Shown here in pieces: positions 1-64,000 of a stretch of 64,000 nt of DNA. The notes under the pieces are model-generated. The model searched no databases. It saw only the letters and a program-made list of their open reading frames with translations, and was not told the origin of the DNA. The translations under genes were made by a program, and so were the position numbers. The DNA is from Pseudofrankia inefficax. GTDB taxonomy: Bacteria > Actinomycetota > Actinomycetes > Frankiales > Frankiaceae. The stretch lies in the NCBI RefSeq assembly GCF_000166135.1, contig NC_014666.1, positions 5,890,001 through 5,954,000 of the forward strand, written 5' to 3'. How positions within the stretch are numbered: the first letter of the stretch is position 1; each line of letters begins with the position of its first letter.

Positions 1-569
1 GCCAGCTGGACGTTGCCGAACCGGTCGACGAGCACGACCTCCGCCTCCAGCTCGGCGGCCGGGTCCTCGGCCGCCCGCACCCGGGCGAGCACCGGCGGGA
101 GCTGGACCAGGCCGGCCGGGTCGACCCGCGCGCCGAGTGCCTCGGGGGCCGTGCCGGTGGCCAGCTCCGCCGCGGCGGGCGCGAACACGTCCCGCCCGTG
201 GAAGGTCGCGGGCACCCCCGGCCGGGCCACCAGCGCCACGGCGGCCCGCACCCCGCCGAGCACCGCCGCGGCGGGGGCGAGCAGGCCGTTGTCCGGCCCG
301 ACCAGCATCCCGCCCGGCGTGACCAGCACGATGCCGCGCCGGCTGGTGCCGACGCCCGGGTCGACCACGGCCAGATGCACCGGGACCGGCAGGTAGCGCA
401 CCGTCTGCGCCAGCACGGCCGCGCCGCGACGCACGTCGCCCGGGTCGATCAGGTGGCTGATGTCCAGGGCCCGCACCCCACGCCGCAGCAGGACCCCGTG
501 ACACGCCGCGACGAACCCGTCGGCGAGCCCGTAGTCGGTCAGGAAGCTCACGTGCGGCACAGCGTCCAT
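1..569 (-). CDS. SAM hydroxide adenosyltransferase (SAM hydrolase, DUF62), 3' truncated by window
   Basis: The N-terminal 189 residues of a DUF62-family protein are visible; the C-terminus lies beyond the left edge. This family cleaves S-adenosylmethionine to adenosine and methionine with water, and is related to the SAM fluorinase and chlorinase. Seen in the sequence: the N-terminal SFLTDYG motif (residues 8-14), HLIDPGDVRRG, AVVDPGVGTSRRG with the Asp-Pro-Gly-Val-Gly turn, GPDNGLL and FHGRDVFAP. All are family landmarks, in the usual order. The ATG at 569 gives MDAVPHVSF, a normal family N-terminus. A 15-bp tandem repeat lies directly upstream, from 609. Water rather than halide as nucleophile is inferred from family frequency. 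Confidence 0.85.
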   Translation of the reverse strand, partial: MDAVPHVSFLTDYGLADGFVAACHGVLLRRGVRALDISHLIDPGDVRRGAAVLAQTVRYLPVPVHLAVVDPGVGTSRRGIVLVTPGGMLVGPDNGLLAPAAAVLGGVRAAVALVARPGVPATFHGRDVFAPAAAELATGTAPEALGARVDPAGLVQLPPVLARVRAAEDPAAELEAEVVLVDRFGNVQL

Positions 570-608
570 GCTCTCTCGCCACCCACCAGCCGCCAGCGGG
601 GCCGCGCC

Positions 609-698
609 GTCCGGCCAGCCGCCGTCCAGCCAACCGCCGTCCGGCCAGCCATCATTCAGCCAAGCATCGTCCAGCCAGGCGTCGCCCAGCCAAGCGCC
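609..698. repeat. Six tandem copies of a degenerate 15-bp unit
   Basis: Units start at 609, 624, 639, 654, 669 and 684, with consensus GTCCAGCCAAGCGCC and one to five differences per copy. The array fills the upstream region of the minus-strand SAM hydrolase gene (start 569). Its 15-bp period keeps every reading frame open, which explains a Ser/Gln/Pro-rich spurious plus-strand ORF across it. No gene is supported between 570 and 796. Confidence 0.85.
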
Positions 699-796
699 GC
701 GGCGAGCACCCGCCACGGCTCTTGATCACAAATCCTATGCCCAAACTGGACAGAAACCGGGCAACCCGCCCAGTGGCGGCCGCGTCGCCGGCCCGG

Positions 797-1987
797 TCAG
801 ATCGCGCCGTCAGCGCGCAGCCCGGACAGCTCGGCACCGTCGTAGCCGAGCTCGGTGAGGATCTTCTCGGTGTGCTCGCCGAGCCCCGGCACCGGCTCCA
901 GCCGGGGTGGCGCGTCCGGGAACTCGACCACCGGGCGCAGCTGGCGGACGGGCCCGGCCGGCGAGTCGATCTCGACCCAGCGGTCCCGCGCGGCCAGCTG
1001 CGGGTGGGTCAGCACGTCGGCCATCTCGTTGACCCGCCCGTAGGCGATCCCGGCCGCGTCGAGGCGGGCCGTCACCTCGGCCGTCGGCAGCGCCCCGACG
1101 ACGCCGGCGACCAGCGCGTCGGTACGGGCCCGGTTGCGCACCCGTTCCCGGTTGGTCGCGAACTCGGGATCCTCGCCCAGCTCCGGGCGGCGCAGCAGGC
1201 CGGCCGCCAGCCGGGCCCACTCCCGGTCGTTCTGCACCCCGATCAGCACGCTGTCGCCGTCGCCGGTGGTGAACGCCTCGTAGGGGGCGATCGACGGGTG
1301 GCCGACGCCGGCCCTGGCCGGGGCCCGGCCCGTGTGCTCGGCGAACTGGACGGCGTAGCCGTTCCACTCGGTGATCGCGTCCAGCATCGTCAGGCTGAGC
1401 GCCGCGCCCGCGCCGGTCCGCTCCCGGCGCAGCAGCGCCACCAGGACAGCCTGCGCCGCGTAGGTCCCGGCGGCGACGTCGGCCGCGGCGAACCCCGCCT
1501 TCGCCATGTGCTCGGGCGTGCCGGTCACCGACACCAGGCCGGACTCGGCCTGGATGAGCATGTCGTAGGCGCGCCGGTCGGCGTAGGGGCCACTCGGGCC
1601 GTAGCCGGACAGGTCGACGGCGACCAGGCGGGGGTAGCGCTCCAGCAGCCCGGCCGCGTCGAGGCCGAGCCGGGCCGCGGCGCCGGGAGAGAGGTTCTGC
1701 GCGACGACGTCGGCCCCGGCGACCAGCTTCTCGACGGCCGCCCGGCCGGAGGGCACCTTGATGTCGACCGCGAAGGACTCCTTCGACCGGTTCAGCCAGG
1801 AGAAGTGCGCCGACATCCGGCCGCGGACCACGTCGTCGTAGGCGCGGGCGAAGTCGCCGGCCCCAGGCCGTTCGATCTTGATCACCCGGGCCCCGTACTC
1901 GGCGAGGTGACGGGTCGCGAACGGCAGCGCGACCGCGTGTTCCAGGCTGACGACGGTCATTCCGGCAAGCGGCAGCACGTCCAGCAC
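797..1987 (-). CDS. CaiB/BaiF family CoA-transferase (class III)
   Basis: This is a 396-residue class III CoA-transferase, a family that moves CoA between acyl groups through an aspartyl-CoA thioester. The N-terminus follows the family pattern (LPLAGMTVVSLEHAVALPF, then HLAEYGARVIKIERPGAGD). The catalytic aspartate is expected in YDMLIQAESG, at about Asp142. DLSGYGPSGPYADRRAYD and the C-terminal region around GRVNEMADVLTHPQL also match. I chose the GTG at 1987; ATG 1960 is possible but would cut the first beta strand. The reading frame stays open far upstream only because of GC content. The acyl substrate cannot be predicted. The gene diverges from the DUF3099 gene at 2205. Confidence 0.9.
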   Translation of the reverse strand: MLDVLPLAGMTVVSLEHAVALPFATRHLAEYGARVIKIERPGAGDFARAYDDVVRGRMSAHFSWLNRSKESFAVDIKVPSGRAAVEKLVAGADVVAQNLSPGAAARLGLDAAGLLERYPRLVAVDLSGYGPSGPYADRRAYDMLIQAESGLVSVTGTPEHMAKAGFAAADVAAGTYAAQAVLVALLRRERTGAGAALSLTMLDAITEWNGYAVQFAEHTGRAPARAGVGHPSIAPYEAFTTGDGDSVLIGVQNDREWARLAAGLLRRPELGEDPEFATNRERVRNRARTDALVAGVVGALPTAEVTARLDAAGIAYGRVNEMADVLTHPQLAARDRWVEIDSPAGPVRQLRPVVEFPDAPPRLEPVPGLGEHTEKILTELGYDGAELSGLRADGAI

Positions 1988-2204
1988 ACTAGGGCGACGG
2001 CGACCGATGCGTCGCCCGTTCGCCCGCTCCGGGCTGGACCAGGCGTCCGCGGCGCGGAAGGCGGACAATGGTGGGTTGGCGGCAGTTTGCGGGCGGCCTG
2101 TCCGCGAGCCCCCGCCGAGCGGTGCCACCAGCGCGACCGAGGACACGGGCGCGAGCGAGACCGCGAGCCGAGCGACAGGGCGAGCCGAGAGGCAGGGAGC
2201 GGGC

Positions 2205-2717
2205 GTGCGTACTTGGCGGCGGCGACAGCCGGTGCTGATCACCTCAGCGGCCGACCCGCGCCATGTCGACATCCGCCGCCGCGAGGGCCAGTACCTGTTC
2301 TGGATGGCCGTGCGCGTGCTGTGCTTCGTGCTCGCGGTGCTGCTCTTTCACGGGTGGGCCAGGTTCGTCGCGATCGCGGCCGCACTGGTCATCCCGTGGG
2401 TGGCCGTCGTGGTCGCGAACGGCGGGCCGGCACCCTCGCGGCGCCGCCCGGCCGGCTACGCCGACGCCGCCCAGCCCCTCGGCGGCGGCGCGCGGCCCCT
2501 GGAGTCCGGCCGGCATCCCGTCGTCGACGCCGACGACCCGCGGGCGGAACCTGGCCCGGGCCAGCCGCCGGAGCCTCCCGTCGAGGACGACCTCACCGGC
2601 CCGTGGCCGCCCGGGGACCGGCCTCCGTTCGCCCCGCCCTACGTTCCCCCGCCGCCGCGGGGCGAGGTCGGCTTCTTCGGCCCCCGCCGACCACCGCGCG
2701 CCGACCGCCGCCGATAG
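2205..2717 (+). CDS. DUF3099-type small membrane protein with proline-rich tail
   Basis: 170 residues. The N-terminus (PVLITSAADPRHVDIRRRE) is followed by two adjacent hydrophobic segments at about residues 27-43 and 47-63, a layout typical of actinobacterial DUF3099 proteins, whose function is unknown. The remaining 100 residues are hydrophilic, rich in Pro/Gly/Arg and probably disordered. The GTG at 2205 is preceded by AGGGAG at suitable spacing. The frame is open further upstream, but that sequence is compositionally random. It converges on the gene ending at 2784. Confidence 0.75.
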   Translation: MRTWRRRQPVLITSAADPRHVDIRRREGQYLFWMAVRVLCFVLAVLLFHGWARFVAIAAALVIPWVAVVVANGGPAPSRRRPAGYADAAQPLGGGARPLESGRHPVVDADDPRAEPGPGQPPEPPVEDDLTGPWPPGDRPPFAPPYVPPPPRGEVGFFGPRRPPRADRRR

Positions 2718-2783
2718 GCGACGCCGGCCCCGTTCGGCAGGTCCGGACCCGCGCCCGACGGCGGCCGGCCCTCGGGGGCTGCC

Positions 2784-3572
2784 TCAGGTGATGCGGGCCA
2801 GCTCTCGCCACAGACCGAGCACGGCCGGGTCGCCGTCCACCGTGATTCGCTCGGTCCCGGCCCGGTTCCAGAGGAACAGGTACAGGTCGGCGGCGCGGCC
2901 CACCAGGGCGCAGTCCGCCGGCTCGACGGCCCGGACCACGGTCCGGGCGGCCGGTCCGATCCGGATCGTCCAGCCGGCCTCGGCGTCGGCGTCCGTGGCC
3001 CGGATCGAGAGGGCGACCGGCTCGGGCGAGACCAGGCCACGGTGACGCAGCGCGTAGAACCCACCGAGCAGCTCGTCGATCCCGTCCGCGGCGAAAGCCG
3101 CGGGTACGCCCGCTGGCTCCCCCGCGGCGCCGGCGCCGGCCTGGCCTGACGCGGCCAGCGCCAGCTCGGCGTCCACCCGGTGGACCGCCGTCTCATGGGC
3201 CTGCCGGCGGGCCCAGAACTCCAGCGGCGACGGCGCGCCCGGCCACAGCGTCCAGCAGGCCACCGCCGGGTCGGCGTTCGCCAGCGTCTGGACGAGCGCC
3301 GCGTGCCCGTCCCTGAACCAGTCGAGCAGCAGCTCTCCGTCCGGCATCACCAGCTCGCCGTCGCCCTCGATCGGCCGCGGCCTGCCGTGGCCGTCCGCTA
3401 TGTAGGAAGCCGCCCAGCGGTGCACACAGCCGGTGTGCGTCAGCAGGGTACGCACCCGCCAGCCCGGGGCGGACGGGACCTCGGCGTCGAACCCGGCGAG
3501 CGCCGCCGCCTCGGCCAGCCGGGCGCCGTCCCGGCGCAGCGACGCGAGGTGCCCGTCGATCCCCATGGCCAC
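2784..3572 (-). CDS. Mycothiol-dependent maleylpyruvate isomerase-like (DinB-fold) protein
   Basis: 262 residues resembling the actinobacterial 'maleylpyruvate isomerase family mycothiol-dependent enzyme' group, a four-helix DinB-like fold that often carries a metal site. Supporting features are an early helix ending in VPSAPGWRVRTLLTHTGCVHRW (the usual PGW-x-V-xx-L-xx-H pattern, with the first His as metal-ligand candidate), and WARRQAHETAVHRVDAE (the usual R-x-A-H-E-xx-x-H-xxD pattern). The C-terminal 90 residues form the SCP2-like beta domain often fused to this fold. The GTG at 3572 has an AGGGAAAGG box seven bases upstream; ATG 3566 is the alternative. The substrate is unknown. It is transcribed away from the glycosyltransferase at 3764. 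Confidence 0.75.
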   Translation of the reverse strand: MAMGIDGHLASLRRDGARLAEAAALAGFDAEVPSAPGWRVRTLLTHTGCVHRWAASYIADGHGRPRPIEGDGELVMPDGELLLDWFRDGHAALVQTLANADPAVACWTLWPGAPSPLEFWARRQAHETAVHRVDAELALAASGQAGAGAAGEPAGVPAAFAADGIDELLGGFYALRHRGLVSPEPVALSIRATDADAEAGWTIRIGPAARTVVRAVEPADCALVGRAADLYLFLWNRAGTERITVDGDPAVLGLWRELARIT

Positions 3573-3763
3573 GATGTCGCCTTTCCCTGGCACCGCCGTC
3601 CGTTTGGGCGACAACTCCGCGACGGACGGACATCGCGGACGTCCTACGGCACGGCTAACAAAGCCAGCCCACCGGACAAGCACTACTTAGCTGTGGCGCA
3701 ACGTTCATGTTGTGGCCGACTGATGGTATTCGTCTGCGCTACCAGCCCTGTCACCGTGACGTT

Positions 3764-4918
3764 GTGCGCGTAGCGGTGGTCACCGAATCCTTCCTTCCCC
3801 ACGTGGACGGGGTGACGAACACGGTCTGCCGCGTCCTGGAGCATTTGAAGGCCGAAGGGCACCAAGCACTGGTGGTAGCGCCGTCCCCCGGTCCGAAGGC
3901 GATCCCCGACGCGCCGCGGATCTACGCGGACGCGCCGGTGCTCTGGGCACCGTCGGCCCCGCTGCCCGGCTATCCGCAGTTCCGGTTCGCGACCCCGTGG
4001 CCCAGCCTCACCCCGACGCTGCGGGCCTTCGCCCCGGACATCGTGCATCTGGCCGCTCCCGCCGGACTCGGGGCGCAGGCCGCGTACGCGGCCCACCGGC
4101 TCGGCGTGCCGAGCGTCGCGGTCTATCAGACCGACCTGGCCGGCTTCGCCCGCCGCTACGGCCTGGCCGCGCTCGACCGCGGCATCTGGCGGTGGCTCGC
4201 GACCGTGCACCGGCTCGCCGCCCGGACGCTGGCGCCGTCGTGGGACGCCGTCGACGCGCTGGTCGACGCGGGGGTGCAGCGGGTCGCCCGCTGGCGGCGC
4301 GGGGTCGACCTGGAGCGGTTCAACCCCGGGCACCGGGACGAGCAGCTGCGCGGCCGGCTCGCGCCGGCTGGCGAGGTGCTCGTCGGCTACGTGGGGCGGC
4401 TGGCGAAGGAGAAGGGCGTCGAGCTGCTCGGCGCCGTCAGCGACCTGCCCGGCACCAGGCTGGTGGTCGTCGGCGACGGGCCGGAGCGGGCCCGCCTGGA
4501 GCGGCAGCTGCCCGGTGCCGCGTTCCTCGGCTTCCAGTCCGGGCTGGAGCTCTCCTCGGCGCTCGCGAGCCTCGACGTGTTCGTGCACACCGGCCAGTAC
4601 GAGACGTTCTGCCAGGCAGCCCAGGAGGCGAAGGCCAGCGGGGTGCCGGTGGTCGGCCCGGCGGCCGGCGGCCTGCTCGACGTCGTCGAGCACGGCCGGA
4701 CCGGCCTGCACTACCGGCCGGGCGACCCGTCGGCGCTGCGCGCCGAGGTCGGCCGGCTGGTCGGCGACGTCTCCAGCCGGGTCGCGATGGGCGTCGCCGC
4801 CCGCGACTCGGTGGCCGACTGCGGCTGGCGCGCGATCGGCGACGAGCTGCTCGGCCACTACCGCGACGTGCTCGGCGCCAACGTCGGTGCCGCCCGCGAC
4901 GCCGACGCCTGGCGATGA
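3764..4918 (+). CDS. GT4 family glycosyltransferase (mannosyltransferase-like)
   Basis: 384 residues with a GT-B fold. The N-terminal Rossmann half opens VRVAVVTESFLPHVDGVTN, typical of GDP-mannose-dependent alpha-mannosyltransferases of the MgtA/PimB group. The C-terminal half has GRLAKEKGVELL, VVVGDGPER and the retaining E-x7-E motif in YETFCQAAQE (Glu280 and Glu288). The GTG at 3764 gives the canonical first beta strand; upstream in-frame sequence is not conserved in character. A second GT4 gene follows after 67 bp, suggesting an operon acting on glycolipid or polysaccharide at the membrane. Donor and acceptor are inferred only from family resemblance. Confidence 0.85.
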   Translation: MRVAVVTESFLPHVDGVTNTVCRVLEHLKAEGHQALVVAPSPGPKAIPDAPRIYADAPVLWAPSAPLPGYPQFRFATPWPSLTPTLRAFAPDIVHLAAPAGLGAQAAYAAHRLGVPSVAVYQTDLAGFARRYGLAALDRGIWRWLATVHRLAARTLAPSWDAVDALVDAGVQRVARWRRGVDLERFNPGHRDEQLRGRLAPAGEVLVGYVGRLAKEKGVELLGAVSDLPGTRLVVVGDGPERARLERQLPGAAFLGFQSGLELSSALASLDVFVHTGQYETFCQAAQEAKASGVPVVGPAAGGLLDVVEHGRTGLHYRPGDPSALRAEVGRLVGDVSSRVAMGVAARDSVADCGWRAIGDELLGHYRDVLGANVGAARDADAWR

Positions 4919-4985
4919 ACCCAGAAGTGCATCAGCCCGCCGCGCGGCGCCCGCCGGGCGCGCGGGCCGACGGAAGGTGAGCCCG

Positions 4986-6170
4986 ATGAGGATCGCGCAG
5001 GTCGCCAACTTCGTGGCGCCGACGTCTGGCGGCATCCGCACGACGCTGCGGCACCTGGCCGCGGGCTACGTCGCCGCCGGCCACGAGGTCGTCCGGGTGC
5101 TGCCGGCCCGGCAGGACGGGGTGCGCCACGTCGACGGGGTCACCACGCTGATGGTCCGGTCCCCGCTGGTACCCGGGACCCCCTACCGCATGATCACCGA
5201 GCCGTGGCGGGTCACGGCGATGCTCGACGAGGCGCGCCCGACCCACCTCGAGGTGCACGACCGCACCACGCTGCGCAGGCTGGGCCGCTGGGCCCGGCGC
5301 AGCGGGGTGCACTCGCTGGTCGTGTCGCACGAGCGGGTCGACCGGCTGCTCGGCGCGAAGACCCCGGCGTCGCTGCGCGGCGTGCTGCCGGTACGCGCGG
5401 CAGCGGACGTCACGAACCGGACGCTGGCCGCCGGCTACGACACGGTGGTGACGACGACCCGCTGGGCCGCCGCCGAGTTCCTGCGCCTCGGGGTGAACAA
5501 CCTGCGCCAGGTGCCGCTGGGCGTCGACCTGGACCGGTTCGGCACCGAGTGGGCCGACCGGTCGCTGCGCCGGGCGTTCGCCCGCGACTCGGACGTCCTG
5601 CTCGTCGCGATCAGCCGGATGGACCCGGAGAAGCGGGTCGACATCGCGATCGACGCGCTCGCCGAGCTGGTCCGCCGCAAGGTGCCGGCCCGGCTGGTGC
5701 TGGCCGGCGACGGCAGCGGGCGCAAGGAGCTGGAGCGCCGGGCCGCCGGGCTGCCGGTCGTGTTCCTCGGCTTCGTCGCCGACCGCCAGCGGCTGTCGGC
5801 GCTGCTGGCCAGCGCCGACGTCGGCCTGGCCCCCGGGCCGGTGGAGACGTTCGGCCTGGCGGCGCTGGAAGCGATGGCGAGCGCCACGCCGGTGGTGGTG
5901 CACCATGGGAGCGCGATGGCCGAGCTGATCGACCCGCGCTGCGGCCGGGTCGCCGCCGGCTGCGGCTACGGCTTCGCCGACGCCATCGAGGAGGTCCTCG
6001 CGCTCGACGAGGCCGACCGACGGGTGGCCGCCAGGGCCCGCGCCGAGATGTTCCCCTGGTCCGCCACCGTCGAGGGCTTCCTGTCCGTCCACGGCTTGGC
6101 CGTGCCGCCGGCCCAGGCCGCGTTCGCGCTGCCGCCCGCCGACGGGACCGACCTGCCCCGCGCCGCCTGA
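4986..6170 (+). CDS. GT4 family glycosyltransferase
   Basis: 394 residues, GT-B fold, second of a pair with the gene at 3764. The N-terminus is MRIAQVANFVAPTSGGIRTT, the glycine-rich acceptor-side loop of GT4 enzymes. The C-terminal donor domain includes AISRMDPEKRVDIAI, LVLAGDGSGRKEL, VFLGFVADRQRL and the E-x7-E motif in VETFGLAALE (Glu287, Glu295). The ATG at 4986 is preceded by GGAAGGTGA. It resembles actinobacterial alpha-mannosyltransferases, but the sugar is not certain. The pairing suggests consecutive transfers on one acceptor. Confidence 0.85.
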   Translation: MRIAQVANFVAPTSGGIRTTLRHLAAGYVAAGHEVVRVLPARQDGVRHVDGVTTLMVRSPLVPGTPYRMITEPWRVTAMLDEARPTHLEVHDRTTLRRLGRWARRSGVHSLVVSHERVDRLLGAKTPASLRGVLPVRAAADVTNRTLAAGYDTVVTTTRWAAAEFLRLGVNNLRQVPLGVDLDRFGTEWADRSLRRAFARDSDVLLVAISRMDPEKRVDIAIDALAELVRRKVPARLVLAGDGSGRKELERRAAGLPVVFLGFVADRQRLSALLASADVGLAPGPVETFGLAALEAMASATPVVVHHGSAMAELIDPRCGRVAAGCGYGFADAIEEVLALDEADRRVAARARAEMFPWSATVEGFLSVHGLAVPPAQAAFALPPADGTDLPRAA

Positions 6171-6328
6171 CCGGAGCCGGCCCCGCCCGTCCGGGCGCCG
6201 TCTTTGCCGACCGCCAAACGGCCGGCGCGGCCCCGCACGCCGGTTACCTGGACGAATAACCCGCGGTTAGGGCACGTTCTGTTCCGGTCGGGGCCACATC
6301 TCGCGCCGGAAGTGCCTACCGTAGGCGC

Positions 6329-7117
6329 GTGTACCACGCACTGCTGCCCGCGCCCCGGTCTGGACTCCTGACCGGGTGGGGCAACGCCTGGCTCGCCGGG
6401 CTCGTCGGCTCCGACGACGTCCTGACGCACATCCACGGGACGCTCGGGCCCGGCCGGCACACGATCGGCGACGAGCCCCTCGTGCTCGGCCTCGGCGCGC
6501 TGCGCTCCGCGCGGGCCGAGCGGTTCCGCCTGATCCTGCCGGTGCCGGGCGACGTGTCCGGCCTGCCCGGCCCGCCGGAGGTCAACGCCGACGCGCTCGC
6601 GGCCGGTGAGGCGGTGCTGGTCCTCGGCCCCAGCCCGTCGCTGCTGCTGGTGCCCACCGTCGAGGTGCACGGGCCGGCCGTCGAGGGAGCGCTGGAGTCG
6701 GTCCACTGGCGGGTCCTGCCGGCCGCCCGGGTGCCGGCGCCACCCGCCCCGGTCCGGGCCGCCGAGTACGAGCTGGCGCAGGCGATCGCGTCGACCACGT
6801 CGGCGCTGCTGGACCTGGACATCGCCGCCGCCCGTCCCGAGGTGCTCGCGCTGCTGCGGGACCGGGCCGAGGAGGAGCCCGGACCGGGCCTCGGCCCCGG
6901 CTACCCGCCGGTCGCGCACGCCCTGCTGGCCCGGGCCGAACGGCTGCACGCGCTGCTGGACCTCGCCGCCCTCGACGACGGTGCCGCCGTCACCGCAGGC
7001 GAGATCGGCCGCCGCAGCGCCGCGCTGCGCGGCCTGTCCGCCGCCGTCCGCCGCGCCTACGAGGCCGCCTACGACGCGTTCGACCCCAACCACGCGACGT
7101 CCCCGCCGTCCCGCTGA
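6329..7117 (+). CDS. Conserved hypothetical actinobacterial protein
   Basis: 262 residues; no family recognised. It starts at GTG 6329 (MYHALLPAPRSGLLTGWGNAWLAG). The first 130 residues alternate short hydrophobic strands and turns (VLGLGALRSARAERFRLILP, AVLVLGPSPSLLLVP), suggesting a compact alpha/beta domain; the second half is mostly helical. There is no signal peptide or membrane helix. Codon use is like its neighbours and the coding frame has the expected third-position GC, so I regard it as a real gene. It stands alone between a glycosyltransferase and a convergent gene. Confidence 0.6.
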   Translation: MYHALLPAPRSGLLTGWGNAWLAGLVGSDDVLTHIHGTLGPGRHTIGDEPLVLGLGALRSARAERFRLILPVPGDVSGLPGPPEVNADALAAGEAVLVLGPSPSLLLVPTVEVHGPAVEGALESVHWRVLPAARVPAPPAPVRAAEYELAQAIASTTSALLDLDIAAARPEVLALLRDRAEEEPGPGLGPGYPPVAHALLARAERLHALLDLAALDDGAAVTAGEIGRRSAALRGLSAAVRRAYEAAYDAFDPNHATSPPSR

Positions 7118-7181
7118 CCGGAGCCGGCTTCGGCCCGCGCGGAGCCAGCCCGCGAGGCGGCGGTGCGCCGCGACCGGGCTC

Positions 7182-8132
7182 TCAGCGGGCGTGGACGGCG
7201 AGCGCCTCCGGGGCTGACGCGCGGACCTGCTCGACGAGGTGGGCCGAACGCGGGTCGTCGGGCCAGCGCGACAGCACGCCCTCGATGAGCTCGCCCGCGA
7301 GGAGGCCGAGCCAGGGCAGGCAGCGGCGACTCTCCGCGAGCGCGGCGCCGACCTCGTCGCTGGCCGCGTCCAGGTCGCCGGCGCGGGCGGCGACGACACC
7401 GAGCGACACCCGGGCACCCGCGACCCGCATCGGCTTGCGCCGCTCGGGCGCGACCGTCGGGACGTCCCAGCGCGCCAGCACCTCGGCGGCGTAGTGCTCG
7501 GTCAGCCGGTCGTCACCGAGCCAGCGGTGACAGTCCAGCCGGAACGAGTCGGTCCGGCTGTCGTCGACGACGAAGAGGTGGTCGGTCTCGCGCTGGAGGG
7601 GCAGCAGGTCCAGCGCCGCCTCGCAGCGGCCGAGGGCGGCCTCACTGCGCCGGCGTTCACCGAGCCGGGCCCAGGCCCGCGCCTCCTGCCCGGCCAGCTG
7701 GACGGCGGCCGAGGTGCCGGGGGCGACCTGCTGGCCGGCGGCCGCGAGCTCGATCGCGTCCCGCCAGCGTCGCGTGGTGAGCGCGAACCAGGCGCCGAGC
7801 TCGTACGCCCAGGCGACGATCTCGGTGTGGCCGGCCTCCCGGCCGAGCCAGGCGGCGGTGCGGCGGCTGCGCTCGGCCTCGTCGGCCAGGTTCAGGTCGT
7901 TCTCCACGCAGGCCGTCAGCAGCGACGTCCAGCCGCACACGACCATCAGCTCGCGGCGCTCTGCCTCGACGGACTCCTCGCCGCGCGCGTGGGCCTGGGC
8001 GAACAGCCGGTGGCCCCGGTCGCGCAGGACGGCGGGTTCGACGGTGGCGTAGTCGCGGCACAGCTGCGCGGCGGCCTCGTGCAGCTCGTCCGTGCTCTCG
8101 CCCGCCGCCCCGTCAAGGGTGGCCCGTCCCAT
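7182..8132 (-). CDS. All-helical TPR-like protein resembling regulator C-terminal domains
   Basis: 316 residues, almost entirely amphipathic helices with alanine-rich pairs spaced about 34-40 residues apart (for example ERSRRTAAWLGREAGHTEIV, ELGAWFALTTRRWRDAIELA, AGQEARAWARLGERRRSEAA). This matches the tetratricopeptide sensor half of actinobacterial XRE-type regulators. No N-terminal helix-turn-helix is present: the ATG at 8132 is followed at once by the acidic segment MGRATLDGAAGESTDELHEAA. It could be a stand-alone TPR partner protein or a regulator that lost its DNA-binding domain. The function is unknown. Confidence 0.6.
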   Translation of the reverse strand: MGRATLDGAAGESTDELHEAAAQLCRDYATVEPAVLRDRGHRLFAQAHARGEESVEAERRELMVVCGWTSLLTACVENDLNLADEAERSRRTAAWLGREAGHTEIVAWAYELGAWFALTTRRWRDAIELAAAGQQVAPGTSAAVQLAGQEARAWARLGERRRSEAALGRCEAALDLLPLQRETDHLFVVDDSRTDSFRLDCHRWLGDDRLTEHYAAEVLARWDVPTVAPERRKPMRVAGARVSLGVVAARAGDLDAASDEVGAALAESRRCLPWLGLLAGELIEGVLSRWPDDPRSAHLVEQVRASAPEALAVHAR

Positions 8133-8662
8133 TGCGCCAGCTCTCCAGCCCGCCGGCCGTCCGGCCGCGCGACTCGTCCGCCGCGATCATCGTCTCGCGG
8201 AGCGTAGTCACTCTGGTCGCCAGCGCACAGGGCGGGCGGTCCCAGTGGCGCAGGACCTTGTACCGGCGGCGCGCCGAGCGGCACGCCGCCGGCAACCCCC
8301 GCCCGGCAGCAAGGTCCCCCCGGTTAAAGACCTTGCATTAGAGAACTTAGTCCCTAAGGCCTGGGGCGACTCAAGCCCTCAACCGGGTGCCGTTAGCGGT
8401 GGCATTCTTCCCAACGTTCGGGCGCCCAAAGGTGGGAATACGACGAGGCAACAGGCCAGAAGCCATGGCAGCACGCGGAAACCGACCGAGAATGGGCCGG
8501 GCGCCGCCTATCGAGGCGCCGGCGGACCGGAAACCACGCGAGACCACGCCGCCTGGGACCGATGGCCCGGCTTCCCCGATGGCGAACCACCTCGCCGCGC
8601 GGATGGGCCCGCCGCGCCGCCTCGTCGGCCGTCTGGCGGGCACTCCAGGGCTTCCGGGTGGG
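8133..8662. other. 530-bp intergenic region without a supported gene
   Basis: It lies between the start of the TPR-like gene and the end of the DUF3090 gene, both on the minus strand. It contains a locally AT-richer patch at 8320-8360 with two small hairpins: AAGGTC/GACCTT at 8311-8334 and CTTAG/CTAAG at 8346-8358. These sit roughly 180-225 bp upstream of the minus-strand start at 8132 and could be part of its promoter region. Open frames here (for example 8371-8643 minus) lack codon bias and recognisable sequence. I tried to fold a tRNA here and failed. Confidence 0.5.
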
Positions 8663-9178
8663 TCAGTTCAGGCGCGGACAGAAGTGGCCGTCCGGGCCGT
8701 CGGGACGGCCGCACAGCACGCAGGACGGCCGGCCGGCCGCGACGATGCTGCGCGCCCGCTCGATGAACGCCCGGGTCTGCTGGATCGACAGCCCGACCCG
8801 CAGCGAGTCGAGGTCCTCCTCGCTGACCGGCGCTCCGAGCTGGCTCTGCGAGAGGCCGGCGGCCTCGACGAACACCCGCCGGCCGTCCCACGAGACCGTC
8901 AGCTGGCCGAGGTGGAAGTCCTCCTCGAACGGCGCCTGCAGCGGCGCGAGGTCGACCTCGACGTCGGCGGCGGCCGGAACGGGGACACCCTGCTGCTGGC
9001 CGACCTGGCCGAGCAGCGCGGACAGGCCCTCGGCCAGCGCGGTCACCTCGGCCTTCTCCAGGCCGATGGTCACGAGCTGGCCGGACTGAGCGGCCTGAAG
9101 ATAGAAGGCGCGCTCGCCCGGCTGCCCGACGGTCCCGACCACGAACCGCTCCGGCGGGTCGAACACGAATCGTTGCAT
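8663..9178 (-). CDS. DUF3090 domain protein with C-terminal zinc-ribbon-like motif
   Basis: 171 residues matching the actinobacterial DUF3090 family: MQRFVFDPPERFVVGTVGQPGERAFYLQA at the N-terminus, LEKAEVTALAEGLSALLGQV, and the closing CVLCGRPDGPDGHFCPRLN with a CxxC...C pattern. The role is unknown. In many actinobacteria it is adjacent to a histidine phosphatase and a DUF1684/SCO1521-type gene next to mshC; those partners are absent here. The ATG at 9178 matches the family start; an in-frame start 10 codons upstream is less likely. Confidence 0.85.
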   Translation of the reverse strand: MQRFVFDPPERFVVGTVGQPGERAFYLQAAQSGQLVTIGLEKAEVTALAEGLSALLGQVGQQQGVPVPAAADVEVDLAPLQAPFEEDFHLGQLTVSWDGRRVFVEAAGLSQSQLGAPVSEEDLDSLRVGLSIQQTRAFIERARSIVAAGRPSCVLCGRPDGPDGHFCPRLN

Positions 9179-9479
9179 GCCTGCGTACACTCCGTCAGTT
9201 CCGGCCACGGGGTCGTTCCCCGAGACGCGTCACGGCCTCCAGAAGGTCGACCGACCTTCCTCGAACAGGGTCTGTTCGGCCGGTATTCCGGCCGGGTCCA
9301 CGGTATCCAGGCGGATCGCGTGGCACGCCCTGCGACCTAACGCTTGTGCCGCCTCGGCGGGCCGGCCGGACGCTCGAAAGATCCTACGTCCAGTATCCCC
9401 GCCCAACGGGCGGACCGCCCGGGCCCGGTCACCGGGGCACCGGGCTCGGCGGGGCGTGGCACTCGTCGCGAGGTCGCGT
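9179..9479. other. 301-bp intergenic region with two short palindromes
   Basis: It separates hemH (stop at 9480) from the DUF3090 gene start at 9178, both on the minus strand. It holds a 7-bp stem GAAGGTC/GACCTTC at 9242-9259 and a 6-bp stem GGCCGG/CCGGCC at 9278-9293, either of which could be a weak terminator for hemH or part of the DUF3090 control region. No gene is supported. Confidence 0.45.
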
Positions 9480-10643
9480 TCACGCGGGAGGCGGGCCGAC
9501 GCCGGCGGCCGGCGCGCCGGCCCGGGCGAGGAGGCGGCCGCGGCCTCGGGCGTCGGCCGGGGTGCCCGCCGCGGCCGGCGCCCGGTCCTCGACCGTCGGC
9601 GCCGAGCAGCAGTCCGTCGGGCAGACCTCCGGGAACGGCCCGAGACCCGCCCAGGAGCGGCGCGGCCGGTCCGGGTCGCCTCGCTCGGCGAGCAGCTCGG
9701 CGACCATCCGGACGAACCGGGGCTCGGCCCCGACCGTCCCGGCCCGCACGGCGCTGATCCCGGCCTTCTCGGCCCGGGCCAGGGCGTCCCGGTCGAGGTC
9801 CTGGATGACCTCCATGTGGTCGCTGACGAAACCGACCGGCACGATCACCACCGCCCGGGCGCCGGCGGCCGCCAGCTGCTCGATCCGGTCGCCGACGTCG
9901 GGCTCCAGCCAGGGGACGGTGGGCGGCCCGCTGCGGCTGCAGTAGGCGACGTCCCACGGGCGCTCCCGCCCGCCCGGCCCGGCGACGGCCGCGACGATGG
10001 CCCGGCTGACGGCGGCCAGCTGGGCCGGGTAGGCGCCGCCGTCGGGCCCGCTCTCCACGGCCTGCCTCCGGGGCACGGAGTGGGCGACGAACAGGAGATG
10101 CGCCTCGTCGCGGACCGCGGCGGGCAGCCGCTCGATCCCGGCCGCGACCCGCTCGACCATCGGCTCGACGAACCCCGGGTGGTCGAAGAACACCCGCAGC
10201 TTGACCAGCTCGGGTCCGGGGCCGTCGGCCGGCAGCGCGGCGAGGCCGGCGGCCAGGTTCTCCCGGTACTGCCGGCAGGCCGAGTACGTCGCGAACACCG
10301 ACGGCACGAAGACCGCGGCCCGCCGGACCCCGTCCGCGCGCATCTCGGCCAGGGCCGCGCCGAGGTAGGGCTCCCAGTTCCGGTTGCCCCAGTAGACCGG
10401 CAGCGGCGCGAGCTCGGCGCGCAGCGCGGCCAGCAGCTCGCGGCTCTGGTCGTTGATCGGGCTGCGGCCGCCGAGGCGGTGGTAGTGCTCGGCGACCTGG
10501 GCGATCCGCGCCTCCGGCACCCCCCGGCCACGGGTGACGTTACGCAGGAAGGGCAGCACGTCGTCCGGCCCGTCCGGTCCGCCGAACGTCAGCAGCAGCA
10601 GCGCGTCGATGGCGCCGTTCCCTGACGGCGACGCGGGGCCCAC
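9480..10643 (-). CDS. hemH: Ferrochelatase (coproporphyrin ferrochelatase type)
   Basis: 387 residues. It inserts ferrous iron into a porphyrin; in actinobacteria the substrate is coproporphyrin III in the coproporphyrin-dependent haem pathway. Seen: LLLTFGGPDGPDDVLPFLRN, GGRSPINDQSRELL, VYWGNRNWEPYL, the catalytic histidine in FVAHSVP (His188) and PVGFVSDHMEVIQDLD with the conserved acidic residue. Cysteines at 123 (YSACRQY) and 341, 345, 346 (CPTDCC) resemble the [2Fe-2S] ligand set of some actinobacterial ferrochelatases. The start is GTG 10643, 27 bp after the fabG stop, so the two are probably co-transcribed. The Ala/Gly-rich last 35 residues look disordered. Confidence 0.92.
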   Translation of the reverse strand: MGPASPSGNGAIDALLLLTFGGPDGPDDVLPFLRNVTRGRGVPEARIAQVAEHYHRLGGRSPINDQSRELLAALRAELAPLPVYWGNRNWEPYLGAALAEMRADGVRRAAVFVPSVFATYSACRQYRENLAAGLAALPADGPGPELVKLRVFFDHPGFVEPMVERVAAGIERLPAAVRDEAHLLFVAHSVPRRQAVESGPDGGAYPAQLAAVSRAIVAAVAGPGGRERPWDVAYCSRSGPPTVPWLEPDVGDRIEQLAAAGARAVVIVPVGFVSDHMEVIQDLDRDALARAEKAGISAVRAGTVGAEPRFVRMVAELLAERGDPDRPRRSWAGLGPFPEVCPTDCCSAPTVEDRAPAAAGTPADARGRGRLLARAGAPAAGVGPPPA

Positions 10644-10670
10644 GGCGTCGATGACCGACCGTGACCGGTA

Positions 10671-11393
10671 CTAGTGGCCCATGCCGACGCCGCCGTCGAC
10701 CGGGAGGACCGCGCCGGTGATGTAGGACGCGCGCTCGGACGCGAGGAACGCGACCGCGGCGGCGACCTCGTCCGGCTCGCCCATCCGCCGGCCCGGGACG
10801 CTGGCGATGATCAGTTCGCGCTGGGCGTCGGTGAGGGCGTCGATCATGGCCGTGCGGATCGGGCCCGGCGAGACGACGTTCGACGTGATCCCGCGTGGCG
10901 CGAGCTCGCGGGCCAGCGAGCGGGCGAAACCGATGAGACCGGCCTTGGACGCGGCGTAGTTCGACTGCCCGGCGTGCCCGGACATGCCGACGACCGAGGA
11001 GATGAACACCAGCCGGCCGTAGCGGCGCCGCAGCATGCCGCGCGCCCCGCGCTTGGCGACCCGGTAGGCGCCGAGCAGGTTCGTGTCGACCACGTCCCGG
11101 AACGAGTCCTCGGACATCGTCAGCAGCAGCGTGTCCTTCTCGATTCCCGCGTTGGACACCACGATGTCGACCGGACCGAGCTCGGCCTCGACCTCGGCGA
11201 ACGCCTTGTCGACGGACTCGACGCTCGTCACGTCCATCCGGACACCGAACAGCCCGTCCGGCGCCTGCCCGCCGCGGCTCGCCACCGCGACCCGCTGGCC
11301 GTCCGCGGCCAGTGCCGCGGCGCAGGCGGCACCGATACCCCGGTTGCCCCCGGTCACAAGCGCCACTCGACCCTGACCCGCGTTTTCTGCCAT
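10671..11393 (-). CDS. fabG: 3-oxoacyl-ACP reductase
   Basis: 240-residue short-chain dehydrogenase for the NADPH-dependent ketoreduction of type II fatty-acid synthesis. Motifs: VALVTGGNRGIG (nucleotide loop), SNAG, SSVVGMSGHAGQSNYAASKAG with catalytic Ser, Tyr146 and Lys150, and VSPGPIRTAM. The ending SYITGAVLPVDGGVGMGH is characteristic of MabA/FabG1 of mycobacteria. The ATG at 11393 gives MAENAGQGRVALVTGG; the frame is open upstream but non-coding in character. hemH follows directly, reproducing the mycobacterial fabG-inhA-hemH order except that the enoyl reductase has moved to 20339. Confidence 0.93.
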   Translation of the reverse strand: MAENAGQGRVALVTGGNRGIGAACAAALAADGQRVAVASRGGQAPDGLFGVRMDVTSVESVDKAFAEVEAELGPVDIVVSNAGIEKDTLLLTMSEDSFRDVVDTNLLGAYRVAKRGARGMLRRRYGRLVFISSVVGMSGHAGQSNYAASKAGLIGFARSLARELAPRGITSNVVSPGPIRTAMIDALTDAQRELIIASVPGRRMGEPDEVAAAVAFLASERASYITGAVLPVDGGVGMGH

Positions 11394-11661
11394 ACAGCGG
11401 ATCGTAGCCGTCCCCGAGCCGTCCGGACCGAAAGCCCGGGCGCCACGATCCGTGGCCGCGCGCCACCCGGGCCCACCCGCCCGGGACATGCCGCCCAGGT
11501 CCGCACACCGGCCAGCACGTACGGTTTGCGCGGGCCTGTCGTGGTCGCGGCGGGTCACCCGAGCGGACCCGCGTACCCCGCTCGGCGCGCGACGGCCAAG
11601 ATTGATGCGGGGCGGCCGCAACGCACCGCCCACCCCGCGCGTCCGGACTGGAGTGGCAGGC

Positions 11662-14457
11662 GTGGTGTTCAGGCCCGGGATCCGCCACGTCGAGTATCGC
11701 CCGCGGGAGTGGTCCTTCGAGCCGCCCGGGCGGGCCGGCCAGCCGGTGGACGAGACCGCGGCCGCCGGCCCGGGCGACGACGTGGCGGCCGGCGACGGGC
11801 GGGCCGCGCCGCGCCGCCCGCCGCCGCGGCCGGCCGAGGTCACCGACGAGGCCGCCGACGGCTGGCCCGTCGAGCCCGCGCGGCCGCCCGGGCACCCCGC
11901 GCCCTGGCCCGGGCAGGTCGAACCGGGCACCGGACCGGCACCCCAGCCCCCGCCGGCGCCACCCGAGCCCGCTCCGGCTCCGGCCGTGGTCGTGCCCGGC
12001 GCGATCGTTCCCGGTCCGCCGGGCGGGATCCTCGACCTCGGGGCGCTCGCCGAGGTCGAGGACCGGCTGCGCCGGCTCGCGACGGCCGGCGTCGACGCCG
12101 CCGCCCTCGCCGGCGACCTAGGCCGCGGGTCGGCCGACCGGCGCCACGCGCTGACGACGGCGGGGTCGTCCGTCGCGGCCGTGCTCTGGTTCGACTCGCT
12201 GCGCGCCGCGGACCGGGTCAGCGTGACGCCGCACGCGGCGCCGCTGCTGGCCGCCGTCCACGACGTACTGGAGGCGTCACGCCCGGCCGAGCCCGGGACG
12301 GCCGACGACGGTGACGGCGTCCGGACCGGCGGCGGGCCGGTGGCACGGCTGCCGGTGCCCGCCGGCCGGTCGGCGCGGGCGTTGCGGGCGACCGGCGCCG
12401 GCACCGCCGGACCGAGCGGGACCGTCTGGGGCGCGCTGGCCCGGCGGTTCGCCGGAGCCCGGTTCGACCACGCCCAGGACGGCCGGATCGTCTGCGTCCT
12501 CGAATACCCCGAACTGCGGGACGCGGCCGTCTGGGAGGCGGTCACCGACGAGCGGACGCCCTACCTCGGCGAGCTGTTCTGGGTGGTGCTGGTCTCGGGC
12601 GCCGCGGTCGGTGCCGAGGCGGCCGGGGCCGAGCGGTCCGGCCTCGGCGGTCCAGCCGGCCCGGACCGGGCCGCGCGGATGTTCGAGGCCGCCGGCTGGC
12701 AGGTGCTGACCCTTCGCCACGGCCGGCGGCTGGCCGCGCTGTTCGGGCGCCCCGGCGGGCAGGCGCTGCGCGGTCGCCTCAGCCGGATGGGCCAGGAGGA
12801 GTACCACGAGCTGCTGACCACCCATGGGCAGGCGCTGCGCCGCCGGCTCGCCGGGCCGGGCACCGCGGGCGTCGGCATCGCCGGTCTGGTGGACACGCTG
12901 ACCGACGACGAGATCCACGCGGCGCTGCGCGATCTGGGCGGCCACGACCTGGCGCTGCTGATCGACGCGTTCGACGAGGTGGTCGACGACCGGCCGACCG
13001 CGCTGTTCGCCCATGTCCACGACCAGGCGACCCGCGACCCGGCGGCCCACGAGGTCCGCCAGGGCCCGGCCCCGGCCGTCGGGATCACCTCGATCCGCCC
13101 GATGGGCCAGGGCACGGCCGGCGGCGGCCCGGTGGTCACGCCGGTGGCCGGCGGATCGGCGCTCCAGCCGCTGGCCGGCGGGCGGCCGGGCCAGGGCGGG
13201 CGCGGCGCCCGGCTGGCCGCCCACGTCGCGTCCTACCTGGACCGGGCGGCCCGCGCGGCCCCGCTCCCGCCGCCCGTCCCGACGGACCTGGCAGCCGGTG
13301 GCGACGGTCGGGGCCTCGCGTCGACCCAGTCCGCGTTCGGGGACCTGCTGCGCGGCCTGGCCGGCGCCGCGCCGGAGGCCGTCGACGCGATCGTCACGGT
13401 CTCGACGAGGGACGCCGACGGCATCGTCGCCGGGTGGCTCGAGCCCGGGGCGGACGCGGGCGCCGCGCTGGCGTCGCCGGCCGGGCGGCGCCATGTCGCC
13501 GGGGCGCTCGCCCCGGGCGCGTTCGCTGGGGTCCTGGGGAACCTGGGCGTCGCGTGGAACCGCCAGGGCCTGCCGCTGCTGCCGATCGGCGTCACCGACG
13601 AGCTCGCCGCCGGCCGGGTCGTGCCGGCCTGGGCGGCCGGCTGCGCGACCGACGCGCGCTCGGTGCTCGCGGTCACCGACACCGGCCGGTACGCGATGAC
13701 AGGCGGCGGCGCCGGCCAGCGGCTCACCGGCCCGGCGGTGCCCGCCGTGACCGGCGGCGCCGGCGTGCCCGGGGTGACCCGCTACGAGCCGGCCTTCGCG
13801 CAGGACCTGGCATGGTGCCTGCTGGCGGCGCTCGGCAAGCTGGGCCGCGCCGACGGCTCGTCCAGCCTGCTGCGGCTGTCGGCGCGGCCGGTCGACCAGC
13901 GGGCGGCGGCCGTGCCCGCCGCCGGGCCGCGCCGTGACGACCGGCGGGCGGACGTGCTGGCCGGCGGCTACCGGCTGCGGTCGGGTGGGCCCGCGCCGCT
14001 GCTGACGCTGGTCGGGATGGGCGCGGTCCTCCCGGAGGTGCTGGCCGCGGCGGACGAGCTCGCCGACCGGCTGGGCGGCGGGATCGGGGTGGCCGTCGTG
14101 ACGTCGGCCGACCTGCTCTTCGACGCGCTGCGCGCCGGGGACGAGCGTTCCCACGACGACGGGCCGGGCACGGGAGCCGCGGACCGTTCCCAGGTGCTGG
14201 CGCGGCTGCTCCCGGCGGGCCTGCGCAGCCCGCTGGTGACCGTCGTCGACGGGGACGCCCGTCAGCTCGGCTTCCTGGCCGGCCTCCACGGCGACCGGCT
14301 CGCCGCCGTCGGCTCCGGGCCTCCCGGTGAGGGCTCCGGTGCTGACGGCTCCGGTGCTGGCGTTCCCGTCGGGACCGACACCATCGTCGCGGCGGCGCTG
14401 CGCCTGCTCGGGGGCGACGCCGACGCACCGACGGGTCTGGACCAGACCGACCGCTGA
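11662..14457 (+). CDS. Degenerate transketolase / PDH-E1-like protein (probable pseudoenzyme)
   Basis: 931 residues, similar in length to single-chain pyruvate dehydrogenase E1. The scaffold of the transketolase-like ThDP family is recognisable: LWFDSLRAADRVSVTPHAAP; FEAAGWQVLTLRHGRRLAAL; FGRPGGQALRGRL; DDEIHAALRDLGGHDLALL; DRPTALFAHV; STQSAFGDLL; RYEPAFAQDLAW; LLRLSARPVDQR; VVTSADLLFDALRAG; LVTVVDGDARQLGFLAGL. The functional signatures are gone. The ThDP motif expected near residue 274 (GDAELDEGN with a later Asn) reads VLEYPELRD. The IAENN glutamate segment reads APGAFAGVLGN. The KGWG-type and HQS-type histidine loops are absent. About 110 N-terminal residues are Pro/Ala-rich. Start GTG 11662 follows GGAG; ATG 11605 is possible. 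It diverges from fabG. A structural or regulatory role is inferred. Confidence 0.75.
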   Translation: MVFRPGIRHVEYRPREWSFEPPGRAGQPVDETAAAGPGDDVAAGDGRAAPRRPPPRPAEVTDEAADGWPVEPARPPGHPAPWPGQVEPGTGPAPQPPPAPPEPAPAPAVVVPGAIVPGPPGGILDLGALAEVEDRLRRLATAGVDAAALAGDLGRGSADRRHALTTAGSSVAAVLWFDSLRAADRVSVTPHAAPLLAAVHDVLEASRPAEPGTADDGDGVRTGGGPVARLPVPAGRSARALRATGAGTAGPSGTVWGALARRFAGARFDHAQDGRIVCVLEYPELRDAAVWEAVTDERTPYLGELFWVVLVSGAAVGAEAAGAERSGLGGPAGPDRAARMFEAAGWQVLTLRHGRRLAALFGRPGGQALRGRLSRMGQEEYHELLTTHGQALRRRLAGPGTAGVGIAGLVDTLTDDEIHAALRDLGGHDLALLIDAFDEVVDDRPTALFAHVHDQATRDPAAHEVRQGPAPAVGITSIRPMGQGTAGGGPVVTPVAGGSALQPLAGGRPGQGGRGARLAAHVASYLDRAARAAPLPPPVPTDLAAGGDGRGLASTQSAFGDLLRGLAGAAPEAVDAIVTVSTRDADGIVAGWLEPGADAGAALASPAGRRHVAGALAPGAFAGVLGNLGVAWNRQGLPLLPIGVTDELAAGRVVPAWAAGCATDARSVLAVTDTGRYAMTGGGAGQRLTGPAVPAVTGGAGVPGVTRYEPAFAQDLAWCLLAALGKLGRADGSSSLLRLSARPVDQRAAAVPAAGPRRDDRRADVLAGGYRLRSGGPAPLLTLVGMGAVLPEVLAAADELADRLGGGIGVAVVTSADLLFDALRAGDERSHDDGPGTGAADRSQVLARLLPAGLRSPLVTVVDGDARQLGFLAGLHGDRLAAVGSGPPGEGSGADGSGAGVPVGTDTIVAAALRLLGGDADAPTGLDQTDR

Positions 14458-14475
14458 CGGCCGGTACGGGTGGGG

Positions 14476-15657
14476 TCAGCCGCTGACGTTGGCCTCGCGC
14501 AGCGCCAGCGCCTCGCGGCCGGCGGCGGCGGCACCGGCCGCGTCGCCGCCGATCGCGCGCACCCGGGCCACCTGTTCGAGGGCCCAGACCAGGTCGCGCA
14601 GGATCTCGGGGCGGTCGCCCACGATCTGGCGGCGGCGGCGCTCGACGTCGAGGGCCTCCTCGAAGCCGTCGGCAGCGACCGGCAGATCACCGAGGGCCTC
14701 CTTCGCCCCGGCCACCTTGTCGAGCCCGACCGACAGGTCGCGCAGGACCGTCGGGTGCTCGCCGTACTCGGTCCGCAGCCAGCGCACCAGCTTCAGCGAC
14801 TCGTCGTAGGACTCGAGGGCTCCGGCGACGTCGCCCTGGTCGTAGCGCATGTTGCCGACCAGGCTCAGCGAGTGGAACAGCGCACGCGGCACGGTCGGGT
14901 CGATGTCGGTGCCGCCGGCCGAGGCGGCGTTGAGCGCCCGGCGGGCCGTCGCGACGCCCTCGTTGTAGCGGACGAGCGCGCCAGGGCTGTCGCCCCGCAG
15001 CCGCAGCATGTCGCCGACGTCGAGCAGCCCGCGGGAGATGTCGCGCAGCAGCGGGGCGACCTCGCCGTACACGGTGAGCAGCCCGCGGCGCACCTCCAGG
15101 GCCTCCGAGTACGCGTCGAGCGCGGCCTTGGTGTCGCCCTGCTGCTGACGCAGGTCCCCGATCTTCTCGAGGGTGTTGGCGAGGCGCTGGCGGGCGGTCG
15201 GCGCGGAGGCGCCGTCGGCCAGCAGCCGGTGCGCGAGCGCCAGGCACTCGGTCTGGATGTCCAGCGCGCCGACGAGGTCGCCGAGCGCGGCGCGGGCGGC
15301 ACCGGCGCGTTCCAGGCTGACCCCGAGCCGGCGCTCGGACTCGGGCGTGCGGTCGGCCGTGGCCAGGTGCCGGTTGATCCGCAGCGCTTCCTCGTAGTTC
15401 TCCTGGGCGAGCGGCGCCTGGTCGTGGTCGAGCAGGGCGTCGCCGTACTCGATGAGCGCGGCGGCGAGATGCCCGAGATCGGCGACTCCGCTGGTGGCCG
15501 AGGCGACGCGTTCCCTGCTCAGGGAGACCAGCGCCTCCAGGGCGGCCAGCAGCGTGTCCGGCTCACCGCGCTCTCTGGCCAGCTTCGCCAGCCGTTCGAG
15601 GTTCTGTGGGGTCAGCTGCTGTCCGGTGGCCGCGACCTGACCTGCGTGGTCGTCCAT
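14476..15657 (-). CDS. Tetratricopeptide repeat protein
   Basis: 393 residues made of about eight degenerate TPR units. Clear ones are ALIEYGDALLDHDQAPLAQE, GAARAALGDLVGALDIQTEC, IGDLRQQQGDTKAALDAYSE, VGDMLRLRGDSPGALVRYNE, VGNMRYDQGDVAGALESYDE and VAGAKEALGDLPVAADGFEE, each with the small-residue G/A-x-x-x-x-x-G-D-x-x-x-A pattern. The repeats resemble the kinesin-light-chain/NB-ARC type found in actinobacterial signalling proteins, but no NTPase domain is attached. It has no signal peptide and is cytoplasmic. It is convergent with the transketolase-like gene, with only 18 bp between their stops. The partner is unknown. Confidence 0.8.
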   Translation of the reverse strand: MDDHAGQVAATGQQLTPQNLERLAKLARERGEPDTLLAALEALVSLSRERVASATSGVADLGHLAAALIEYGDALLDHDQAPLAQENYEEALRINRHLATADRTPESERRLGVSLERAGAARAALGDLVGALDIQTECLALAHRLLADGASAPTARQRLANTLEKIGDLRQQQGDTKAALDAYSEALEVRRGLLTVYGEVAPLLRDISRGLLDVGDMLRLRGDSPGALVRYNEGVATARRALNAASAGGTDIDPTVPRALFHSLSLVGNMRYDQGDVAGALESYDESLKLVRWLRTEYGEHPTVLRDLSVGLDKVAGAKEALGDLPVAADGFEEALDVERRRRQIVGDRPEILRDLVWALEQVARVRAIGGDAAGAAAAGREALALREANVSG

Positions 15658-15792
15658 AACCGGAAGAGTAGTAGCCCCAGGAATCCATCACACGGCCGCT
15701 TGGGAGTCCGGTTTGAGTCAGTCACGAGGTTGACCACGCCTGGCGATCCTTGTGTCGCACCTCGTCACGAGCTACCGCCGCTCACAGGCCGC

Positions 15793-17625
15793 TCAGCCGA
15801 AGAAGTGGCCAGGCGGGTAAGCACGGTCGATCCGGGACCGCGGCATGCCGCCCAGCGCGTCGGTCAGTGTCCGCGCGGTGTTGACCAGCGGAACGTGGCT
15901 GAACGCCTGCGGGAAGTTGCCGGTCATCCGCCCGAGCCGGGGGTCGTACTCCTCGGCGAGCAGGCCGACGTCGTTGCGCAGTGCCAGCAGCCGCTCGAAC
16001 AGCTCCTGGGCCTCGCGGACCCGGCCGGACAGCGCGTAGTTGTCCGCTAGCCAGAAGGTGCAGGCCAGGAACGCCCCCTCGCCGGCGGGCAGGCCGTCGA
16101 CGGCGCCGTCCTCGGCCGTCGGGTAGCGGTTGACGAAGCCGTCCTCCAGCAGCTCCCGCTCGATCGCGCTGACCGTGCCGACGACGCGCGGGTCGGTGGC
16201 CGGCAGGAAGCCGACGAGCGGCATGTAGAGTAGCGCGGCGTCCAGCTCGGTGGAGCCGTAGTACTGGGTGAAGGTGCCCCGTTCGGGGTCGAAGCCGCGC
16301 TCGCAGACCTCGTGGTGGATCTCGTCCCGAAGCGCGGCCCAGCGCTCCACCGGCCCCGGCAGGCCGGACTCGATGATGCCCTTGACCGCGCGGTCGGCCG
16401 CCACCCAGGCCATCACCTTCGAGTGGGTGAAGTGGCGGCGCGGGCCGCGGACCTCCCAGATTCCCTCGTCGGGCTTGCGCCAGCCGGTCTCCAGGAACTC
16501 CATCAGCTTGGTCTGCAGGCCCCAGGCGTCGTCCCGGCCGTCGACCTCGGTGGCCATCCTGGCGACGTGCAGCGCGTCGAGGACCTCGCCGTAGACGTCG
16601 AGCTGGAACTGGTCGACGGCCGCGTTCCCGACCCGGACCGGGGCCGAGCCCTCGTAGCCGGGCAGCCAGGAGACCTCGTACTCGGGCAGCCGCCGCTCAC
16701 CGGCCACCCCGTACATGATCTGGACGCGGGACGGGTCACCGCCGACCGCGCGCAGCAGCCACTCCCGCCAGGCCAGCGCCTCGCTGGTGAACCCCGCGTC
16801 GAGCAGGGCCAGCAGGGTGATCGTGGCGTCCCGCAGCCAGCAGTAGCGATAGTCCCAGTTGCGCACGCCGCCGATGTGCTCGGGCAGCGAGGTCGTGACG
16901 GCGGCCACGATCCCACCGGTCGGGGCGAACGTCAGCGCCTTCAGCGTGATCAGCGAGCGGCGCACGGCGGACTGGTACAGGCCGTCGTAGGTGCAGCCGG
17001 CCATCCAGTCGGTCCACCACGCCTCGGTCTCGGCGATCATCTGGCGGACGGCGGGCGGCGGCGGGGTCGGCTGGTGCGACGGGTACCAGCTCAGCGAGAA
17101 CGGGACGGCCTGCCCGGCGGCGACCTCGAACTCGGCGAACGTCGCCAGGTCGTGGCTCTCCATCGGCGCGGTCGTGCGCAGGGTGACGGCGTCCGGGCCG
17201 GCGATCGCGGTCACCGTGTGCTCGTCGCGGCGGCGCACCCACGGCACGATCGAGCCGTAGTCGAACCGGAACCGCGCCTCGCTGCGCATCCGGACCGTGC
17301 CGGACAGGCCCTCGACCAGCCGCAGCACGGTGTGGGCGCCGGCCCTGGGCAGCATGGCGTCGGTGATGCGGACCGTGCCGGTGACGGTGGTCATGTCCGT
17401 CTCCAGCACCAGGGTGTCGCCCCGGTAGCGGCGGACCACCGACTCGACCGGGTCGACCGGGGCGATCCGCCACCGGCCGGCGTCCTCGTCGCCGAGCAGC
17501 GCGGAGAAGCAGGCCGGCGAGTCGAAACGTGGCAGGCACAGCCAGTCGATCGAGCCGTCCCGGGAGACCAGCGCCGCCGAATGCGTGTCGCCGATCAGGG
17601 CGTAGTCCTCGATGAGCGATGCCAC
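15793..17625 (-). CDS. Glycoside hydrolase family 15 protein (glucoamylase/trehalase type)
   Basis: 610 residues: an N-terminal beta-sandwich (SLIEDYALIGDTHSAALVSR, IDWLCLPRFDSPACFSALLG) and a C-terminal (alpha/alpha)6 barrel. The substrate-site motif RNWDYRYCWLRDA begins at residue 255. Candidate catalytic carboxylates are in PDEGIWEVRG (around 387-391) and GEGAFLACTFW (Glu516). The ending (FPQAFSHVPLVNTA) is typical of actinobacterial GH15 enzymes, whose characterised mycobacterial member is a phosphate-dependent trehalase; a glucoamylase-like activity is the alternative. GTG 17625 has a TAGGAG box five bases upstream, preferred over the much longer open frame. No signal peptide. Confidence 0.9.
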   Translation of the reverse strand: MASLIEDYALIGDTHSAALVSRDGSIDWLCLPRFDSPACFSALLGDEDAGRWRIAPVDPVESVVRRYRGDTLVLETDMTTVTGTVRITDAMLPRAGAHTVLRLVEGLSGTVRMRSEARFRFDYGSIVPWVRRRDEHTVTAIAGPDAVTLRTTAPMESHDLATFAEFEVAAGQAVPFSLSWYPSHQPTPPPPAVRQMIAETEAWWTDWMAGCTYDGLYQSAVRRSLITLKALTFAPTGGIVAAVTTSLPEHIGGVRNWDYRYCWLRDATITLLALLDAGFTSEALAWREWLLRAVGGDPSRVQIMYGVAGERRLPEYEVSWLPGYEGSAPVRVGNAAVDQFQLDVYGEVLDALHVARMATEVDGRDDAWGLQTKLMEFLETGWRKPDEGIWEVRGPRRHFTHSKVMAWVAADRAVKGIIESGLPGPVERWAALRDEIHHEVCERGFDPERGTFTQYYGSTELDAALLYMPLVGFLPATDPRVVGTVSAIERELLEDGFVNRYPTAEDGAVDGLPAGEGAFLACTFWLADNYALSGRVREAQELFERLLALRNDVGLLAEEYDPRLGRMTGNFPQAFSHVPLVNTARTLTDALGGMPRSRIDRAYPPGHFFG

Positions 17626-17850
17626 GGCCACTCCTAGCGGGGATGATGCGGCGTCGCCGCTGGTGCCCGCCCGGCCGGCCGCCAGCCCTGATGGGCGTGG
17701 CCGACGCCAGCCGCGAGGGCAGGCGCAACACATTACGAGCCTGTTCGCCGGGCTACGTTGGGGGTACGGCCCGACCGGGTGGTCCCCCTGTGGGCTGGAT
17801 CGGACCTCTTGACCTGACCGGCTAGCCCAATCGGACGGGGATTCCCCAGA

Positions 17851-18348
17851 GTGACCGCAAACCCGCCGCCATCGCAACCGGCGACCGCGACGACCGTGGC
17901 ATCGGAGGCCGACGCCCCGGCCGAGCCGGCCGCCCCGCGCCCCGCCCGGGCGCGGCCGCCCCAGCCCTCCCTCTGGACCCAGGCCTGGCGGTACCTGCGC
18001 GACCCGCGCCGGCGGACCTACGTCGTGCTCGGGGCGATCGCGACGCTCGGCCTGGTCGGTTTCGGGATCTACGCGATCGTCGACGGCCCGCCCCCTACCG
18101 TCGAAGGAGTCGTCTACTTCACCGGGGACGCCACCAAGGCCCAGAAGGACGCCGTCCGCGAGGCCTGTCCGACCGTCGGCGGGGCGATCCAGGAACCGCC
18201 GGACCGCAATGACCTGGACGTCACCCGCGTCTATCCGCTGCGTTACAACCTGACCAAGGCCTCCAGCGCCGACCGGGCCAAACTGTTCCACTGCGTCTCG
18301 GGCCGCCCCGGCGTCATCGGCATCAACACCGAGACACAAGGCCAGTAA
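17851..18348 (+). CDS. Small single-pass membrane protein, function unknown
   Basis: 165 residues: a Pro/Ala-rich cytoplasmic N-terminus of about 45 residues, a basic stretch (RYLRDPRRRTY), one membrane helix (VVLGAIATLGLVGFGIYAIV, residues about 51-70) and an exported C-terminal domain beginning VEGVVYFTGDATKAQKDAVREACP. That domain loosely recalls the extracellular part of FtsX-like proteins (a strand followed by a helix in which xxQKxAVRxxxP recurs), but the match is not sufficient to name it. The start is GTG 17851. The last codons and the downstream DNA form a tandem repeat (18326-18420). Confidence 0.65.
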   Translation: MTANPPPSQPATATTVASEADAPAEPAAPRPARARPPQPSLWTQAWRYLRDPRRRTYVVLGAIATLGLVGFGIYAIVDGPPPTVEGVVYFTGDATKAQKDAVREACPTVGGAIQEPPDRNDLDVTRVYPLRYNLTKASSADRAKLFHCVSGRPGVIGINTETQGQ

Positions 18349-18420
18349 CGGGCCGAGACAAGGGCCAAGAGCGGGCCAGGACACAAGGCCAAGAACGGGC
18401 CCGGACCCAGGGCCAGCAAA
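18326..18420. repeat. Four degenerate 23-25 bp tandem units running from a stop codon into the khtT leader
   Basis: Units begin at about 18326, 18349, 18372 and 18396, with the common core CGGGCC-GGACACAAGGCCAAG. The first unit contains the end of the upstream reading frame (GAGACACAAGGCCAGTAA) and the last ends 13 bp before the khtT start. Expansion of the gene's final codons would explain the array. There is no obvious hairpin. Confidence 0.8.
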
Positions 18421-18433
18421 GAAAGGCGGCGTC

Positions 18434-18916
18434 GTGCAGATCGAGGAGACCGCGCTGCCCGGGATCGGGTTGCGGCATGAGTTCACGACCCGGGCTGGGC
18501 GTCGGGTGGGGGTGGTGTCGCATCACAAGGGCCGCCGCGAGTTGGTGATCTATGACGCGGAGGATCCGGACGCGGTCGCGGACGCGGTGGCGTTGACGGC
18601 GGAGGAGGGCGACGTGCTCTCGGAGCTGTTGGGGGCGCCGCACATCGTGGAGAAGCTGGCGAATCTGAACAAGGTGTTCGCGGGTCTGGTCGGGGAGCGG
18701 ATTCGGATCTCGGCGGATTCTCCGTACGCGGGCCGGTTGTTGGGGGACACCCAGGCCCGGACGCGTACTGGTGCGTCGATCGTGGCGGTCGTGCGTGACC
18801 AGGAGGTTCTTGCCTCGCCTCGTCCGGATTTCCGGTTCGCCCCCGACGACGTCGTGGTGGTCGTCGGGACCCCGGAGAACACCGCCGCCGTCGCGGATCT
18901 CTTCCGCACGGGCTGA
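18434..18916 (+). CDS. khtT: K+/H+ antiporter regulatory subunit, TrkA-C domain
   Basis: 160 residues. The N-terminus (MQIEETALPGIGLRHEFTTRAGRRVGVVSHH) and C-terminal RCK_C/TrkA-C domain (ADSPYAGRLLGDTQARTRTGASIVAVVRDQ and FRFAPDDVVVVVGTPENTAAV) match KhtT, the cytosolic subunit that gates the KhtU antiporter by binding nucleotides such as c-di-AMP in Firmicutes. Downstream khtU begins 48 bp later, so they form an operon. GTG 18434 is preceded by GAAAGG. The first 300 bp use more A/T-ending codons (TTG, GTG, GAT) than the surroundings, which is unusual for this window. Confidence 0.88.
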   Translation: MQIEETALPGIGLRHEFTTRAGRRVGVVSHHKGRRELVIYDAEDPDAVADAVALTAEEGDVLSELLGAPHIVEKLANLNKVFAGLVGERIRISADSPYAGRLLGDTQARTRTGASIVAVVRDQEVLASPRPDFRFAPDDVVVVVGTPENTAAVADLFRTG

Positions 18917-18964
18917 CGGCCTGGCGGGGCCATCCGGGCTGACGGGACAGGAGGGGGTGACGGC

Positions 18965-20191
18965 GTGCATGAAACAGCATCGATCTTCATCGAGCTCGGC
19001 GGAGTGCTGTTCTGCCTTGGCATCGTCGGGCACGTCGCCGCTCGAATCGGGATCTCGCCGATCCCGTTCTACCTGCTCGCCGGCCTCGCGTTCGGCCACG
19101 GCGGCCTGCTCCCGCTCGGAGCCAGCGAGACCTTCATCGAGACCGGCGCCGAGATCGGCGTCGTCCTGCTCCTGCTCACCCTCGGCCTGGAATACACCGC
19201 CGACGAACTGATCCACGGCCTGCGCCGCCAAGCCCCCGCCGGCATCCTGGACCTCGTCCTGAACGCCGCCCCCGGCGTCGCCGCCGCCCTGCTCCTCGGC
19301 TGGGGCGGCCGCGCCGCCGTCGTCCTGGGCGGCGTCACCGCGATCTCCTCCTCCGGCATCATCGCCAAGGTCCTCGGCGACCTGGGCCGCCTCGGCAACC
19401 GTGAGACGCCGGTGGTGCTCTCGGTCCTCGTGCTGGAGGACCTGGCGATGGCGGTGTACCTGCCGATCCTCACCGCGCTGCTGGCGCACCAGACGGTCGC
19501 CCGCGGCTCGCTGACGCTCGCGGTCGCGCTCGGGGCGCTGGTGGGGGTGCTGTACCTGGCGCTGCGGCACAGCGCCAAGGTCACCCTCCTGGTGTTCAAC
19601 CCCAAGTCCGACCGCAACGACGAGATCCTGCTCCTGCGGGCACTCGGGCTCGCCCTGCTCGTCGCCGGCGTCGCGCAGCGCCTGGAGGTGTCGGCGGCGG
19701 TCGGCGCGTTCCTGGTGGGCATCGCGCTGTCCGGGCCGGTCGCGCGGAACGCCAGCGAGGTGCTGACTCCCCTGCGGGATCTGTTCGCCGCTGTGTTCTT
19801 CGTCTTCTTCGGACTGCGGACGGACCCGGCGGCGGTCCCGCCCGCGCTGGCCGTGGCGTCGCTGCTCGCGATCGCCGGGATCGCGACGAAGGTCCTGACC
19901 GGCTGGTGGGCGGCCCGGCGGGCGGGGATCGCGACCCTCGGCCGGTTCCGGGCCGGGGCCGCGCTGGTCGCCCGCGGCGAGTTCTCGATCGTCATCGCCG
20001 GCCTCGCCGTCGCCGCCGGGGTGAACCCGAAACTGGGGCCGCTCGCCGCCAGCTACGTGCTGCTGATGGCCGTCCTCGGCCCGCTCGCCGCCCGGTTCGT
20101 CGAGCCCGTCACCCGCGCGGTGCTGCGCCGGCGCCGCCGCAAGCCACCGACCGCGAGCTCGGGCGGCCCACCGGTCCGGGTGGCCCCCTGA
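18965..20191 (+). CDS. khtU: K+/H+ antiporter (CPA2 family)
   Basis: 408 residues with about 12 membrane helices, a CPA2 monovalent cation:proton antiporter. Seen: GILGHVAARIG-like helix 1 (CLGIVGHVAARIGISPIPFY), LLLLTLGLEYTADELIHG, TAISSSGIIAKVLGDLGRLG, and SVLVLEDLAMAVYLPILTAL containing the conserved acidic pair used in ion exchange. LVARGEFSIVIAGLAVAAG also matches. No C-terminal RCK domain is present; that function is supplied by KhtT upstream. GTG 18965 follows AGGAGGGGGTGA, a very strong ribosome binding site. Role: potassium efflux and pH homeostasis. Confidence 0.9.
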   Translation: MHETASIFIELGGVLFCLGIVGHVAARIGISPIPFYLLAGLAFGHGGLLPLGASETFIETGAEIGVVLLLLTLGLEYTADELIHGLRRQAPAGILDLVLNAAPGVAAALLLGWGGRAAVVLGGVTAISSSGIIAKVLGDLGRLGNRETPVVLSVLVLEDLAMAVYLPILTALLAHQTVARGSLTLAVALGALVGVLYLALRHSAKVTLLVFNPKSDRNDEILLLRALGLALLVAGVAQRLEVSAAVGAFLVGIALSGPVARNASEVLTPLRDLFAAVFFVFFGLRTDPAAVPPALAVASLLAIAGIATKVLTGWWAARRAGIATLGRFRAGAALVARGEFSIVIAGLAVAAGVNPKLGPLAASYVLLMAVLGPLAARFVEPVTRAVLRRRRRKPPTASSGGPPVRVAP

Positions 20192-20338
20192 GCCCGGTGG
20201 CCGGCGGCGAGGCCGCCCGATGAGGCGACACGGCCGGCCCGCGCGGCGCCCGTTGTAGGTAGGCCACAAAGACACGGCGCGCGGATCTGGCACCCCGGCT
20301 ATGCGGACCTGAGCAGCGCCTTTGGCAGGATGCCATTC

Positions 20339-21112
20339 ATGAGCGGACTTCTCGAGGGCAAGCGGGTCCTCGTCACCGGCGTGCTGACCGACGCGTCGAT
20401 CGCGTTCAACGTGGCCCGGATCGCGCAGGAGCAGGGCGCCACCGTCGTGCTCACCGGCTTCGGCCGCGGGCTGTCGATCACCAGGCGGATTGCGCGGCGG
20501 CTGCCGGTCGAGGCGCCCGTGCTGGAGCTCGACATCACCGTCGAGGAGCACGTCGCGGGCCTGGCGGGCCAGCTGCTGGAGCACGTCGACGGCCTCGACG
20601 CGGTGCTGCACGCGATCGCCTTCGCGCCCGAGTCGGTGCTCGGCGGCAAGCCGTTCGTCGAGGGCGCGTGGTCCGAGGTCGGCACCGCGGTCCAGGTGTC
20701 GGCCTGGTCGCTGGCCGCGCTGACCAGGGCCGCCCTGCCGCTGTTCGGCGAGAAGGCGAGCGTCGTCGGCCTGGACTTCGACGCCTCGGTCGCCTGGCCG
20801 AGCTACGACTGGATGGGCGTCGCCAAGGCCGGCCTCGCGTCGACCGCCCGCTACCTGGCCCGCGACCTCGGCCCGCGCGGCATCCGGGTCAACCTGGTCT
20901 CGGCCGGGCCGCTGCGCACGATGGCCGCGAAGTCGATCCCGGACTTCGAGAAGTTCGAGCAGGTCTGGGACGGCCGCGCCCCGCTCGGCTGGGACGTGGC
21001 GAACACCGAGCCGGCGGCCCAGGCCTGCGTCGCCCTGATGTCCGACTGGTTCCCCGCCACCACCGGCGAGATCCTGCACGTCGACGGCGGCTTCCACGCC
21101 ATCGGCGCCTGA
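20339..21112 (+). CDS. fabI: Enoyl-ACP reductase (NADH), InhA type
   Basis: 257 residues. It catalyses the last reduction of the fatty-acid elongation cycle. MSGLLEGKRVLVTGVLTDASIAFNVARIAQ matches InhA/FabI, followed by GASVVGLDFDASVAWPSYDWMGVAKAG with the Tyr156-x6-Lys163 catalytic pair, and a substrate loop SAGPLRTMAAKSIPDFEKFE. It ends EILHVDGGFHAIGA. The second of two close ATGs (20339) was chosen because AGGA lies eight bases upstream and it gives the usual MSGLLEG start. Its mycobacterial partners fabG and hemH are 9 kb away. Confidence 0.94.
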   Translation: MSGLLEGKRVLVTGVLTDASIAFNVARIAQEQGATVVLTGFGRGLSITRRIARRLPVEAPVLELDITVEEHVAGLAGQLLEHVDGLDAVLHAIAFAPESVLGGKPFVEGAWSEVGTAVQVSAWSLAALTRAALPLFGEKASVVGLDFDASVAWPSYDWMGVAKAGLASTARYLARDLGPRGIRVNLVSAGPLRTMAAKSIPDFEKFEQVWDGRAPLGWDVANTEPAAQACVALMSDWFPATTGEILHVDGGFHAIGA

Positions 21113-21125
21113 CCGCGCGGCTGGC

Positions 21126-22424
21126 TTAGAAGCCGGTGGCCGCGTACGGCAGCGCGGCGGTGGCGAAGAGGGTGTCGGCGGTCGCCACCGCCGCCGGGTC
21201 GCGGGACTCCACGCGGCCGGCGCTGGCCAGCTGCCACCAGCGGGTGCCGCCCAGGTAGACGGCGCCCAGCTCGGCGATCCCGGTCCTCAGGTCGGCGGGG
21301 GCGCTGGTCGACACCCGGGCCGCGCCCGCCGCGCTGATCTCGTAGACGCCGGAGTTGGCCGGCAACAGCGGGTCGTCGACCTCGACGGTCACCCGGCCCG
21401 GTCCCGAGTAGGTCCGGGCCGCGAGCGCCACGGGCACGTCCAGCAGCCGCAGCCAGGTCTCGTCCTCGGCCGAGGTGAGGCGCACCGCCCGCGCGTCCGT
21501 CAGCGCGGCCGGCAGCGGGTCGTCGAGTGACATCTCCAGGAACTCGATCCGGTCGACGAAGTCGAGCCCGGTCAGATGGCGCAGCAGCCCGGCCCTGGCC
21601 GCCGGGGTGCCGGCGACGAAGTCCGTGACCTGCACGACCCTGTGGCCGTCGACGTGCCAGTCCGGCGTCCGGACCGGCTCGTACAGGGCGAAGCCGTCCT
21701 CGGCCCCCGGCTCGCCGTGCACGACGGCGAGCTGCGCGGTGGTCGCTTCCCTGGCCCACCGCAGGCGGCGGTTCCACCAGCCGCGCGACCGGCCGATCGC
21801 GCCGGGCTGGTGCGCGGCCTCCTCATGGATCCGGGCGAACAGGTCCCAGCCGTCCAGAGGGTCGACGAGCCGTACCGGGCCGCCGGCCGGCGCCGACGGG
21901 CGCCACCGCACCCGGGACCGGGTCACCTCGAGCCTGCCGACCTGGGTGGCGACGCCGTAGCCGAACCGCTCGTAGATCGTCGCCTCGCTGGCGCGCAGCG
22001 TCGCGACGACGTCGCCGCGGCCCGCGGCGTCCTCGAGCTGGGCGCGCATCAGCCCAGTGAGCAGCCCGCGGCGGGTGTGGGTCGCGAGCACCCCGACCCC
22101 GGTGACCGCGGCGTGCGGCACCCGCCGGCCGCCGGGCACGGTCAGCCAGCTCGCGAAGGAGTCGACGCACCCGACCAGCTCGCCGTCGGCGAAGGCGCCG
22201 AAGCGCCGGTCCAGCTCGGCGAACGCGTCGCCGCCCGCCCTCTCGGCGGACTCGGCCGTCGGCAGCGGTCCGAGGAAGAGCATCGCCGCGCGGAACACCC
22301 GCCGCGCCGCGTGCCGCTCCTCGGGAGCCAGGGTCCGGATCTCGACCGCCCCGGCCTCGCGCGAGCGGGCCAGGCCGCTCCTCGACTCGTGCGCAGGGCT
22401 CGCGGTCGGGGCTGGCTCATCCAC
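21126..22424 (-). CDS. Eis-family GNAT N-acetyltransferase with SCP2-like C-terminal domain
   Basis: 432 residues. The architecture is two GNAT folds plus a C-terminal sterol-carrier-like domain, as in mycobacterial Eis, which acetylates amines including aminoglycosides. Seen: ELVGCVDSFASWLTVPGGRRVPHAAVTGVGVLATHTRRGLL (acetyl-CoA loop R-R-G-L-L), LRASEATIYERFGYG with Tyr151 as the expected general acid, and a C-terminal phenylalanine (Phe432) whose carboxylate acts as base in Eis. GTG 22424 has GAAGGAG seven bases upstream. The substrate is not predictable and aminoglycoside activity is not implied. It is convergent with fabI, leaving 13 bp between them. Confidence 0.87.
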   Translation of the reverse strand: MDEPAPTASPAHESRSGLARSREAGAVEIRTLAPEERHAARRVFRAAMLFLGPLPTAESAERAGGDAFAELDRRFGAFADGELVGCVDSFASWLTVPGGRRVPHAAVTGVGVLATHTRRGLLTGLMRAQLEDAAGRGDVVATLRASEATIYERFGYGVATQVGRLEVTRSRVRWRPSAPAGGPVRLVDPLDGWDLFARIHEEAAHQPGAIGRSRGWWNRRLRWAREATTAQLAVVHGEPGAEDGFALYEPVRTPDWHVDGHRVVQVTDFVAGTPAARAGLLRHLTGLDFVDRIEFLEMSLDDPLPAALTDARAVRLTSAEDETWLRLLDVPVALAARTYSGPGRVTVEVDDPLLPANSGVYEISAAGAARVSTSAPADLRTGIAELGAVYLGGTRWWQLASAGRVESRDPAAVATADTLFATAALPYAATGF

Positions 22425-22689
22425 GAAAGCGCTCCTTCGGGTTCGTTGACGGCGCGAGCCATCGTCGCCGGTCCCGGTTCGGACGTCACCGGAGTTTCCG
22501 GTCACGGGGCCCCGGACGGCCGGACACGTGCCGGCGTGACCGGCGTCGGCCGGGTGTTTCGGCAGGTACGTCGCCGGGGCACCCGCAGAGGACCGGGACG
22601 CCACGGCCGATACTGGACGACGGCACGAGCGGCCGGGCAGCTGGTGAGGCCTGCTCGCGGGGGCACATCGAGGCGGGAGGCGGCATCCG

Positions 22690-23991
22690 GTGGCAGCACG
22701 TATCGCGGTGGTCGGCGGGGGGATCCTGGGGCTGGCGGTGGCCAGGCGTCTCGGGCAGGTCGACCCCTCGGCCACGGTCACCGTGTTCGAGAAGGAACAC
22801 GACATCGCGCGCCACCAGACCGGCCGCAACAGCGGCGTCGTGCACGCGGGCCTCTACTACACGCCGGGCTCGCTGAAGGCGACGCTGTGCCGCCGCGGCG
22901 TCGGCCTGCTGCGCGAGTACGTCGACGACCGGAAGATCCGGTTCGAGGAGTGCGGCAAGGTCGTCGTCGCCGTCGATGACACCGAGCTGGACCGGCTCAA
23001 GGAGATCGCCCGCAAGGCCGAGGCGAACGGTGTCCCCGGCTGCCGCTGGGTGGACGCGGCCGAGCTGCGCGCGATCGAGCCACACGCCAGGGGCGTCGCG
23101 GCGCTGCACTCCCCCACCACCGCGATCGTCGACTACCCGGCGGTGTGCCGGGCGCTGCGCGACGACGTCCTCGACGCGGGTGGCACCGTGCGCACCGGCG
23201 CCGAGATCGTCGGGATCGAGGAGAGGACGGACGGGGTCTGGCTGCGGCTGCGTACCCGCGGCACCGCGGCGGCGCCCCCGAACGGCCACCACCCGGACGG
23301 CGCGAGCGCAGCGGCGAAGGCCGAGGTCCGCGAGGTGACCGAGCAGGCCGGCCCGTTCGACCTGCTGGTGTCCTGCGCCGGGCTGCAGTCCGACCAGGTC
23401 GCCCAGCTCACCGGCGAGGACCCGTCGCCGCGGATCATCCCGTTCCGCGGCGACTACTGGCTGCTGCGGCCGGAGCGGCGTGACCTGGTCAAGGGCCTGA
23501 TCTACCCGGTGCCCGACCCGAGGTACCCGTTCCTGGGCATCCACCTCACCAAGCGGGTCGACGGCGAGATCCTCGTCGGCCCGAACGCGGTGCTCGCCAC
23601 CGCCCGGGAGGGCTACACCGTCGGCACCGTGAAGGCGGCCGACCTGCGCCAGACGGTCGCCTGGCCGGGCATGCGCAAGCTCGCGCTGGCGCACTGGAAG
23701 ACCGGCGCCAAGGAGATGCTGCGCACGGCCAGCAAGCGGGCTTTCGTCGCCGAGGCCCGCCGCTACGTCCCCGAACTGACCGCCGCCGACGTGGTGCGCG
23801 GCCCGGCCGGGGTGCGCGCGCAGGCCGTCGCCCGGGACGGGAGCCTCGTCGACGACTTCGTGCTCGCGCACAGCGGGCGCATCCTGCACGTGCGCAACGC
23901 GCCCTCCCCTGGCGCCACCGCGTCGCTCGCGATCGCCGAGTACATCGTGGCGAAGCTCGTCCCGCAGGCGCAGGCCGACCCGGCCACCTGA
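22690..23991 (+). CDS. lhgO: L-2-hydroxyglutarate oxidase
   Basis: 433-residue FAD-dependent oxidoreductase of the DAO superfamily that oxidises L-2-hydroxyglutarate to 2-oxoglutarate, with electrons passing to the membrane quinone pool in E. coli. Seen: IAVVGGGILGLAVARRL (dinucleotide fold), HQTGRNSGVVHAGLYY and LKATLCRRGVGLLREY, which are hallmark LhgO segments. PFRGDYWLLRPERRDLVKGLIYPVPDP, LGIHLTKRVDGEILVGPNAVLA and the C-terminal HSGRILHVRNAPSPGATASLAI also match. There is an insertion of about 25 residues after residue 195 (PPNGHHPDGASAAAKAE). GTG 22690 is the start. A hairpin terminator follows at 24018. Confidence 0.9.
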   Translation: MAARIAVVGGGILGLAVARRLGQVDPSATVTVFEKEHDIARHQTGRNSGVVHAGLYYTPGSLKATLCRRGVGLLREYVDDRKIRFEECGKVVVAVDDTELDRLKEIARKAEANGVPGCRWVDAAELRAIEPHARGVAALHSPTTAIVDYPAVCRALRDDVLDAGGTVRTGAEIVGIEERTDGVWLRLRTRGTAAAPPNGHHPDGASAAAKAEVREVTEQAGPFDLLVSCAGLQSDQVAQLTGEDPSPRIIPFRGDYWLLRPERRDLVKGLIYPVPDPRYPFLGIHLTKRVDGEILVGPNAVLATAREGYTVGTVKAADLRQTVAWPGMRKLALAHWKTGAKEMLRTASKRAFVAEARRYVPELTAADVVRGPAGVRAQAVARDGSLVDDFVLAHSGRILHVRNAPSPGATASLAIAEYIVAKLVPQAQADPAT

Positions 23992-24017
23992 GCGCCGCGC
24001 GGCGCGGCCCGGCTGAC

Positions 24018-24049
24018 CAGGCGGCCCACGCCGGCCTTCCGGCCGCCTG
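24018..24049. terminator. Hairpin between convergent lhgO and ketopantoate-reductase-like gene
   Basis: Perfect 9-bp inverted repeat CAGGCGGCC / GGCCGCCTG (24018-24026 and 24041-24049) with a 14-nt loop, followed by GAAAC. It sits in the 67-bp space between two convergent stops and could serve both strands. Confidence 0.6.
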
Positions 24050-24058
24050 AAACGGCCG

Positions 24059-25168
24059 CTAGCGCGGCGCGTCGACCGCGTCGCTGATCGCGGCGAGAAG
24101 CGGCAGCACGGCCGCGCAGGTCGGGGTCGGGACGCCGCGCTCGGCGCCGATGCGGACGACGGCGCCGAGCAGCGCGTCGTGCTCCAGGCGACGGCCGGCC
24201 AGCCGGTCGTAGAGCATCGACGTGCCGGCGCCGGGCGGCTGGCCGCGCAGCCGGCGCACCGTGAACTCCGGCAGCCCGTCCGGCACCTCGGCCCCGTCGG
24301 CCCGGGCGACCGCGACGACCTCCGCCATGATCGCGAGGGCGAGCTGGGCGATGTCGTCGCGGCGCAGCACCTCCAGGCGGCGGCCGGTCAGCGCGGTCAG
24401 GGTGTTCGCGGCGCTGTTGACGCACAGCTTCGTCCAGGCGGCGGTGGCGAAGTCCTCGGTCAGCCGGACCTCCCCCGCGGTGAGCACCCGCTCGGCCAGC
24501 CGCTGCGCCAGCAGCACGTCGGGGACCTGCAGGACCCCGCCGGCCCGGTGCCGGATCAGGCCCGGCCCCTCGGCCTCCGCGTTGATGTAGACGACGGCCG
24601 GCAGCACCTGCTCGGCGGGCGCGAACGCCGCGACCCGCTCCGCGTGCCGGACCCCGTTCTGCAGCACGACGACGGCCGTGCCGGGCCCGACCGCGGCGGT
24701 CAGCCACGGCGCGACCAGCGGGACCTGGTGGGCCTTGGTCGCCAGCAGCACCCAGTCGAAGCCGTAGCCGGGCAGCCGGGCCGGGTCGATGACCACCTCG
24801 GCCGGCACCTCGGTCTCGACGTCCCCGCCGTCCGGGCCGGTCGAGACGATCCGCAGCCGGTCGAACGGCCGCCGGGCGCACAGCCACACCTCGGCACCCG
24901 CGGCCGCCGCCCTGGCCGCGAAGTAGCCGCCGACGGCGCCGACGCCGATCACGGCGACCCTGGCCGGCGGGGAGCCGGCGCGAGGCCGGTCGGGACGCAC
25001 CAGGCGCCCGGTCACGAAGTCCATCTCCGGGCCCGGCGGGGCGGCCGTCGCCGACCTGGGCAGTGCCGGCCGGCCGGCAGGCCCGGGCTCCGGCCCCAAC
25101 GGGAACGGCTCCGGACGGGCCGGCGACACCGAGCCGGACGTCCCGGCGGCCAGGGCGGATTCGGCCAT
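24059..25168 (-). CDS. 2-dehydropantoate 2-reductase-like protein (ApbA/PanE family)
   Basis: 369 residues. The family reduces ketopantoate to pantoate with NADPH in CoA biosynthesis. After a 65-residue Pro/Ala/Gly-rich leader comes RVAVIGVGAVGGYFAARAA (GxGxxG), LLATKAHQV and VVLQNGVRHAERVA. The catalytic lysine region is TAAWTKLCVNSAANTLTAL and the C-terminal substrate motif is PGAGTSMLYDRLAGRRLEHD. Start choice is uncertain: ATG 25168 or GTG 25174 give the long leader, while ATG 25024 (MDFVTGRLV) would remove most of it. Many such paralogs do not act on ketopantoate, so I give no symbol. Confidence 0.82.
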   Translation of the reverse strand: MAESALAAGTSGSVSPARPEPFPLGPEPGPAGRPALPRSATAAPPGPEMDFVTGRLVRPDRPRAGSPPARVAVIGVGAVGGYFAARAAAAGAEVWLCARRPFDRLRIVSTGPDGGDVETEVPAEVVIDPARLPGYGFDWVLLATKAHQVPLVAPWLTAAVGPGTAVVVLQNGVRHAERVAAFAPAEQVLPAVVYINAEAEGPGLIRHRAGGVLQVPDVLLAQRLAERVLTAGEVRLTEDFATAAWTKLCVNSAANTLTALTGRRLEVLRRDDIAQLALAIMAEVVAVARADGAEVPDGLPEFTVRRLRGQPPGAGTSMLYDRLAGRRLEHDALLGAVVRIGAERGVPTPTCAAVLPLLAAISDAVDAPR

Positions 25169-25265
25169 GCCCACGAGAGTGCCCGAACCGGCCCCGCTCG
25201 GGCCACCGGGACGGCGGCCGGCCAGCGGTGTTCTGGCCCACTGCGCCCTGGCACGTCCCGATCGG

Positions 25266-26231
25266 CTACTCCTGGGTGGCCAGCACGACCTTGCCGAAGA
25301 CCGAACGGTCGCGCAGCCGCCGGATGGCGTCCTCGAAGCGGCCCAGCGGGACGACCTCGTCGACCGGGATCCGCAGCGTCCCGGCGGCCAGTCCGGCGGC
25401 GACCGCCTGGATCGCCGTCGCGCGCCGCTCCCGCGTGACGACCAGGCCGGCGTAGCCCAGCAGGCTCAGGCCCTTGCGGTAGAACGTCCGGCCCGGCAGC
25501 GGGACGTTCTCGCCGGCGGACACGCCGAGGATGACGATCCGCCCGGAGACGGCGGCGAGTTCGACGGCCGCCGGGGTGAACGCGCCGCCCAGCGGGTCGA
25601 TGACCAGCGTCGGCTGGAACTCGTCCAGCTCGGCGACCAGCCGCGCCGCGTCCGCGACGACGACCCGGTCGGCGCCGAGCGCGGCGACCGCGTCCGCCTT
25701 GGCCGGCGAGCCGACCTGGCCGACGACGGAGGCCCCCGCGAGCTTCGCGAGCTGCACCGCGAGGACCCCGACACCGCCGCCAGCGCCGAGCACCAGCACC
25801 TGGTCACCGGTCCGCAGCCCGCCGAGCACGTGCAGCGCGTCGTACGCGGTGACGGCGGCGACCCCGATCGCGCCCGCCTCAGCCGGGTCGACCCCGGCGG
25901 GCAGCTCGACGACGGCCCCGCGCGGGGCGACGACCGCGCCGGCCCAGGTGCCGTCCCGGACGAGCCCGGTACCGGCGCCGGTGACGACCACCCGGGTGTC
26001 CGTGCCGGCGAGCACGCCCGTCCCCTCGACGCCGAGCGTGCGCGGCAGCCGGGCCAGGTCGCCGACCATCCCGGTGGCCGCGTAGGTGTCGATCGGGTTG
26101 ACGCCCGCGTAGTCGAGGTCGACGAGCAGCTCGCCGTCGCCCGGGGCTGGCAGCTCGACCTTCTCCACCAGCCGCGGCGGCTCCCCGGCCACCGCCAGCC
26201 GCACCGCCCTGGTCACCGCTGCGTCGCTCAT
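25266..26231 (-). CDS. Zinc-less quinone oxidoreductase (MDR family)
   Basis: 321 residues, medium-chain dehydrogenase/reductase of the quinone oxidoreductase type. Seen: DLDYAGVNPIDTYAATG, LGVEGTGVLAG, AIGVAAVTAYDAL, the NADPH-binding VLVLGAGGGVGVLAVQLAKLAG and FYRKGLSLLGY. The structural-zinc cysteines and GHE motif of alcohol dehydrogenases are absent, as expected. ATG 26231 (MSDAAVTRAV) has GGAAGG about ten bases upstream. It diverges from the EgtE-like gene across a 107-bp shared promoter region. The substrate is unknown. Confidence 0.87.
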   Translation of the reverse strand: MSDAAVTRAVRLAVAGEPPRLVEKVELPAPGDGELLVDLDYAGVNPIDTYAATGMVGDLARLPRTLGVEGTGVLAGTDTRVVVTGAGTGLVRDGTWAGAVVAPRGAVVELPAGVDPAEAGAIGVAAVTAYDALHVLGGLRTGDQVLVLGAGGGVGVLAVQLAKLAGASVVGQVGSPAKADAVAALGADRVVVADAARLVAELDEFQPTLVIDPLGGAFTPAAVELAAVSGRIVILGVSAGENVPLPGRTFYRKGLSLLGYAGLVVTRERRATAIQAVAAGLAAGTLRIPVDEVVPLGRFEDAIRRLRDRSVFGKVVLATQE

Positions 26232-26338
26232 CCTCGGGCTCGCCTTCCGCTCCATGCCACCCGGCGCCTGCCGCCGGAGAACCGCGCGCCGGCATGATCC
26301 CATTCCCCTCGGCGGCGTCGGTGAGGCACGCTGGCGGC

Positions 26339-27688
26339 ATGGCCGACACAGGGAACCGACAGCCGACCGCTGGCCGCGCCGAGAGCCCCGTCGACCCTGC
26401 CGGGGAGGGGCCCGCCGGGGAAGGGCCGGCGGCGCCCGGCCAGCGGCGCCCCACGGCGGCGGCCGAGCCGGCGCTGCCGGGCGACGAGCTGGGCCAGGCG
26501 TGGCTGGCCGCGCGCGCGGGCCTCACCGTCACCCATCTGGACACGGCCGCGGCGGGCGTGCCGAGCGGCGCCGTCCGCGCGGCCCAGGCGGCGTACCTGG
26601 CCACCGAGGCGTCGGTCGGCTCCTACGTGGCGCAGTATGAGGTCGCCGCCGGCCCGCTGACCGCCGCCCGCGAGACGCTCGCCGGGCTGCTCGACCCGGC
26701 GCTGCGGGCGGCCGACGTCGCCTTCCACCACAACGCGACGTCGGGGCTCGCCGCGCTGCTGGCCGCCTGGCCGCTGCCGCCTGGCGGGCGGGTCGGGATC
26801 GTGCCCAGCGACTTCCGCTCGAACTGGCTCGCCCTACTGGACCGGGCCGCCCGCGACGGGCTGGAGCTGGTCGACCTGCCGACCCAGCCCGACGGCCGCC
26901 TCGACGTCGACCGGCTCGCCCGCGGCGACGGCCCGGCCGCGCTGGACGGCCTCGACCTGGTGATGTTCCCCGAGGTGCCCAGCCAGCGGGGAATCGTCCA
27001 GCCGACGGCGGCGGTGGCGGCCCTGTGCCGGGCCGCCGGGGTGCCGCTGCTGCTCGACGTCGCCCAGTCGCTCGGCCAGGTGGACGTGACCGCCGCCGGG
27101 GCGACCGGCGGGGTCACCGCCTACGCCGGCACCTCCCGCAAGTGGCTGTGCGGGCCGCGCGGCGTCGGCTTCGTCGCCGTACGGCCGGATTTCGCCGAAC
27201 GCCTCGGCGTCGCGGCCGCCTCCGGCTACGCGGCGGGCTGGGAGCCCGCTCCGGCCGCGCCCGGGGGCAGCCGGCTCGTGCCCGCCCCCGGCATGGGTCG
27301 ATTCGACGTGGGCGAGGCCCCGGTCGCCGGCTGGCTGGGCTTCGCCGCCGCGCTGGCCGAGCACGCGGACGCCGGTCCCGGCGCGGTCCGGGCCCGGATC
27401 CACGCGCTGGCCGGCGCCGCGCGTCGCCGCCTCGACGGGCTGGCCGGCTGGCGGCTCGGCGAGGACGTCGGCTCCCCCTGCGGCATCGTCGCCCTGCTGC
27501 CGCCGGCCGGCGTGGACCCGGCGACGGTCAAGGACCGGCTGGCCCGGGAGGAACGCATCCTGACCACCGCCATCGGACCGGCCCGGGCCCGCGACGCCGT
27601 CCCCGTCCTGAGGGTCAGCCCGCCCGTCCACGCCACCCTGGCCGACCTCGACCGCCTGGCCGAGGCCGTGGAGCGGCTCAGCCACTAG
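26339..27688 (+). CDS. Class V aminotransferase-fold PLP enzyme, EgtE-like
   Basis: 449 residues, fold-type I PLP enzyme. After a 65-residue low-complexity leader: THLDTAAAGVPSGAVRAAQAAY, FHHNATSGLAALLAAWPL, VPLLLDVAQSLGQVDV (PLP Asp) and YAGTSRKWLCGPRGVGFVAV with the PLP lysine at about Lys268. This pattern matches EgtE, the ergothioneine C-S lyase, and related cysteine-desulfurase-like proteins. No other egt gene is in the window, so the assignment to ergothioneine is tentative. ATG 26339 was chosen over an in-frame ATG 15 codons upstream that lies in the neighbour's promoter region. Confidence 0.75.
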   Translation: MADTGNRQPTAGRAESPVDPAGEGPAGEGPAAPGQRRPTAAAEPALPGDELGQAWLAARAGLTVTHLDTAAAGVPSGAVRAAQAAYLATEASVGSYVAQYEVAAGPLTAARETLAGLLDPALRAADVAFHHNATSGLAALLAAWPLPPGGRVGIVPSDFRSNWLALLDRAARDGLELVDLPTQPDGRLDVDRLARGDGPAALDGLDLVMFPEVPSQRGIVQPTAAVAALCRAAGVPLLLDVAQSLGQVDVTAAGATGGVTAYAGTSRKWLCGPRGVGFVAVRPDFAERLGVAAASGYAAGWEPAPAAPGGSRLVPAPGMGRFDVGEAPVAGWLGFAAALAEHADAGPGAVRARIHALAGAARRRLDGLAGWRLGEDVGSPCGIVALLPPAGVDPATVKDRLAREERILTTAIGPARARDAVPVLRVSPPVHATLADLDRLAEAVERLSH

Positions 27689-27698
27689 CGCCCAGCGG

Positions 27699-28904
27699 CT
27701 ACGCCTCGGCCTCGTCCACCGGCCCTGGCTCCTCGGCGGCAGCCTCCGTCGACGCTGCCTCGATTGCCACTGCTTCGATCGGCACCGCGCCCGTCGACAC
27801 GGCCTCTGTCGGGGCGGTGATCGCCGGGGCGGGCGCGGGATCGGCGGCCCTTGTCCGCGCCGCCACTCGGGTGGCACGGCGGGCCACAAGTGCCTTGAGC
27901 CCGCGGTTCGGCAGATCAAGCCAGAACGGCGCGAATTCCGGTGGGAAAACGGCGAGGTATTCCGTCGTGGTGCCCGTGGTGATGGAACTTGAGGTCGAGT
28001 ACGAAAAGCTGCCGCCGCCGCTGGAGGAGGTCTGGCTGTAGCTCGTCCGGTAGTGAAATCGAAGAAGGCTGCCCAACCCGGATCGCAGATGCTCGGGGGA
28101 ATGGTCCTCGGTCCAGCTGTCCTCGTGCCAGTAGCTCCCGTCGCCCCAGCCCTGGGTGCGGCGGGACCACCTGTGCTCGTGAATCTGGAGGATTCCGCTG
28201 CCGACACCGAAGATGACCGCCCACAGCGACCAGCACACCGCCATCGCGATCACCAGCACCACGATGTTCCAGGCGCGTGCCGCGTGCAGGGCCCGCACCG
28301 GAACCCAGAAGGCACCGACCGCCACCCCGTAGACGAGGAACCTCGCGCACACGGCCGCGGCGACGAACACGGCGGCCCGGCGCACCAACCGAGCAAGTGC
28401 CTGGCCACGGGGAACCGGGCGCGCGTCGTTCCCGAACCGCAGACCGGCCCAGCCCAGCAGCCGAGCGCACAACACGGCCACGGCCGCGCCGGCCAGCACC
28501 AGGTCGAGGCGAAACTCGTCCGGCCTGACCAGGGTGTAGAAGGCGATCGCGGCGCAGAGGAACAGCCGCGCGGCATCGAACGCGACGACCTGGACCGCCC
28601 GGCTCACCCGCTCGCGCCGGGCGGGCTCGGCGCGCTGCCAGCGCCACCGCCGCACGGTCCCGGGCCACAGGAAACTCACCGCCAGGGCGCCCCCGATCGC
28701 CGGCCCGAGCCACGGCGGAGTGTGCCGGTAGAACTGGCAGTAAAGCAGCATCACAAGCAGTGCTGACGCGCCGACCGGCAGGACCCACGAGCGCAGGGAT
28801 ACGACACTGCCGATCAGTCGAACCGGCATGAGAACCAACGCGCGCCATGGGCTCGGGCGGCGGTAGCGCACGTCCGGCCGCCACGGATCGCGTAATCGCG
28901 CCAT
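27699..28904 (-). CDS. Polytopic membrane protein with Ser/Gly/Thr-rich segment, function unknown
   Basis: 401 residues; no family recognised. About six membrane helices cluster in two blocks (residues about 28-75 and 105-235, for example WVLPVGASALLVMLLYCQFY and NIVVLVIAMAVCWSLWAVIF). A hydrophilic region follows with YWHEDSWTEDHSPEHL, then TSSSGGGSFSYSTSSSITTG, a strikingly Ser/Thr/Gly-only run, and an acidic Ala/Glu/Pro tail. The middle of the gene is less GC-rich than its neighbours and uses some A/T-ending codons, which may indicate recent acquisition. Start ATG 28904, or GTG one codon earlier. It is a single gene, convergent with the EgtE-like gene. Confidence 0.6.
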   Translation of the reverse strand: MARLRDPWRPDVRYRRPSPWRALVLMPVRLIGSVVSLRSWVLPVGASALLVMLLYCQFYRHTPPWLGPAIGGALAVSFLWPGTVRRWRWQRAEPARRERVSRAVQVVAFDAARLFLCAAIAFYTLVRPDEFRLDLVLAGAAVAVLCARLLGWAGLRFGNDARPVPRGQALARLVRRAAVFVAAAVCARFLVYGVAVGAFWVPVRALHAARAWNIVVLVIAMAVCWSLWAVIFGVGSGILQIHEHRWSRRTQGWGDGSYWHEDSWTEDHSPEHLRSGLGSLLRFHYRTSYSQTSSSGGGSFSYSTSSSITTGTTTEYLAVFPPEFAPFWLDLPNRGLKALVARRATRVAARTRAADPAPAPAITAPTEAVSTGAVPIEAVAIEAASTEAAAEEPGPVDEAEA

Positions 28905-29153
28905 CACAGCTCAAAGCCAATCACCTTGGCTGAGGTGGACCGGCCGCCTTCTGGCCATTCGGGACCTTTCGCCCGGCTGTCGGCGCCGGGGCCGTCCTCG
29001 ACCGCGCGCGCCTGCCGCCGCGGAACGCCACCCTGATCGCCGCGACGCGCGAAAGGACCTGCGGCCACGTGGGTCTGGGCCCTCGGTGTGGCATTGTCCG
29101 GATCGCGACGCGGACGGGCATCCGGCCGCGCGGTCTCGAAGGGGAGGCGCGCC

Positions 29154-30782
29154 ATGACCGGGCCGCGAGAGGGCTCCGACGACACCGCCGCGGGCCGGCC
29201 GGCCGCCGCGGGCGGTTCAGGACCGCGCGGCGGCGGGCGACGGCTCTCCCGGCCGGCTCCGGACCGGCGGGAGTTCCTCGGGACCGCGCTCGGGGCGGCG
29301 GTCGTCACCGCGGGCGCGGCGGCCGGCTGCGGGCCGGCCGGTCGCGGGTCGGTGCCGGCCACCACGGCGTCGGCGCGCGCCACGCCGCCGCCGGTCGAGG
29401 AGATGATGTCCTGGATCGAGCAGGTCGTCGCGCGCGGCGTACGCCGGCCCGGCTACGCCGCGGACGCCTGGACCGAAGGTTTCGTCGCCCAGAAGTTCCG
29501 CGACTTCGGGCTGGTCGACGTGCACACCGAGCCGGTGGCGGTGACCCGCTGGGAGCCGTCGCGGTATGCGCTCACCGCGACGCCGGCCGGCGCGCCGGCC
29601 CGTGCGTTGGAGTGCTTCCCGCTGCCCCACGCCGCGCCCGCGACCGGGCTGGAGGCGCAGCTCGCCAGCTTCGACGCGGCCAGGCCCGGCGGGGTCGCCG
29701 GCCGGGCGGCGCTGGTCGACGCCCGGCCGCTCGCGCTCCCGCCGGCGGTGCCGGCCGGGCTCGGGAGCGCGCCCAAGGACCTCTCCCGCCGGGTGTACGA
29801 CCCGGACGGCACCTTCGCCGGCGAGACCCAGGTGCTCCCGCTGGCCGGCACCTCCGACGCCGTGACCGACCCGGCCGCCCAGGCCGGCGCCGTCGCGTTC
29901 ATCGGCTGCCTGGTCGGCTACCCGGGCGGCGGCCACCGCTACTACTTCCCGTACAGCGGCCGGTCGACGGCGCTGCCTGGGGTCTGGATCGGCGAGGACG
30001 ACGGGCGCTGGCTGCGCGACCAGCTCGCCCGCGGCCCGGTCCGGATCCGGCTCGACGTCGCGACGGCCACCGCGCCGGCGCGCAGCGACAACGTGGTCGG
30101 CGACCTTCCCGGGCCGCCCGGCGACGACGAGCTGGTGCTGGTCGGCTCCCACCACGACGGGCCGTGGGCCTCCGCGGTCGAGGACGGCAGCGGGATCGCG
30201 ATGGTCCTGGCCCAGGCCAGGTACTGGTCACGGGTCCCGGCGGCCGACCGGCCGCACCGGATGCGCTTCATCCTGCAGGGCGGGCACTTCTTCGGCGGGG
30301 CCGGGCTGGTCGACTACGTGGCGAAGCACAGCGCCGAGCTCGCGAAGGTCGTCGTGGAGGTGCACCTGGAGCACGCCGCCCGTGACATCGCCGCCAGCGG
30401 CGGGCGCCTCACCGCCACCGGCCGCTGCGTGCCGCGCTGGTTCTTCACCAGCAGGATCCCGGAACTGGAGAGCACGGTCTACGACGCCCTGGTCGCCGAG
30501 CGGCTGGGACGCTCGATGCTGCTCGCCCCCGATGCCTTCGGCCCGATGCCGCTGTCCGACGGGGCGCTCTACTACCCGGCCGGCGTGCCCATCGTCCAGT
30601 TCCTCTCGGCGCCCTGGTACCTGTTCGACGAGGCGGACACCGTCGACAAGGTCGACCAGGACAGCCTGCTGCCGATCACCCGTGCCGTCATCCGGATCCT
30701 GGGCGCGACCCGGACCATGACGGCCGCGGGCCTACGGGCGGCGCGCGTCGCCGGGCCCCCTCCGAGCGGTTCCCCGTCCTGA
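29154..30782 (+). CDS. Secreted M28-type peptidase-like lipoprotein (Tat signal)
   Basis: 542 residues. The N-terminus has a twin-arginine signal with lipobox: RREFLGTALGAAVV, then AGAAAGC (predicted lipidated Cys about residue 63), so it is probably anchored outside the membrane. The peptidase core is LVLVGSHHDGPWASAVEDGSG, containing the metal-binding H-x-D (His333-His334-Asp335) and second Asp. Where M28 enzymes have a Glu-Glu pair, it reads ILQGGHFFGGAGLVDY, followed by VEVHLEHAARD. The usual last ligand histidine region reads YLFDEADTVDKVD. It is either a divergent M28 subgroup or inactive. ATG 29154 has GGGGAGG upstream. Confidence 0.75.
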   Translation: MTGPREGSDDTAAGRPAAAGGSGPRGGGRRLSRPAPDRREFLGTALGAAVVTAGAAAGCGPAGRGSVPATTASARATPPPVEEMMSWIEQVVARGVRRPGYAADAWTEGFVAQKFRDFGLVDVHTEPVAVTRWEPSRYALTATPAGAPARALECFPLPHAAPATGLEAQLASFDAARPGGVAGRAALVDARPLALPPAVPAGLGSAPKDLSRRVYDPDGTFAGETQVLPLAGTSDAVTDPAAQAGAVAFIGCLVGYPGGGHRYYFPYSGRSTALPGVWIGEDDGRWLRDQLARGPVRIRLDVATATAPARSDNVVGDLPGPPGDDELVLVGSHHDGPWASAVEDGSGIAMVLAQARYWSRVPAADRPHRMRFILQGGHFFGGAGLVDYVAKHSAELAKVVVEVHLEHAARDIAASGGRLTATGRCVPRWFFTSRIPELESTVYDALVAERLGRSMLLAPDAFGPMPLSDGALYYPAGVPIVQFLSAPWYLFDEADTVDKVDQDSLLPITRAVIRILGATRTMTAAGLRAARVAGPPPSGSPS

Positions 30783-30825
30783 CCCCGCCCCACCACCGGA
30801 ATCGGGGCCCGGCGCTGACGAGCGG

Positions 30826-31578
30826 TCAGCCGCCGAAGTACAGCAGCCACTGCTCGCGGGTGCGCGGGCGGTAGACCATGTTCGTCTCGGTCACGTCGGA
30901 CATGGCGGCGCTGTCCCGTGGCGGCGAGTAGAAGTGGCCGGGGTAGACGACCGGGTCGTCGGGGAGCGCGGCCAGCCGCTGCAGGCTGTCGTACATCTGG
31001 GCCGGGCTGCCGCCGGGGAAGTCGGTCCGGCCGCAGCCGTCGAGGAAGAGCGTGTCACCGGCGACGAGCCGGTTGTCGACCAGGAAGCACTGGCTGCCCG
31101 GGGTGTGGCCAGGAGTGTGCAGCAGCCGGATCGGGATGGCGCCGACGTCGACGGTGTCGTCGTGGTCGTGCTCGACGAGGTCGGAGGCGGACACCTCGGT
31201 GACCCGGCGGACGAACTCGGCCTCGTTCTTGTTGACGTGCACCGGCGCCTGCACCCTGGTGAGCACGTCCCGGATCCCGGCCAGCGAGAAGCCCATCATG
31301 GTCCCGCCGACGTGGTCGGGGTGATGGTGGGTGGCCAGCATGCCGACCAGGCGCATCCCGTCGGCGCCGAGGATTCCGAGCAGCTCGTCGGCGGCGTAGG
31401 CCGGATCGACGATGACGGCCTCGCCGGTCTCCCGGTCGCCGATCAGGTAGCAGAAGTTGACCATCTGCGCCGCGATCGGGTCGCCGACGGCGAAGTCCCG
31501 GCCCGACAACAGCTGGCGGAAGTACAACCGGTCCGATCGGCTTCGCCGGTCGGACGGGGTCCCTGGACGGTCGGCCAT
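30826..31578 (-). CDS. MBL-fold metallo-hydrolase, glyoxalase II-like
   Basis: 250 residues. Metal ligands are visible: THHHPDH (residues 83-89), LLHTPGHTPGS, VAGDTLFLDGCGRTDFPGGS with the bridging Asp, and VVYPGHFYSP with the last His. This arrangement matches glyoxalase-II-like hydrolases and persulfide dioxygenases; the extra C-terminal sequence and lack of a rhodanese domain do not settle which. ATG 31578 is the first start. It diverges from the Hsp70-like gene across 284 bp. Likely substrates are thioesters of mycothiol, which is an inference from phylogeny only. Confidence 0.85.
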   Translation of the reverse strand: MADRPGTPSDRRSRSDRLYFRQLLSGRDFAVGDPIAAQMVNFCYLIGDRETGEAVIVDPAYAADELLGILGADGMRLVGMLATHHHPDHVGGTMMGFSLAGIRDVLTRVQAPVHVNKNEAEFVRRVTEVSASDLVEHDHDDTVDVGAIPIRLLHTPGHTPGSQCFLVDNRLVAGDTLFLDGCGRTDFPGGSPAQMYDSLQRLAALPDDPVVYPGHFYSPPRDSAAMSDVTETNMVYRPRTREQWLLYFGG

Positions 31579-31757
31579 ACCGCCAGGCTAGGCCAATCCG
31601 GCCGGCGGTGGCGCGTCGCCCGCCGGCCGACGGGCGAGATCACCCCCGGCCGCGCGGCGGCCCGCCACACCGCGGCCCGGCCGCCCCGCGCGGGTGGCCC
31701 GACGGTCCGCACCGGCCTGCCTGGGAGTCGCCCCGAGGGTCGGGCGATCTTCTACAC

Positions 31758-31787
31758 GGGAACGACATTTCGGCCGTCACCGACTAA
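31758..31787 (+). promoter_or_regulatory. Possible ECF-sigma-type promoter for the Hsp70-like gene
   Basis: GGGAAC at 31758-31763 and CGACTAA at 31781-31787 with a 17-nt spacer, in the common ECF arrangement (GGAAC then CGTCTAA-like). They lie about 75 bp before the ATG at 31863. The -10 element differs from consensus, so this is a weak call. Confidence 0.25.
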
Positions 31788-31862
31788 CATCGCGATCACG
31801 GGGGAGCTGGTCCAGCCGTGCCGTGGGGGAACGGCGGCCCAGTCCGGAAAGTCTGTGGGGGC

Positions 31863-33695
31863 ATGACCGGCTGGACGCTAGCTATTGATCTGGGCACGAG
31901 CTTCGTGTGCGCCGCGACCTCGGTAGGCGGCAAGGTCGAGATCCTGGAGATCGAGAACACCCGCTACCTGCCGTCGGCCGTCCTGCTCGACCAGGACGGG
32001 AACCTGGTGACCGGCCGGGCGGCGGCCAGCCAGGGCGAGGCGTTCCCGGAGCGGCTGGAGCGGCTGCCGAAACGCGCCCTGGTCAGCTCCGATCAGGTGC
32101 TGCTGGCGGGCACGGCGGTGCCGACCGTCGACCTCGTCGCCACGCTGCTGGAGCGGGTCGCGCAGGAGGCCACCCGGCGGGTGGGGCTCGGAAGCCCGTC
32201 GACGGTCGTCCTCACGCATCCCGCCCGCTGGGGCCAGCCCGAGCGGGACCGGCTGATCGCGGCGGCGGAGAAGGCGGGCCTGAGCGGGCCGCTGCTGCTC
32301 GCGGAACCCGTCGCCGCCGCGACCTGGTACGCCCACCAGGCGGACATCCCGGTGGGCGGCACCGTCGCCGTGTTCGACCTGGGTGGCGGCACACTCGACA
32401 CGGCCGTGCTACGGCGCGCCGCCGGGGGCTTCCTCGTCGCCGGCATGCCCGGTGGCGACGCGCACTTCGGCGGCGAGGACGTCGACGAACACCTTCTGGA
32501 GCTGGCGGGCGCGCACGCTCGCGAACAGGACGAGGCCGCCTGGGACCGGATCTGGACCGATCCCGGCCGCGCGGGCCGACGCAACCAGGCGTTGGTCAGG
32601 CGCGACCTCGTCGTCGCCAAGGAGTCACTCTCGGCGAGCCCGACCCACCATCTCTATCCGCCCGGCTTCGACGACGGCCTGCGGGTGACCCGGCGCGAGC
32701 TGGAGGCGGCCGTCGAGCCCCAGCTGTCGGGCGCCGTCGACGCGCTGCTGACGACGCTGGCCAGCGCCCGGGTCGAGCCCAAGGATCTCGCCGCGCTGTT
32801 CCTGACCGGCGGCGCGACCCGGATGCCCCGGGTCAGCGAGATCCTCACCGAGCGCACCGGGCTGCTCCCCCGGGTCACCGGCGACCCGAAGGCCAGCACC
32901 GTCCTCGGCGCCCTCTACGCGGTCGATTCTCCGGTCGCCACCGCCCCTCCCGCGCCCAGGCTCCCCGCGGACGGACCGCAGGCGCGTACCGGATCCGCCA
33001 CCGACGGCGACCGGGCCACAGCCAACGCGCGCCAGACGGTCCGGAACGCCTCGAACACCGTGCTGCGGGACGCGCGCGCCTCGCTGCGGCGATCCACGAC
33101 ACCGCTGCGCCCGGGCCTCACGCGGGCCTCGTCCCTGCTGTCGTCGCTGGTCGCCGCGCGTACGATGCTGCGCCGGCTGCTGGTGCCGTGCGGCCTGGCC
33201 CTGGTGATCGCCGCGTTCCTGCTGGGGTCGACGAACGGCGCGGTCCGGTCGTACAACGTGGTCGCCTGCGTCGAGGTCCTGCTGGCCGGCCTGCTGCTTC
33301 TCCTCGCGGCCGTGCCGGATCCGGCGAGCTGGCGGGGCCGCGCGGCGCGGCTGGCCGCGCTGCTGATGACCCTGTCGACCACGGGCACGACGATCCGGCA
33401 TGACGACCACACGCATGCCCTCCACTACGGCAGCGGCTTCGTCCTGCTGACCGCCGCGATCCTCGGCTGTGTCGCGCTGTGGCTGCTCGAACTGCCGTCC
33501 CGGGGGTGGCGGTCGCCGGCTCTGACGATCGCCGCGGTGGCGGGCTGGCTACTCGGCGAGATCGAGTTCCCCGAGAACCTGGCCAGGATCCCGGCGATAG
33601 TCCTCGTTCTCTCCTGGGTGGTCACCGGCGTGACGAGACTGGCGAAGTACCTGGTCCGCATCACGAGAGACAACGGCGAACCGTCCTCCGGCTGA
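31863..33695 (+). CDS. Hsp70-family ATPase fused to a C-terminal membrane domain
   Basis: 610 residues. Residues 1 to about 365 form an Hsp70/actin-type ATPase: LAIDLGTSFVCAATSVGGKV (phosphate 1), VAVFDLGGGTLDTAVLRRA (phosphate 2, about residue 171) and LFLTGGATRMPRVSEIL (adenosine site). The DnaK peptide-binding domain is absent. After a charged linker of about 70 residues come roughly five membrane helices from residue 439 (LLVPCGLALVIAAFLLGST onward). Such membrane-tethered Hsp70 ATPases are widespread in actinobacteria and unstudied. GGGGG precedes ATG 31863. It is followed on the same strand by the DUF5685 gene. Confidence 0.8.
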   Translation: MTGWTLAIDLGTSFVCAATSVGGKVEILEIENTRYLPSAVLLDQDGNLVTGRAAASQGEAFPERLERLPKRALVSSDQVLLAGTAVPTVDLVATLLERVAQEATRRVGLGSPSTVVLTHPARWGQPERDRLIAAAEKAGLSGPLLLAEPVAAATWYAHQADIPVGGTVAVFDLGGGTLDTAVLRRAAGGFLVAGMPGGDAHFGGEDVDEHLLELAGAHAREQDEAAWDRIWTDPGRAGRRNQALVRRDLVVAKESLSASPTHHLYPPGFDDGLRVTRRELEAAVEPQLSGAVDALLTTLASARVEPKDLAALFLTGGATRMPRVSEILTERTGLLPRVTGDPKASTVLGALYAVDSPVATAPPAPRLPADGPQARTGSATDGDRATANARQTVRNASNTVLRDARASLRRSTTPLRPGLTRASSLLSSLVAARTMLRRLLVPCGLALVIAAFLLGSTNGAVRSYNVVACVEVLLAGLLLLLAAVPDPASWRGRAARLAALLMTLSTTGTTIRHDDHTHALHYGSGFVLLTAAILGCVALWLLELPSRGWRSPALTIAAVAGWLLGEIEFPENLARIPAIVLVLSWVVTGVTRLAKYLVRITRDNGEPSSG

Positions 33696-33792
33696 CCCTC
33701 GGCACCCCTCCGGGCCACTCCGGCCAGACCGCCGGATAGCGGGAAAAAGACACATCGGTGGCAGGTGCCCGCTGACCTGCGAGAGTGCTGCC

Positions 33793-35124
33793 GTGTTCGG
33801 GATTCTTCGGCCCTGCCGCCACCGGCTGGGCGACGAGCTGACGGCGACGTGGATGTCGCACCTGTGCGGGATGTGCCTGACGTTGCGCGACCGCCATGGG
33901 CACTGGGCCCGGGTGGCGACGAACGTCGACGGGCTCCTGCTGTCCGTGCTGGTCGCGGCCCAGACGGGCGAGGCCGCGACCCGCAAGGCCGGTCCGTGCG
34001 CGCTGCGCGGCCTGCGGACGGCTCGGGTCGCGTCGGCGGACGACCCCGGCACCCGGCTGGCGGCGGTGGTCTCGTTGGCGGCCGCGGCCACGAACGTCGA
34101 GGACCACGTGGCGGACGGCGACGGCGCCTTCGCCCGCCGGCCGGTCGCGGCGGTCGCGGCCCGGTTCGCGGGCGCGGCGGCCCGCGGCAGCGGTGCCAGC
34201 GGCGCCGAACTGGGCTTCGACGTCGGCGTGCTCGAACGCGCCGCCGGCCGGCAGAAGGCCGCGGAGACCGCGGCCGGCCCGGGCACGGCGCTGACCGCGG
34301 TGACCGCGCCGGCCGAGGAGGCCACCGCGGCGGCGTTCGCGCACACCGCGCTGGTCGCCGGCCAGCCCGGCAACGTCGCGCCGCTCACCGAGATCGGCCG
34401 CTACTTCGGTCGGCTCGCCCACCTGCTCGACGCGGTGGCCGACCAGCGCGAGGACGCGGCGCGCGGCGCCTGGAATCCGCTGACGGCGACCGGCGCGACC
34501 CGCGCCGACGCACGGGCGCTTTGTGACGACGCGCTGCTCGGTATCCGGCTCGCGCTGCGCGACGTCACCTTCGCGGCAGCCGACGCCGCCGCGCCAGAGC
34601 CGCGCCGATCCCGGCGGTCGGGCCGGAAGAAGGCGCGGGCCGGGAACGGCCATTCGTGCACCGTGCGGCATGACCCGGCCGAGCCGGCGGAGTCCCCCCA
34701 CGCGCGGGCTCACGGCGTGGCGAGCCGCAACCCGCATGCCCGGCTCGCGCATCTGCTCCTGGTCCACGAGCTGGAACGAGCCGTCGACACGACCTTCCGG
34801 GCCGCCGAATCCCGGGTCTCGAAACCGGCGCGGACGAGCGGCTCAGGCCAGCCGGGCCCGGGCCCGGGCCAGCCGACCTACCCCGCGCCGGAGGGCCCCG
34901 ACGGTCCGGATCCCGGCCGGCCGGGACCGGGCGTCACCTTCGGGACCTGCCTCGCCGCGACCGCGATGTGCTGCACCTGCCAGGCGTGCCGCGAGCACAC
35001 GTCGCCCTACTCGGGCCAGCGCAGGCAGGGCATCTGCTCGAACTGCGGCGACTGCGACTGCGGAGACTGCTGCGACTGTTGTGAGTGCTGCGGCGACTGC
35101 GGGGACTGCGACTGCAACTGCTGA
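33793..35124 (+). CDS. DUF5685 family protein with extreme Cys-rich C-terminus
   Basis: 443 residues. The N-terminus matches DUF5685: MFGILRPCRHRLGD, then a CxxC motif in SHLCGMCLTLRDRHG (Cys25, Cys28) and NVDGLLLSVLVAAQ. The middle is helical, followed by an Arg/Lys-rich and then Gly/Pro-rich linker. The end is exceptional: after TAMCCTCQACREH, the final 29 residues (415-443) contain 14 cysteines spaced only by Gly, Asp, Asn, Glu or Ser, suggesting a metal-binding or Fe-S/zinc cluster tail. The family is unassigned. GTG 33793 is the start. It lies 97 bp after the Hsp70-like gene on the same strand, so they may be co-transcribed. Confidence 0.8.
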   Translation: MFGILRPCRHRLGDELTATWMSHLCGMCLTLRDRHGHWARVATNVDGLLLSVLVAAQTGEAATRKAGPCALRGLRTARVASADDPGTRLAAVVSLAAAATNVEDHVADGDGAFARRPVAAVAARFAGAAARGSGASGAELGFDVGVLERAAGRQKAAETAAGPGTALTAVTAPAEEATAAAFAHTALVAGQPGNVAPLTEIGRYFGRLAHLLDAVADQREDAARGAWNPLTATGATRADARALCDDALLGIRLALRDVTFAAADAAAPEPRRSRRSGRKKARAGNGHSCTVRHDPAEPAESPHARAHGVASRNPHARLAHLLLVHELERAVDTTFRAAESRVSKPARTSGSGQPGPGPGQPTYPAPEGPDGPDPGRPGPGVTFGTCLAATAMCCTCQACREHTSPYSGQRRQGICSNCGDCDCGDCCDCCECCGDCGDCDCNC

Positions 35125-35293
35125 CCGCCCGATGCGGCCCAGCGCTGAAGCCGGACTGTCCTACGGCCGGGAATTCCAGACGGGCCGGGCCATCGCCGAC
35201 AGCGTTCGTTGCTCGCACAACTCGCGGGCTACAGCCGCGGGCGCCGATGGGTTGTCCGGCGTGAGCCAGGGTCGGGTCTGCTGAAATGGTGCG

Positions 35294-36088
35294 GTGCCTC
35301 CCCCTGACCCTCCGCTTGTCCCGGATGACGGCCCCGAGCCCGACACCTCCCCCAGTGCCGCCGCGGTGACGCCCGGATCGCCGGAGACCGAAGACCCGAC
35401 GCCCGAAGGCCCCGAGCCCGACGACGGAAGACCCGCCTCCGTCACCGTCGCGGCGGTGGACGACCACCCGATCGTCCTGGAGGGCCTGGCGACCGCGCTG
35501 CGCCAACTGCCCGGTATCGACGTGATCGCGACGGCCTCGTCGGTCAAGGAGCTGCTGGCCGGGCCGGGCCGGGGCGCGGACGTCGTGCTCCTGGACCTCG
35601 GCCTGGGCGACGGCAGCAGCCCGCCCGACACGATCCGCCAGCTCATCGACCTGGGCCTGGCTGTGGCCGTCTACAGCGCCACCGCTGACCCGGCGACGGT
35701 CCGTGCGGCGATCAGGGCCGGAGCGGCGGCGTTCGTGGCGAAGACCGACCAGCTGGCGGACGTCGCCGAGGCGGTCCGCAGAACCGCCGACGGAAGCGGC
35801 TGGATCTCACCGCCGCTGGCCTTCCTGCTGCTGACCGACGACGCCCCGGACCGGCCGGCGCTGTCGCCGCAGGAGACGCAGGCGCTCCAGCTCTACGCCG
35901 CCGGGTTGTCGATGAAGGCCGTCGCCAGCCGGATGGGCATCGCCACGGAGACCGCGAAGCAGTACATCGACCGCGTCCGAAAGAAGTACCGCGACGCGGG
36001 CCGGGTGGCCGCCAGCAAGATCGACCTGCTGCGCCGGGCCATGGAGGACGGTCTGATCGATCCGTCGGGCGCCGACCCACCGGCCTAG
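35294..36088 (+). CDS. NarL/FixJ-like response regulator (orphan)
   Basis: 264 residues. A 48-residue Pro/Asp/Glu-rich leader precedes the receiver domain: VAAVDDHPIVLEG (acidic pair), the phosphoacceptor Asp101 in VVLLDLGLG, AVYSATAD and AAFVAKTDQ with the conserved Lys. The output domain (about residues 190-245) is LuxR-type: LSPQETQALQLYAAGLSMKAVASRMGI with the recognition segment TETAKQYIDRVRKKY. No histidine kinase is nearby, so the sensor is encoded elsewhere. It is transcribed after the DUF5685 gene, with a strong palindrome downstream. GTG 35294 is the only reasonable start that keeps the leader; a later start before VTVAAVDDH is possible. Confidence 0.88.
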   Translation: MPPPDPPLVPDDGPEPDTSPSAAAVTPGSPETEDPTPEGPEPDDGRPASVTVAAVDDHPIVLEGLATALRQLPGIDVIATASSVKELLAGPGRGADVVLLDLGLGDGSSPPDTIRQLIDLGLAVAVYSATADPATVRAAIRAGAAAFVAKTDQLADVAEAVRRTADGSGWISPPLAFLLLTDDAPDRPALSPQETQALQLYAAGLSMKAVASRMGIATETAKQYIDRVRKKYRDAGRVAASKIDLLRRAMEDGLIDPSGADPPA

Positions 36089-36182
36089 CTCGGCGTCCGG
36101 CAGCGCCAACCCGTGGGCAAAGGCGCTGACAAAGGGTCAACGCTCGCGCCACTGAGGCACAACGCGCACTGCCGCGCCACGA

Positions 36183-36281
36183 CGCCAATCCGGCCGGCCA
36201 AGCCGTCGGGCCGCGGGCGCGGGGAGGTGCTGGGGCGGATGCCGGCAGGCTCGCGGGCTGCCGGCATCCGCCAGATTGGCG
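36183..36281. terminator. Nested palindrome, probable bidirectional terminator (gene-free region 36089-36406)
   Basis: A perfect 14-bp inverted repeat, GCGGATGCCGGCAG (36235-36248) and its complement (36258-36271) with a 9-nt loop, is nested inside a second 8-bp inverted repeat CGCCAATC / GATTGGCG (36183-36190 and 36274-36281). It occupies the 318-bp space between a plus-strand response regulator and a convergent membrane-protein gene. No T-tract follows, as is usual in GC-rich actinobacteria. Nothing else is seen between 36089 and 36406. Confidence 0.65.
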
Positions 36282-36406
36282 CCAGGAGTACCCCGCGTAC
36301 CCCGACGCCTACCAGCCGGCGACCCGGACGTCCTCCCCCAAGGATGGTCCCGATCTCCCCAGAACCCGGCTGGCGTCACTGATTCTGCCGGAAGCCGACA
36401 GTTCGG

Positions 36407-37336
36407 TCACGACCCCATAAGTCCTGCGTCCGCGTCCCCCGGGCGGGGGTCAGCCGTCCCGGTGCCCGCGTGGCCGGTCTGCCGGGTCGGGCCGTCCGGC
36501 GGCCCGTCGGCGACGGCCGCCATCCCGGGCGCGGCCCACCCGTCGGGCGCGACGGCCGGCCACGGCTGGCCTCCCGCCGGGCCGACGAACTGCCCCGCCT
36601 GGCCTACCGGCTGGCTACCCGGCCGGGCGAACAGTGCCGCGGCGAGGGCCAGCAGGCCGCCGCCCAGGACCAGCCACAGACCGGGAGCGATCGTCGTCGT
36701 GGCCTCGATGCCCGACCCCGCGAACAGGCCGCCGCCCCGCAGGTAGCCGATGTCGACCAGCGCGACCAGCGCGATCGCGAACCCGGCGACCCCGGTCACC
36801 CCGGCGAGCAGCCGGGCGGGATGACCGTGCGGCCGCGCCGCCAGGCCCAGGGCGGCGATGCCGACGACGATCCCCAGCCCGAACGTCAGCCGTCCGTGCT
36901 GCGTGGGGTCCATCCCGGACACGGAGAACTCGACCATCCCGAACGCGCGCACGGTCGCCCAGGCCAGCATCGACGCGATCATGGTCAGCACGGCCCCGGC
37001 CGCGGCGAGCACGGCCGGCAGCGCCCCGCGGGCCCGGCGGCGCGGCTCCGGCGCCCAGCCGTCGACAGCCGGCGCCTCCAGAGCGACGGCGTCGGGCGGC
37101 CAGCCGTCCGGCCAGTAGGCGAAGCCCTGCTCGGCCCCCTCGGCGGCCGCCGAGCCGGGCCGGGCCCACCGCGGATCGGCGGTGGCGGCCGAGGCCGCCC
37201 GCCAGGCGGCCCTGGCCGCCGCGACCCGCCGGTCCGTCTCCCAGATCGGGCGGGCGGGTGCCGGACCGGGACGCGTGGGCGCGACCGGCCCCCCGCCGGT
37301 ACCGGCGGGGTACGGCTCGTCCGGATGCTCGACCAC
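36407..37336 (-). CDS. Four-helix membrane protein, paralog of the downstream-encoded 877-residue protein
   Basis: 309 residues. A hydrophilic N-terminus of about 105 residues is followed by four membrane helices: ALPAVLAAAGAVLTMIASML, LTFGLGIVVGIAALGLAAR, LLAGVTGVAGFAIALVALV and IAPGLWLVLGGGLLALAAAL. A loop after helix 1 reads FSVSGMDPTQHGRLTFGLG; the neighbour at 37473 has the equivalent FTGLTVGDGRLTLVLGLA, so the two are tandem paralogs. The family resembles actinobacterial Trp-associated four-helix proteins of unknown role. The C-terminal 60 residues are Pro/Gly-rich. GTG 37336 is the start. Confidence 0.65.
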   Translation of the reverse strand: MVEHPDEPYPAGTGGGPVAPTRPGPAPARPIWETDRRVAAARAAWRAASAATADPRWARPGSAAAEGAEQGFAYWPDGWPPDAVALEAPAVDGWAPEPRRRARGALPAVLAAAGAVLTMIASMLAWATVRAFGMVEFSVSGMDPTQHGRLTFGLGIVVGIAALGLAARPHGHPARLLAGVTGVAGFAIALVALVDIGYLRGGGLFAGSGIEATTTIAPGLWLVLGGGLLALAAALFARPGSQPVGQAGQFVGPAGGQPWPAVAPDGWAAPGMAAVADGPPDGPTRQTGHAGTGTADPRPGDADAGLMGS

Positions 37337-37417
37337 TGGCCGTTGTTACCACGCGCGACCGAGCGAACGCCCGTCGACCACCGCGACTCCCCGTAGCCTC
37401 CAGGGGCCGGGTCTCCG

Positions 37418-37452
37418 CCGGGTCCGGCCGCGGCGACGGCTGCCGGACCCGG
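37418..37452 (-). terminator. Hairpin terminator after the 877-residue membrane protein gene
   Basis: Perfect 11-bp inverted repeat CCGGGTCCGGC / GCCGGACCCGG (37418-37428 and 37442-37452) with a 13-nt loop, 21 bp downstream of the stop at 37473 on the minus strand. Confidence 0.6.
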
Positions 37453-37472
37453 CCGGACCGGGCCGGCCGCGG

Positions 37473-40106
37473 TTAGCGGCTCTGGCCGGCCCGGTGCCCG
37501 CCGCCCCGGACCGGGTCGGCCGTGGCGGCACTCTCCGGGCGCCGTGGCGACGTGCTCGTGGCCTGGGCCGCCCCGCCCCGCGCCAGCGCGAGGGCGGCGA
37601 GCAGGGCGAGCGCCCCGGCCGCGAGCGAGAGGTACAGCCCGGACTCCGGCCGTACAACGATCTTGTCGGCCGAGATCCCCTGGAAGGTCGCGAGCGTCGG
37701 CGGGCCGACCAGCAGGTCCGCGGCGGCGAGGATGACGACGAGCCCGGCCAGAAGCGGGCCAAGCAGGGCGTCGCCCGGCGCGAGGCGCCGCCGCGCCAGC
37801 CGGGCCAGGCCCAGCACCGCTAGCGCGAGCCCGAGGACCAGGGTGAGCCGTCCGTCGCCGACGGTCAGTCCGGTGAACGTGCGCCGCTCGTCGCTGGTGG
37901 CCAGCGTGCTCCAGCGCATCGTCGCCGCGACCGCGACCACCAGGCCAGAGGCGATCAGCAGGAGGGCCGACAGCGGCCGGCGCTCCGGCCGTCCGCTCGG
38001 CCGGGCCGGGACCTCGTGGAACGGCTCCCGCGCGGCCACGGGCCACGACGCCTCGGCCGGGGCAGCCGACCCGTGCCGGGGCTCGACGGCCGACGGCCAC
38101 CGGCCGTCACCGTCGCCGTCCTCCCCGCCACGGTCGTCCTCGTCCTGGTCGAGGTCGTCCTGTTCGTCCTCGTCGCGGCCGTAGCGACCACGGCCGCCGG
38201 CGTCACGGCCAGCCGAGTCGCGGCGGCTGAGATCACGGCCACCGGCGTCACGTTCGTCGGCGGCACGGCGGTCGGCGCCACGGCGGTCGGGGTGACGACT
38301 GTCGGGGTGACGACTGTCGGGGTGACGGTGGTCGGCGTCGTCGCGGTCGTCGGCCCGGTCCGCGTCGTCGACGCCGTCCGGGGCCTCGTCGTGGCGGTCC
38401 GACGACTCGTGACCGGTTCGACCGGCGGACCGTCGGCCGGCGGCCGGGCCGCTCTCGCCCGCCCGGTCACCGCCCGGCCTGGGCCCCGGCCGGGCGCTGT
38501 GGAGGTGCAGCGCCGCGGTGTTCTCCCCCTCCTGGCCGGCCGGCTCGGCCGAGTAGGCCGCCGGCCGGCGGGCCTCGTCCGGCGCGCGGGCCGGCTCGGA
38601 GTGGGTGGCCGAGGTGGCCGGATCCCGGCGGGACTGGCTGGGAGGCCGGGGCGAGGCACGTCGCAGCGAGACCCACAGCGTCGGCGGCTCGCCCCCCGGC
38701 AGCCCGGACTGGGGCGAGGCCGGTTTCGACGGCGCGGGCGCGGCCGGCGTCCCCGGGCGGGGCGCCACATCCGGGGAGGCGGCCTCGAGCGGTGAGGCCG
38801 CGAGGCCCGAGCCGTCTCCGGGGGCCGCGGCGCGGGCCTCGCCCGCGGGGTTGGCCCGGGCGCCAGACCGAGTGCGGCCGGGGTCGGTGCCGCCGTCCGC
38901 GTCCGTCTCGCCGCCGGCACGCGCCGCCGGCCGGGCCGGCGCCGCGCCGGCCTTGGTGGGCTTGGCCTGGCCAGCCGCGGGCGCGGGATCGGCGTCAGGC
39001 TGACCGGAGCGGGCGAACCAGCCGCCCGCCGGTTCGGCCTCCGGTCCGCCGCCGGGGCGCCTACCCGGCGCTTCCGGGCCGCTCGCCGTCCCCGGCCGCG
39101 CGACGGGCGCCGCGCCAGCGGCCGAGCCGCCGCCCGAGCTCGGCGAGGCCGCCGACGCACTACTGGCCGGCGCGGTTCCGGTGCGTGCCGGGGTCGCGGC
39201 CGGCGCCGGGCGCCCCGCCGCCGGTGCGCCCGCGGTTCCGGTCGGCTGGCCCGGCCGGGCCGCCGCTGGACGCCCGGTCGCCGACATGCCCGCTCCGCCC
39301 ACCGTCGAGGCGGGCTGGCCCGGGCGCGCGGTCGGCCCGCCTGGGCCAGCCGCTGGGCGCCCGCCGGATGCCGGCGCGCTGCCGCCTGGCGGGGAGACCT
39401 GCTTGCTGCCGCCGGCGAACACGCTCTGGCCGCGCGCCGGGGCGCCCGAACCTGAGCCCGAACCGGGCGGCCGCGCGGACGGCCCCGCCTGCGCGGCCGA
39501 CCCGGGCGATCCCGAAGACGGAGACGACGCCGAGGAGCCGGCCGACCCTGACGATCCCGACGGCCTGGCCGGGCCCGAAGACCCGGACGGGCCCGACGAT
39601 CCCGACGGCCTGGCGGGCGACGTACCCCCAGGGGCCGGCGGGCGGGCGGAGGAGAACGCGGTCGGCCCCCGTTGGCCGGCAGGCCCACCCGCGGCCGGAC
39701 GCGGCGCCGACAAGCCCCCGGGCGCCGCCGGAGAGCCGGACGAGGCGGGTGGCAGGCGCGTGGCGCCGCCGGAGCCCCCGGACGACCCGGCCGGCGGCGG
39801 GCCGGCCGGCGGCGATCCCGGCGCACCGCCCGGGTGCCTGACCGGCGCCGGCCCGGCGTTGGCGGGACGAGACGCGCCGGGACGCGCCGTGGCCGGCCCG
39901 CCAGCGCCCGGCGCGGGACCGCCCGCTCCCGGCGGTGGCACGGGCGCACTGGCCGGACGGGCCTGTCCAGGGCCGGCGGCCGGTGCCGGCGGCCCGCTCC
40001 CGGCGGGGCGGGCGGTTCCGGACGCGCCAGGACGCGGCGAGCCGCCGTCGGTCCCGGATGGCTCGGCGTCGTCCGGGCCCGTCGCCGGTTTGCGCTGTTC
40101 GACCAT
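37473..40106 (-). CDS. Membrane protein with very long disordered Pro/Ala/Gly/Ser region
   Basis: 877 residues. About the first 700 are low complexity: Pro/Ala/Gly-rich (residues 1-250), Ser/Gly repeats (PSGSSGPSGSSGPARPSGSS), then a charged Arg/Asp/Glu region with short repeats (DSRHPDSRHPDRR) and an acidic run (DEDEQDDLDQDEDD). The last 180 residues carry four membrane helices (ALLLIASGLVVAVAATMRWS, LTLVLGLALAVLGLARLA, LLGPLLAGLVVILAAADLLV, GLYLSLAAGALALLAALALA) matching the adjacent gene at 36407. A cytoplasmic disordered tail on a small membrane anchor suggests a scaffold. ATG 40106 was chosen. Third-position GC supports this frame over two long shadow frames. Confidence 0.65.
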   Translation of the reverse strand: MVEQRKPATGPDDAEPSGTDGGSPRPGASGTARPAGSGPPAPAAGPGQARPASAPVPPPGAGGPAPGAGGPATARPGASRPANAGPAPVRHPGGAPGSPPAGPPPAGSSGGSGGATRLPPASSGSPAAPGGLSAPRPAAGGPAGQRGPTAFSSARPPAPGGTSPARPSGSSGPSGSSGPARPSGSSGSAGSSASSPSSGSPGSAAQAGPSARPPGSGSGSGAPARGQSVFAGGSKQVSPPGGSAPASGGRPAAGPGGPTARPGQPASTVGGAGMSATGRPAAARPGQPTGTAGAPAAGRPAPAATPARTGTAPASSASAASPSSGGGSAAGAAPVARPGTASGPEAPGRRPGGGPEAEPAGGWFARSGQPDADPAPAAGQAKPTKAGAAPARPAARAGGETDADGGTDPGRTRSGARANPAGEARAAAPGDGSGLAASPLEAASPDVAPRPGTPAAPAPSKPASPQSGLPGGEPPTLWVSLRRASPRPPSQSRRDPATSATHSEPARAPDEARRPAAYSAEPAGQEGENTAALHLHSARPGPRPGGDRAGESGPAAGRRSAGRTGHESSDRHDEAPDGVDDADRADDRDDADHRHPDSRHPDSRHPDRRGADRRAADERDAGGRDLSRRDSAGRDAGGRGRYGRDEDEQDDLDQDEDDRGGEDGDGDGRWPSAVEPRHGSAAPAEASWPVAAREPFHEVPARPSGRPERRPLSALLLIASGLVVAVAATMRWSTLATSDERRTFTGLTVGDGRLTLVLGLALAVLGLARLARRRLAPGDALLGPLLAGLVVILAAADLLVGPPTLATFQGISADKIVVRPESGLYLSLAAGALALLAALALARGGAAQATSTSPRRPESAATADPVRGGGHRAGQSR
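38286..38330. repeat. Three tandem 15-bp units inside the disordered coding region
   Basis: GTCGGGGTGACGACT at 38286-38300 and 38301-38315 are identical; the third copy (38316-38330) differs at the end. They encode the repeated SRHPD segment of the minus-strand protein. Confidence 0.85.
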
Positions 40107-40289
40107 CCACCGCTCCCGACGTCTGAGACCGAGAGCCGGCGAGCCCCGAACCGGGCCGGGCACGCGCGCGGTCGTCCGCGCGTCGGGGGAGGTCCGGCAC
40201 GGCGTGGGAAACACCGACTGGCCCGGACCCTACCGAGAGCGCGCACGGGCGGCTACGAGCGGCGTCGCCGCCTGCCCCGGAGACGCGGA

Positions 40290-40330
40290 GAGCTGGGGCC
40301 GCCGTGCCTGGGCACGGCGGACCCCAGCTC
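40290..40330 (-). terminator. Strong hairpin terminator downstream of pyruvate kinase
   Basis: GAGCTGGGGCCGCCGTGCC (40290-40308) and GGCACGGCGGACCCCAGCTC (40311-40330) pair over 19 bp with one bulged base and a 2-nt loop. It lies about 70 bp beyond the pyk stop on the minus strand, within the gene-free stretch 40107-40402. Nothing else was identified in that stretch. Confidence 0.75.
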
Positions 40331-40402
40331 GGGGCGGCACGGTCTCGGGAAGGGTGGCCCGACCAGCGGCTCAGGACCCTGAGGCTGGCCGGACGGTCAG
40401 CG

Positions 40403-41818
40403 TCAGACGGCCTCGCCGATCCGGTGCACCCGCATGGTGTTGGTCATGCCGGCGACGCCCGGCGGCGTGCCGGCGACGACGACCACGAGCTCGCCCGGGC
40501 TGCACCGGCCGATCTGGAGCAGCGCCTCGTCGACCTGGCGGACCATCTCGTCAGTGCTGTTCGCGAACGGGACGACGAACGTCTCGACCCCCCAGAACAG
40601 CGCCATCTGGTTGCGCATGTCCGGGATCGGGGTGAACCCGAGGATCGGCACGTACGACCGGTAGCGGGCCAGCCGGCGGGCGGTGTCTCCCGACAGCGTG
40701 TGCGCGACCAGGTAGCGGGCGCCGACCGCGGCGCCGACCTCGACCGCGGCCTGGGCGATCGCGCCGCCGAGCGTGCGCGGAGCGGTCCGCAGCGGGTGCA
40801 CCCGGGACAGGTCGTGCTCGGCGGTCTCGATGATCCGGGCCATCGTGGAGACGGACTCGATCGGGTACTCGCCGACGCTGGTCTCCGCCGACAGCATGAT
40901 CGCGTCGGCGCCGTCCAGGACGGCGTTGGCGCAGTCGCTGGCCTCGGCCCTGGTCGGCCGGGGGGCGCTGATCATCGACTCGAGCACCTGGGTCGCGACG
41001 ATGACCGGCTTGGCCCGCTCCCGGGCGGCGCTGACCACCCGCTTCTGGACCAGCGGCACGTCCTCGAGCGGGAGCTCGACGCCCAGGTCGCCGCGGGCCA
41101 CCATGAGCCCGTCGAACGCCTCGACGATGCCGTCCAGCTCGGCGACCGCCTGCGGCTTCTCGATCTTGGCGATGACCGGGACACGGATCCCGGCCTCGTC
41201 CATGATCTTGCGGACCTTCTCCGCGTCGGCGGCCGAGCGGACGAACGACAGGGCGACCATGTCGACGCCCAGTTCCAGGGCGTAGCGCAGGTCCTCCTCG
41301 TCCTTGTCCGTGAGGGCCGGGACGGTCAGGGCGGCGCTGGGGATGTTCATGCCCTTGTTGTTGCTGACCGGGCCGCCGATGACGACGGTGGTGTGGACGT
41401 CGGTGTCGGTGACCCCGTCGATCGTCAGCACCAGCCGGCCGTCGTCGACCAGGATCCGGTCGCCGGTCTTCACGTCGCCGGGCAGGCCCGGGTAGGTGGT
41501 ACCGACCTGGTGCTGGTCGCCCGCGACGTCGCGCACGGTGATCGTGAACTGCTCACCGGGGACGAGGGTCACCCCACCTGAGGCGAAGGTCCCCAGCCGG
41601 ATCTTCGGCCCCTGCAGGTCGGCGAGGATGCCGACCGCGCGGCCGGACTCCGCGCTGGCGTCGCGGACCTTCCGGTACACCGTCGCGTGTTGCTCATGCG
41701 TTCCATGGGAGAAGTTGAGGCGTGCGATGTCCATTCCGGCATCGACAAGGGCACGCACGCGCTCGGGGGAGTTGGTAGCCGGACCCAACGTACAGACAAT
41801 CTTGGCTCTTCGTGGCAC
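40403..41818 (-). CDS. pyk: Pyruvate kinase
   Basis: 471 residues. It converts phosphoenolpyruvate and ADP to pyruvate and ATP. Seen: KIVCTLGPATNS, GMDIARLNFSHGTHEQH, ILADLQGPKIRLG, VIAKIEKPQAVAELDGI, the catalytic region LMVARGDLGVELPLEDVP, ATQVLESMI, RAEASDCANAVLDGADAIML and SAETSVGEYP. The C-terminal domain has HTLSGDTARRLARYR (effector-binding region), and length is normal for bacterial type II enzymes. Start GTG 41818 gives VPRRAKIVCTLG, the usual N-terminus. A terminator follows at 40290. The promoter must lie in the gene-poor region above 41818. Confidence 0.96.
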   Translation of the reverse strand: MPRRAKIVCTLGPATNSPERVRALVDAGMDIARLNFSHGTHEQHATVYRKVRDASAESGRAVGILADLQGPKIRLGTFASGGVTLVPGEQFTITVRDVAGDQHQVGTTYPGLPGDVKTGDRILVDDGRLVLTIDGVTDTDVHTTVVIGGPVSNNKGMNIPSAALTVPALTDKDEEDLRYALELGVDMVALSFVRSAADAEKVRKIMDEAGIRVPVIAKIEKPQAVAELDGIVEAFDGLMVARGDLGVELPLEDVPLVQKRVVSAARERAKPVIVATQVLESMISAPRPTRAEASDCANAVLDGADAIMLSAETSVGEYPIESVSTMARIIETAEHDLSRVHPLRTAPRTLGGAIAQAAVEVGAAVGARYLVAHTLSGDTARRLARYRSYVPILGFTPIPDMRNQMALFWGVETFVVPFANSTDEMVRQVDEALLQIGRCSPGELVVVVAGTPPGVAGMTNTMRVHRIGEAV

Positions 41819-42389
41819 GAGTCAAAGCCTAGGAAATGATCGTCCGGGTTTGGACGGCGGGCCATCCCGAAGTGTCGGCGCGTCGCACTTCGACCGCCAC
41901 CTTCGGTGGACACTGCGCGCGTTACGGACATGCCGTAACCCAGTGCGCCCCAGCGCGTGACGGCGTACGGTCGAGCGACCGGCATCCGCCGGCAGTTCCC
42001 TGTCAGATTGGCGACAGCCCCGCGCGGCGACTCGGGGGCCGGCAGCCCACCAGGGAACCCAAAGTCCCAGCACAGCAAGGGAATCCGAGCAACGGCGCCC
42101 GGCGGTCCCTGCGCTCGACGACGTGCGGAGGTAGGGATGACGCAGCGACACAGGGTCTCCCGGAGCGCGGTATGACCAACAATCCGGCGATTCACCGCCG
42201 GCCCTCGGGTGACGTCGACATTGCCGTTCCGCAGGACGAACCCGAGCAGTCGCGGGACGCGGCCGCGACGGGTTCGAAGAACGGTGCCGGCGATATTTCC
42301 GGCCCTCCGACCACAGCGGAATAACGAGACGCGACCGTCCATATATCGCGGCGACAACGCCGGGGCTCGGCGACACAGGCGGAGCTTAG
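41819..42389. other. Gene-poor region between pyk and the ABC exporter
   Basis: About 570 bp holding the pyk promoter region (minus strand) and one possible short plus-strand ORF at 42172-42324. Longer open frames (for example 41836-42324 plus and 41822-42376 minus) show no codon bias or familiar sequence. No RNA gene was recognised. Confidence 0.45.
42172..42324 (+). CDS. Possible 50-residue hydrophilic protein
   Basis: ATG 42172 follows CGGAGCG at about six bases spacing and opens MTNNPAIHRRPSGDVDIAVP, ending after 50 residues in GDISGPPTTAE. The product is hydrophilic and acidic, with no recognisable domain. Base composition is less GC-biased at third positions than in the surrounding real genes, so this may be chance. 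It could be a small conserved Frankia-type protein; only comparison across genomes can tell. Confidence 0.25.
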   Translation: MTNNPAIHRRPSGDVDIAVPQDEPEQSRDAAATGSKNGAGDISGPPTTAE

Positions 42390-42432
42390 GCCGCTCCCGG
42401 TGGATCTTGGCCGACGATCCACCGGAAGCGGC
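42390..42432 (-). terminator. Hairpin terminator overlapping the ABC exporter stop codon
   Basis: GCCGCTCCCGGTGGATC (42390-42406) and GATCCACCGGAAGCGGC (42416-42432) pair with one mismatch around a 9-nt loop. The right arm touches the TAG stop of the minus-strand gene at 42432-42434. Confidence 0.7.
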
Positions 42433-44297
42433 TAGGCCGCCGCGACGCCGGCCGGGGACTCGGCGGCGAACTGGGTCCGGTAGAGCTCGGCGTAGAGGCC
42501 GCCCCGGTCGAGCAGGGCGGCGTGCCGGCCCTCCTCGACGACCCGGCCGTCCTCGATGACGAGGATGCGGTCGGCGTCCCGGATCGTGGAGAGCCGGTGG
42601 GCGATGACGAGCGCGGTCCGCCCGGTCAACGCGGCGGCGAGCGCGCGCTGCACGGCCGCCTCCGACTCGCTGTCCAGGTGGGCGGTCGCCTCGTCGAGCA
42701 CGACGACGCTCGGCTCCTTCACCAGCAGCCGGGCGATCGCCAGCCGCTGCTTCTCGCCGCCGGAGAGGCGGTAGCCGCGCTCACCCACGACCGTGTCCAG
42801 GCCGTCGGGCAGCGAGCGCACCAGCGCCCCGATCTGGGCGGCGTCGAGCGCGGCCCACATCAGCTCGTCGGTGGCGTCGGCGCGGGCGTAGCCGAGGTTC
42901 GCCCTGATCGTGTCGTGGAACATGTGCGCGTCCTGCGTGACGACGCCGACGGTCGCGCGCAGCGAGGCGATCGTGACGTCGCGCACATCCTGGCCGCCGA
43001 CCCGGACCGTGCCGTCGACCGCGTCGTAGATCCGCGGCACCAGCTGGCTGATCGTCGTCTTGCCGGCGCCCGAGGGGCCGACCAGCGCGACCAGCTCGCC
43101 GGGCTCCACCCGGAACGTCACGTCGTGCAGCACCGGCGCCGGGACACGCGGGTCGAGGACGGCGACCGACTCCAGCGACGCCAGTGACACCTCGCTGGCC
43201 GCGGGGTAGCGGAACCCGACATGGTCGAACTCGATGCTCGCGCCACCGGCGGGCGGCGCGAGCGCCACGGCGCCGGGCCGGTCGGCGATCGCCGGCTCCA
43301 GGTCGAGCACCTCGAAGACCCGCTCGAACGAGACCAGTGCCGTCATCACGTCGACGTGGACGTTGGACAGCTGGGTGAGCGGCCCGTAGAGCCGGGTGAG
43401 GTACGCGGTCAGCGCCACGATCGTGCCGACCGCGATGTGGCCCTCGGCGGCGTACCGGCCGCCCAGGCCGTAGACGACCGCGGTCGCCAGCGCCGCGACC
43501 AGCGTCATCGACGCGAAGAACACCCGCCCGTACATGGCCTGGGTGACGCCGATGTCGCGGACCCGGCCCGCCTGCCGGCGGAAGGCGGTGGCCTCGCGGG
43601 CGGGGTCGCCGTAGAGCTTGGCCAGCTGCGCGCCGGCGACGTTGAACCGCTCGGTCATCGTGGTGTTCATCTCGGCGTTGAGCCCGTAGCTCTCCCGGGT
43701 CAGCGACGCGAGCCGCGGCGCCAGCTTCTTGGCCGGGACGACGAACACCGGCACCAGGATCAGCGCGATCAGCGTCACCTGCCAGGACAGCGTGAACATG
43801 GCGGCCAGCACGAACCCGACCGTGAGGATGTTCGAGAGCACGGCCGACAGCGTGTTGGTGAACGCCGACTGCGCGCCGAGCACGTCGTTGTTCAGCCGGG
43901 TGATCAGCGCTCCGGTCTGGGTCCGGCTGAAGAAGGCCAGCGGCTGGCGCTGCACGTGGTCGAACACCCGGGAGCGCATGTCGAAGATCAGGCCCTCGCC
44001 GATCCGCACCGACAGCCAGCGCGACAGCAGCGACAGGCCGGCGTCGACCAGGGCGAGCACCGCGAGGACCCCGGCGAGCACCTCGACGACACCGACCCGG
44101 CCACGGGTGATCCCGTCGTCGATGATCGCCTTGTAGATCAGCGGCAGCGTGGTGCCGAGCGCGGCGTCGAGCACCACGACCAGCAGGAACGCGAGCAGCA
44201 GCCGCCGGTAGGGCCGAGCGAAGCCGGCGATCCGCCGGATCGTCCCGGGGCGCAGCTTCTGCCGCGTGACCGACCGGTCACGTTGGAAGCTGCTCAT
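42432..44297 (-). CDS. ABC exporter, fused permease and ATPase
   Basis: 621 residues, a half-transporter of the ABCB/MsbA exporter class. The N-terminal membrane domain has six helices (for example LLLAFLLVVVLDAALGTTLP, VLAGVLAVLALVDAGLSLLS) and the coupling sequence FFSRTQTGALITRLNNDV. The ATPase has GPSGAGKTTISQLVP (Walker A), Q-loop VGVVTQDAHMFHDTI, signature LSGGEKQRLAIARLL, Walker B VVVLDEATAHLD and switch VIAHRLSTI. A short insertion precedes Walker A (SEVSLASLESVAVLDPRVPA). It probably acts as a homodimer; the substrate is unknown. ATG 44297 gives MSSFQRDRSVTRQ. The frame stays open upstream through the tandem repeat at 44397, which I regard as untranslated. Confidence 0.93.
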   Translation of the reverse strand: MSSFQRDRSVTRQKLRPGTIRRIAGFARPYRRLLLAFLLVVVLDAALGTTLPLIYKAIIDDGITRGRVGVVEVLAGVLAVLALVDAGLSLLSRWLSVRIGEGLIFDMRSRVFDHVQRQPLAFFSRTQTGALITRLNNDVLGAQSAFTNTLSAVLSNILTVGFVLAAMFTLSWQVTLIALILVPVFVVPAKKLAPRLASLTRESYGLNAEMNTTMTERFNVAGAQLAKLYGDPAREATAFRRQAGRVRDIGVTQAMYGRVFFASMTLVAALATAVVYGLGGRYAAEGHIAVGTIVALTAYLTRLYGPLTQLSNVHVDVMTALVSFERVFEVLDLEPAIADRPGAVALAPPAGGASIEFDHVGFRYPAASEVSLASLESVAVLDPRVPAPVLHDVTFRVEPGELVALVGPSGAGKTTISQLVPRIYDAVDGTVRVGGQDVRDVTIASLRATVGVVTQDAHMFHDTIRANLGYARADATDELMWAALDAAQIGALVRSLPDGLDTVVGERGYRLSGGEKQRLAIARLLVKEPSVVVLDEATAHLDSESEAAVQRALAAALTGRTALVIAHRLSTIRDADRILVIEDGRVVEEGRHAALLDRGGLYAELYRTQFAAESPAGVAAA

Positions 44298-44396
44298 CGT
44301 CGTCCAGGCGTTCCGACCTGCCGGGGGTGACATCCGCCGCACGTGTCCTCTCGCTGGTTGCCGTACCCGGACTGTAAGGACTGGGACGACGCACAG

Positions 44397-44444
44397 CATT
44401 CCCCGACTTCGGCATTCCCCGAGTTCGGCATTCCCCGGCTTCGG
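44397..44444. repeat. Three tandem copies of a 16-bp unit
   Basis: CATTCCCCGACTTCGG at 44397-44412, 44413-44428 and 44429-44444, with single-base changes between copies. The array lies 100 bp upstream of the ABC exporter start, between it and the enoyl-CoA hydratase gene. The 16-bp period is not a multiple of three, which argues against coding. Confidence 0.9.
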
Positions 44445-44485
44445 TCCGCGCCAGCCCGGCGCGGTGCCGGCACAGGGCCGGGGGG

Positions 44486-45301
44486 TCAGCCGGTGGAACG
44501 GTCGGCGAGGCAGCGGGCCAGCGCGGCGCGCTCGGCGGCGCGCCGGTCACCGTGCCGCCGGGCCCCGTTCAGCAGGGCCTTCGTCTCGACGGCCGCGGCG
44601 CGCGGGGTGGCCAGGACGGCGGCGACCAGGTCGTCCACGGCCCGGTCGAGGTCCGCGGCCGGCACGACCCGCTGAGCGATGCCCGCGGTGAGCGCCTCGG
44701 CCGCGGTGAGCCGGCGGCCGGTCAGGCACAGGTCGAGCGCGGTCGGGTAGCCGAGAAGGTCTACGAGGGTTCCGGTGACGCCCAGCCCCGGCACCAGGCC
44801 GTGGGCGGCCTCCGGGAGGGCGAGGGTGGCGTCCTCGGCCAGGACGCGCAGGTCGCAGGACAGCGCGAGCTGCAGGCCGGCGCCGCTGGCCGGGCCGGCG
44901 ACGGCGGCGACGCTGATGAGGTCGGCCCGGTCGGACAGCCAGCCGAACGCGGCCTGCCACCGGGCTACCAGAGGTTCGAGTGCGACGGCCTCATCGGGTG
45001 GCCCGTCCGGCGCGTGGCGCTCGGGCCGGGCCGTCTCCTCGGGGGCGGTCTCGGTCGGTAACGACCACGCCTCACCCCGCAGGACGATCACCCTGACCTC
45101 GCCGGTCAGGGATCGCGCGATGGCCGTGAGTGCCTCGGACACGACGGTCAGCCCGGCCCCTGTCTCCAGGTGACCGCCCCGCCGGCCGCCGGCGTGTTCG
45201 GTGGTGCGACTGCTGTTCCTGAGGGTCACCGTCGCGCGAGCGCCGGTGACGGTGAGTCCAAGACCGGCCGCCGCCATCCAGGCGGCGGCCGGTGCAGGCA
45301 C
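44486..45301 (-). CDS. Enoyl-CoA hydratase/isomerase family protein
   Basis: 271 residues, crotonase fold. The family stabilises CoA-thioester enolates. Seen: LTVTGARATVTLRN, VRVIVLRGEAWSL (oxyanion-hole strand, diverged), AAVAGPASGAGLQLALSCDLRVLAEDATLALPEAAHGLVPGLG (second oxyanion-hole glycine) and LCLTGRRLTAAEALTAGIAQRVV. The first oxyanion-hole alanine/glycine region is altered (WSLPTETAPEETARP), and one of the two usual hydratase glutamates is seen (LALPEAAHG), so the reaction is uncertain. Start GTG 45301 sits three bases after the stop of the small HTH gene, suggesting translational coupling; ATG 45277 is the alternative. Confidence 0.8.
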   Translation of the reverse strand: MPAPAAAWMAAAGLGLTVTGARATVTLRNSSRTTEHAGGRRGGHLETGAGLTVVSEALTAIARSLTGEVRVIVLRGEAWSLPTETAPEETARPERHAPDGPPDEAVALEPLVARWQAAFGWLSDRADLISVAAVAGPASGAGLQLALSCDLRVLAEDATLALPEAAHGLVPGLGVTGTLVDLLGYPTALDLCLTGRRLTAAEALTAGIAQRVVPAADLDRAVDDLVAAVLATPRAAAVETKALLNGARRHGDRRAAERAALARCLADRSTG

Positions 45302-45303
45302 GA

Positions 45304-45564
45304 TCAGGCGCTCTTCTTCTTGCTGCCCCGGGTCGCCCCGCCACGGCCCCGCAGGGTCGTTCCGGACTCGGACAGGATCCGGTGCACGAAGCCGTACGAC
45401 CGGCCCGACGACTCGGCCAGGAGTCGGATGCTCTGCCCGGACTCGTACTTCTTGCGAAGCTCGGCGGCCAGCTTGTCACGCTCGGCGCCGGTGATCCGGG
45501 TTCCTTTCCTAAGCTCGGCCAACGTGGCCCCCTCCGTGTCGATGATCTGCGAACCGATCTTCAC
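45304..45564 (-). CDS. Small helix-turn-helix protein
   Basis: 86 residues. A central helix-turn-helix is visible: KLAAELRKKYESGQSIRLLAESSGRSYGFVHRIL, resembling resolvase/MerR-like HTH units, with GRSYGFVHRIL as recognition helix. A basic tail (RGRGGATRGSKKKSA) should bind DNA non-specifically. It starts at GTG 45564 (VKIGSQIIDTEGATLAELRKG) and its stop is immediately before the enoyl-CoA hydratase start, so the two are co-translated. Homologous small HTH proteins are common in actinobacteria; targets are unknown. A 14-bp palindrome 33 bp upstream (45597-45610) may be its operator. Confidence 0.8.
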   Translation of the reverse strand: MKIGSQIIDTEGATLAELRKGTRITGAERDKLAAELRKKYESGQSIRLLAESSGRSYGFVHRILSESGTTLRGRGGATRGSKKKSA

Positions 45565-45596
45565 TCAGCTTCGGGAAACGCGCCACTCGAAGCACA

Positions 45597-45610
45597 TGTG
45601 ATCCATCACA
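45597..45610. promoter_or_regulatory. Palindromic candidate operator TGTGAT-CC-ATCACA
   Basis: A perfect 6+6 inverted repeat with a 2-bp centre, 33 bp upstream of the small HTH gene start. It resembles GntR- or CRP-type half-sites (TGTGA). The 388-bp region 45565-45952 that contains it lies between divergent genes and shows no other gene or clear element. Confidence 0.4.
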
Positions 45611-45952
45611 CGCGATCAGTGGCCCCCGGCGTGCCCGTGAGCCCGACGTTCTCCCAGTCCGCCGTCGTTCCAGGCGGTCTGGATCAACGTCACAACGTCA
45701 GTCTCCCCAATCACCGGGGTGGTTCCTAACAAGGGACCCGGCGCGTCGCGAGCCAGGCGGGACGCAACCCGGCGTGTCCGCCTCAGGTCGCACGGACCAC
45801 ATCGGGCCGACGGGCGGTGCCGGCCGCCCGAACCGGCGGGTCCGCCCGGCGAGACGCGGGCCACTCCGCGGTCGCTTCGCCGGTGCCGGCCGGGCGGACC
45901 AGCCCACCAGTCGTTACCGTGCTGTTGTGATCGCGGCACGGGCGTTCGCCGG

Positions 45953-47332
45953 ATGAGCGCCGCTGACACGGCGTCACCGGCCGCGACACCGACGACGGCC
46001 GGGGGCCGGTCGTGGTGGCGGGCGCCGCCACCGGACGGGTCGTCGCCGGCCCGGCCGGTCCGGGCCGGGCGCGACCAGCTCCGCGAGCTGGCGCTCTGGA
46101 TGGTGCTCGCGGCCGCGCTGGCCGGCGCGACGGCGCTGCTGGTGGCCACCGGGGTGCATTTCGCCCCGGCCGGCCACGGGGGGCGCGGCGGCCTGGCCGC
46201 GGGGACTCTGCCGCTGAGCTGGCCGCCGCGGTTGACCCCCCGCACCGCGCTGGCCCCCGCGCTGGCCGTGGGCGTGCTGCTGGCGGCCGCGCTGCTGGCC
46301 CGCCGGCCCGGCGACCGGCCGGCGCCGGCGTTCGGGGTGTCGCTGGGCCTGTCGTACCTCGTGACGGTCGCGTGGTGGCTGGCGCTGGGCGCGGCGTCGC
46401 GGCCCGGCGAGCGGGTGTCCGCGGCGCTGCTGGCGGCCGGGGATCGCGCCCCCTCGGATCTGCTGCGCACGACGGGCGGCCAGCCTCCGGGGCCGGAGCT
46501 GCTGACCTGGGTGCTGGCGCGGGCCGGGCTGCATGGCGGGCTGGCCGTCGGGCTGGCCTTCACGGCCCTCGGCGCGTCGGTCGTGCCGCTTGTCGCGCTG
46601 GCGGTGCGATCGCTGTGTCACGAGCCGGCGGCCCGGCGACTGCTGCCGGTGCTGGTGTTCGCGCCGTGGGCGCCGTTCGCCGTGGCCAGCCGGGACGCGG
46701 TGACGGCGGCGGTCGCCGCCGCCGCGCTCGCCGTCGGCGTGGTCGGGTGCGAACGGGGCCGCCGGGCGTGGTGGGCCCTGGGCGCGGGCCTTTTGCTGGG
46801 CGTGGCCGGCCTGTTCAGCTTCCCCGCGATGTGGCTCGGGGTCGCCGTGGCCGCCGCGTACTTCGTGCGCCGTCGTCCGCTCCTGAACGTGATCACCGGG
46901 GTGGGCGCGCTGCTGCCGTTATTCGTGCTGCGGCTGGCGGGCTACTCCTGGCCGGATGGGCTGGCCCGGGCCGGTACCGGCCTGTTCGACCACACGGCCC
47001 TGACCTGGCTGGTGCCCGACCTGCTGGCGGTGCTGCTGTGCTGCGGCCCGGTGCTGGTCCGGGCCGCGCGACGGATCGCGATGACACCCGGCTGGCCGTT
47101 CCTGGTCGGCGCGGTGGCGTCGGCGCTGTTCGCGCTGCTGGACGGGCTGGCGAGCGGCGGCGTGGTGACGAGCTGGCTGCCGCTGTTCCCCTGGCTGCTG
47201 GTCGCCGCGCTGGCGCCCCGGCCGCGGCCGGCCCTGCCCGGCGACACCAGCAGCGCCGGCGCCGTGCCCTACGGCCTGGTCGGCGCCGGAGCGGCGGTGG
47301 CCGTCGCCCTCGCCGCCCTGCTCACGGCCTGA
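45953..47332 (+). CDS. Polytopic membrane protein (about 10 helices), function unknown
   Basis: 459 residues. After a 45-residue hydrophilic leader come about ten membrane helices (ELALWMVLAAALAGATALLV, ALAPALAVGVLLAAALLA, FGVSLGLSYLVTVAWWLALG, GLAVGLAFTALGASVVPLVA, LLPVLVFAPWAPFAVASRDA, AWWALGAGLLLGVAGLFSFP, LNVITGVGALLPLFVLRLAG and others). The layout recalls GT-C mannosyltransferases and related actinobacterial proteins, but no acidic loop motif confirms that. ATG 45953 was chosen. A short upstream frame ends in an ATGA overlap with this start, so weak translational coupling is possible. Confidence 0.65.
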   Translation: MSAADTASPAATPTTAGGRSWWRAPPPDGSSPARPVRAGRDQLRELALWMVLAAALAGATALLVATGVHFAPAGHGGRGGLAAGTLPLSWPPRLTPRTALAPALAVGVLLAAALLARRPGDRPAPAFGVSLGLSYLVTVAWWLALGAASRPGERVSAALLAAGDRAPSDLLRTTGGQPPGPELLTWVLARAGLHGGLAVGLAFTALGASVVPLVALAVRSLCHEPAARRLLPVLVFAPWAPFAVASRDAVTAAVAAAALAVGVVGCERGRRAWWALGAGLLLGVAGLFSFPAMWLGVAVAAAYFVRRRPLLNVITGVGALLPLFVLRLAGYSWPDGLARAGTGLFDHTALTWLVPDLLAVLLCCGPVLVRAARRIAMTPGWPFLVGAVASALFALLDGLASGGVVTSWLPLFPWLLVAALAPRPRPALPGDTSSAGAVPYGLVGAGAAVAVALAALLTA

Positions 47333-47369
47333 CCGCGGCCCCAGGACGACGCTGGCCGGCCCCGTGGCC

Positions 47370-48296
47370 TCAGGCCCGGGAGACGGGCGTGCGCGGGATG
47401 TCAGGCTCCAGGTAGACGCGACAGGTCGTGGGAGCGGCCGCCCGCAGCAGGCGTTCGGCCTCGTCGATCGCGGCGGCGACCTCGGCGACGGTCAGCCCGG
47501 GGTCCAGGCCGATCTTCGCGGCGACCAGCAGCTCGTCCGGGCCGAGGTGCAGGGTGCGCATGTCCAGCACGGCGGTGACCGACGGCGCGGCCGTGAGCGC
47601 GGCCCGGATCGCGGTGACGACGGCCGGCGTCGCGGCCTCGCCGACGAGCATGCCGTAGCTCTCGACCGCCACGACGACGGCGACGACGAGCAGCAGGACC
47701 CCGATGGCGAGCGTCCCGCCCGCGTCCCAGAGCGGTTCGTCGAGCAGCGAGGTGAGCCCGACGCCGACGAGCGCGAACACGAGGCCGATGAGCGCCGCGA
47801 AGTCCTCCAACAGCACCACGGGAAGCTCGGGCGCCCGGGCGTCCCGGATGAACCGCCACCAGCTCTCTCCGCCCTTGTGGTGGCGGGCCTCCGTGATCGC
47901 GGTCCGGAACGAGAACCCCTCCAGCCCGATCGCGAGTACCAGGATCACGATCGCGACCAGCGGCGACTCGAGATGGTGCGGGTGGCGGAGCTTCTCGATG
48001 CCCTCGTACACCGAGAACAGCCCACCGACGGTGAACAGCACGATGCCGACGAGGAAGCCGGCGATGTACCTGGACCGGCCGAAGCCGAACGGGTGGTCCT
48101 CGTCGGCCGGCCGGACCGACTGGCGCTGGCCGAGCAGCAGCAGCGCCTGGTTGCCCGAGTCGGCGACGGAGTGGATCGACTCCGCGAGCATCGACGACGA
48201 ACGGGTGAACAGGAACGCGACGAACTTCGCCAGCGCGATCCCGAGGTTCGCCGCCAGCGCCGCCAGCACCGCCTTGGTCCCACCACCCGTGCTCAC
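47370..48296 (-). CDS. Cation diffusion facilitator family transporter
   Basis: 308 residues. A proton-coupled divalent metal exporter (Zn, Co, Fe or Mn). Six helices are seen with metal-binding patterns: SMLAESIHSVADSGNQALLLLGQ (H-x3-D in helix II), DEDHPFGFGRSRYIAGFLVG and LLEDFAALIGLVFALVGVG (acidic residue of helix V). The cytoplasmic C-terminal domain (MRTLHLGPDELLVAAKIGLD) is complete. GTG 48296 has GAGGGGAG ten bases upstream; earlier in-frame starts lie in the non-coding leader. A palindrome at 48371-48390 may control it. Confidence 0.9.
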   Translation of the reverse strand: MSTGGGTKAVLAALAANLGIALAKFVAFLFTRSSSMLAESIHSVADSGNQALLLLGQRQSVRPADEDHPFGFGRSRYIAGFLVGIVLFTVGGLFSVYEGIEKLRHPHHLESPLVAIVILVLAIGLEGFSFRTAITEARHHKGGESWWRFIRDARAPELPVVLLEDFAALIGLVFALVGVGLTSLLDEPLWDAGGTLAIGVLLLVVAVVVAVESYGMLVGEAATPAVVTAIRAALTAAPSVTAVLDMRTLHLGPDELLVAAKIGLDPGLTVAEVAAAIDEAERLLRAAAPTTCRVYLEPDIPRTPVSRA

Positions 48297-48370
48297 CCGG
48301 AACCGTCTCCCCTCGCCGTCGGACTGCCCCAGAGTCTGCCAACAGGGCAATACGGGCCGAGCGGCGGGTC

Positions 48371-48390
48371 CATCTACAAGCAAGTAGATG
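48371..48390. promoter_or_regulatory. AT-rich palindrome upstream of the CDF transporter
   Basis: CATCTAC-AAGCAA-GTAGATG: 7-bp arms with a 6-nt centre in an otherwise GC-rich stretch, 75-94 bp before the CDF start and 7 bp beyond the ABC-F stop. Its composition is unlike a terminator. It has the size of an ArsR/MerR-type operator, which is an inference from the gene's function. Confidence 0.4.
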
Positions 48391-48396
48391 TGACCG

Positions 48397-50010
<1,614 letters not shown>

Positions 50011-50221
50011 GAAGAAATGGCCTCTCGAGGCAGGTGAAAGCAGGCACGACCGCCACAACGGCCGACCTCGTGGACAGGGCGAGAACGCGGACGCGATGCG
50101 TCCGCCTCACTCCAGCTGAACGAGGTGCTCCATCACAGGCCCGAGATCACTCCTCAGTCGGCACGGCCTTCCCAGGGTACGTGCCGGCCCCGGGCGAGAT
50201 CGTCGCCCGGTCGGGTCCGGC

Positions 50222-51064
50222 TTATGCGAGGCGGGTCACGTTCACCGTCACGCCCAGCGAGGACGACGTGCCGCCGGAGTAGACGCCGCGCATCGGCGGG
50301 ACATCGTCGTAGTCACGGCCGCGGGCGACGACGACGTGCCGCTCCCCCGCCGGCACGGCGTTCGTCGGGTCGAAGCCCCACCAGTCGCCGAACCAGCCCT
50401 CGACCCAGGCGTGGCTCTGCCCCTCGACGGTCTCGCCGATCGCCGCGTCCGCGAGCGGGTGCAGGTAGCCGGAGACGTAGCGGCCCGGCATGCCGGCCGC
50501 CCGCATGAGCACCAGGGCGAGGTGGGCGAAGTCCTGGCAGACACCCTCGCCGCGCTTCCAGGCCTCGGTCGCCGACGTGTGGACGTCGGTCGTCCCCGGC
50601 CGGTAGGTGAGCCGCTCGCGCACCCAGTCGCCGACGGCCAGCACGAAGTCCGCCGGGTCGTGGGCCGCGGCCAGCTCGCGGCCGGCCGCGACCAGCTCGG
50701 GATGGTCGGGCGTGAAGCGCGCCGGCCGGAGGAACTCGACATACCGGTCACCGACGTCGTCCCCGCGCAGCGCCTCCCAGCTCGGGGGCTCCGGCCGGGC
50801 CGGCTCGGCGGCGGTACGGACCAGCGACCGGCCGGTGACGACCAGCTCGGTGTGCGGCCCGTGGAGGTCGAACGCGGTGACCTGGCTGCCCCAGTAGTCC
50901 CAGTACCGGTACAGCGTCGCGGCCGGCTCGGTGCGTACCGTCGCCTCCAGCGTCACCTGCCCGCCGCCGGTCTGCGGAATGATCCGCGCCTCGTTGTAGG
51001 ACGACAGCACCGGCGACGCATACCGATACCCCGTCGAATGCTCGACCCGCATCTGCCAGCTCAC
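50222..51064 (-). CDS. Transglutaminase-like protein (bacterial N-terminal domain type)
   Basis: 280 residues. The N-terminal beta domain (MRVEHSTGYRYASPVLSSYNEARIIP) and a papain-like transglutaminase core: Cys176 in GEGVCQDFAH, His in EGQSHAWVEGW and Asp in GFDPTNAVPAG complete the triad. The DPTN ending and GRDYDDVPPMRGVYSGG tail are characteristic of the group encoded with alpha-E and ATP-grasp proteins. GTG 51064 has GAGGAG six bases upstream. It is the last gene of the three-gene minus-strand cluster, separated from the alpha-E gene by 145 bp that contain a palindromic repeat. Role: predicted peptide cleavage or crosslinking. Confidence 0.9.
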   Translation of the reverse strand: MSWQMRVEHSTGYRYASPVLSSYNEARIIPQTGGGQVTLEATVRTEPAATLYRYWDYWGSQVTAFDLHGPHTELVVTGRSLVRTAAEPARPEPPSWEALRGDDVGDRYVEFLRPARFTPDHPELVAAGRELAAAHDPADFVLAVGDWVRERLTYRPGTTDVHTSATEAWKRGEGVCQDFAHLALVLMRAAGMPGRYVSGYLHPLADAAIGETVEGQSHAWVEGWFGDWWGFDPTNAVPAGERHVVVARGRDYDDVPPMRGVYSGGTSSSLGVTVNVTRLA

Positions 51065-51112
51065 GTGTGTCTCCTCGTCAACGCGGGGCTCCGCCACCGG
51101 TCAGCCCGCTGG

Positions 51113-51191
51113 CATGATCGCCGTTTTGGCCCTCTGGTGGTCGTTCGCGGGCGACGGTTACAACCGCGAGAGGGCCGAAACAGCGATCATG
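51113..51191. repeat. Dispersed palindromic repeat, copy A
   Basis: CATGATCGCCGTTTTGGCCC.. (51113-51135) pairs with 51169-51191 at 21 of 23 positions around a 33-nt loop. The same arm sequence, TGATCGCCGTTTTGGCCCTC, and a similar loop recur at 56695-56769. This copy lies between the alpha-E and transglutaminase genes, so any shared transcript would carry the hairpin. Confidence 0.85.
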
Positions 51192-51209
51192 ACCTTGTCG
51201 GGTTCGGCA

Positions 51210-52154
51210 TCAGGCGGGTACCTCGGTTGCCCACTCGCGGGGGACCTCGCGGGCGAAGTAGCGGGCGGTCACGCCGGCGCTGACCTCCGAGCAGGTGGTC
51301 TGCAGCGCGCGCAGCAGCTCCGGCATGTCCTCGACCAGCTCGTCGACGCCGCGGAACTCAAGCTCCGTGCGGGCGAGGCCGACCGCGCGGCGGGTGGCGT
51401 CGTGGACGGTGGTCCGCCCCCCGCGCCGGCCGCCGTCGAGCTCGGCGAGGATCTGCTCGCCCAGCGCCAGCGACCAGTAGACCGACCGGGGGAACAGCCG
51501 GTCGAGCAGCATGAACTCGGCCACCCGGGAGGCGTCGACGGCCCGCCGGTAGGTCCGCAGGTAGGCCTCGTGCGCGCCGCATGAGCGCAGCAGGCTGACC
51601 CAGCTCTGCGAGTTCGGGTCGTCGCTGATGCTGGAGGACAGCAGCCGGGCGGTCATGTCGACCCGCTCCAGGCTGCGGCCCAGCGCCAGGAACCGCCAGC
51701 CGTCGTCGCGGGCCAGCGTGGCGTCCACCAGGCCGGCGAGCATCGCGGTGCGCTCCCGGATGTACCGGAAGAACACGTGCGGGCCGAGCCGGCGGGCCAG
51801 CTGTTCGGTGTGCTCCAGCTCGATCCAGGTGGCGTTGAGGCACTCCCAGACCTCGCTGGAGACGACGACACGGGCGCTGCGGGCGTTCTCCCGGGCCGCG
51901 GTGATCGCGCCGACGATGCTGGAGGAGTCGTCCCGGGCGTAGCCGAGCAGCTCGGTGACGACCTGCGAGTCGACCGGGCCGTCGACCAGACCGGTGCCCA
52001 TCACGGCGAGCAGCTCACGGCCGGCCGACGCCTCGTCCAGCCAGGGATCCTCCAGCACGCGGTGGACGTGCACGTCGAGGATGCGCGAGGTGCTCTCGGC
52101 CCGCTCGACGTAGCGGCCGATCCAGAACAGCGACTCGGCGATCCGGCTCAGCAT
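51210..52154 (-). CDS. Alpha-E domain protein (DUF403)
   Basis: 314 residues, all helical. MLSRIAESLFWIGRYVERAEST is the diagnostic N-terminus of the alpha-E family, followed by ENARSARVVVSSEVWECLNA and FLALGRSLERVDMTARLL. Comparative genomics links alpha-E proteins with circularly permuted ATP-grasp ligases and transglutaminases in a predicted peptide-synthesis or protein-modification system; no activity is established. The ATG at 52154 overlaps the stop of the ATP-grasp gene (ATGCTGA), so translation is coupled. Confidence 0.92.
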   Translation of the reverse strand: MLSRIAESLFWIGRYVERAESTSRILDVHVHRVLEDPWLDEASAGRELLAVMGTGLVDGPVDSQVVTELLGYARDDSSSIVGAITAARENARSARVVVSSEVWECLNATWIELEHTEQLARRLGPHVFFRYIRERTAMLAGLVDATLARDDGWRFLALGRSLERVDMTARLLSSSISDDPNSQSWVSLLRSCGAHEAYLRTYRRAVDASRVAEFMLLDRLFPRSVYWSLALGEQILAELDGGRRGGRTTVHDATRRAVGLARTELEFRGVDELVEDMPELLRALQTTCSEVSAGVTARYFAREVPREWATEVPA

Positions 52155-53923
52155 TTTTTGGTTCGCTCCGTCCGGGCACGTCGCTCCGGCCCCTCGCTCG
52201 CTTCGCTCCCGAGGGACCTCCGCGCCGTGTCCTCCTCCGCGAACGGGCGCTGCGGCGACCTCGCTGCGGCCCGGCCCACTTCGCTTCGCTCGTGGGACGG
52301 GCCTCCGCGAGGCGCGCCTCCGCGCCTCGGGGGTGGGGGCGGTTTCTGTTGCTGTTGGTTCTGTTGTTGTTGTTGCTGTTGTTCGCCGGAGGTGTCGGGG
52401 CCTACGTCGGGGCCCTGGGCGACCAGGAACTCGCCGTTCGCCGGGCGGCCGTAGCTGGTGGGGCGCTCGCCGTCGGCCAGTTGGGGGGCGAGTACCCAGG
52501 TGTCCTTCGAGCCGCCGCCCTGGCTGGAGTTCACGACGAAGCTGCCGCGGGGTAGCGCGACCCGGGTCAGCCCGCCGGGCAGCACCCAGATCCGGCTGCC
52601 GTCGTTCACCGCGAACGGGCGCAGGTCGATGTGCCGGGGCCCGAGCCGGTCGCCTGAGAGCGTCGGCGACGTCGAGAGCCGGACCAGGCGCTGCGCGATC
52701 CAGCCGCGTGGGTCGGCGGTCACCTGGCCGCGCAGCGTCGCGAGCTCCTCGTCGGTGGCCTGCGGGCCGATGACGATGCCCTTGCCGCCGGAGCCGTCGA
52801 CCGGCTTGACCACCAGTTCGTCGAGGTGGTCGAGCACGTAGGCGCGCTGGTCGGGGTCCTCCACCCGGTAGGTGTCGACGTTCGGGAGCACCGGCTCCTC
52901 GCCCAGGTAGTACCGGATCAGGTCGGGGACGTAGGTGTACATCAGCTTGTCGTCGGCGACGCCGTTGCCGACCCCGTTGGCGATCGTGACCTCGCCGGCG
53001 CGGGCGGCGTTGATCAGCCCGGCGCAGCCGACGACCGACTCGGGCCGGAAGTGCAGCGGGTCGAGCCAGTCGTCGTCGATCCGCCGGTAGATGACGTGGA
53101 CCGGCTGCTCGCCCTCGGTGGTGCGCATCGTCACCTGGTTGTCGCGGACCTGCAGGTCGCGGCCCTCGACAAGCTCGACGCCCATCTGGCGGGCGAGCAG
53201 GGCGTGCTCGAAGTAGGCGGAGTTGTAGATGCCCGGGGTCAGCACGACGACCGTGGGGTCGGCGACCTCGGGCGGCGCGGCGGCCCGCAGCGCGTGCAGC
53301 AGGTGGGAGGCGTAGTCGGCGACCGGCCGGACCCGGTGGGTCGCGAACAGCTCCGGGAAGACCCGCGTCATGGCCCGGCGGTTCTCGATGACGTAGCTGA
53401 CCCCGCTGGGCACCCGGACGTTGTCCTCCAGCACCCGGAACCGGCCCTGCTCGTCCCGGATCAGGTCGATCCCGGAGACGTGGCAGCGCACCCCGTTCGG
53501 CGGGTCGATCCCGTGCGCCGCGCGGTGGAAGTGCGAGCTGGACATGACCAGGCGCCGCGGCACGATCCCGTCGTCGAGGATCTCGGCCCGGCCGTAGATG
53601 TCGGCGAGGAACGCCTCCAGGGCACGCACCCGCTGGACCACGCCGCGCTCGATCGTGTCCCACTCGGAGCCGGAGAGCAGCCGGGGCACCAGGTCCAGCG
53701 GGAACGGCCGTTCCTCGCCGAACAGGATGAACGTGATCCCGGCGTCCCGGAACGCCCGGTCGAGCGCGGCCTTGCGAGCCGCCAGGTCACCACTGCTCAG
53801 TGGCTGCAACGCGTCGTAGAGAGCCGCGTAGACCTCGCGCGGGACCCCAGCCGGGTCGAACACCTCGTCCCAAGCGGCGGTGGCCTGCACCTCCGCCGGA
53901 TATCCCTCGAACAGGTCCGCCAC
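52148..53923 (-). CDS. Circularly permuted ATP-grasp ligase with unusual poly-Gln tail
   Basis: 591 residues. The core (1 to about 478) matches the type-2 circularly permuted ATP-grasp family: ADLFEGYPAEVQATAAWDEVF, RRLVMSSSHFHRAAHG, LEDNVRVPSGVSYVIENR, VVVLTPGIYNSAYFEHALLA, IANGVGNGVADDKLMYTYVP, ELVVKPVDGSGGKG and NSSQGGGSKDTWVL. The family is predicted to form peptide or amide bonds. About 113 extra residues follow: seven Gln, one Asn and four Gln (515-526), a Pro run, then a basic region ending TERTKKC. Such a tail is not usual for the family. GTG 53923 gives the conserved ADLFEGY start. It overlaps the alpha-E gene by 7 bp. Confidence 0.9.
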   Translation of the reverse strand: MADLFEGYPAEVQATAAWDEVFDPAGVPREVYAALYDALQPLSSGDLAARKAALDRAFRDAGITFILFGEERPFPLDLVPRLLSGSEWDTIERGVVQRVRALEAFLADIYGRAEILDDGIVPRRLVMSSSHFHRAAHGIDPPNGVRCHVSGIDLIRDEQGRFRVLEDNVRVPSGVSYVIENRRAMTRVFPELFATHRVRPVADYASHLLHALRAAAPPEVADPTVVVLTPGIYNSAYFEHALLARQMGVELVEGRDLQVRDNQVTMRTTEGEQPVHVIYRRIDDDWLDPLHFRPESVVGCAGLINAARAGEVTIANGVGNGVADDKLMYTYVPDLIRYYLGEEPVLPNVDTYRVEDPDQRAYVLDHLDELVVKPVDGSGGKGIVIGPQATDEELATLRGQVTADPRGWIAQRLVRLSTSPTLSGDRLGPRHIDLRPFAVNDGSRIWVLPGGLTRVALPRGSFVVNSSQGGGSKDTWVLAPQLADGERPTSYGRPANGEFLVAQGPDVGPDTSGEQQQQQQQNQQQQKPPPPPRRGGAPRGGPSHERSEVGRAAARSPQRPFAEEDTARRSLGSEASEGPERRARTERTKKC

Positions 53924-54178
53924 GGCCGAAGCGTAGGGCTCGCATGTTTCCAGGACATAACCAACACCCGTCACCACCCCGGTGACCGATCCCACTCCAC
54001 CAGCCCATGAGAAAGCCACTGTCAGCACAGCTTCTACCGGTAGAGCGGCGCGTGGTCGGCCGGCCCCCGGGCACCCGGCGAGGTCGCGCCCGTGAGAGGC
54101 TGGGCGGCGCCCACGGCCCCTCCCGGGACCTTGACTCTGATGAACCCTGACCTTGAGCGCGAAAGGCCGATGCACGCC

Positions 54179-55201
54179 ATGCCGACGACACTGCTGGTGA
54201 CCGGGGCCGCCGGGTTCATCGGTTCGAACTTCGTGCGCTACTGGCACGCCGAGCACCCCGGAGACCGGGTCATCGGGCTGGACTCGCTGACGTACGCGGG
54301 TCTGCGGGAGAACGTCGCCGACGTGCTGGACGCGTCCGGTGGCCTCGTGACCCTGGTCCACGGGGACATCCGGGACCGGGAGCTGGTCGAGTCGCTGCTG
54401 AGCGAGCACAAGGTCGACACGATCGTGAACTTCGCGGCCGAGTCGCACAACAGCCTGGCGATCCTGCGTCCGGGCGACTTCTTCTCCACGAACGTGATGG
54501 GTGTCCAGAGCCTGCTGGAGGCGGCCCGCACGGTCGGCGTCGGCCGGTTCCACCAGATCTCCACCTGCGAGGTCTACGGCGACCTGGACCTGGACGACCC
54601 GGGCGCTTTCACCGAGGACTCGCCGTACCTGCCGCGCACCCCGTACAACGCGGCGAAGGCCGGCGGTGACCATGCGGTGCGCGCCTACGGCTACACGTAT
54701 GACGTTCCGGTGACGATCACGAACTGCTCGAACAACTACGGGCCGTACCAGTTCCCGGAGAAGGTCATCCCGCTGTTCGTGACCCGGGCGCTGCAGGGCC
54801 AGGAACTGCCCCTGTACGCGTCGACGAAGAACCGGCGTGAGTGGCTGCACGTGATCGACCACTGCCGGGCCATCGAGGCGGTGCTGGAGCGTGGCCGGGT
54901 CGGGGAGACCTACCACGTCGGGTCCGGCGTCGAGGCCGACATCGAGACGATCGCCGACACGATCCTCACCGAACTCGGCCTGCCCGACTCGCTGAAGACG
55001 ATCGTCCCGGACCGCCCGTCGCACGACCGCCGCTACCTGCTCGACTCCAGCAAGCTGCGCACCGAGCTCGACTGGGCCCCCCAGATCGAGTTCACCGACG
55101 GCATGCGCTCCACCATCGCCTGGTTCCGCGACAACGAGTCCTGGTGGCGCCCCCTCCTCGGCCGCTCCCCCGTCCAGGAGACGACCGCTTGGCAGAAGTA
55201 G
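54179..55201 (+). CDS. NAD-dependent sugar-nucleotide dehydratase/epimerase, RmlB-like
   Basis: 340-residue extended SDR. LLVTGAAGFIGSNFVRY, the NAD loop, GLDSLTYAGLRENVADV, TNCSNNYGPYQFPEKVIPLF and DRPSHDRRYLLDSSKLRTEL closely follow dTDP-glucose 4,6-dehydratase. Two signatures differ. The active-site STDEVYG is STCEVYG here (Cys130 replaces the catalytic Asp, Glu131 is kept), and AAESHVDRS is AAESHNSLA. The Tyr156-x3-Lys160 pair is present. The substrate may therefore not be dTDP-glucose. Start uncertain: ATG 54179 is chosen for the standard N-terminus (MPTTLLVTG); ATG 54170 is nine bases upstream. It diverges from the ATP-grasp operon. Confidence 0.82.
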   Translation: MPTTLLVTGAAGFIGSNFVRYWHAEHPGDRVIGLDSLTYAGLRENVADVLDASGGLVTLVHGDIRDRELVESLLSEHKVDTIVNFAAESHNSLAILRPGDFFSTNVMGVQSLLEAARTVGVGRFHQISTCEVYGDLDLDDPGAFTEDSPYLPRTPYNAAKAGGDHAVRAYGYTYDVPVTITNCSNNYGPYQFPEKVIPLFVTRALQGQELPLYASTKNRREWLHVIDHCRAIEAVLERGRVGETYHVGSGVEADIETIADTILTELGLPDSLKTIVPDRPSHDRRYLLDSSKLRTELDWAPQIEFTDGMRSTIAWFRDNESWWRPLLGRSPVQETTAWQK

Positions 55202-55334
55202 GGACCGGGCCGGCCGGTGGGTGGTTCGTCATCCGCCGGCCCGGGGCTGGTCGTCGGCGCGAAAGCCGCCCCTAACCTGCGGGGATGTGTACCGGCGGGG
55301 GCTGGGACACTAGGCTTTGCGGTGTGCCGGAATC

Positions 55335-55379
55335 GCCTGCGTGGACACCGCCTGTGTGGACACCGCCCGGGTGGACGTC
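55335..55379. repeat. Three tandem 15-bp units ending at the glgC start codon
   Basis: GCCTGCGTGGACACC, GCCTGTGTGGACACC and GCCCGGGTGGACGTC at 55335, 55350 and 55365. Each carries an in-frame GTG, and the true start GTG 55380 follows immediately. The GGTGGAC part of the last unit can act as a ribosome binding site. Confidence 0.75.
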
Positions 55380-56621
55380 GTGAGAGCGGCCGGGCCCCGG
55401 GTACTGGGGCTGGTCCTGGCCGGCGGCAAGGGGACGCGGCTGGCGCCGCTGACCGATGACCGGGCCAAACCCGCGGTGCCGTTCGCCGGGCTCTACCGGC
55501 TGATCGACTTCGCGCTGTCCAACCTCGTCAACGCGGGGTACCTGCGGATCGCGGTACTCACCCAGTACAAGAGCCACAGCCTCGACCGGCACATCACCAC
55601 CACGTGGCGGATGAGCACCCTGCTGGGCAACTACATCACCCCGGTGCCGGCGCAGCAGCGCCTCGGCCCGCAGTGGTTCGCCGGCAGCGCGGACGCCATC
55701 CACCAGTCGCTCAACCTGATCTACGACGACGCCCCGGACATCGTCGTCGTCTTCGGCGCCGACCACGTCTACCGGATGGACCCCCGGCAGATGGTCGAGC
55801 AGCACATCGAGACGGGTGCCGGGGTCACGGTGGCGGCGCTGCGGGTGCCGCGCTCGGAGGCGGTCGGGCTCGGCGTGATCCGCCCGGCCCGCGACGGCCG
55901 CACGATCGACGAGTTCCTGGAGAAGCCGGCCGACCCGCCCGGCCTGCCGGACAGCCCGGACGAGACGCTCGCCTCGATGGGCAACTACGTGTTCTCGACG
56001 AAGGTGCTCGTCGACGCCCTGCACGCCGACGCCGCCGACCCGGACAGCGTGCACGACATGGGCGCGAGCATCGTCCCGATGCTGGTGGCCCAGGGCGCGG
56101 CCGGCGTCTACGACTTCACCGAGAACGAGGTGCCCGGCGCCAAGGAACGCGACCGCGGCTACTGGCGCGACGTCGGGACCATCGATGCCTACTACGACGC
56201 CCACATGGACCTGTGCACGCTCGACCCGGTGTTCAACCTGTACAACCCGCACTGGCCGATCCTGACCAGCGTGCCGTCCCTGCCGCCGGCGAAGTTCGTC
56301 CGGGACCTGCCCGGCCGGACCGGCATGGCGGTGGACAGCATCGTCAGCAACGGCGTGATCGTCTCGGGTGGGTCGCTGCGCCGCTCGGTGCTCTCCCCCG
56401 GCGTCCGGGTGAACTCCTGGGCCCAGGTCGAGAACTCCGTCGTGATGAACAACGCGCTGATCGGCCGCCGGTCCGTCGTCCGCGACGCGATCCTCGACAA
56501 GAACGTCATCGTTCCGCCCGGCGCCGAGGTCGGCGTCGACAAGGAGCACGACCGCGCCCGCGGCTACACGGTCAGCCCCGACGGCATCACCGTCGTCGGC
56601 AAGGGCATCACCATCGAGTAG
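55380..56621 (+). CDS. glgC: Glucose-1-phosphate adenylyltransferase
   Basis: 413 residues. It makes ADP-glucose for glycogen and, in actinobacteria, for maltose-1-phosphate formation by GlgM. Seen: [29 protein letters not shown] (nucleotide loop and activator Lys), [44 protein letters not shown] (substrate Lys) and [18 protein letters not shown]. The C-terminal left-handed beta helix ([20 protein letters not shown] and [15 protein letters not shown]) is complete. GTG 55380 was chosen; upstream codons are a repeat. glgM follows 317 bp later on the same strand. Confidence 0.95.
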
Positions 56622-56644
56622 CCAGGGCCGCCGCCGCCGGCCGC

Positions 56645-56692
56645 CCACGGCCACGGCCACGGCCACGGCCACGGCCACGGCCACGGCCACGG
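56645..56692. repeat. Hexanucleotide microsatellite, (CCACGG) x 8
   Basis: Eight perfect consecutive copies of CCACGG, directly downstream of glgC and two bases before palindrome copy B. Perfect copies imply recent expansion or ongoing length variation. Confidence 0.95.
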
Positions 56693-56694
56693 GA

Positions 56695-56769
56695 TGATCG
56701 CCGTCTTGGCCCTCGTGTGGTTGTTCTCCGGCCCAAATCACGACCACCGGAGGGCCAAAACGGCGATCA
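56695..56769. repeat. Dispersed palindromic repeat, copy B
   Basis: TGATCGCCGTCTTGGCCCTC (56695-56714) pairs with 56750-56769 at 19 of 20 positions around a 35-nt loop. Arms and loop start (TGGTTGTTC versus TGGTCGTTC) match copy A at 51113-51191, showing one repeat family. It lies between glgC and glgM. Confidence 0.85.
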
Positions 56770-56938
56770 ACGCCCGATGGTGCCGGGCTGAGAGCGCCTC
56801 CGATCGCGGGGAGGCCGGGGCACGGCCGGGCTTTCACGCGACGGCGGCGGAGACGGGCCGAGCGGCCGAGACCGTGGCCGGGCCGCGACGTCAGCAGGAT
56901 CACCGACTCAGAACGAGCGAACAGCAGAAGGACCGAGG

Positions 56939-58189
56939 ATGCGCGTCGCGTTGCTGACCAGGGAGTACCCGCCGAACGTCTATGGCGGCGCCGGCGTTCA
57001 CGTCGAGTACCTGGCTCGGGAGCTGGCCCGGCTGGTCGACCTGACCGTCCACGCCGAGGGCGCCCCGAAGGACGCTCCCGGGGACGGGAGCACCGCCGAG
57101 CCCGACGGCCCCGGCTCGCCCGCGGTCCGGTGGCACCGACCGTGGCCAGCGCTCGACGGCGCGAACGACGCGTTGCGGACCTTCTCACTGGACCTCGCGA
57201 TGGCGGCGGCCGCGACCACAGCCGGCGCCCCCACGAGCGCCGGCCTCGGCGACGGCGGCCCGAGCAACAGCAGTCCCGGCGGGGGCGTCGAGCTGGTCCA
57301 TTCGCACACCTGGTACACGAACCTCGCCGGGCATCTGGCCGCGATGCTCGCCGGGGTGCCGCACGTCATGACATCCCACTCGCTGGAGCCCCACCGCCCG
57401 TGGAAGGCGGAGCAGCTCGGCGGTGGCTACCGGCTGTCCTCCTGGGCGGAGAGGACCGCGATCGAGGCGGCGTCCGCGGTCGTGGCCGTAAGCGCCGGCA
57501 TGAGGACCGACATCCTCGACGCCTACCCGAAGGTCGACCCGGCGAAAGTGCACGTCATCCGCAACGGGATCGACACCGAGGAGTACAGCCCGGACCTCGG
57601 CACCGACGTGCTCGAACGGTACGGCGTCGACCCGGGCCGTCCCTCCGTCGTGTTCGTCGGAAGGATCACCCGGCAGAAGGGCGTGCCGGTCCTGCTGCGG
57701 GCGGCGGCCGAGCTGGACCCCCGGGCCCAGCTGGTGCTGTGCGCCGGCGCGCCGGACACCCCCGAGCTGCTGGCCGAGGTCACCGAGCTGGTCGACGGCC
57801 TGAAGGCCCGTCGCGACGGCGTGACCTGGATCTCCGGCATGCTCCAGAAGCCCGAGGTCATCCAGCTGCTCTCGCACGCCTCCCTGTTCGCCTGCCCGTC
57901 GGTGTACGAGCCGCTGGGCATCGTGAACCTTGAGGCGATGGCCTGCGGCGCCGCCGTCGTCGCCTCCCGCGTCGGCGGCATCCCCGAGGTCGTCGACGAC
58001 GGCGTCACCGGCCTGCTGGTCCCGCCGGACGACCCGTCGGCGCTGGCCGCCGCCATGAACACCGTCCTCGCCGACCCGAAGCGCGCCGCCGCGCTGGGAC
58101 GGGCCGGCCGCGACCGCGCGGTGACCGAGTTCGGCTGGGCCGCCATCGCCCGCCAGACCGCCGACCTGTACGAGTCCCTTCTCGGCTGA
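56939..58189 (+). CDS. glgM: ADP-glucose-dependent glycosyltransferase (GlgM / GlgA, GT4-type)
   Basis: 416 residues. MRVALLTREYPPNVYGGAGVHVEYLAREL is the N-terminus of the actinobacterial 'glycogen synthase' whose mycobacterial member (Rv1212c) makes maltose-1-phosphate from ADP-glucose and glucose-1-phosphate. Seen: VHSHTWYTNLAGHLAAML, TSHSLEPHRPWKAEQLGGGY, VHVIRNGIDTEEY, FVGRITRQKGVPVLL and the E-x7-E motif in YEPLGIVNLEAM. An insertion of about 25 residues (GAPTSAGLGDGGPSNSSPGG) interrupts the N-terminal domain. Pairing with glgC supports the assignment; classical GlgA activity is the alternative. ATG 56939 was used. Confidence 0.9.
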   Translation: MRVALLTREYPPNVYGGAGVHVEYLARELARLVDLTVHAEGAPKDAPGDGSTAEPDGPGSPAVRWHRPWPALDGANDALRTFSLDLAMAAAATTAGAPTSAGLGDGGPSNSSPGGGVELVHSHTWYTNLAGHLAAMLAGVPHVMTSHSLEPHRPWKAEQLGGGYRLSSWAERTAIEAASAVVAVSAGMRTDILDAYPKVDPAKVHVIRNGIDTEEYSPDLGTDVLERYGVDPGRPSVVFVGRITRQKGVPVLLRAAAELDPRAQLVLCAGAPDTPELLAEVTELVDGLKARRDGVTWISGMLQKPEVIQLLSHASLFACPSVYEPLGIVNLEAMACGAAVVASRVGGIPEVVDDGVTGLLVPPDDPSALAAAMNTVLADPKRAAALGRAGRDRAVTEFGWAAIARQTADLYESLLG

Positions 58190-58349
58190 CCAGCGCCGCG
58201 GACCGGGCATGAACCCCAGCGAGCCAAGAATCTTGTAACTCCGTGTTTGCCCGTCACTACCAGAGGTATCTACACGGAGCCGCTGAGGGCGATGCCGGAG
58301 CAGGACGGGGGAAAGACCGTCAGGCACCGGGAAAGTCGTTCCCGGCAGC

Positions 58350-58383
58350 GAAAAGCCCGGACGAAGTTCTGTCCGGGCTTTTC
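58350..58383. terminator. Perfect hairpin in the left arm, probable glgM terminator
   Basis: GAAAAGCCCGGAC / GTCCGGGCTTTTC: a 13-bp stem with an 8-nt loop, A-rich on one side and T-rich on the other, so able to act on both strands. It is 160 bp after glgM. The right arm has the equivalent, AAGAAGCCCGG / CCGGGCTTCTT, at 58755-58788. Confidence 0.75.
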
Positions 58384-58460
58384 AGCACTCTGGCGCGGCC
58401 TGCCCGCTCCTGGGCGCGGCCCCGGACGCGATCGCGCCGTGCCCGACGCCCACCAACTCC

Positions 58461-58507
58461 CCTGCGCATCCGGTGATCAAGAATGCCGTGATCACCGGAT
58501 GCGCAGG
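58461..58507. repeat. Perfect 19-bp palindrome with 9-nt loop
   Basis: CCTGCGCATCCGGTGATCA and its exact complement flank AGAATGCCG. It sits at the left end of the central segment of the composite element and shares its outer half with the 16-bp inverted repeat 58453-58468 / 58605-58620, so two alternative foldings are possible. Confidence 0.9.
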
Positions 58508-59052
58508 CAAAACGGCGTTCGATACCCCAATTTGTCGCCTCTGTCTCTGCGCAGTTCTCGATCAAGGTGCGACAGCTGGGGCGGGCAACCGGATGCTCGG
58601 CTCCTGCGCAGGGGAGTTGGCGCCTTGGATTGGGTGGGACGGCGCCGGGGGCTGGGCGCAGTGTGGACAGGCGGTCCGCCGGGCAGCTCCGGCGTTCCAC
58701 GGGGAGCGGCGGGCGACCCCGGGCCACCCAGCCGACGACCTCGTCCGGGACGCTAAGAAGCCCGGACAGAACCTCGCCCGGGCTTCTTCACCGCTGGGAA
58801 CGACTTTCCCGTTGCCTGACAGTCTTTCCCGTCCTGCTCCGGCATCGCTCTCAGCGGCATGGACTAGATACCTCCAGTAGCGACGACCAAACCTGCGGTC
58901 ACCAGATCCTCCGACGCGCGGCGGATCCTGTCGGGTCCGAAAGAGCCCAAAGGCTCCGAGGAGGATATGCCGCACAGTCAGATGCACGTGCATACGGGCG
59001 AGCATCTGCGCGGGATATCCGACCAGTGAAGGTCGCTACCTGTGGGGGCAGC

Positions 59053-59250
59053 ATGTCCACCGAACGCTCGGTCCACCGCCTTCGCCTCGCGCTGGGGGTC
59101 CTGATCGCGCTTGTCGTCGCGCTGGTGGCCGGCATCCTGGCTCGCGCCAACAACACGACGGTGCCGGGCGCGATCCTCTACGGCCTCGGCGCCTTCGGGG
59201 GCGCGACGAGCCTGGCGCTCGCCGTCCTGGAGTCACTGGAACGCCCCTGA
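59053..59250 (+). CDS. Small two-helix membrane protein
   Basis: 65 residues: MSTERSVHRLRLALGVLIAL begins a basic N-terminus followed by helix 1 (LGVLIALVVALVAGILA) and, after RANNTTVPGA, helix 2 (ILYGLGAFGGATSLALAVLE). The hydrophobic pattern and positive-inside charge support a real gene although it is short. ATG 59053 has GGGGG about 5 bases upstream. It stands alone between the palindromic element and the suf terminator. The function is unknown. Confidence 0.6.
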   Translation: MSTERSVHRLRLALGVLIALVVALVAGILARANNTTVPGAILYGLGAFGGATSLALAVLESLERP

Positions 59251-59257
59251 GAACGGC

Positions 59258-59286
59258 GATGGCCCAGCCGGTTCGACTGGGCCATC
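59258..59286. terminator. Bidirectional hairpin ending the suf operon and the small membrane gene
   Basis: Perfect 10-bp inverted repeat GATGGCCCAG / CTGGGCCATC with a 9-nt loop, centred in the 52 bp between convergent stops (59250 plus, 59303 minus). Confidence 0.75.
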
Positions 59287-59302
59287 CGCGAGTGGGGCGC
59301 GA

Positions 59303-59776
59303 TCAGACGTTGAAGCCGAGGGCGCGCAGCTGCTCGCGGCCGTCTTCGGTGATCTTGTCGGGGCCCCACGGGGGAAGCCAGACCCAGTTGAGGACGATGT
59401 CGGCGACCAGACCGTCGGGGCCGTCGACGAGCGCGCTGCGGGCCTGGTCCTCGATCACGTCGGTGAGCGGGCAGGCCGCGGACGTCAGCGTCATGTCGAT
59501 CGTCGCCACGTTCGCGTCCGAGACGTCGATGCCGTAGACGAGGCCGAGGTCGACGACGTTGATGCCGAGCTCGGGGTCGACGACATCACGCATCGCCTCC
59601 TCGATGTCCTCGATCGCCGCCTTCTCGACCGGCGGCGTGGTGGTCGTCGGCTGGGCGGCCGGAAGGTCGGTCGCCGGAAGGTCGGTGGCCGGCGCCGAGG
59701 CCGTCACGCTCTCGGGCAGGGCCGCGTCCTCGCCCAGGCCCGGCTCGATGGTGTCGGTCTGGATGCTGTCGGTCAT
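59303..59776 (-). CDS. sufT: SUF system MIP18-family protein
   Basis: 157 residues. The DUF59/MIP18 domain occupies the last 100: IEDIEEAMRDVVDPELGINVVDLGL, DMTLTSAACPLTDVIEDQ with the conserved Cys, and VLNWVWLPPWGPDKITEDGR. SufT is an accessory factor for Fe-S cluster maturation. The first 50 residues are an acidic Thr/Pro/Ala leader (ATDLPATDLPAAQPTTTTPP), longer than usual. ATG 59776 overlaps the sufU stop by 4 bp (ATGA). It is the last gene of the operon, followed by a hairpin. Confidence 0.92.
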   Translation of the reverse strand: MTDSIQTDTIEPGLGEDAALPESVTASAPATDLPATDLPAAQPTTTTPPVEKAAIEDIEEAMRDVVDPELGINVVDLGLVYGIDVSDANVATIDMTLTSAACPLTDVIEDQARSALVDGPDGLVADIVLNWVWLPPWGPDKITEDGREQLRALGFNV

Positions 59777-60270
59777 GCCTGCTTCTCCTGCTCGGGAACG
59801 GAAGTGCCGGGCACGGGTGTCGCCACGGGCGCCGGACTGTCCACGACCTGGGAGGTCGCGTCCTTCCAGGCCATCCAGCTCAGCAGCGCGCATTTCACCC
59901 GGGCGGGGTATTTCGACACACCGGCGAAGGCGACCGCGTCCTCCAGGACGTCCTCGTCCGGTTCGAGCGTCCCGCGGGACTGCATGAGCGTCAGGAACTC
60001 GCGTTCGAGCGCCATCGCGTCCTCGACGCTCTTGCCGATCACCAGCTCGGCCATCACGCTCGCCGAGGCCTGGCTGATCGAACAGCCCTCGCCCTCGTAC
60101 GAGACGTCCGCGACCTGGTCGTCGACGATCTTCACCCGCAGGGTCACCTCGTCGCCACACGTCGGGTTGACGTGGTGCACCTCGGCGTCGAACGGCTCAC
60201 GCAGCCCGCGGTGGAGCGGGTGGCGGTAGTGGTCCAGGATGATCTCCTGGTACATGGAGTCCAGCTTCAC
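59773..60270 (-). CDS. sufU: SUF sulfur-transfer protein SufU
   Basis: 165 residues. It is a zinc-dependent sulfur-transfer partner of SufS in actinobacteria and Firmicutes. Seen: YQEIILDHYRHPLHRG, the three metal/sulfur cysteines in NPTCGDEV, EGEGCSIS and ARVKCALL, and the conserved Asp in CGDE. GTG 60270 overlaps the sufS stop by 4 bp (GTGA), with an AAGGAGG box inside sufS; ATG 60255 is the alternative. The C-terminal 25 residues are a variable Pro/Val-rich extension. Confidence 0.93.
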   Translation of the reverse strand: MKLDSMYQEIILDHYRHPLHRGLREPFDAEVHHVNPTCGDEVTLRVKIVDDQVADVSYEGEGCSISQASASVMAELVIGKSVEDAMALEREFLTLMQSRGTLEPDEDVLEDAVAFAGVSKYPARVKCALLSWMAWKDATSQVVDSPAPVATPVPGTSVPEQEKQA

Positions 60271-61579
60271 GCTTCGAAGAACCTCCTTACCCCCGCAAGA
60301 CCTTCCACCAGCGCGTCGATCTCGCCGGTGGTCGTGTAGAGGGCGAACGACGCCCGCGTGGTCGCGGGGACGCCGTAGCGCAGGCACACCGGGCGGGCGC
60401 AGTGGTGGCCGACGCGCACGGCGATGCCCTGCTCGTCGAGGACCTGGCCGACGTCGTGCGGGTGGATCGGCCGCCCGTCCTTGCCGGCCAGCAGGAACGA
60501 GATCGCCGCGCCGCGCTCGACGGCCGTCGTCGGGCCGATGATCCGCAGTCCGGGCACCTCGGCGAGCGCGCCCAGGGCGTACGACGTCAGCGCGTGCTCG
60601 TGGGCGGCGACGGCGGCCATCCCGCCGGGAAGCCCGGTCAGGTAGTCGACGGCCGCGCCGAGCCCGACCGCCTGGGCGATCATCGGGGTGCCGGCCTCGA
60701 AGCGGTGCGGCGGGACGGCGTAGGTCGTCGCCTCCATCGTGACCAGCTCGATCATCTCGCCGCCGCCGAGGAACGGCGGCATGACCTCGAGCAGCTCGTG
60801 GCGGCCCCAGAGCACGCCGATGCCGGTCGGCGCGCACATCTTGTGCCCGGTGAACGCGAGGAAGTCGACGCCGAGCGCGGTCACGTCGACCGGCAGGTGC
60901 GGGACGGACTGGGAGGCGTCGAGCACGGTCAGCGCGCCGACCTCGCGGGCCCGCGCGACGATCGCCGCGACCGGGTTGACCGTGCCGAGGATGTTCGACT
61001 GGTGGACGAACGAGACCACCCTGGTCCGGGGGTTGACGATCTCGTCGAGGTTCGACAGGTCGAGCCGGCCGTCGTCGGTGAGGCCGAGCCAGCGCAGCGT
61101 CGCCCCGGTCCGCTGGCACAGCATCTGCCAGGGCACCAGGTTCGAGTGGTGCTCCATCTCGGTGACGACGACCTCGTCGCCGGGGCCGAGCCGGAAGCGC
61201 TCGGCCTCCGCGCCGAGCGCCGCCGCGTTGCTGAACGCGTAGGCGACCAGGTTCAGCGCCTCGGTCGAGTTCTTGGTGAAGACGACCTCGTGGCGGTCCG
61301 GCGCCCCGATGAAGGCAGCGACCTTGTCCCGGGCGGCCTCGTAGAGCGCGGTCGCCTCCTCGGCGAGCACGTGGATACCGCGGTGCACGTTGGCGTTGTG
61401 CAGCTCGTAGTAGTCACGCTCGGCGTCGAGCACCGCGCGCGGCTTCTGCGAGGTGGCCGCGTTGTCCAGGTAGACGAGCGGCCTGTCGCCGTGCAGGACC
61501 CGGTCAAGGATCGGGAAGTCCTTGCGGACCAGCTCGATGTCGTAGCTGGCACCGTCGTAGCCGGCGCGGTCAGAGCTGC

Positions 61580-61583
<4 letters not shown>
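60267..61583 (-). CDS. sufS: Cysteine desulfurase SufS
   Basis: 438 residues. A PLP enzyme that releases sulfur from cysteine as a persulfide for Fe-S assembly. Seen: VYLDNAATSQKPRAVLDAE, HNANVHRGIHVLAEEAT, TEALNLVAYAF, EMEHHSNLVPWQ, LDASQSVPHLPVDV, the PLP lysine in FTGHKMCAPTGIG and the catalytic loop cysteine in VGHHCARPVC. This is the group II (SufS/CsdB) arrangement. ATG 61583 overlaps the sufC stop by 4 bp (ATGA). It is paired with SufU downstream. Confidence 0.96.
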
Positions 61584-62347
<764 letters not shown>

Positions 62348-62358
62348 CGGTCAGGTCC

Positions 62359-62700
62359 TCACTTCTGCTCAGCCGCGGCGAGGTCGACGTAGACGTCGCC
62401 GCTCTCGATGGTCACGGGGTAGGTCGGCACCGGGTCGATGGCCGGCAGACAGGTCGGCTTGCCGCTCTCCAGGTCGAACTGGGAGCCGTGCAGCCAACAC
62501 TCGATCTTGCCGTCCTCGACCTCGCCGTCCGAGAGCCGGACGTCCTGGTGCGAGCACTCGTCCCGCAGCGCGTACACGTTTCCGCCGGTCAGCGCGACGC
62601 ACACCGGCGTCGGCTCGTCCTGCCCCGGCACGTCCAGCTCGACACCCAGCGCCGAGCCTTCTCCCAGCTCCGCCAGTGCGCAGACCCGTTGGAGGGTCAT
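62359..62700 (-). CDS. Rieske-type [2Fe-2S] ferredoxin in the suf operon
   Basis: 113 residues. Rieske cluster ligands are in DECSHQDVRLSDG (Cys, His) and CWLHGSQFDLESG (Cys, His). It belongs to the bacterial small Rieske ferredoxins ('non-haem iron oxygenase ferredoxin subunit') that are standard inhabitants of actinobacterial suf operons between sufD and sufC. The role is presumably electron supply or cluster handling, but this is unproven. ATG 62700 overlaps the sufD stop by 4 bp (ATGA). Confidence 0.92.
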   Translation of the reverse strand: MTLQRVCALAELGEGSALGVELDVPGQDEPTPVCVALTGGNVYALRDECSHQDVRLSDGEVEDGKIECWLHGSQFDLESGKPTCLPAIDPVPTYPVTIESGDVYVDLAAAEQK

Positions 62701-63857
62701 GCACCCACCCCCGCGAGCTCTGCGTCCACGACGGCGGTCACCCGCTCACGCAGCGCCTCGACGCCGATCCGGTCGAGCACCTCGCCGAAGAAGCCGCGCA
62801 CGACCAGTCGCCGGGCCTCGTCGGCCGGGATGCCCCGGGCCATCAGGTAGAACAGCGCCTCGTCGTCGAACCTGCCGGTCGCGCTGGCGTGGCCGGCGCC
62901 AGTGACCTCACCGGTCAGGATCTCCAGGTTCGGCACCGAGTCGGCCCGTGCCCCGTCGGTCAGGACGAGGTTGCGGTTGATCTCGTAGGTGTCGGTGCCG
63001 ACCGCGCCGGCCCCGATGAGCACGTCGCCGATCCACACCGAGTGCGCGTCCGCGCCCTGCAGCGCGCCCTTGTAGGTGACGCGGCTGCGGCAGTTGCGCT
63101 CCTGGTGGGTCACCAGCAGGCGGTGCTCCTGGTGCTGGCCGGCGTCGGTGAAGAACAGGCCGGACAGCTCCGCGTCCCCACCGGGGCCGCGGTAGTCGAC
63201 GGTCGGGCACAGCCGCACCAGCTGGCCGCCCAGCGTGATGTGAGTGGCACGCAGCCGGGCGTCGCGCCCGAGCGAGAACGCGTGCGCGCCGGCGTGCACC
63301 GCGTCGTCGTCCCAGTCCTGCAGCGAGACGAACGTGACGTTCGCGCCGTGGCCGACGTAGACCTCGACGTTGCCCGCGTACCTCGCGGTGCCGGTGTGGT
63401 CGAGGACCACGGTGGCCCGGGCGAACGGGCCGACCTCGACCGCCAGGTGGCCGTAACTGACCCCGCCGTCGCCGCGCAGCCGCAGCAGGACCGGCTCGTC
63501 GAGCTCGGCCTCGGCCGGGACCGTGACCACGAGCGCCCCGCCGGCCCGGACCGTCGCGAACGCGGCGACCCGGTCGACCGGCGTCAGCACCCGGCCGACC
63601 CGCGGGTCGTCGGTGCCGACGTTCTCGACCTCGACGCCGTCCGGCGCCGACACGGTGACGTCGACCTTGCCGTCGGGCTCCTGGCCGGCGATCAGCGCCT
63701 TGAGCGGACGCAGCGGGGTGAACCGCCAGGCCTCCTCGCGGCCGGTCGGAGCCGGGTGCGCCTCGGGGTCACGGGAGCGGACCGGAGCGGACGGGGCCGG
63801 GACCATCGGCGGGCGCCCCGACCCGTCGACGCGCGCCCGCGCTTCACTCAGGGCCAT
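62697..63857 (-). CDS. sufD: SUF scaffold protein SufD
   Basis: 386 residues. Right-handed beta-helix partner of SufB in the SufBC2D scaffold. After a 40-residue leader: EEAWRFTPLRPLKALIAG, NVEVYVGHGANVTFVSLQDW, HITLGGQLVRLCPTVDYRG, ERNCRSRVTYKGALQGADAH (core of the family), INRNLVLTDGARADSVPNLE and GHASATGRFDDEALFYLMAR with the conserved His. RGFFGEVLDRI also matches. ATG 63857 overlaps the sufB stop (TGATG). Confidence 0.95.
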   Translation of the reverse strand: MALSEARARVDGSGRPPMVPAPSAPVRSRDPEAHPAPTGREEAWRFTPLRPLKALIAGQEPDGKVDVTVSAPDGVEVENVGTDDPRVGRVLTPVDRVAAFATVRAGGALVVTVPAEAELDEPVLLRLRGDGGVSYGHLAVEVGPFARATVVLDHTGTARYAGNVEVYVGHGANVTFVSLQDWDDDAVHAGAHAFSLGRDARLRATHITLGGQLVRLCPTVDYRGPGGDAELSGLFFTDAGQHQEHRLLVTHQERNCRSRVTYKGALQGADAHSVWIGDVLIGAGAVGTDTYEINRNLVLTDGARADSVPNLEILTGEVTGAGHASATGRFDDEALFYLMARGIPADEARRLVVRGFFGEVLDRIGVEALRERVTAVVDAELAGVGA

Positions 63858-64000
63858 CAGCCGACCGACCCTTCCATCTGCAGCTCGATCAGGCGGTTGA
63901 GCTCCAGGGCGTACTCCATCGGCAGCTCACGGGCGATCGGCTCGACGAAGCCGCGCACGATCATCGCCATCGCCTCGTCCTCGGCCATGCCCCGGCTCAT
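63857..64000 (-). CDS. sufB: SUF scaffold protein SufB, C-terminal fragment at window edge
   Basis: Only the last 47 residues are inside the window: [20 protein letters not shown] continues to [19 protein letters not shown]. This is the conserved SufB C-terminus (L-M-S-R-G-x-x-x-x-x-A-x-x-x-I-V-x-G-F). The ATG at the edge is internal, not the start. The gene continues to the right and heads the visible operon. Confidence 0.93.

Follow-up and report, generated by a model that had tools for sequence, protein, structure and literature searches.

Stand-alone small RNAs under stress sigma factors of the SigF/SigB type are a known kind of actinobacterial gene. The published SigF promoter consensus is GTTT-N(14-19)-GGGTA (PMC4694148), and the same report lists one Mycobacterium smegmatis SigF gene with a CGGTA -10 element; likeness to SigF/SigB promoters was also drawn from a second report (PMC8346170). 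Two kinds of dispersed DNA provide the other points of reference: BIMEs, REPs and REPINs, described as multicopy, mostly intergenic and built of alternating inverted short sites in mosaic units (PMC2817692, PMC3733652, PMC3116915), and MITEs, described as short, non-coding and bounded by inverted outer sites (PMC10969869). Judged by titles and abstract openings, the literature yielded nothing pointing to either of the two objects described below, an RNA gene and a four-site repeat.

The window analysed here is a 64,000-nucleotide stretch of the Pseudofrankia inefficax genome (NC_014666.1, positions 5,890,001 to 5,954,000; coordinates below are those of the window unless a genome is named). An initial annotation had singled out one large composite palindrome within it and offered three explanations for it. 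Structured RNA holds for the arms, and a MITE-like dispersed element holds in part for the centre; a single composite element does not hold, as the arms have no further copy in their own genome, the centre occurs at many places without arms, and a relative (G001) carries a single arm without the centre. The differing genomic distribution of arms and centre had been missed in that annotation. What had been read as one palindrome probably consists of a small-RNA gene present twice, the copies facing each other, and of a single dispersed-repeat copy enclosed by them. Comparisons were made across 35 family genomes, including eight of the genus (G000 to G007, with G000 the genome of the window).

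Two facing copies of a predicted RNA gene

The arms lie in inverted orientation at 58226..58386 (left, forward strand; delimited by homology and covariance model, with promoter region and terminator included) and 58752..58912 (right, reverse strand; delimited by homology and colinearity). Inverted arms of about 130 nt had been claimed, and the arms are indeed inverted, yet longer. Their identity of 79–81% (blastn, E about 1e-36), or 82.4% in an alignment of ten copies, is slightly below the ∼84% given earlier, and the 2-nt indel reported between them is present in the apical loop. Each arm is predicted to fold into a bulged rod (58279..58349 on the left, where covariation also supports it; 58790..58858 on the right) adjoined by an intrinsic terminator hairpin, the latter at the matching places where terminator-like hairpins had been seen (58350..58383, flanked by an A-run and a T-run, and 58755..58788). 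Rod and terminator together gave z scores of -5.2 for the left RNA and -6.3 for the right.

The same architecture was recovered when five copies were folded singly (both from G000, the left copy of G002, and those of G001 and G004; z -4.2 to -9.3), the best fold of the G002 left copy opening the outer part of the rod. An intrinsic terminator was present in all five folds and in 9 of the 10 aligned copies, being absent from G007. In the ten-copy alignment 90.9% of 363 cells were paired, and changes on both sides were found in 14 of 38 pairs, including 8 of the 24 pairs of helices 1–3 that form the rod. The covariation score was 0.300 against 0.187 (sd 0.016) in shuffled alignments, none of 500 scoring as high, and fell to 0.116 or less with partners slid. 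Two of the five shuffle measures were weak or not raised: pairs with a change on both sides were weakly raised (33/500 shuffles as high), and further pair types were not (473/500). In a permutation test on the four recent copies, selection on pairing was not evident from the pattern of change by itself (p 0.10–0.72 against G001), and only G004 gave 0.008. The terminator of G003–G006 is written in quite different letters in the alignment and keeps the same fold; in G007, where the terminator hairpin is missing, 19 of the 24 pairs with letters form. The initial annotation would have reduced the locus to a simple local duplication of a terminator if the arms were unique in the genome and free of compensatory changes. 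The arms are unique in their own genome, but compensatory changes separate the species, so this reduction fails.

Upstream of each rod stands a GTTT-N15-AGGTAT pattern (58245..58269, forward strand; 58868..58892, reverse strand; both by pattern match) that we predict to be a SigF/SigB-like promoter. It was found in all ten copies with invariant spacing while the spacer sequence varied. The -35 GTTT and the 15-nt spacing lie within the published SigF consensus of 14–19 nt in 10/10 copies, and the -10 AGGTAT, equally present in all ten, has A as its first base where the consensus GGGTA has G (PMC4694148). With the first -10 base allowed to be A or G, the GTTT-N15 pattern occurs at five places in the 8.8 Mb genome, two of them these arms, compared with one place for a reversed control. 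Each of the eight genus genomes contains one SigBFG match over the cut-off.

The RNA gene was detected in 8/8 genus genomes (E 1e-42 to 1e-12) with a covariance model, R1, that was built from 6 of the 10 copies and used to score 84 candidates per genome in the 35 family genomes; two copies occur only in G000 and G002. It was not found among the other 27 family genomes, where R1 gave weak scores only (G009, E 0.06; G034, E 0.89). By blastn, the left arm was matched in 4 of 58 genomes among the best 14 or fewer candidates per genome. A search with an arm had been proposed in the initial annotation as a check on other copies; within the own genome, where all 20 candidates were scored, the right arm matched, apart from itself, only the left arm and, at E 0.06–0.69, three short fragments, and no third arm was found. 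No Rfam 15 family exceeded its gathering threshold in the window or at the G001, G003, G004, G006 and G007 loci, and the weak matches, which involved perfect hairpins and for the most part animal microRNA models, were attributed to chance.

These features place the gene close to the stand-alone small RNAs introduced above, with which it shares a promoter-like GTTT-N15-xGGTA, an intrinsic terminator and a compact fold (promoters: PMC4694148, PMC8346170). It differs in matching no Rfam family, in being limited to the genus among the 35 family genomes apart from the weak G009 and G034 scores, and in being duplicated head-on in two species. We regard it as likely that each arm is a complete small-RNA gene, comprising a SigF/SigB-type promoter, a rod and an intrinsic terminator, and that this gene was duplicated head-on around a dispersed repeat. 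As predicted from the sequence, the promoter would drive a transcript of ∼110 nt that folds into the bulged rod and ends at the terminator, so that convergent transcription would yield two nearly identical stress RNAs in the cell. These RNAs would most likely act in trans, either by base pairing or by binding protein, and the repeat would be a passive or an architectural insertion.

The gene at 56939..58189 (forward strand), which we take from its sequence to be a glgA-like glycosyltransferase gene, is a conserved neighbour. It adjoins the RNA gene in 7/7 testable genomes (G000–G006), the G007 contig ending too soon, and in the single-copy genomes (G001 and G003–G006) the RNA gene is convergent to it, near its 3' end. 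The principal alternative starts from this arrangement: the arms would be a bidirectional terminator for glgA and its neighbour, locally duplicated, with the rod upstream of it incidental. The strength of the terminator hairpin, with its A-run and T-run, and its position between convergent units in single-copy relatives fit such a role. We nevertheless consider it unlikely, for conservation reaches well past the terminator, the rod carries the two-sided changes in helices 1–3 reported above, the promoter-like spacing is invariant, and G007 retains the rod without the terminator.

The whole 630–690 bp could also be read as one non-autonomous transposon (MITE) with the arms as terminal inverted repeats, given that long inverted arms enclose a dispersed repeat and that G000 and G002 are the only genomes in which this locus has both a second arm and the repeat. 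This reading is largely refuted and is given a very low probability: it is opposed by the lack of a further arm among the candidates scored in the own genome, by the one arm at the same locus in G001 and G003–G006, and by the presence of long inverted flanks at only 2 of 97 repeat loci, namely the window and its G002 orthologue. That the arms encode a small peptide is just as improbable; the right arm has, by eye, GGAGG, 9 nt, an ATG and an open frame, but the left copy has no such start codon and the 2- and 4-nt apical-loop indels, which change the frame between copies and species as the initial annotation had held of the arms, argue against it.

In G001 a single arm without the central repeat occupies the orthologous place in right-arm orientation, between glgA and what by eye seems to be the same small gene; window positions 58751–59400 are colinear with that locus at 78%, and the sequence preceding the right arm aligns to it as well. 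Colinearity, orientation and upstream alignment together identify the right arm as the positional orthologue of the G001 single copy, and the inverted left copy as derived. The inverted duplication would have taken place on the branch shared by P. inefficax and G002, or before it, in which case G001 lost a copy; tree support for how the duplication and the divergence of G001 are ordered is low (0.42). A copy of the dispersed repeat would have come to sit between the two genes. Between G000 and G002 the right copies are 97% identical in the rod and 84% upstream, and so the right copy does not look to be decaying; the left copies are 92% identical in the rod and 93% upstream. The right copies have lost the upstream word TTGTAAC. 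A separate palindrome, ATGCACGTGCAT, at 58982–58993 lies upstream of the small membrane-protein-like gene 59053–59250, is also present in G001 and G004, and appears operator-like by eye.

Anatomy and dispersal of the four-site repeat

The centre contains the exact 19-bp palindrome (58461–58479/58489–58507) and the exact 16-bp inverted repeat (58453–58468/58605–58620) described previously, and the two foldings are mutually exclusive, as had been stated, because 58461–58468 is common to both. These palindromes belong to a repeat core of four 18-bp sites in the order + - + -, located in the window at 58459..58614 (forward strand; blastn and profile). Site S1 (CTGCGCATCCGGTGATCA, 58462..58479, forward) is completed by S2 (CTGCGCATCCGGTGATCA, 58489..58506, reverse) into the perfect palindrome; S3 (CTGCGCAGTTCTCGATCA, 58547..58564, forward) was, like S1 and S2, found by pattern search, and S4 (CTGCGCAGGAGCCGAGCA, 58594..58611, reverse), recognized by site reading, is degenerate in this copy and has lost its GATC. 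The window copy is a short form, its first pair being closer, and its first loop smaller, by about 20 bp than the standard. A right tail (58615..58702, forward strand), identified by sequence match, is common to some other copies (e.g. G000:7354763-7354981).

With at most one mismatch allowed, the own genome contains 69 occurrences of the motif behind the palindromes, CTGCGCAnnnnnTGATCA, compared with one occurrence of a reversed control pattern. Among the best 40 of 186 blastn candidates, the inter-arm DNA matched at least 13 further places in the own genome within the repeat (E < 0.001; self matches and second matches at one place set aside), and the spacer left of the repeat gave one 28-nt match. 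A profile of 20 repeat copies, R2, produced 80 matches in G000, 53 in G001, 76 in G002, 39 in G003, 14 in G005 and 12 in G006, figures that do not give exact copy numbers, as a place read in both directions is counted double and scoring covered 78 candidates per genome. R2 found no match in G004 or G007; outside the genus, two of the 27 remaining family genomes gave a single marginal match apiece (E 0.004 and 0.006). In a collection of 84,980 species, which may lack records belonging to or close to the own genome, a strict two-site pattern identified 17 stretches, all in Frankia sp. AgB1.9. Plasmid and phage collections, with the same reservation for records near the own genome, gave no match at E 1e-5, and an origin from either was set aside.

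Geometry was measured from the GATC of each site in the 76 readable cores among 96 distinct ones (97 loci); the 20 cores without four ordered GATC, the window copy among them, were excluded. Spacing was about 35/70/35 bp in most: the S1–S2 distance was 33–36 bp in 70 cores, 25 in two and 14–15 in four; S2–S3 was 69–72 bp in 76/76; and S3–S4 was 34–36 bp in 74 and 26 in two. The fixed-length profile with which these cores were drawn is biased towards standard spacing in the weak subfamilies, and site words are mixed in some copies. Some copies are shorter by ∼10 or ∼20 bp. The 117 convergent pairs were spaced at 46–48 (102), 36–38 (8) and 26–27 (7), with three off phase (20, 62 and 75), and divergent pairs at 57–60 (65), with singles at 34, 41, 65 and 79. 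Ahead of the linker, most strong copies read CTGCGCA, a weaker subfamily in G000, G001, G002, G005 and G006 has an ATACCCA-like word, and G003 copies have a GTACACA-like one. The subfamily word is usually shared by all four sites of an element, and intermediate mixed forms exist; the site geometry is retained across subfamilies.

The repeat is mostly intergenic, its core overlapping a called ORF at 2/97 loci. Two loci examined for orthologous places in G002 were both empty there. At L060 (about G000:77265-77534), G002 lacks ∼270 bp that include the repeat, and the repeat is missing from the aligned place in G001; at L079, G002 lacks ∼575 bp, and no blastn match to the repeat was obtained at that locus in G001 or G003–G006. 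Repeat junctions carry tandem copies of flank-like sequence, short ones at the right junction of L060. Left and right flanks are similar over at least 30 nt at 14/97 loci, inverted in the best match at eight. Long inverted flanks (183–190 nt) occur only at the window and its G002 orthologue among the 97 loci, the next longest inverted match being 69 nt, and repeat-driven inverted duplication of flanks was therefore rejected as a general rule.

Several further observations were made around individual copies. The left flank of L141 (G001:C1:5410000-5413200) matches G002 locus L152 and its right flank L174, so that the repeat there marks a rearrangement breakpoint. A perfect tandem array (25-bp unit x 15.6, 100% identity) adjoins the copy in L077 (L077:471-861; G000:C1 7261670-7262060), and units similar to it recur near copies in L158, L164 and L179. 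A further dispersed repeat, ∼150 bp long and matched many times in G000 and G002, lies at L060:1595-1755 (G000:C1 about 77894-78054), and ∼192 bp at L181:850-1042 (G000:C1 4723050-4723242), which are not the four-site repeat, are present in G000 and absent in G002.

Relation of the repeat to known systems

The tails of L129, L130, L146 and, by similarity, L153 share a coding-like stretch that we take to resemble the end of a DUF559 protein. A DUF559 nuclease was rejected as partner of the repeat, PF04480 giving 0–2 matches per genome and none in G000, and no gene family adjoining most copies (the largest cluster held 8 of 198 called ORFs); one coincidence remains, a PF04480 match at G006:C2:1220432 near a repeat at 1220887. 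A Y1 transposase (PF01797) was found in none of G000–G006 and once in G007, itself without an R2 match, and RAYT was likewise discarded as a partner.

The repeat resembles MITEs (PMC10969869) in being short and non-coding, with inverted outer sites, and in being absent at the orthologous G002 place at two loci. It appears to depart from them in that no target-site duplication was evident at the one junction read closely (L060), no parent transposon was seen beside repeat copies, and inner sites are about as conserved as outer ones. Likeness to the BIME, REP and REPIN elements (PMC2817692, PMC3733652, PMC3116915), extends to copy number, intergenic position and alternating inverted short sites in mosaic units. 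In contrast, 7/8 genomes, including the own one, lack a Y1 (RAYT) transposase, the repeat has four sites at about 35/70/35 bp, and the window copy hairpins have no GTAG or CGTC foot: by eye, the feet of both read CCTGCGCA or CTGCGCAG, and the one place where CGTC occurs is the S4 linker of other copies.

That the repeat works in the manner of REPs or BIMEs, through hairpins of RNA or single-stranded DNA and not as a double-stranded protein-binding array, is a possibility we take seriously, albeit with less than even confidence. S1 can pair with S2 and S3 with S4, the outer pair of columns 8/172 stays paired via two-sided changes in 3/20 copies, and the nearest called genes within 500 bp tend to present their 3' ends to the repeat (78/120, p 0.0013, from a crude gene caller and with orthologous loci included). 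On the other hand, subfamily B breaks one S1/S2 pair (CTGCGCA versus CTGCCCA) with the spacing kept, loops of unrelated sequence hold about 35 bp, and the shortened copies lack about 10 or 20 bp.

The shared word in both hairpins, together with loops unrelated in sequence and fixed in length, suggests instead that the repeat may be a helically phased, double-stranded protein-binding array. The 10-bp steps are suggestive of helical phasing and no proof of it, since the shortened copies are not all independent: by eye, L005, L163 and L165 look like one deletion, the window copy and L156 are orthologous, and short direct repeats can explain some 9-bp deletions. More specifically, and tentatively enough that we think it rather doubtful, the repeat could be the DNA target of an undescribed architectural or recombination protein, with GATC at about 0, 35, 105 and 140 bp in alternating orientation and helical phase, and the outer word (CTGCGCA, ATACCCA or GTACACA) shifting between subfamilies largely in concert across the four sites, as if tracking that protein as it changes; here it might act as an insulator between the head-on stress RNA genes.

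A puzzling palindrome is in this way resolved into two testable objects, a small RNA gene and an intergenic repeat family. The former, next to a gene of glycogen synthesis, would encode a small RNA that occurs throughout the genus and is probably controlled by stress; two species have it in two head-on copies. The M. smegmatis SigF regulon table includes glycogen genes, with rows for the branching enzyme and GlgX (PMC4694148), so that a connection of this RNA with glycogen is testable. The fixed four-site layout of the intergenic repeats, read from their sequence, may point to an undescribed DNA-binding protein in Frankia-type actinobacteria.
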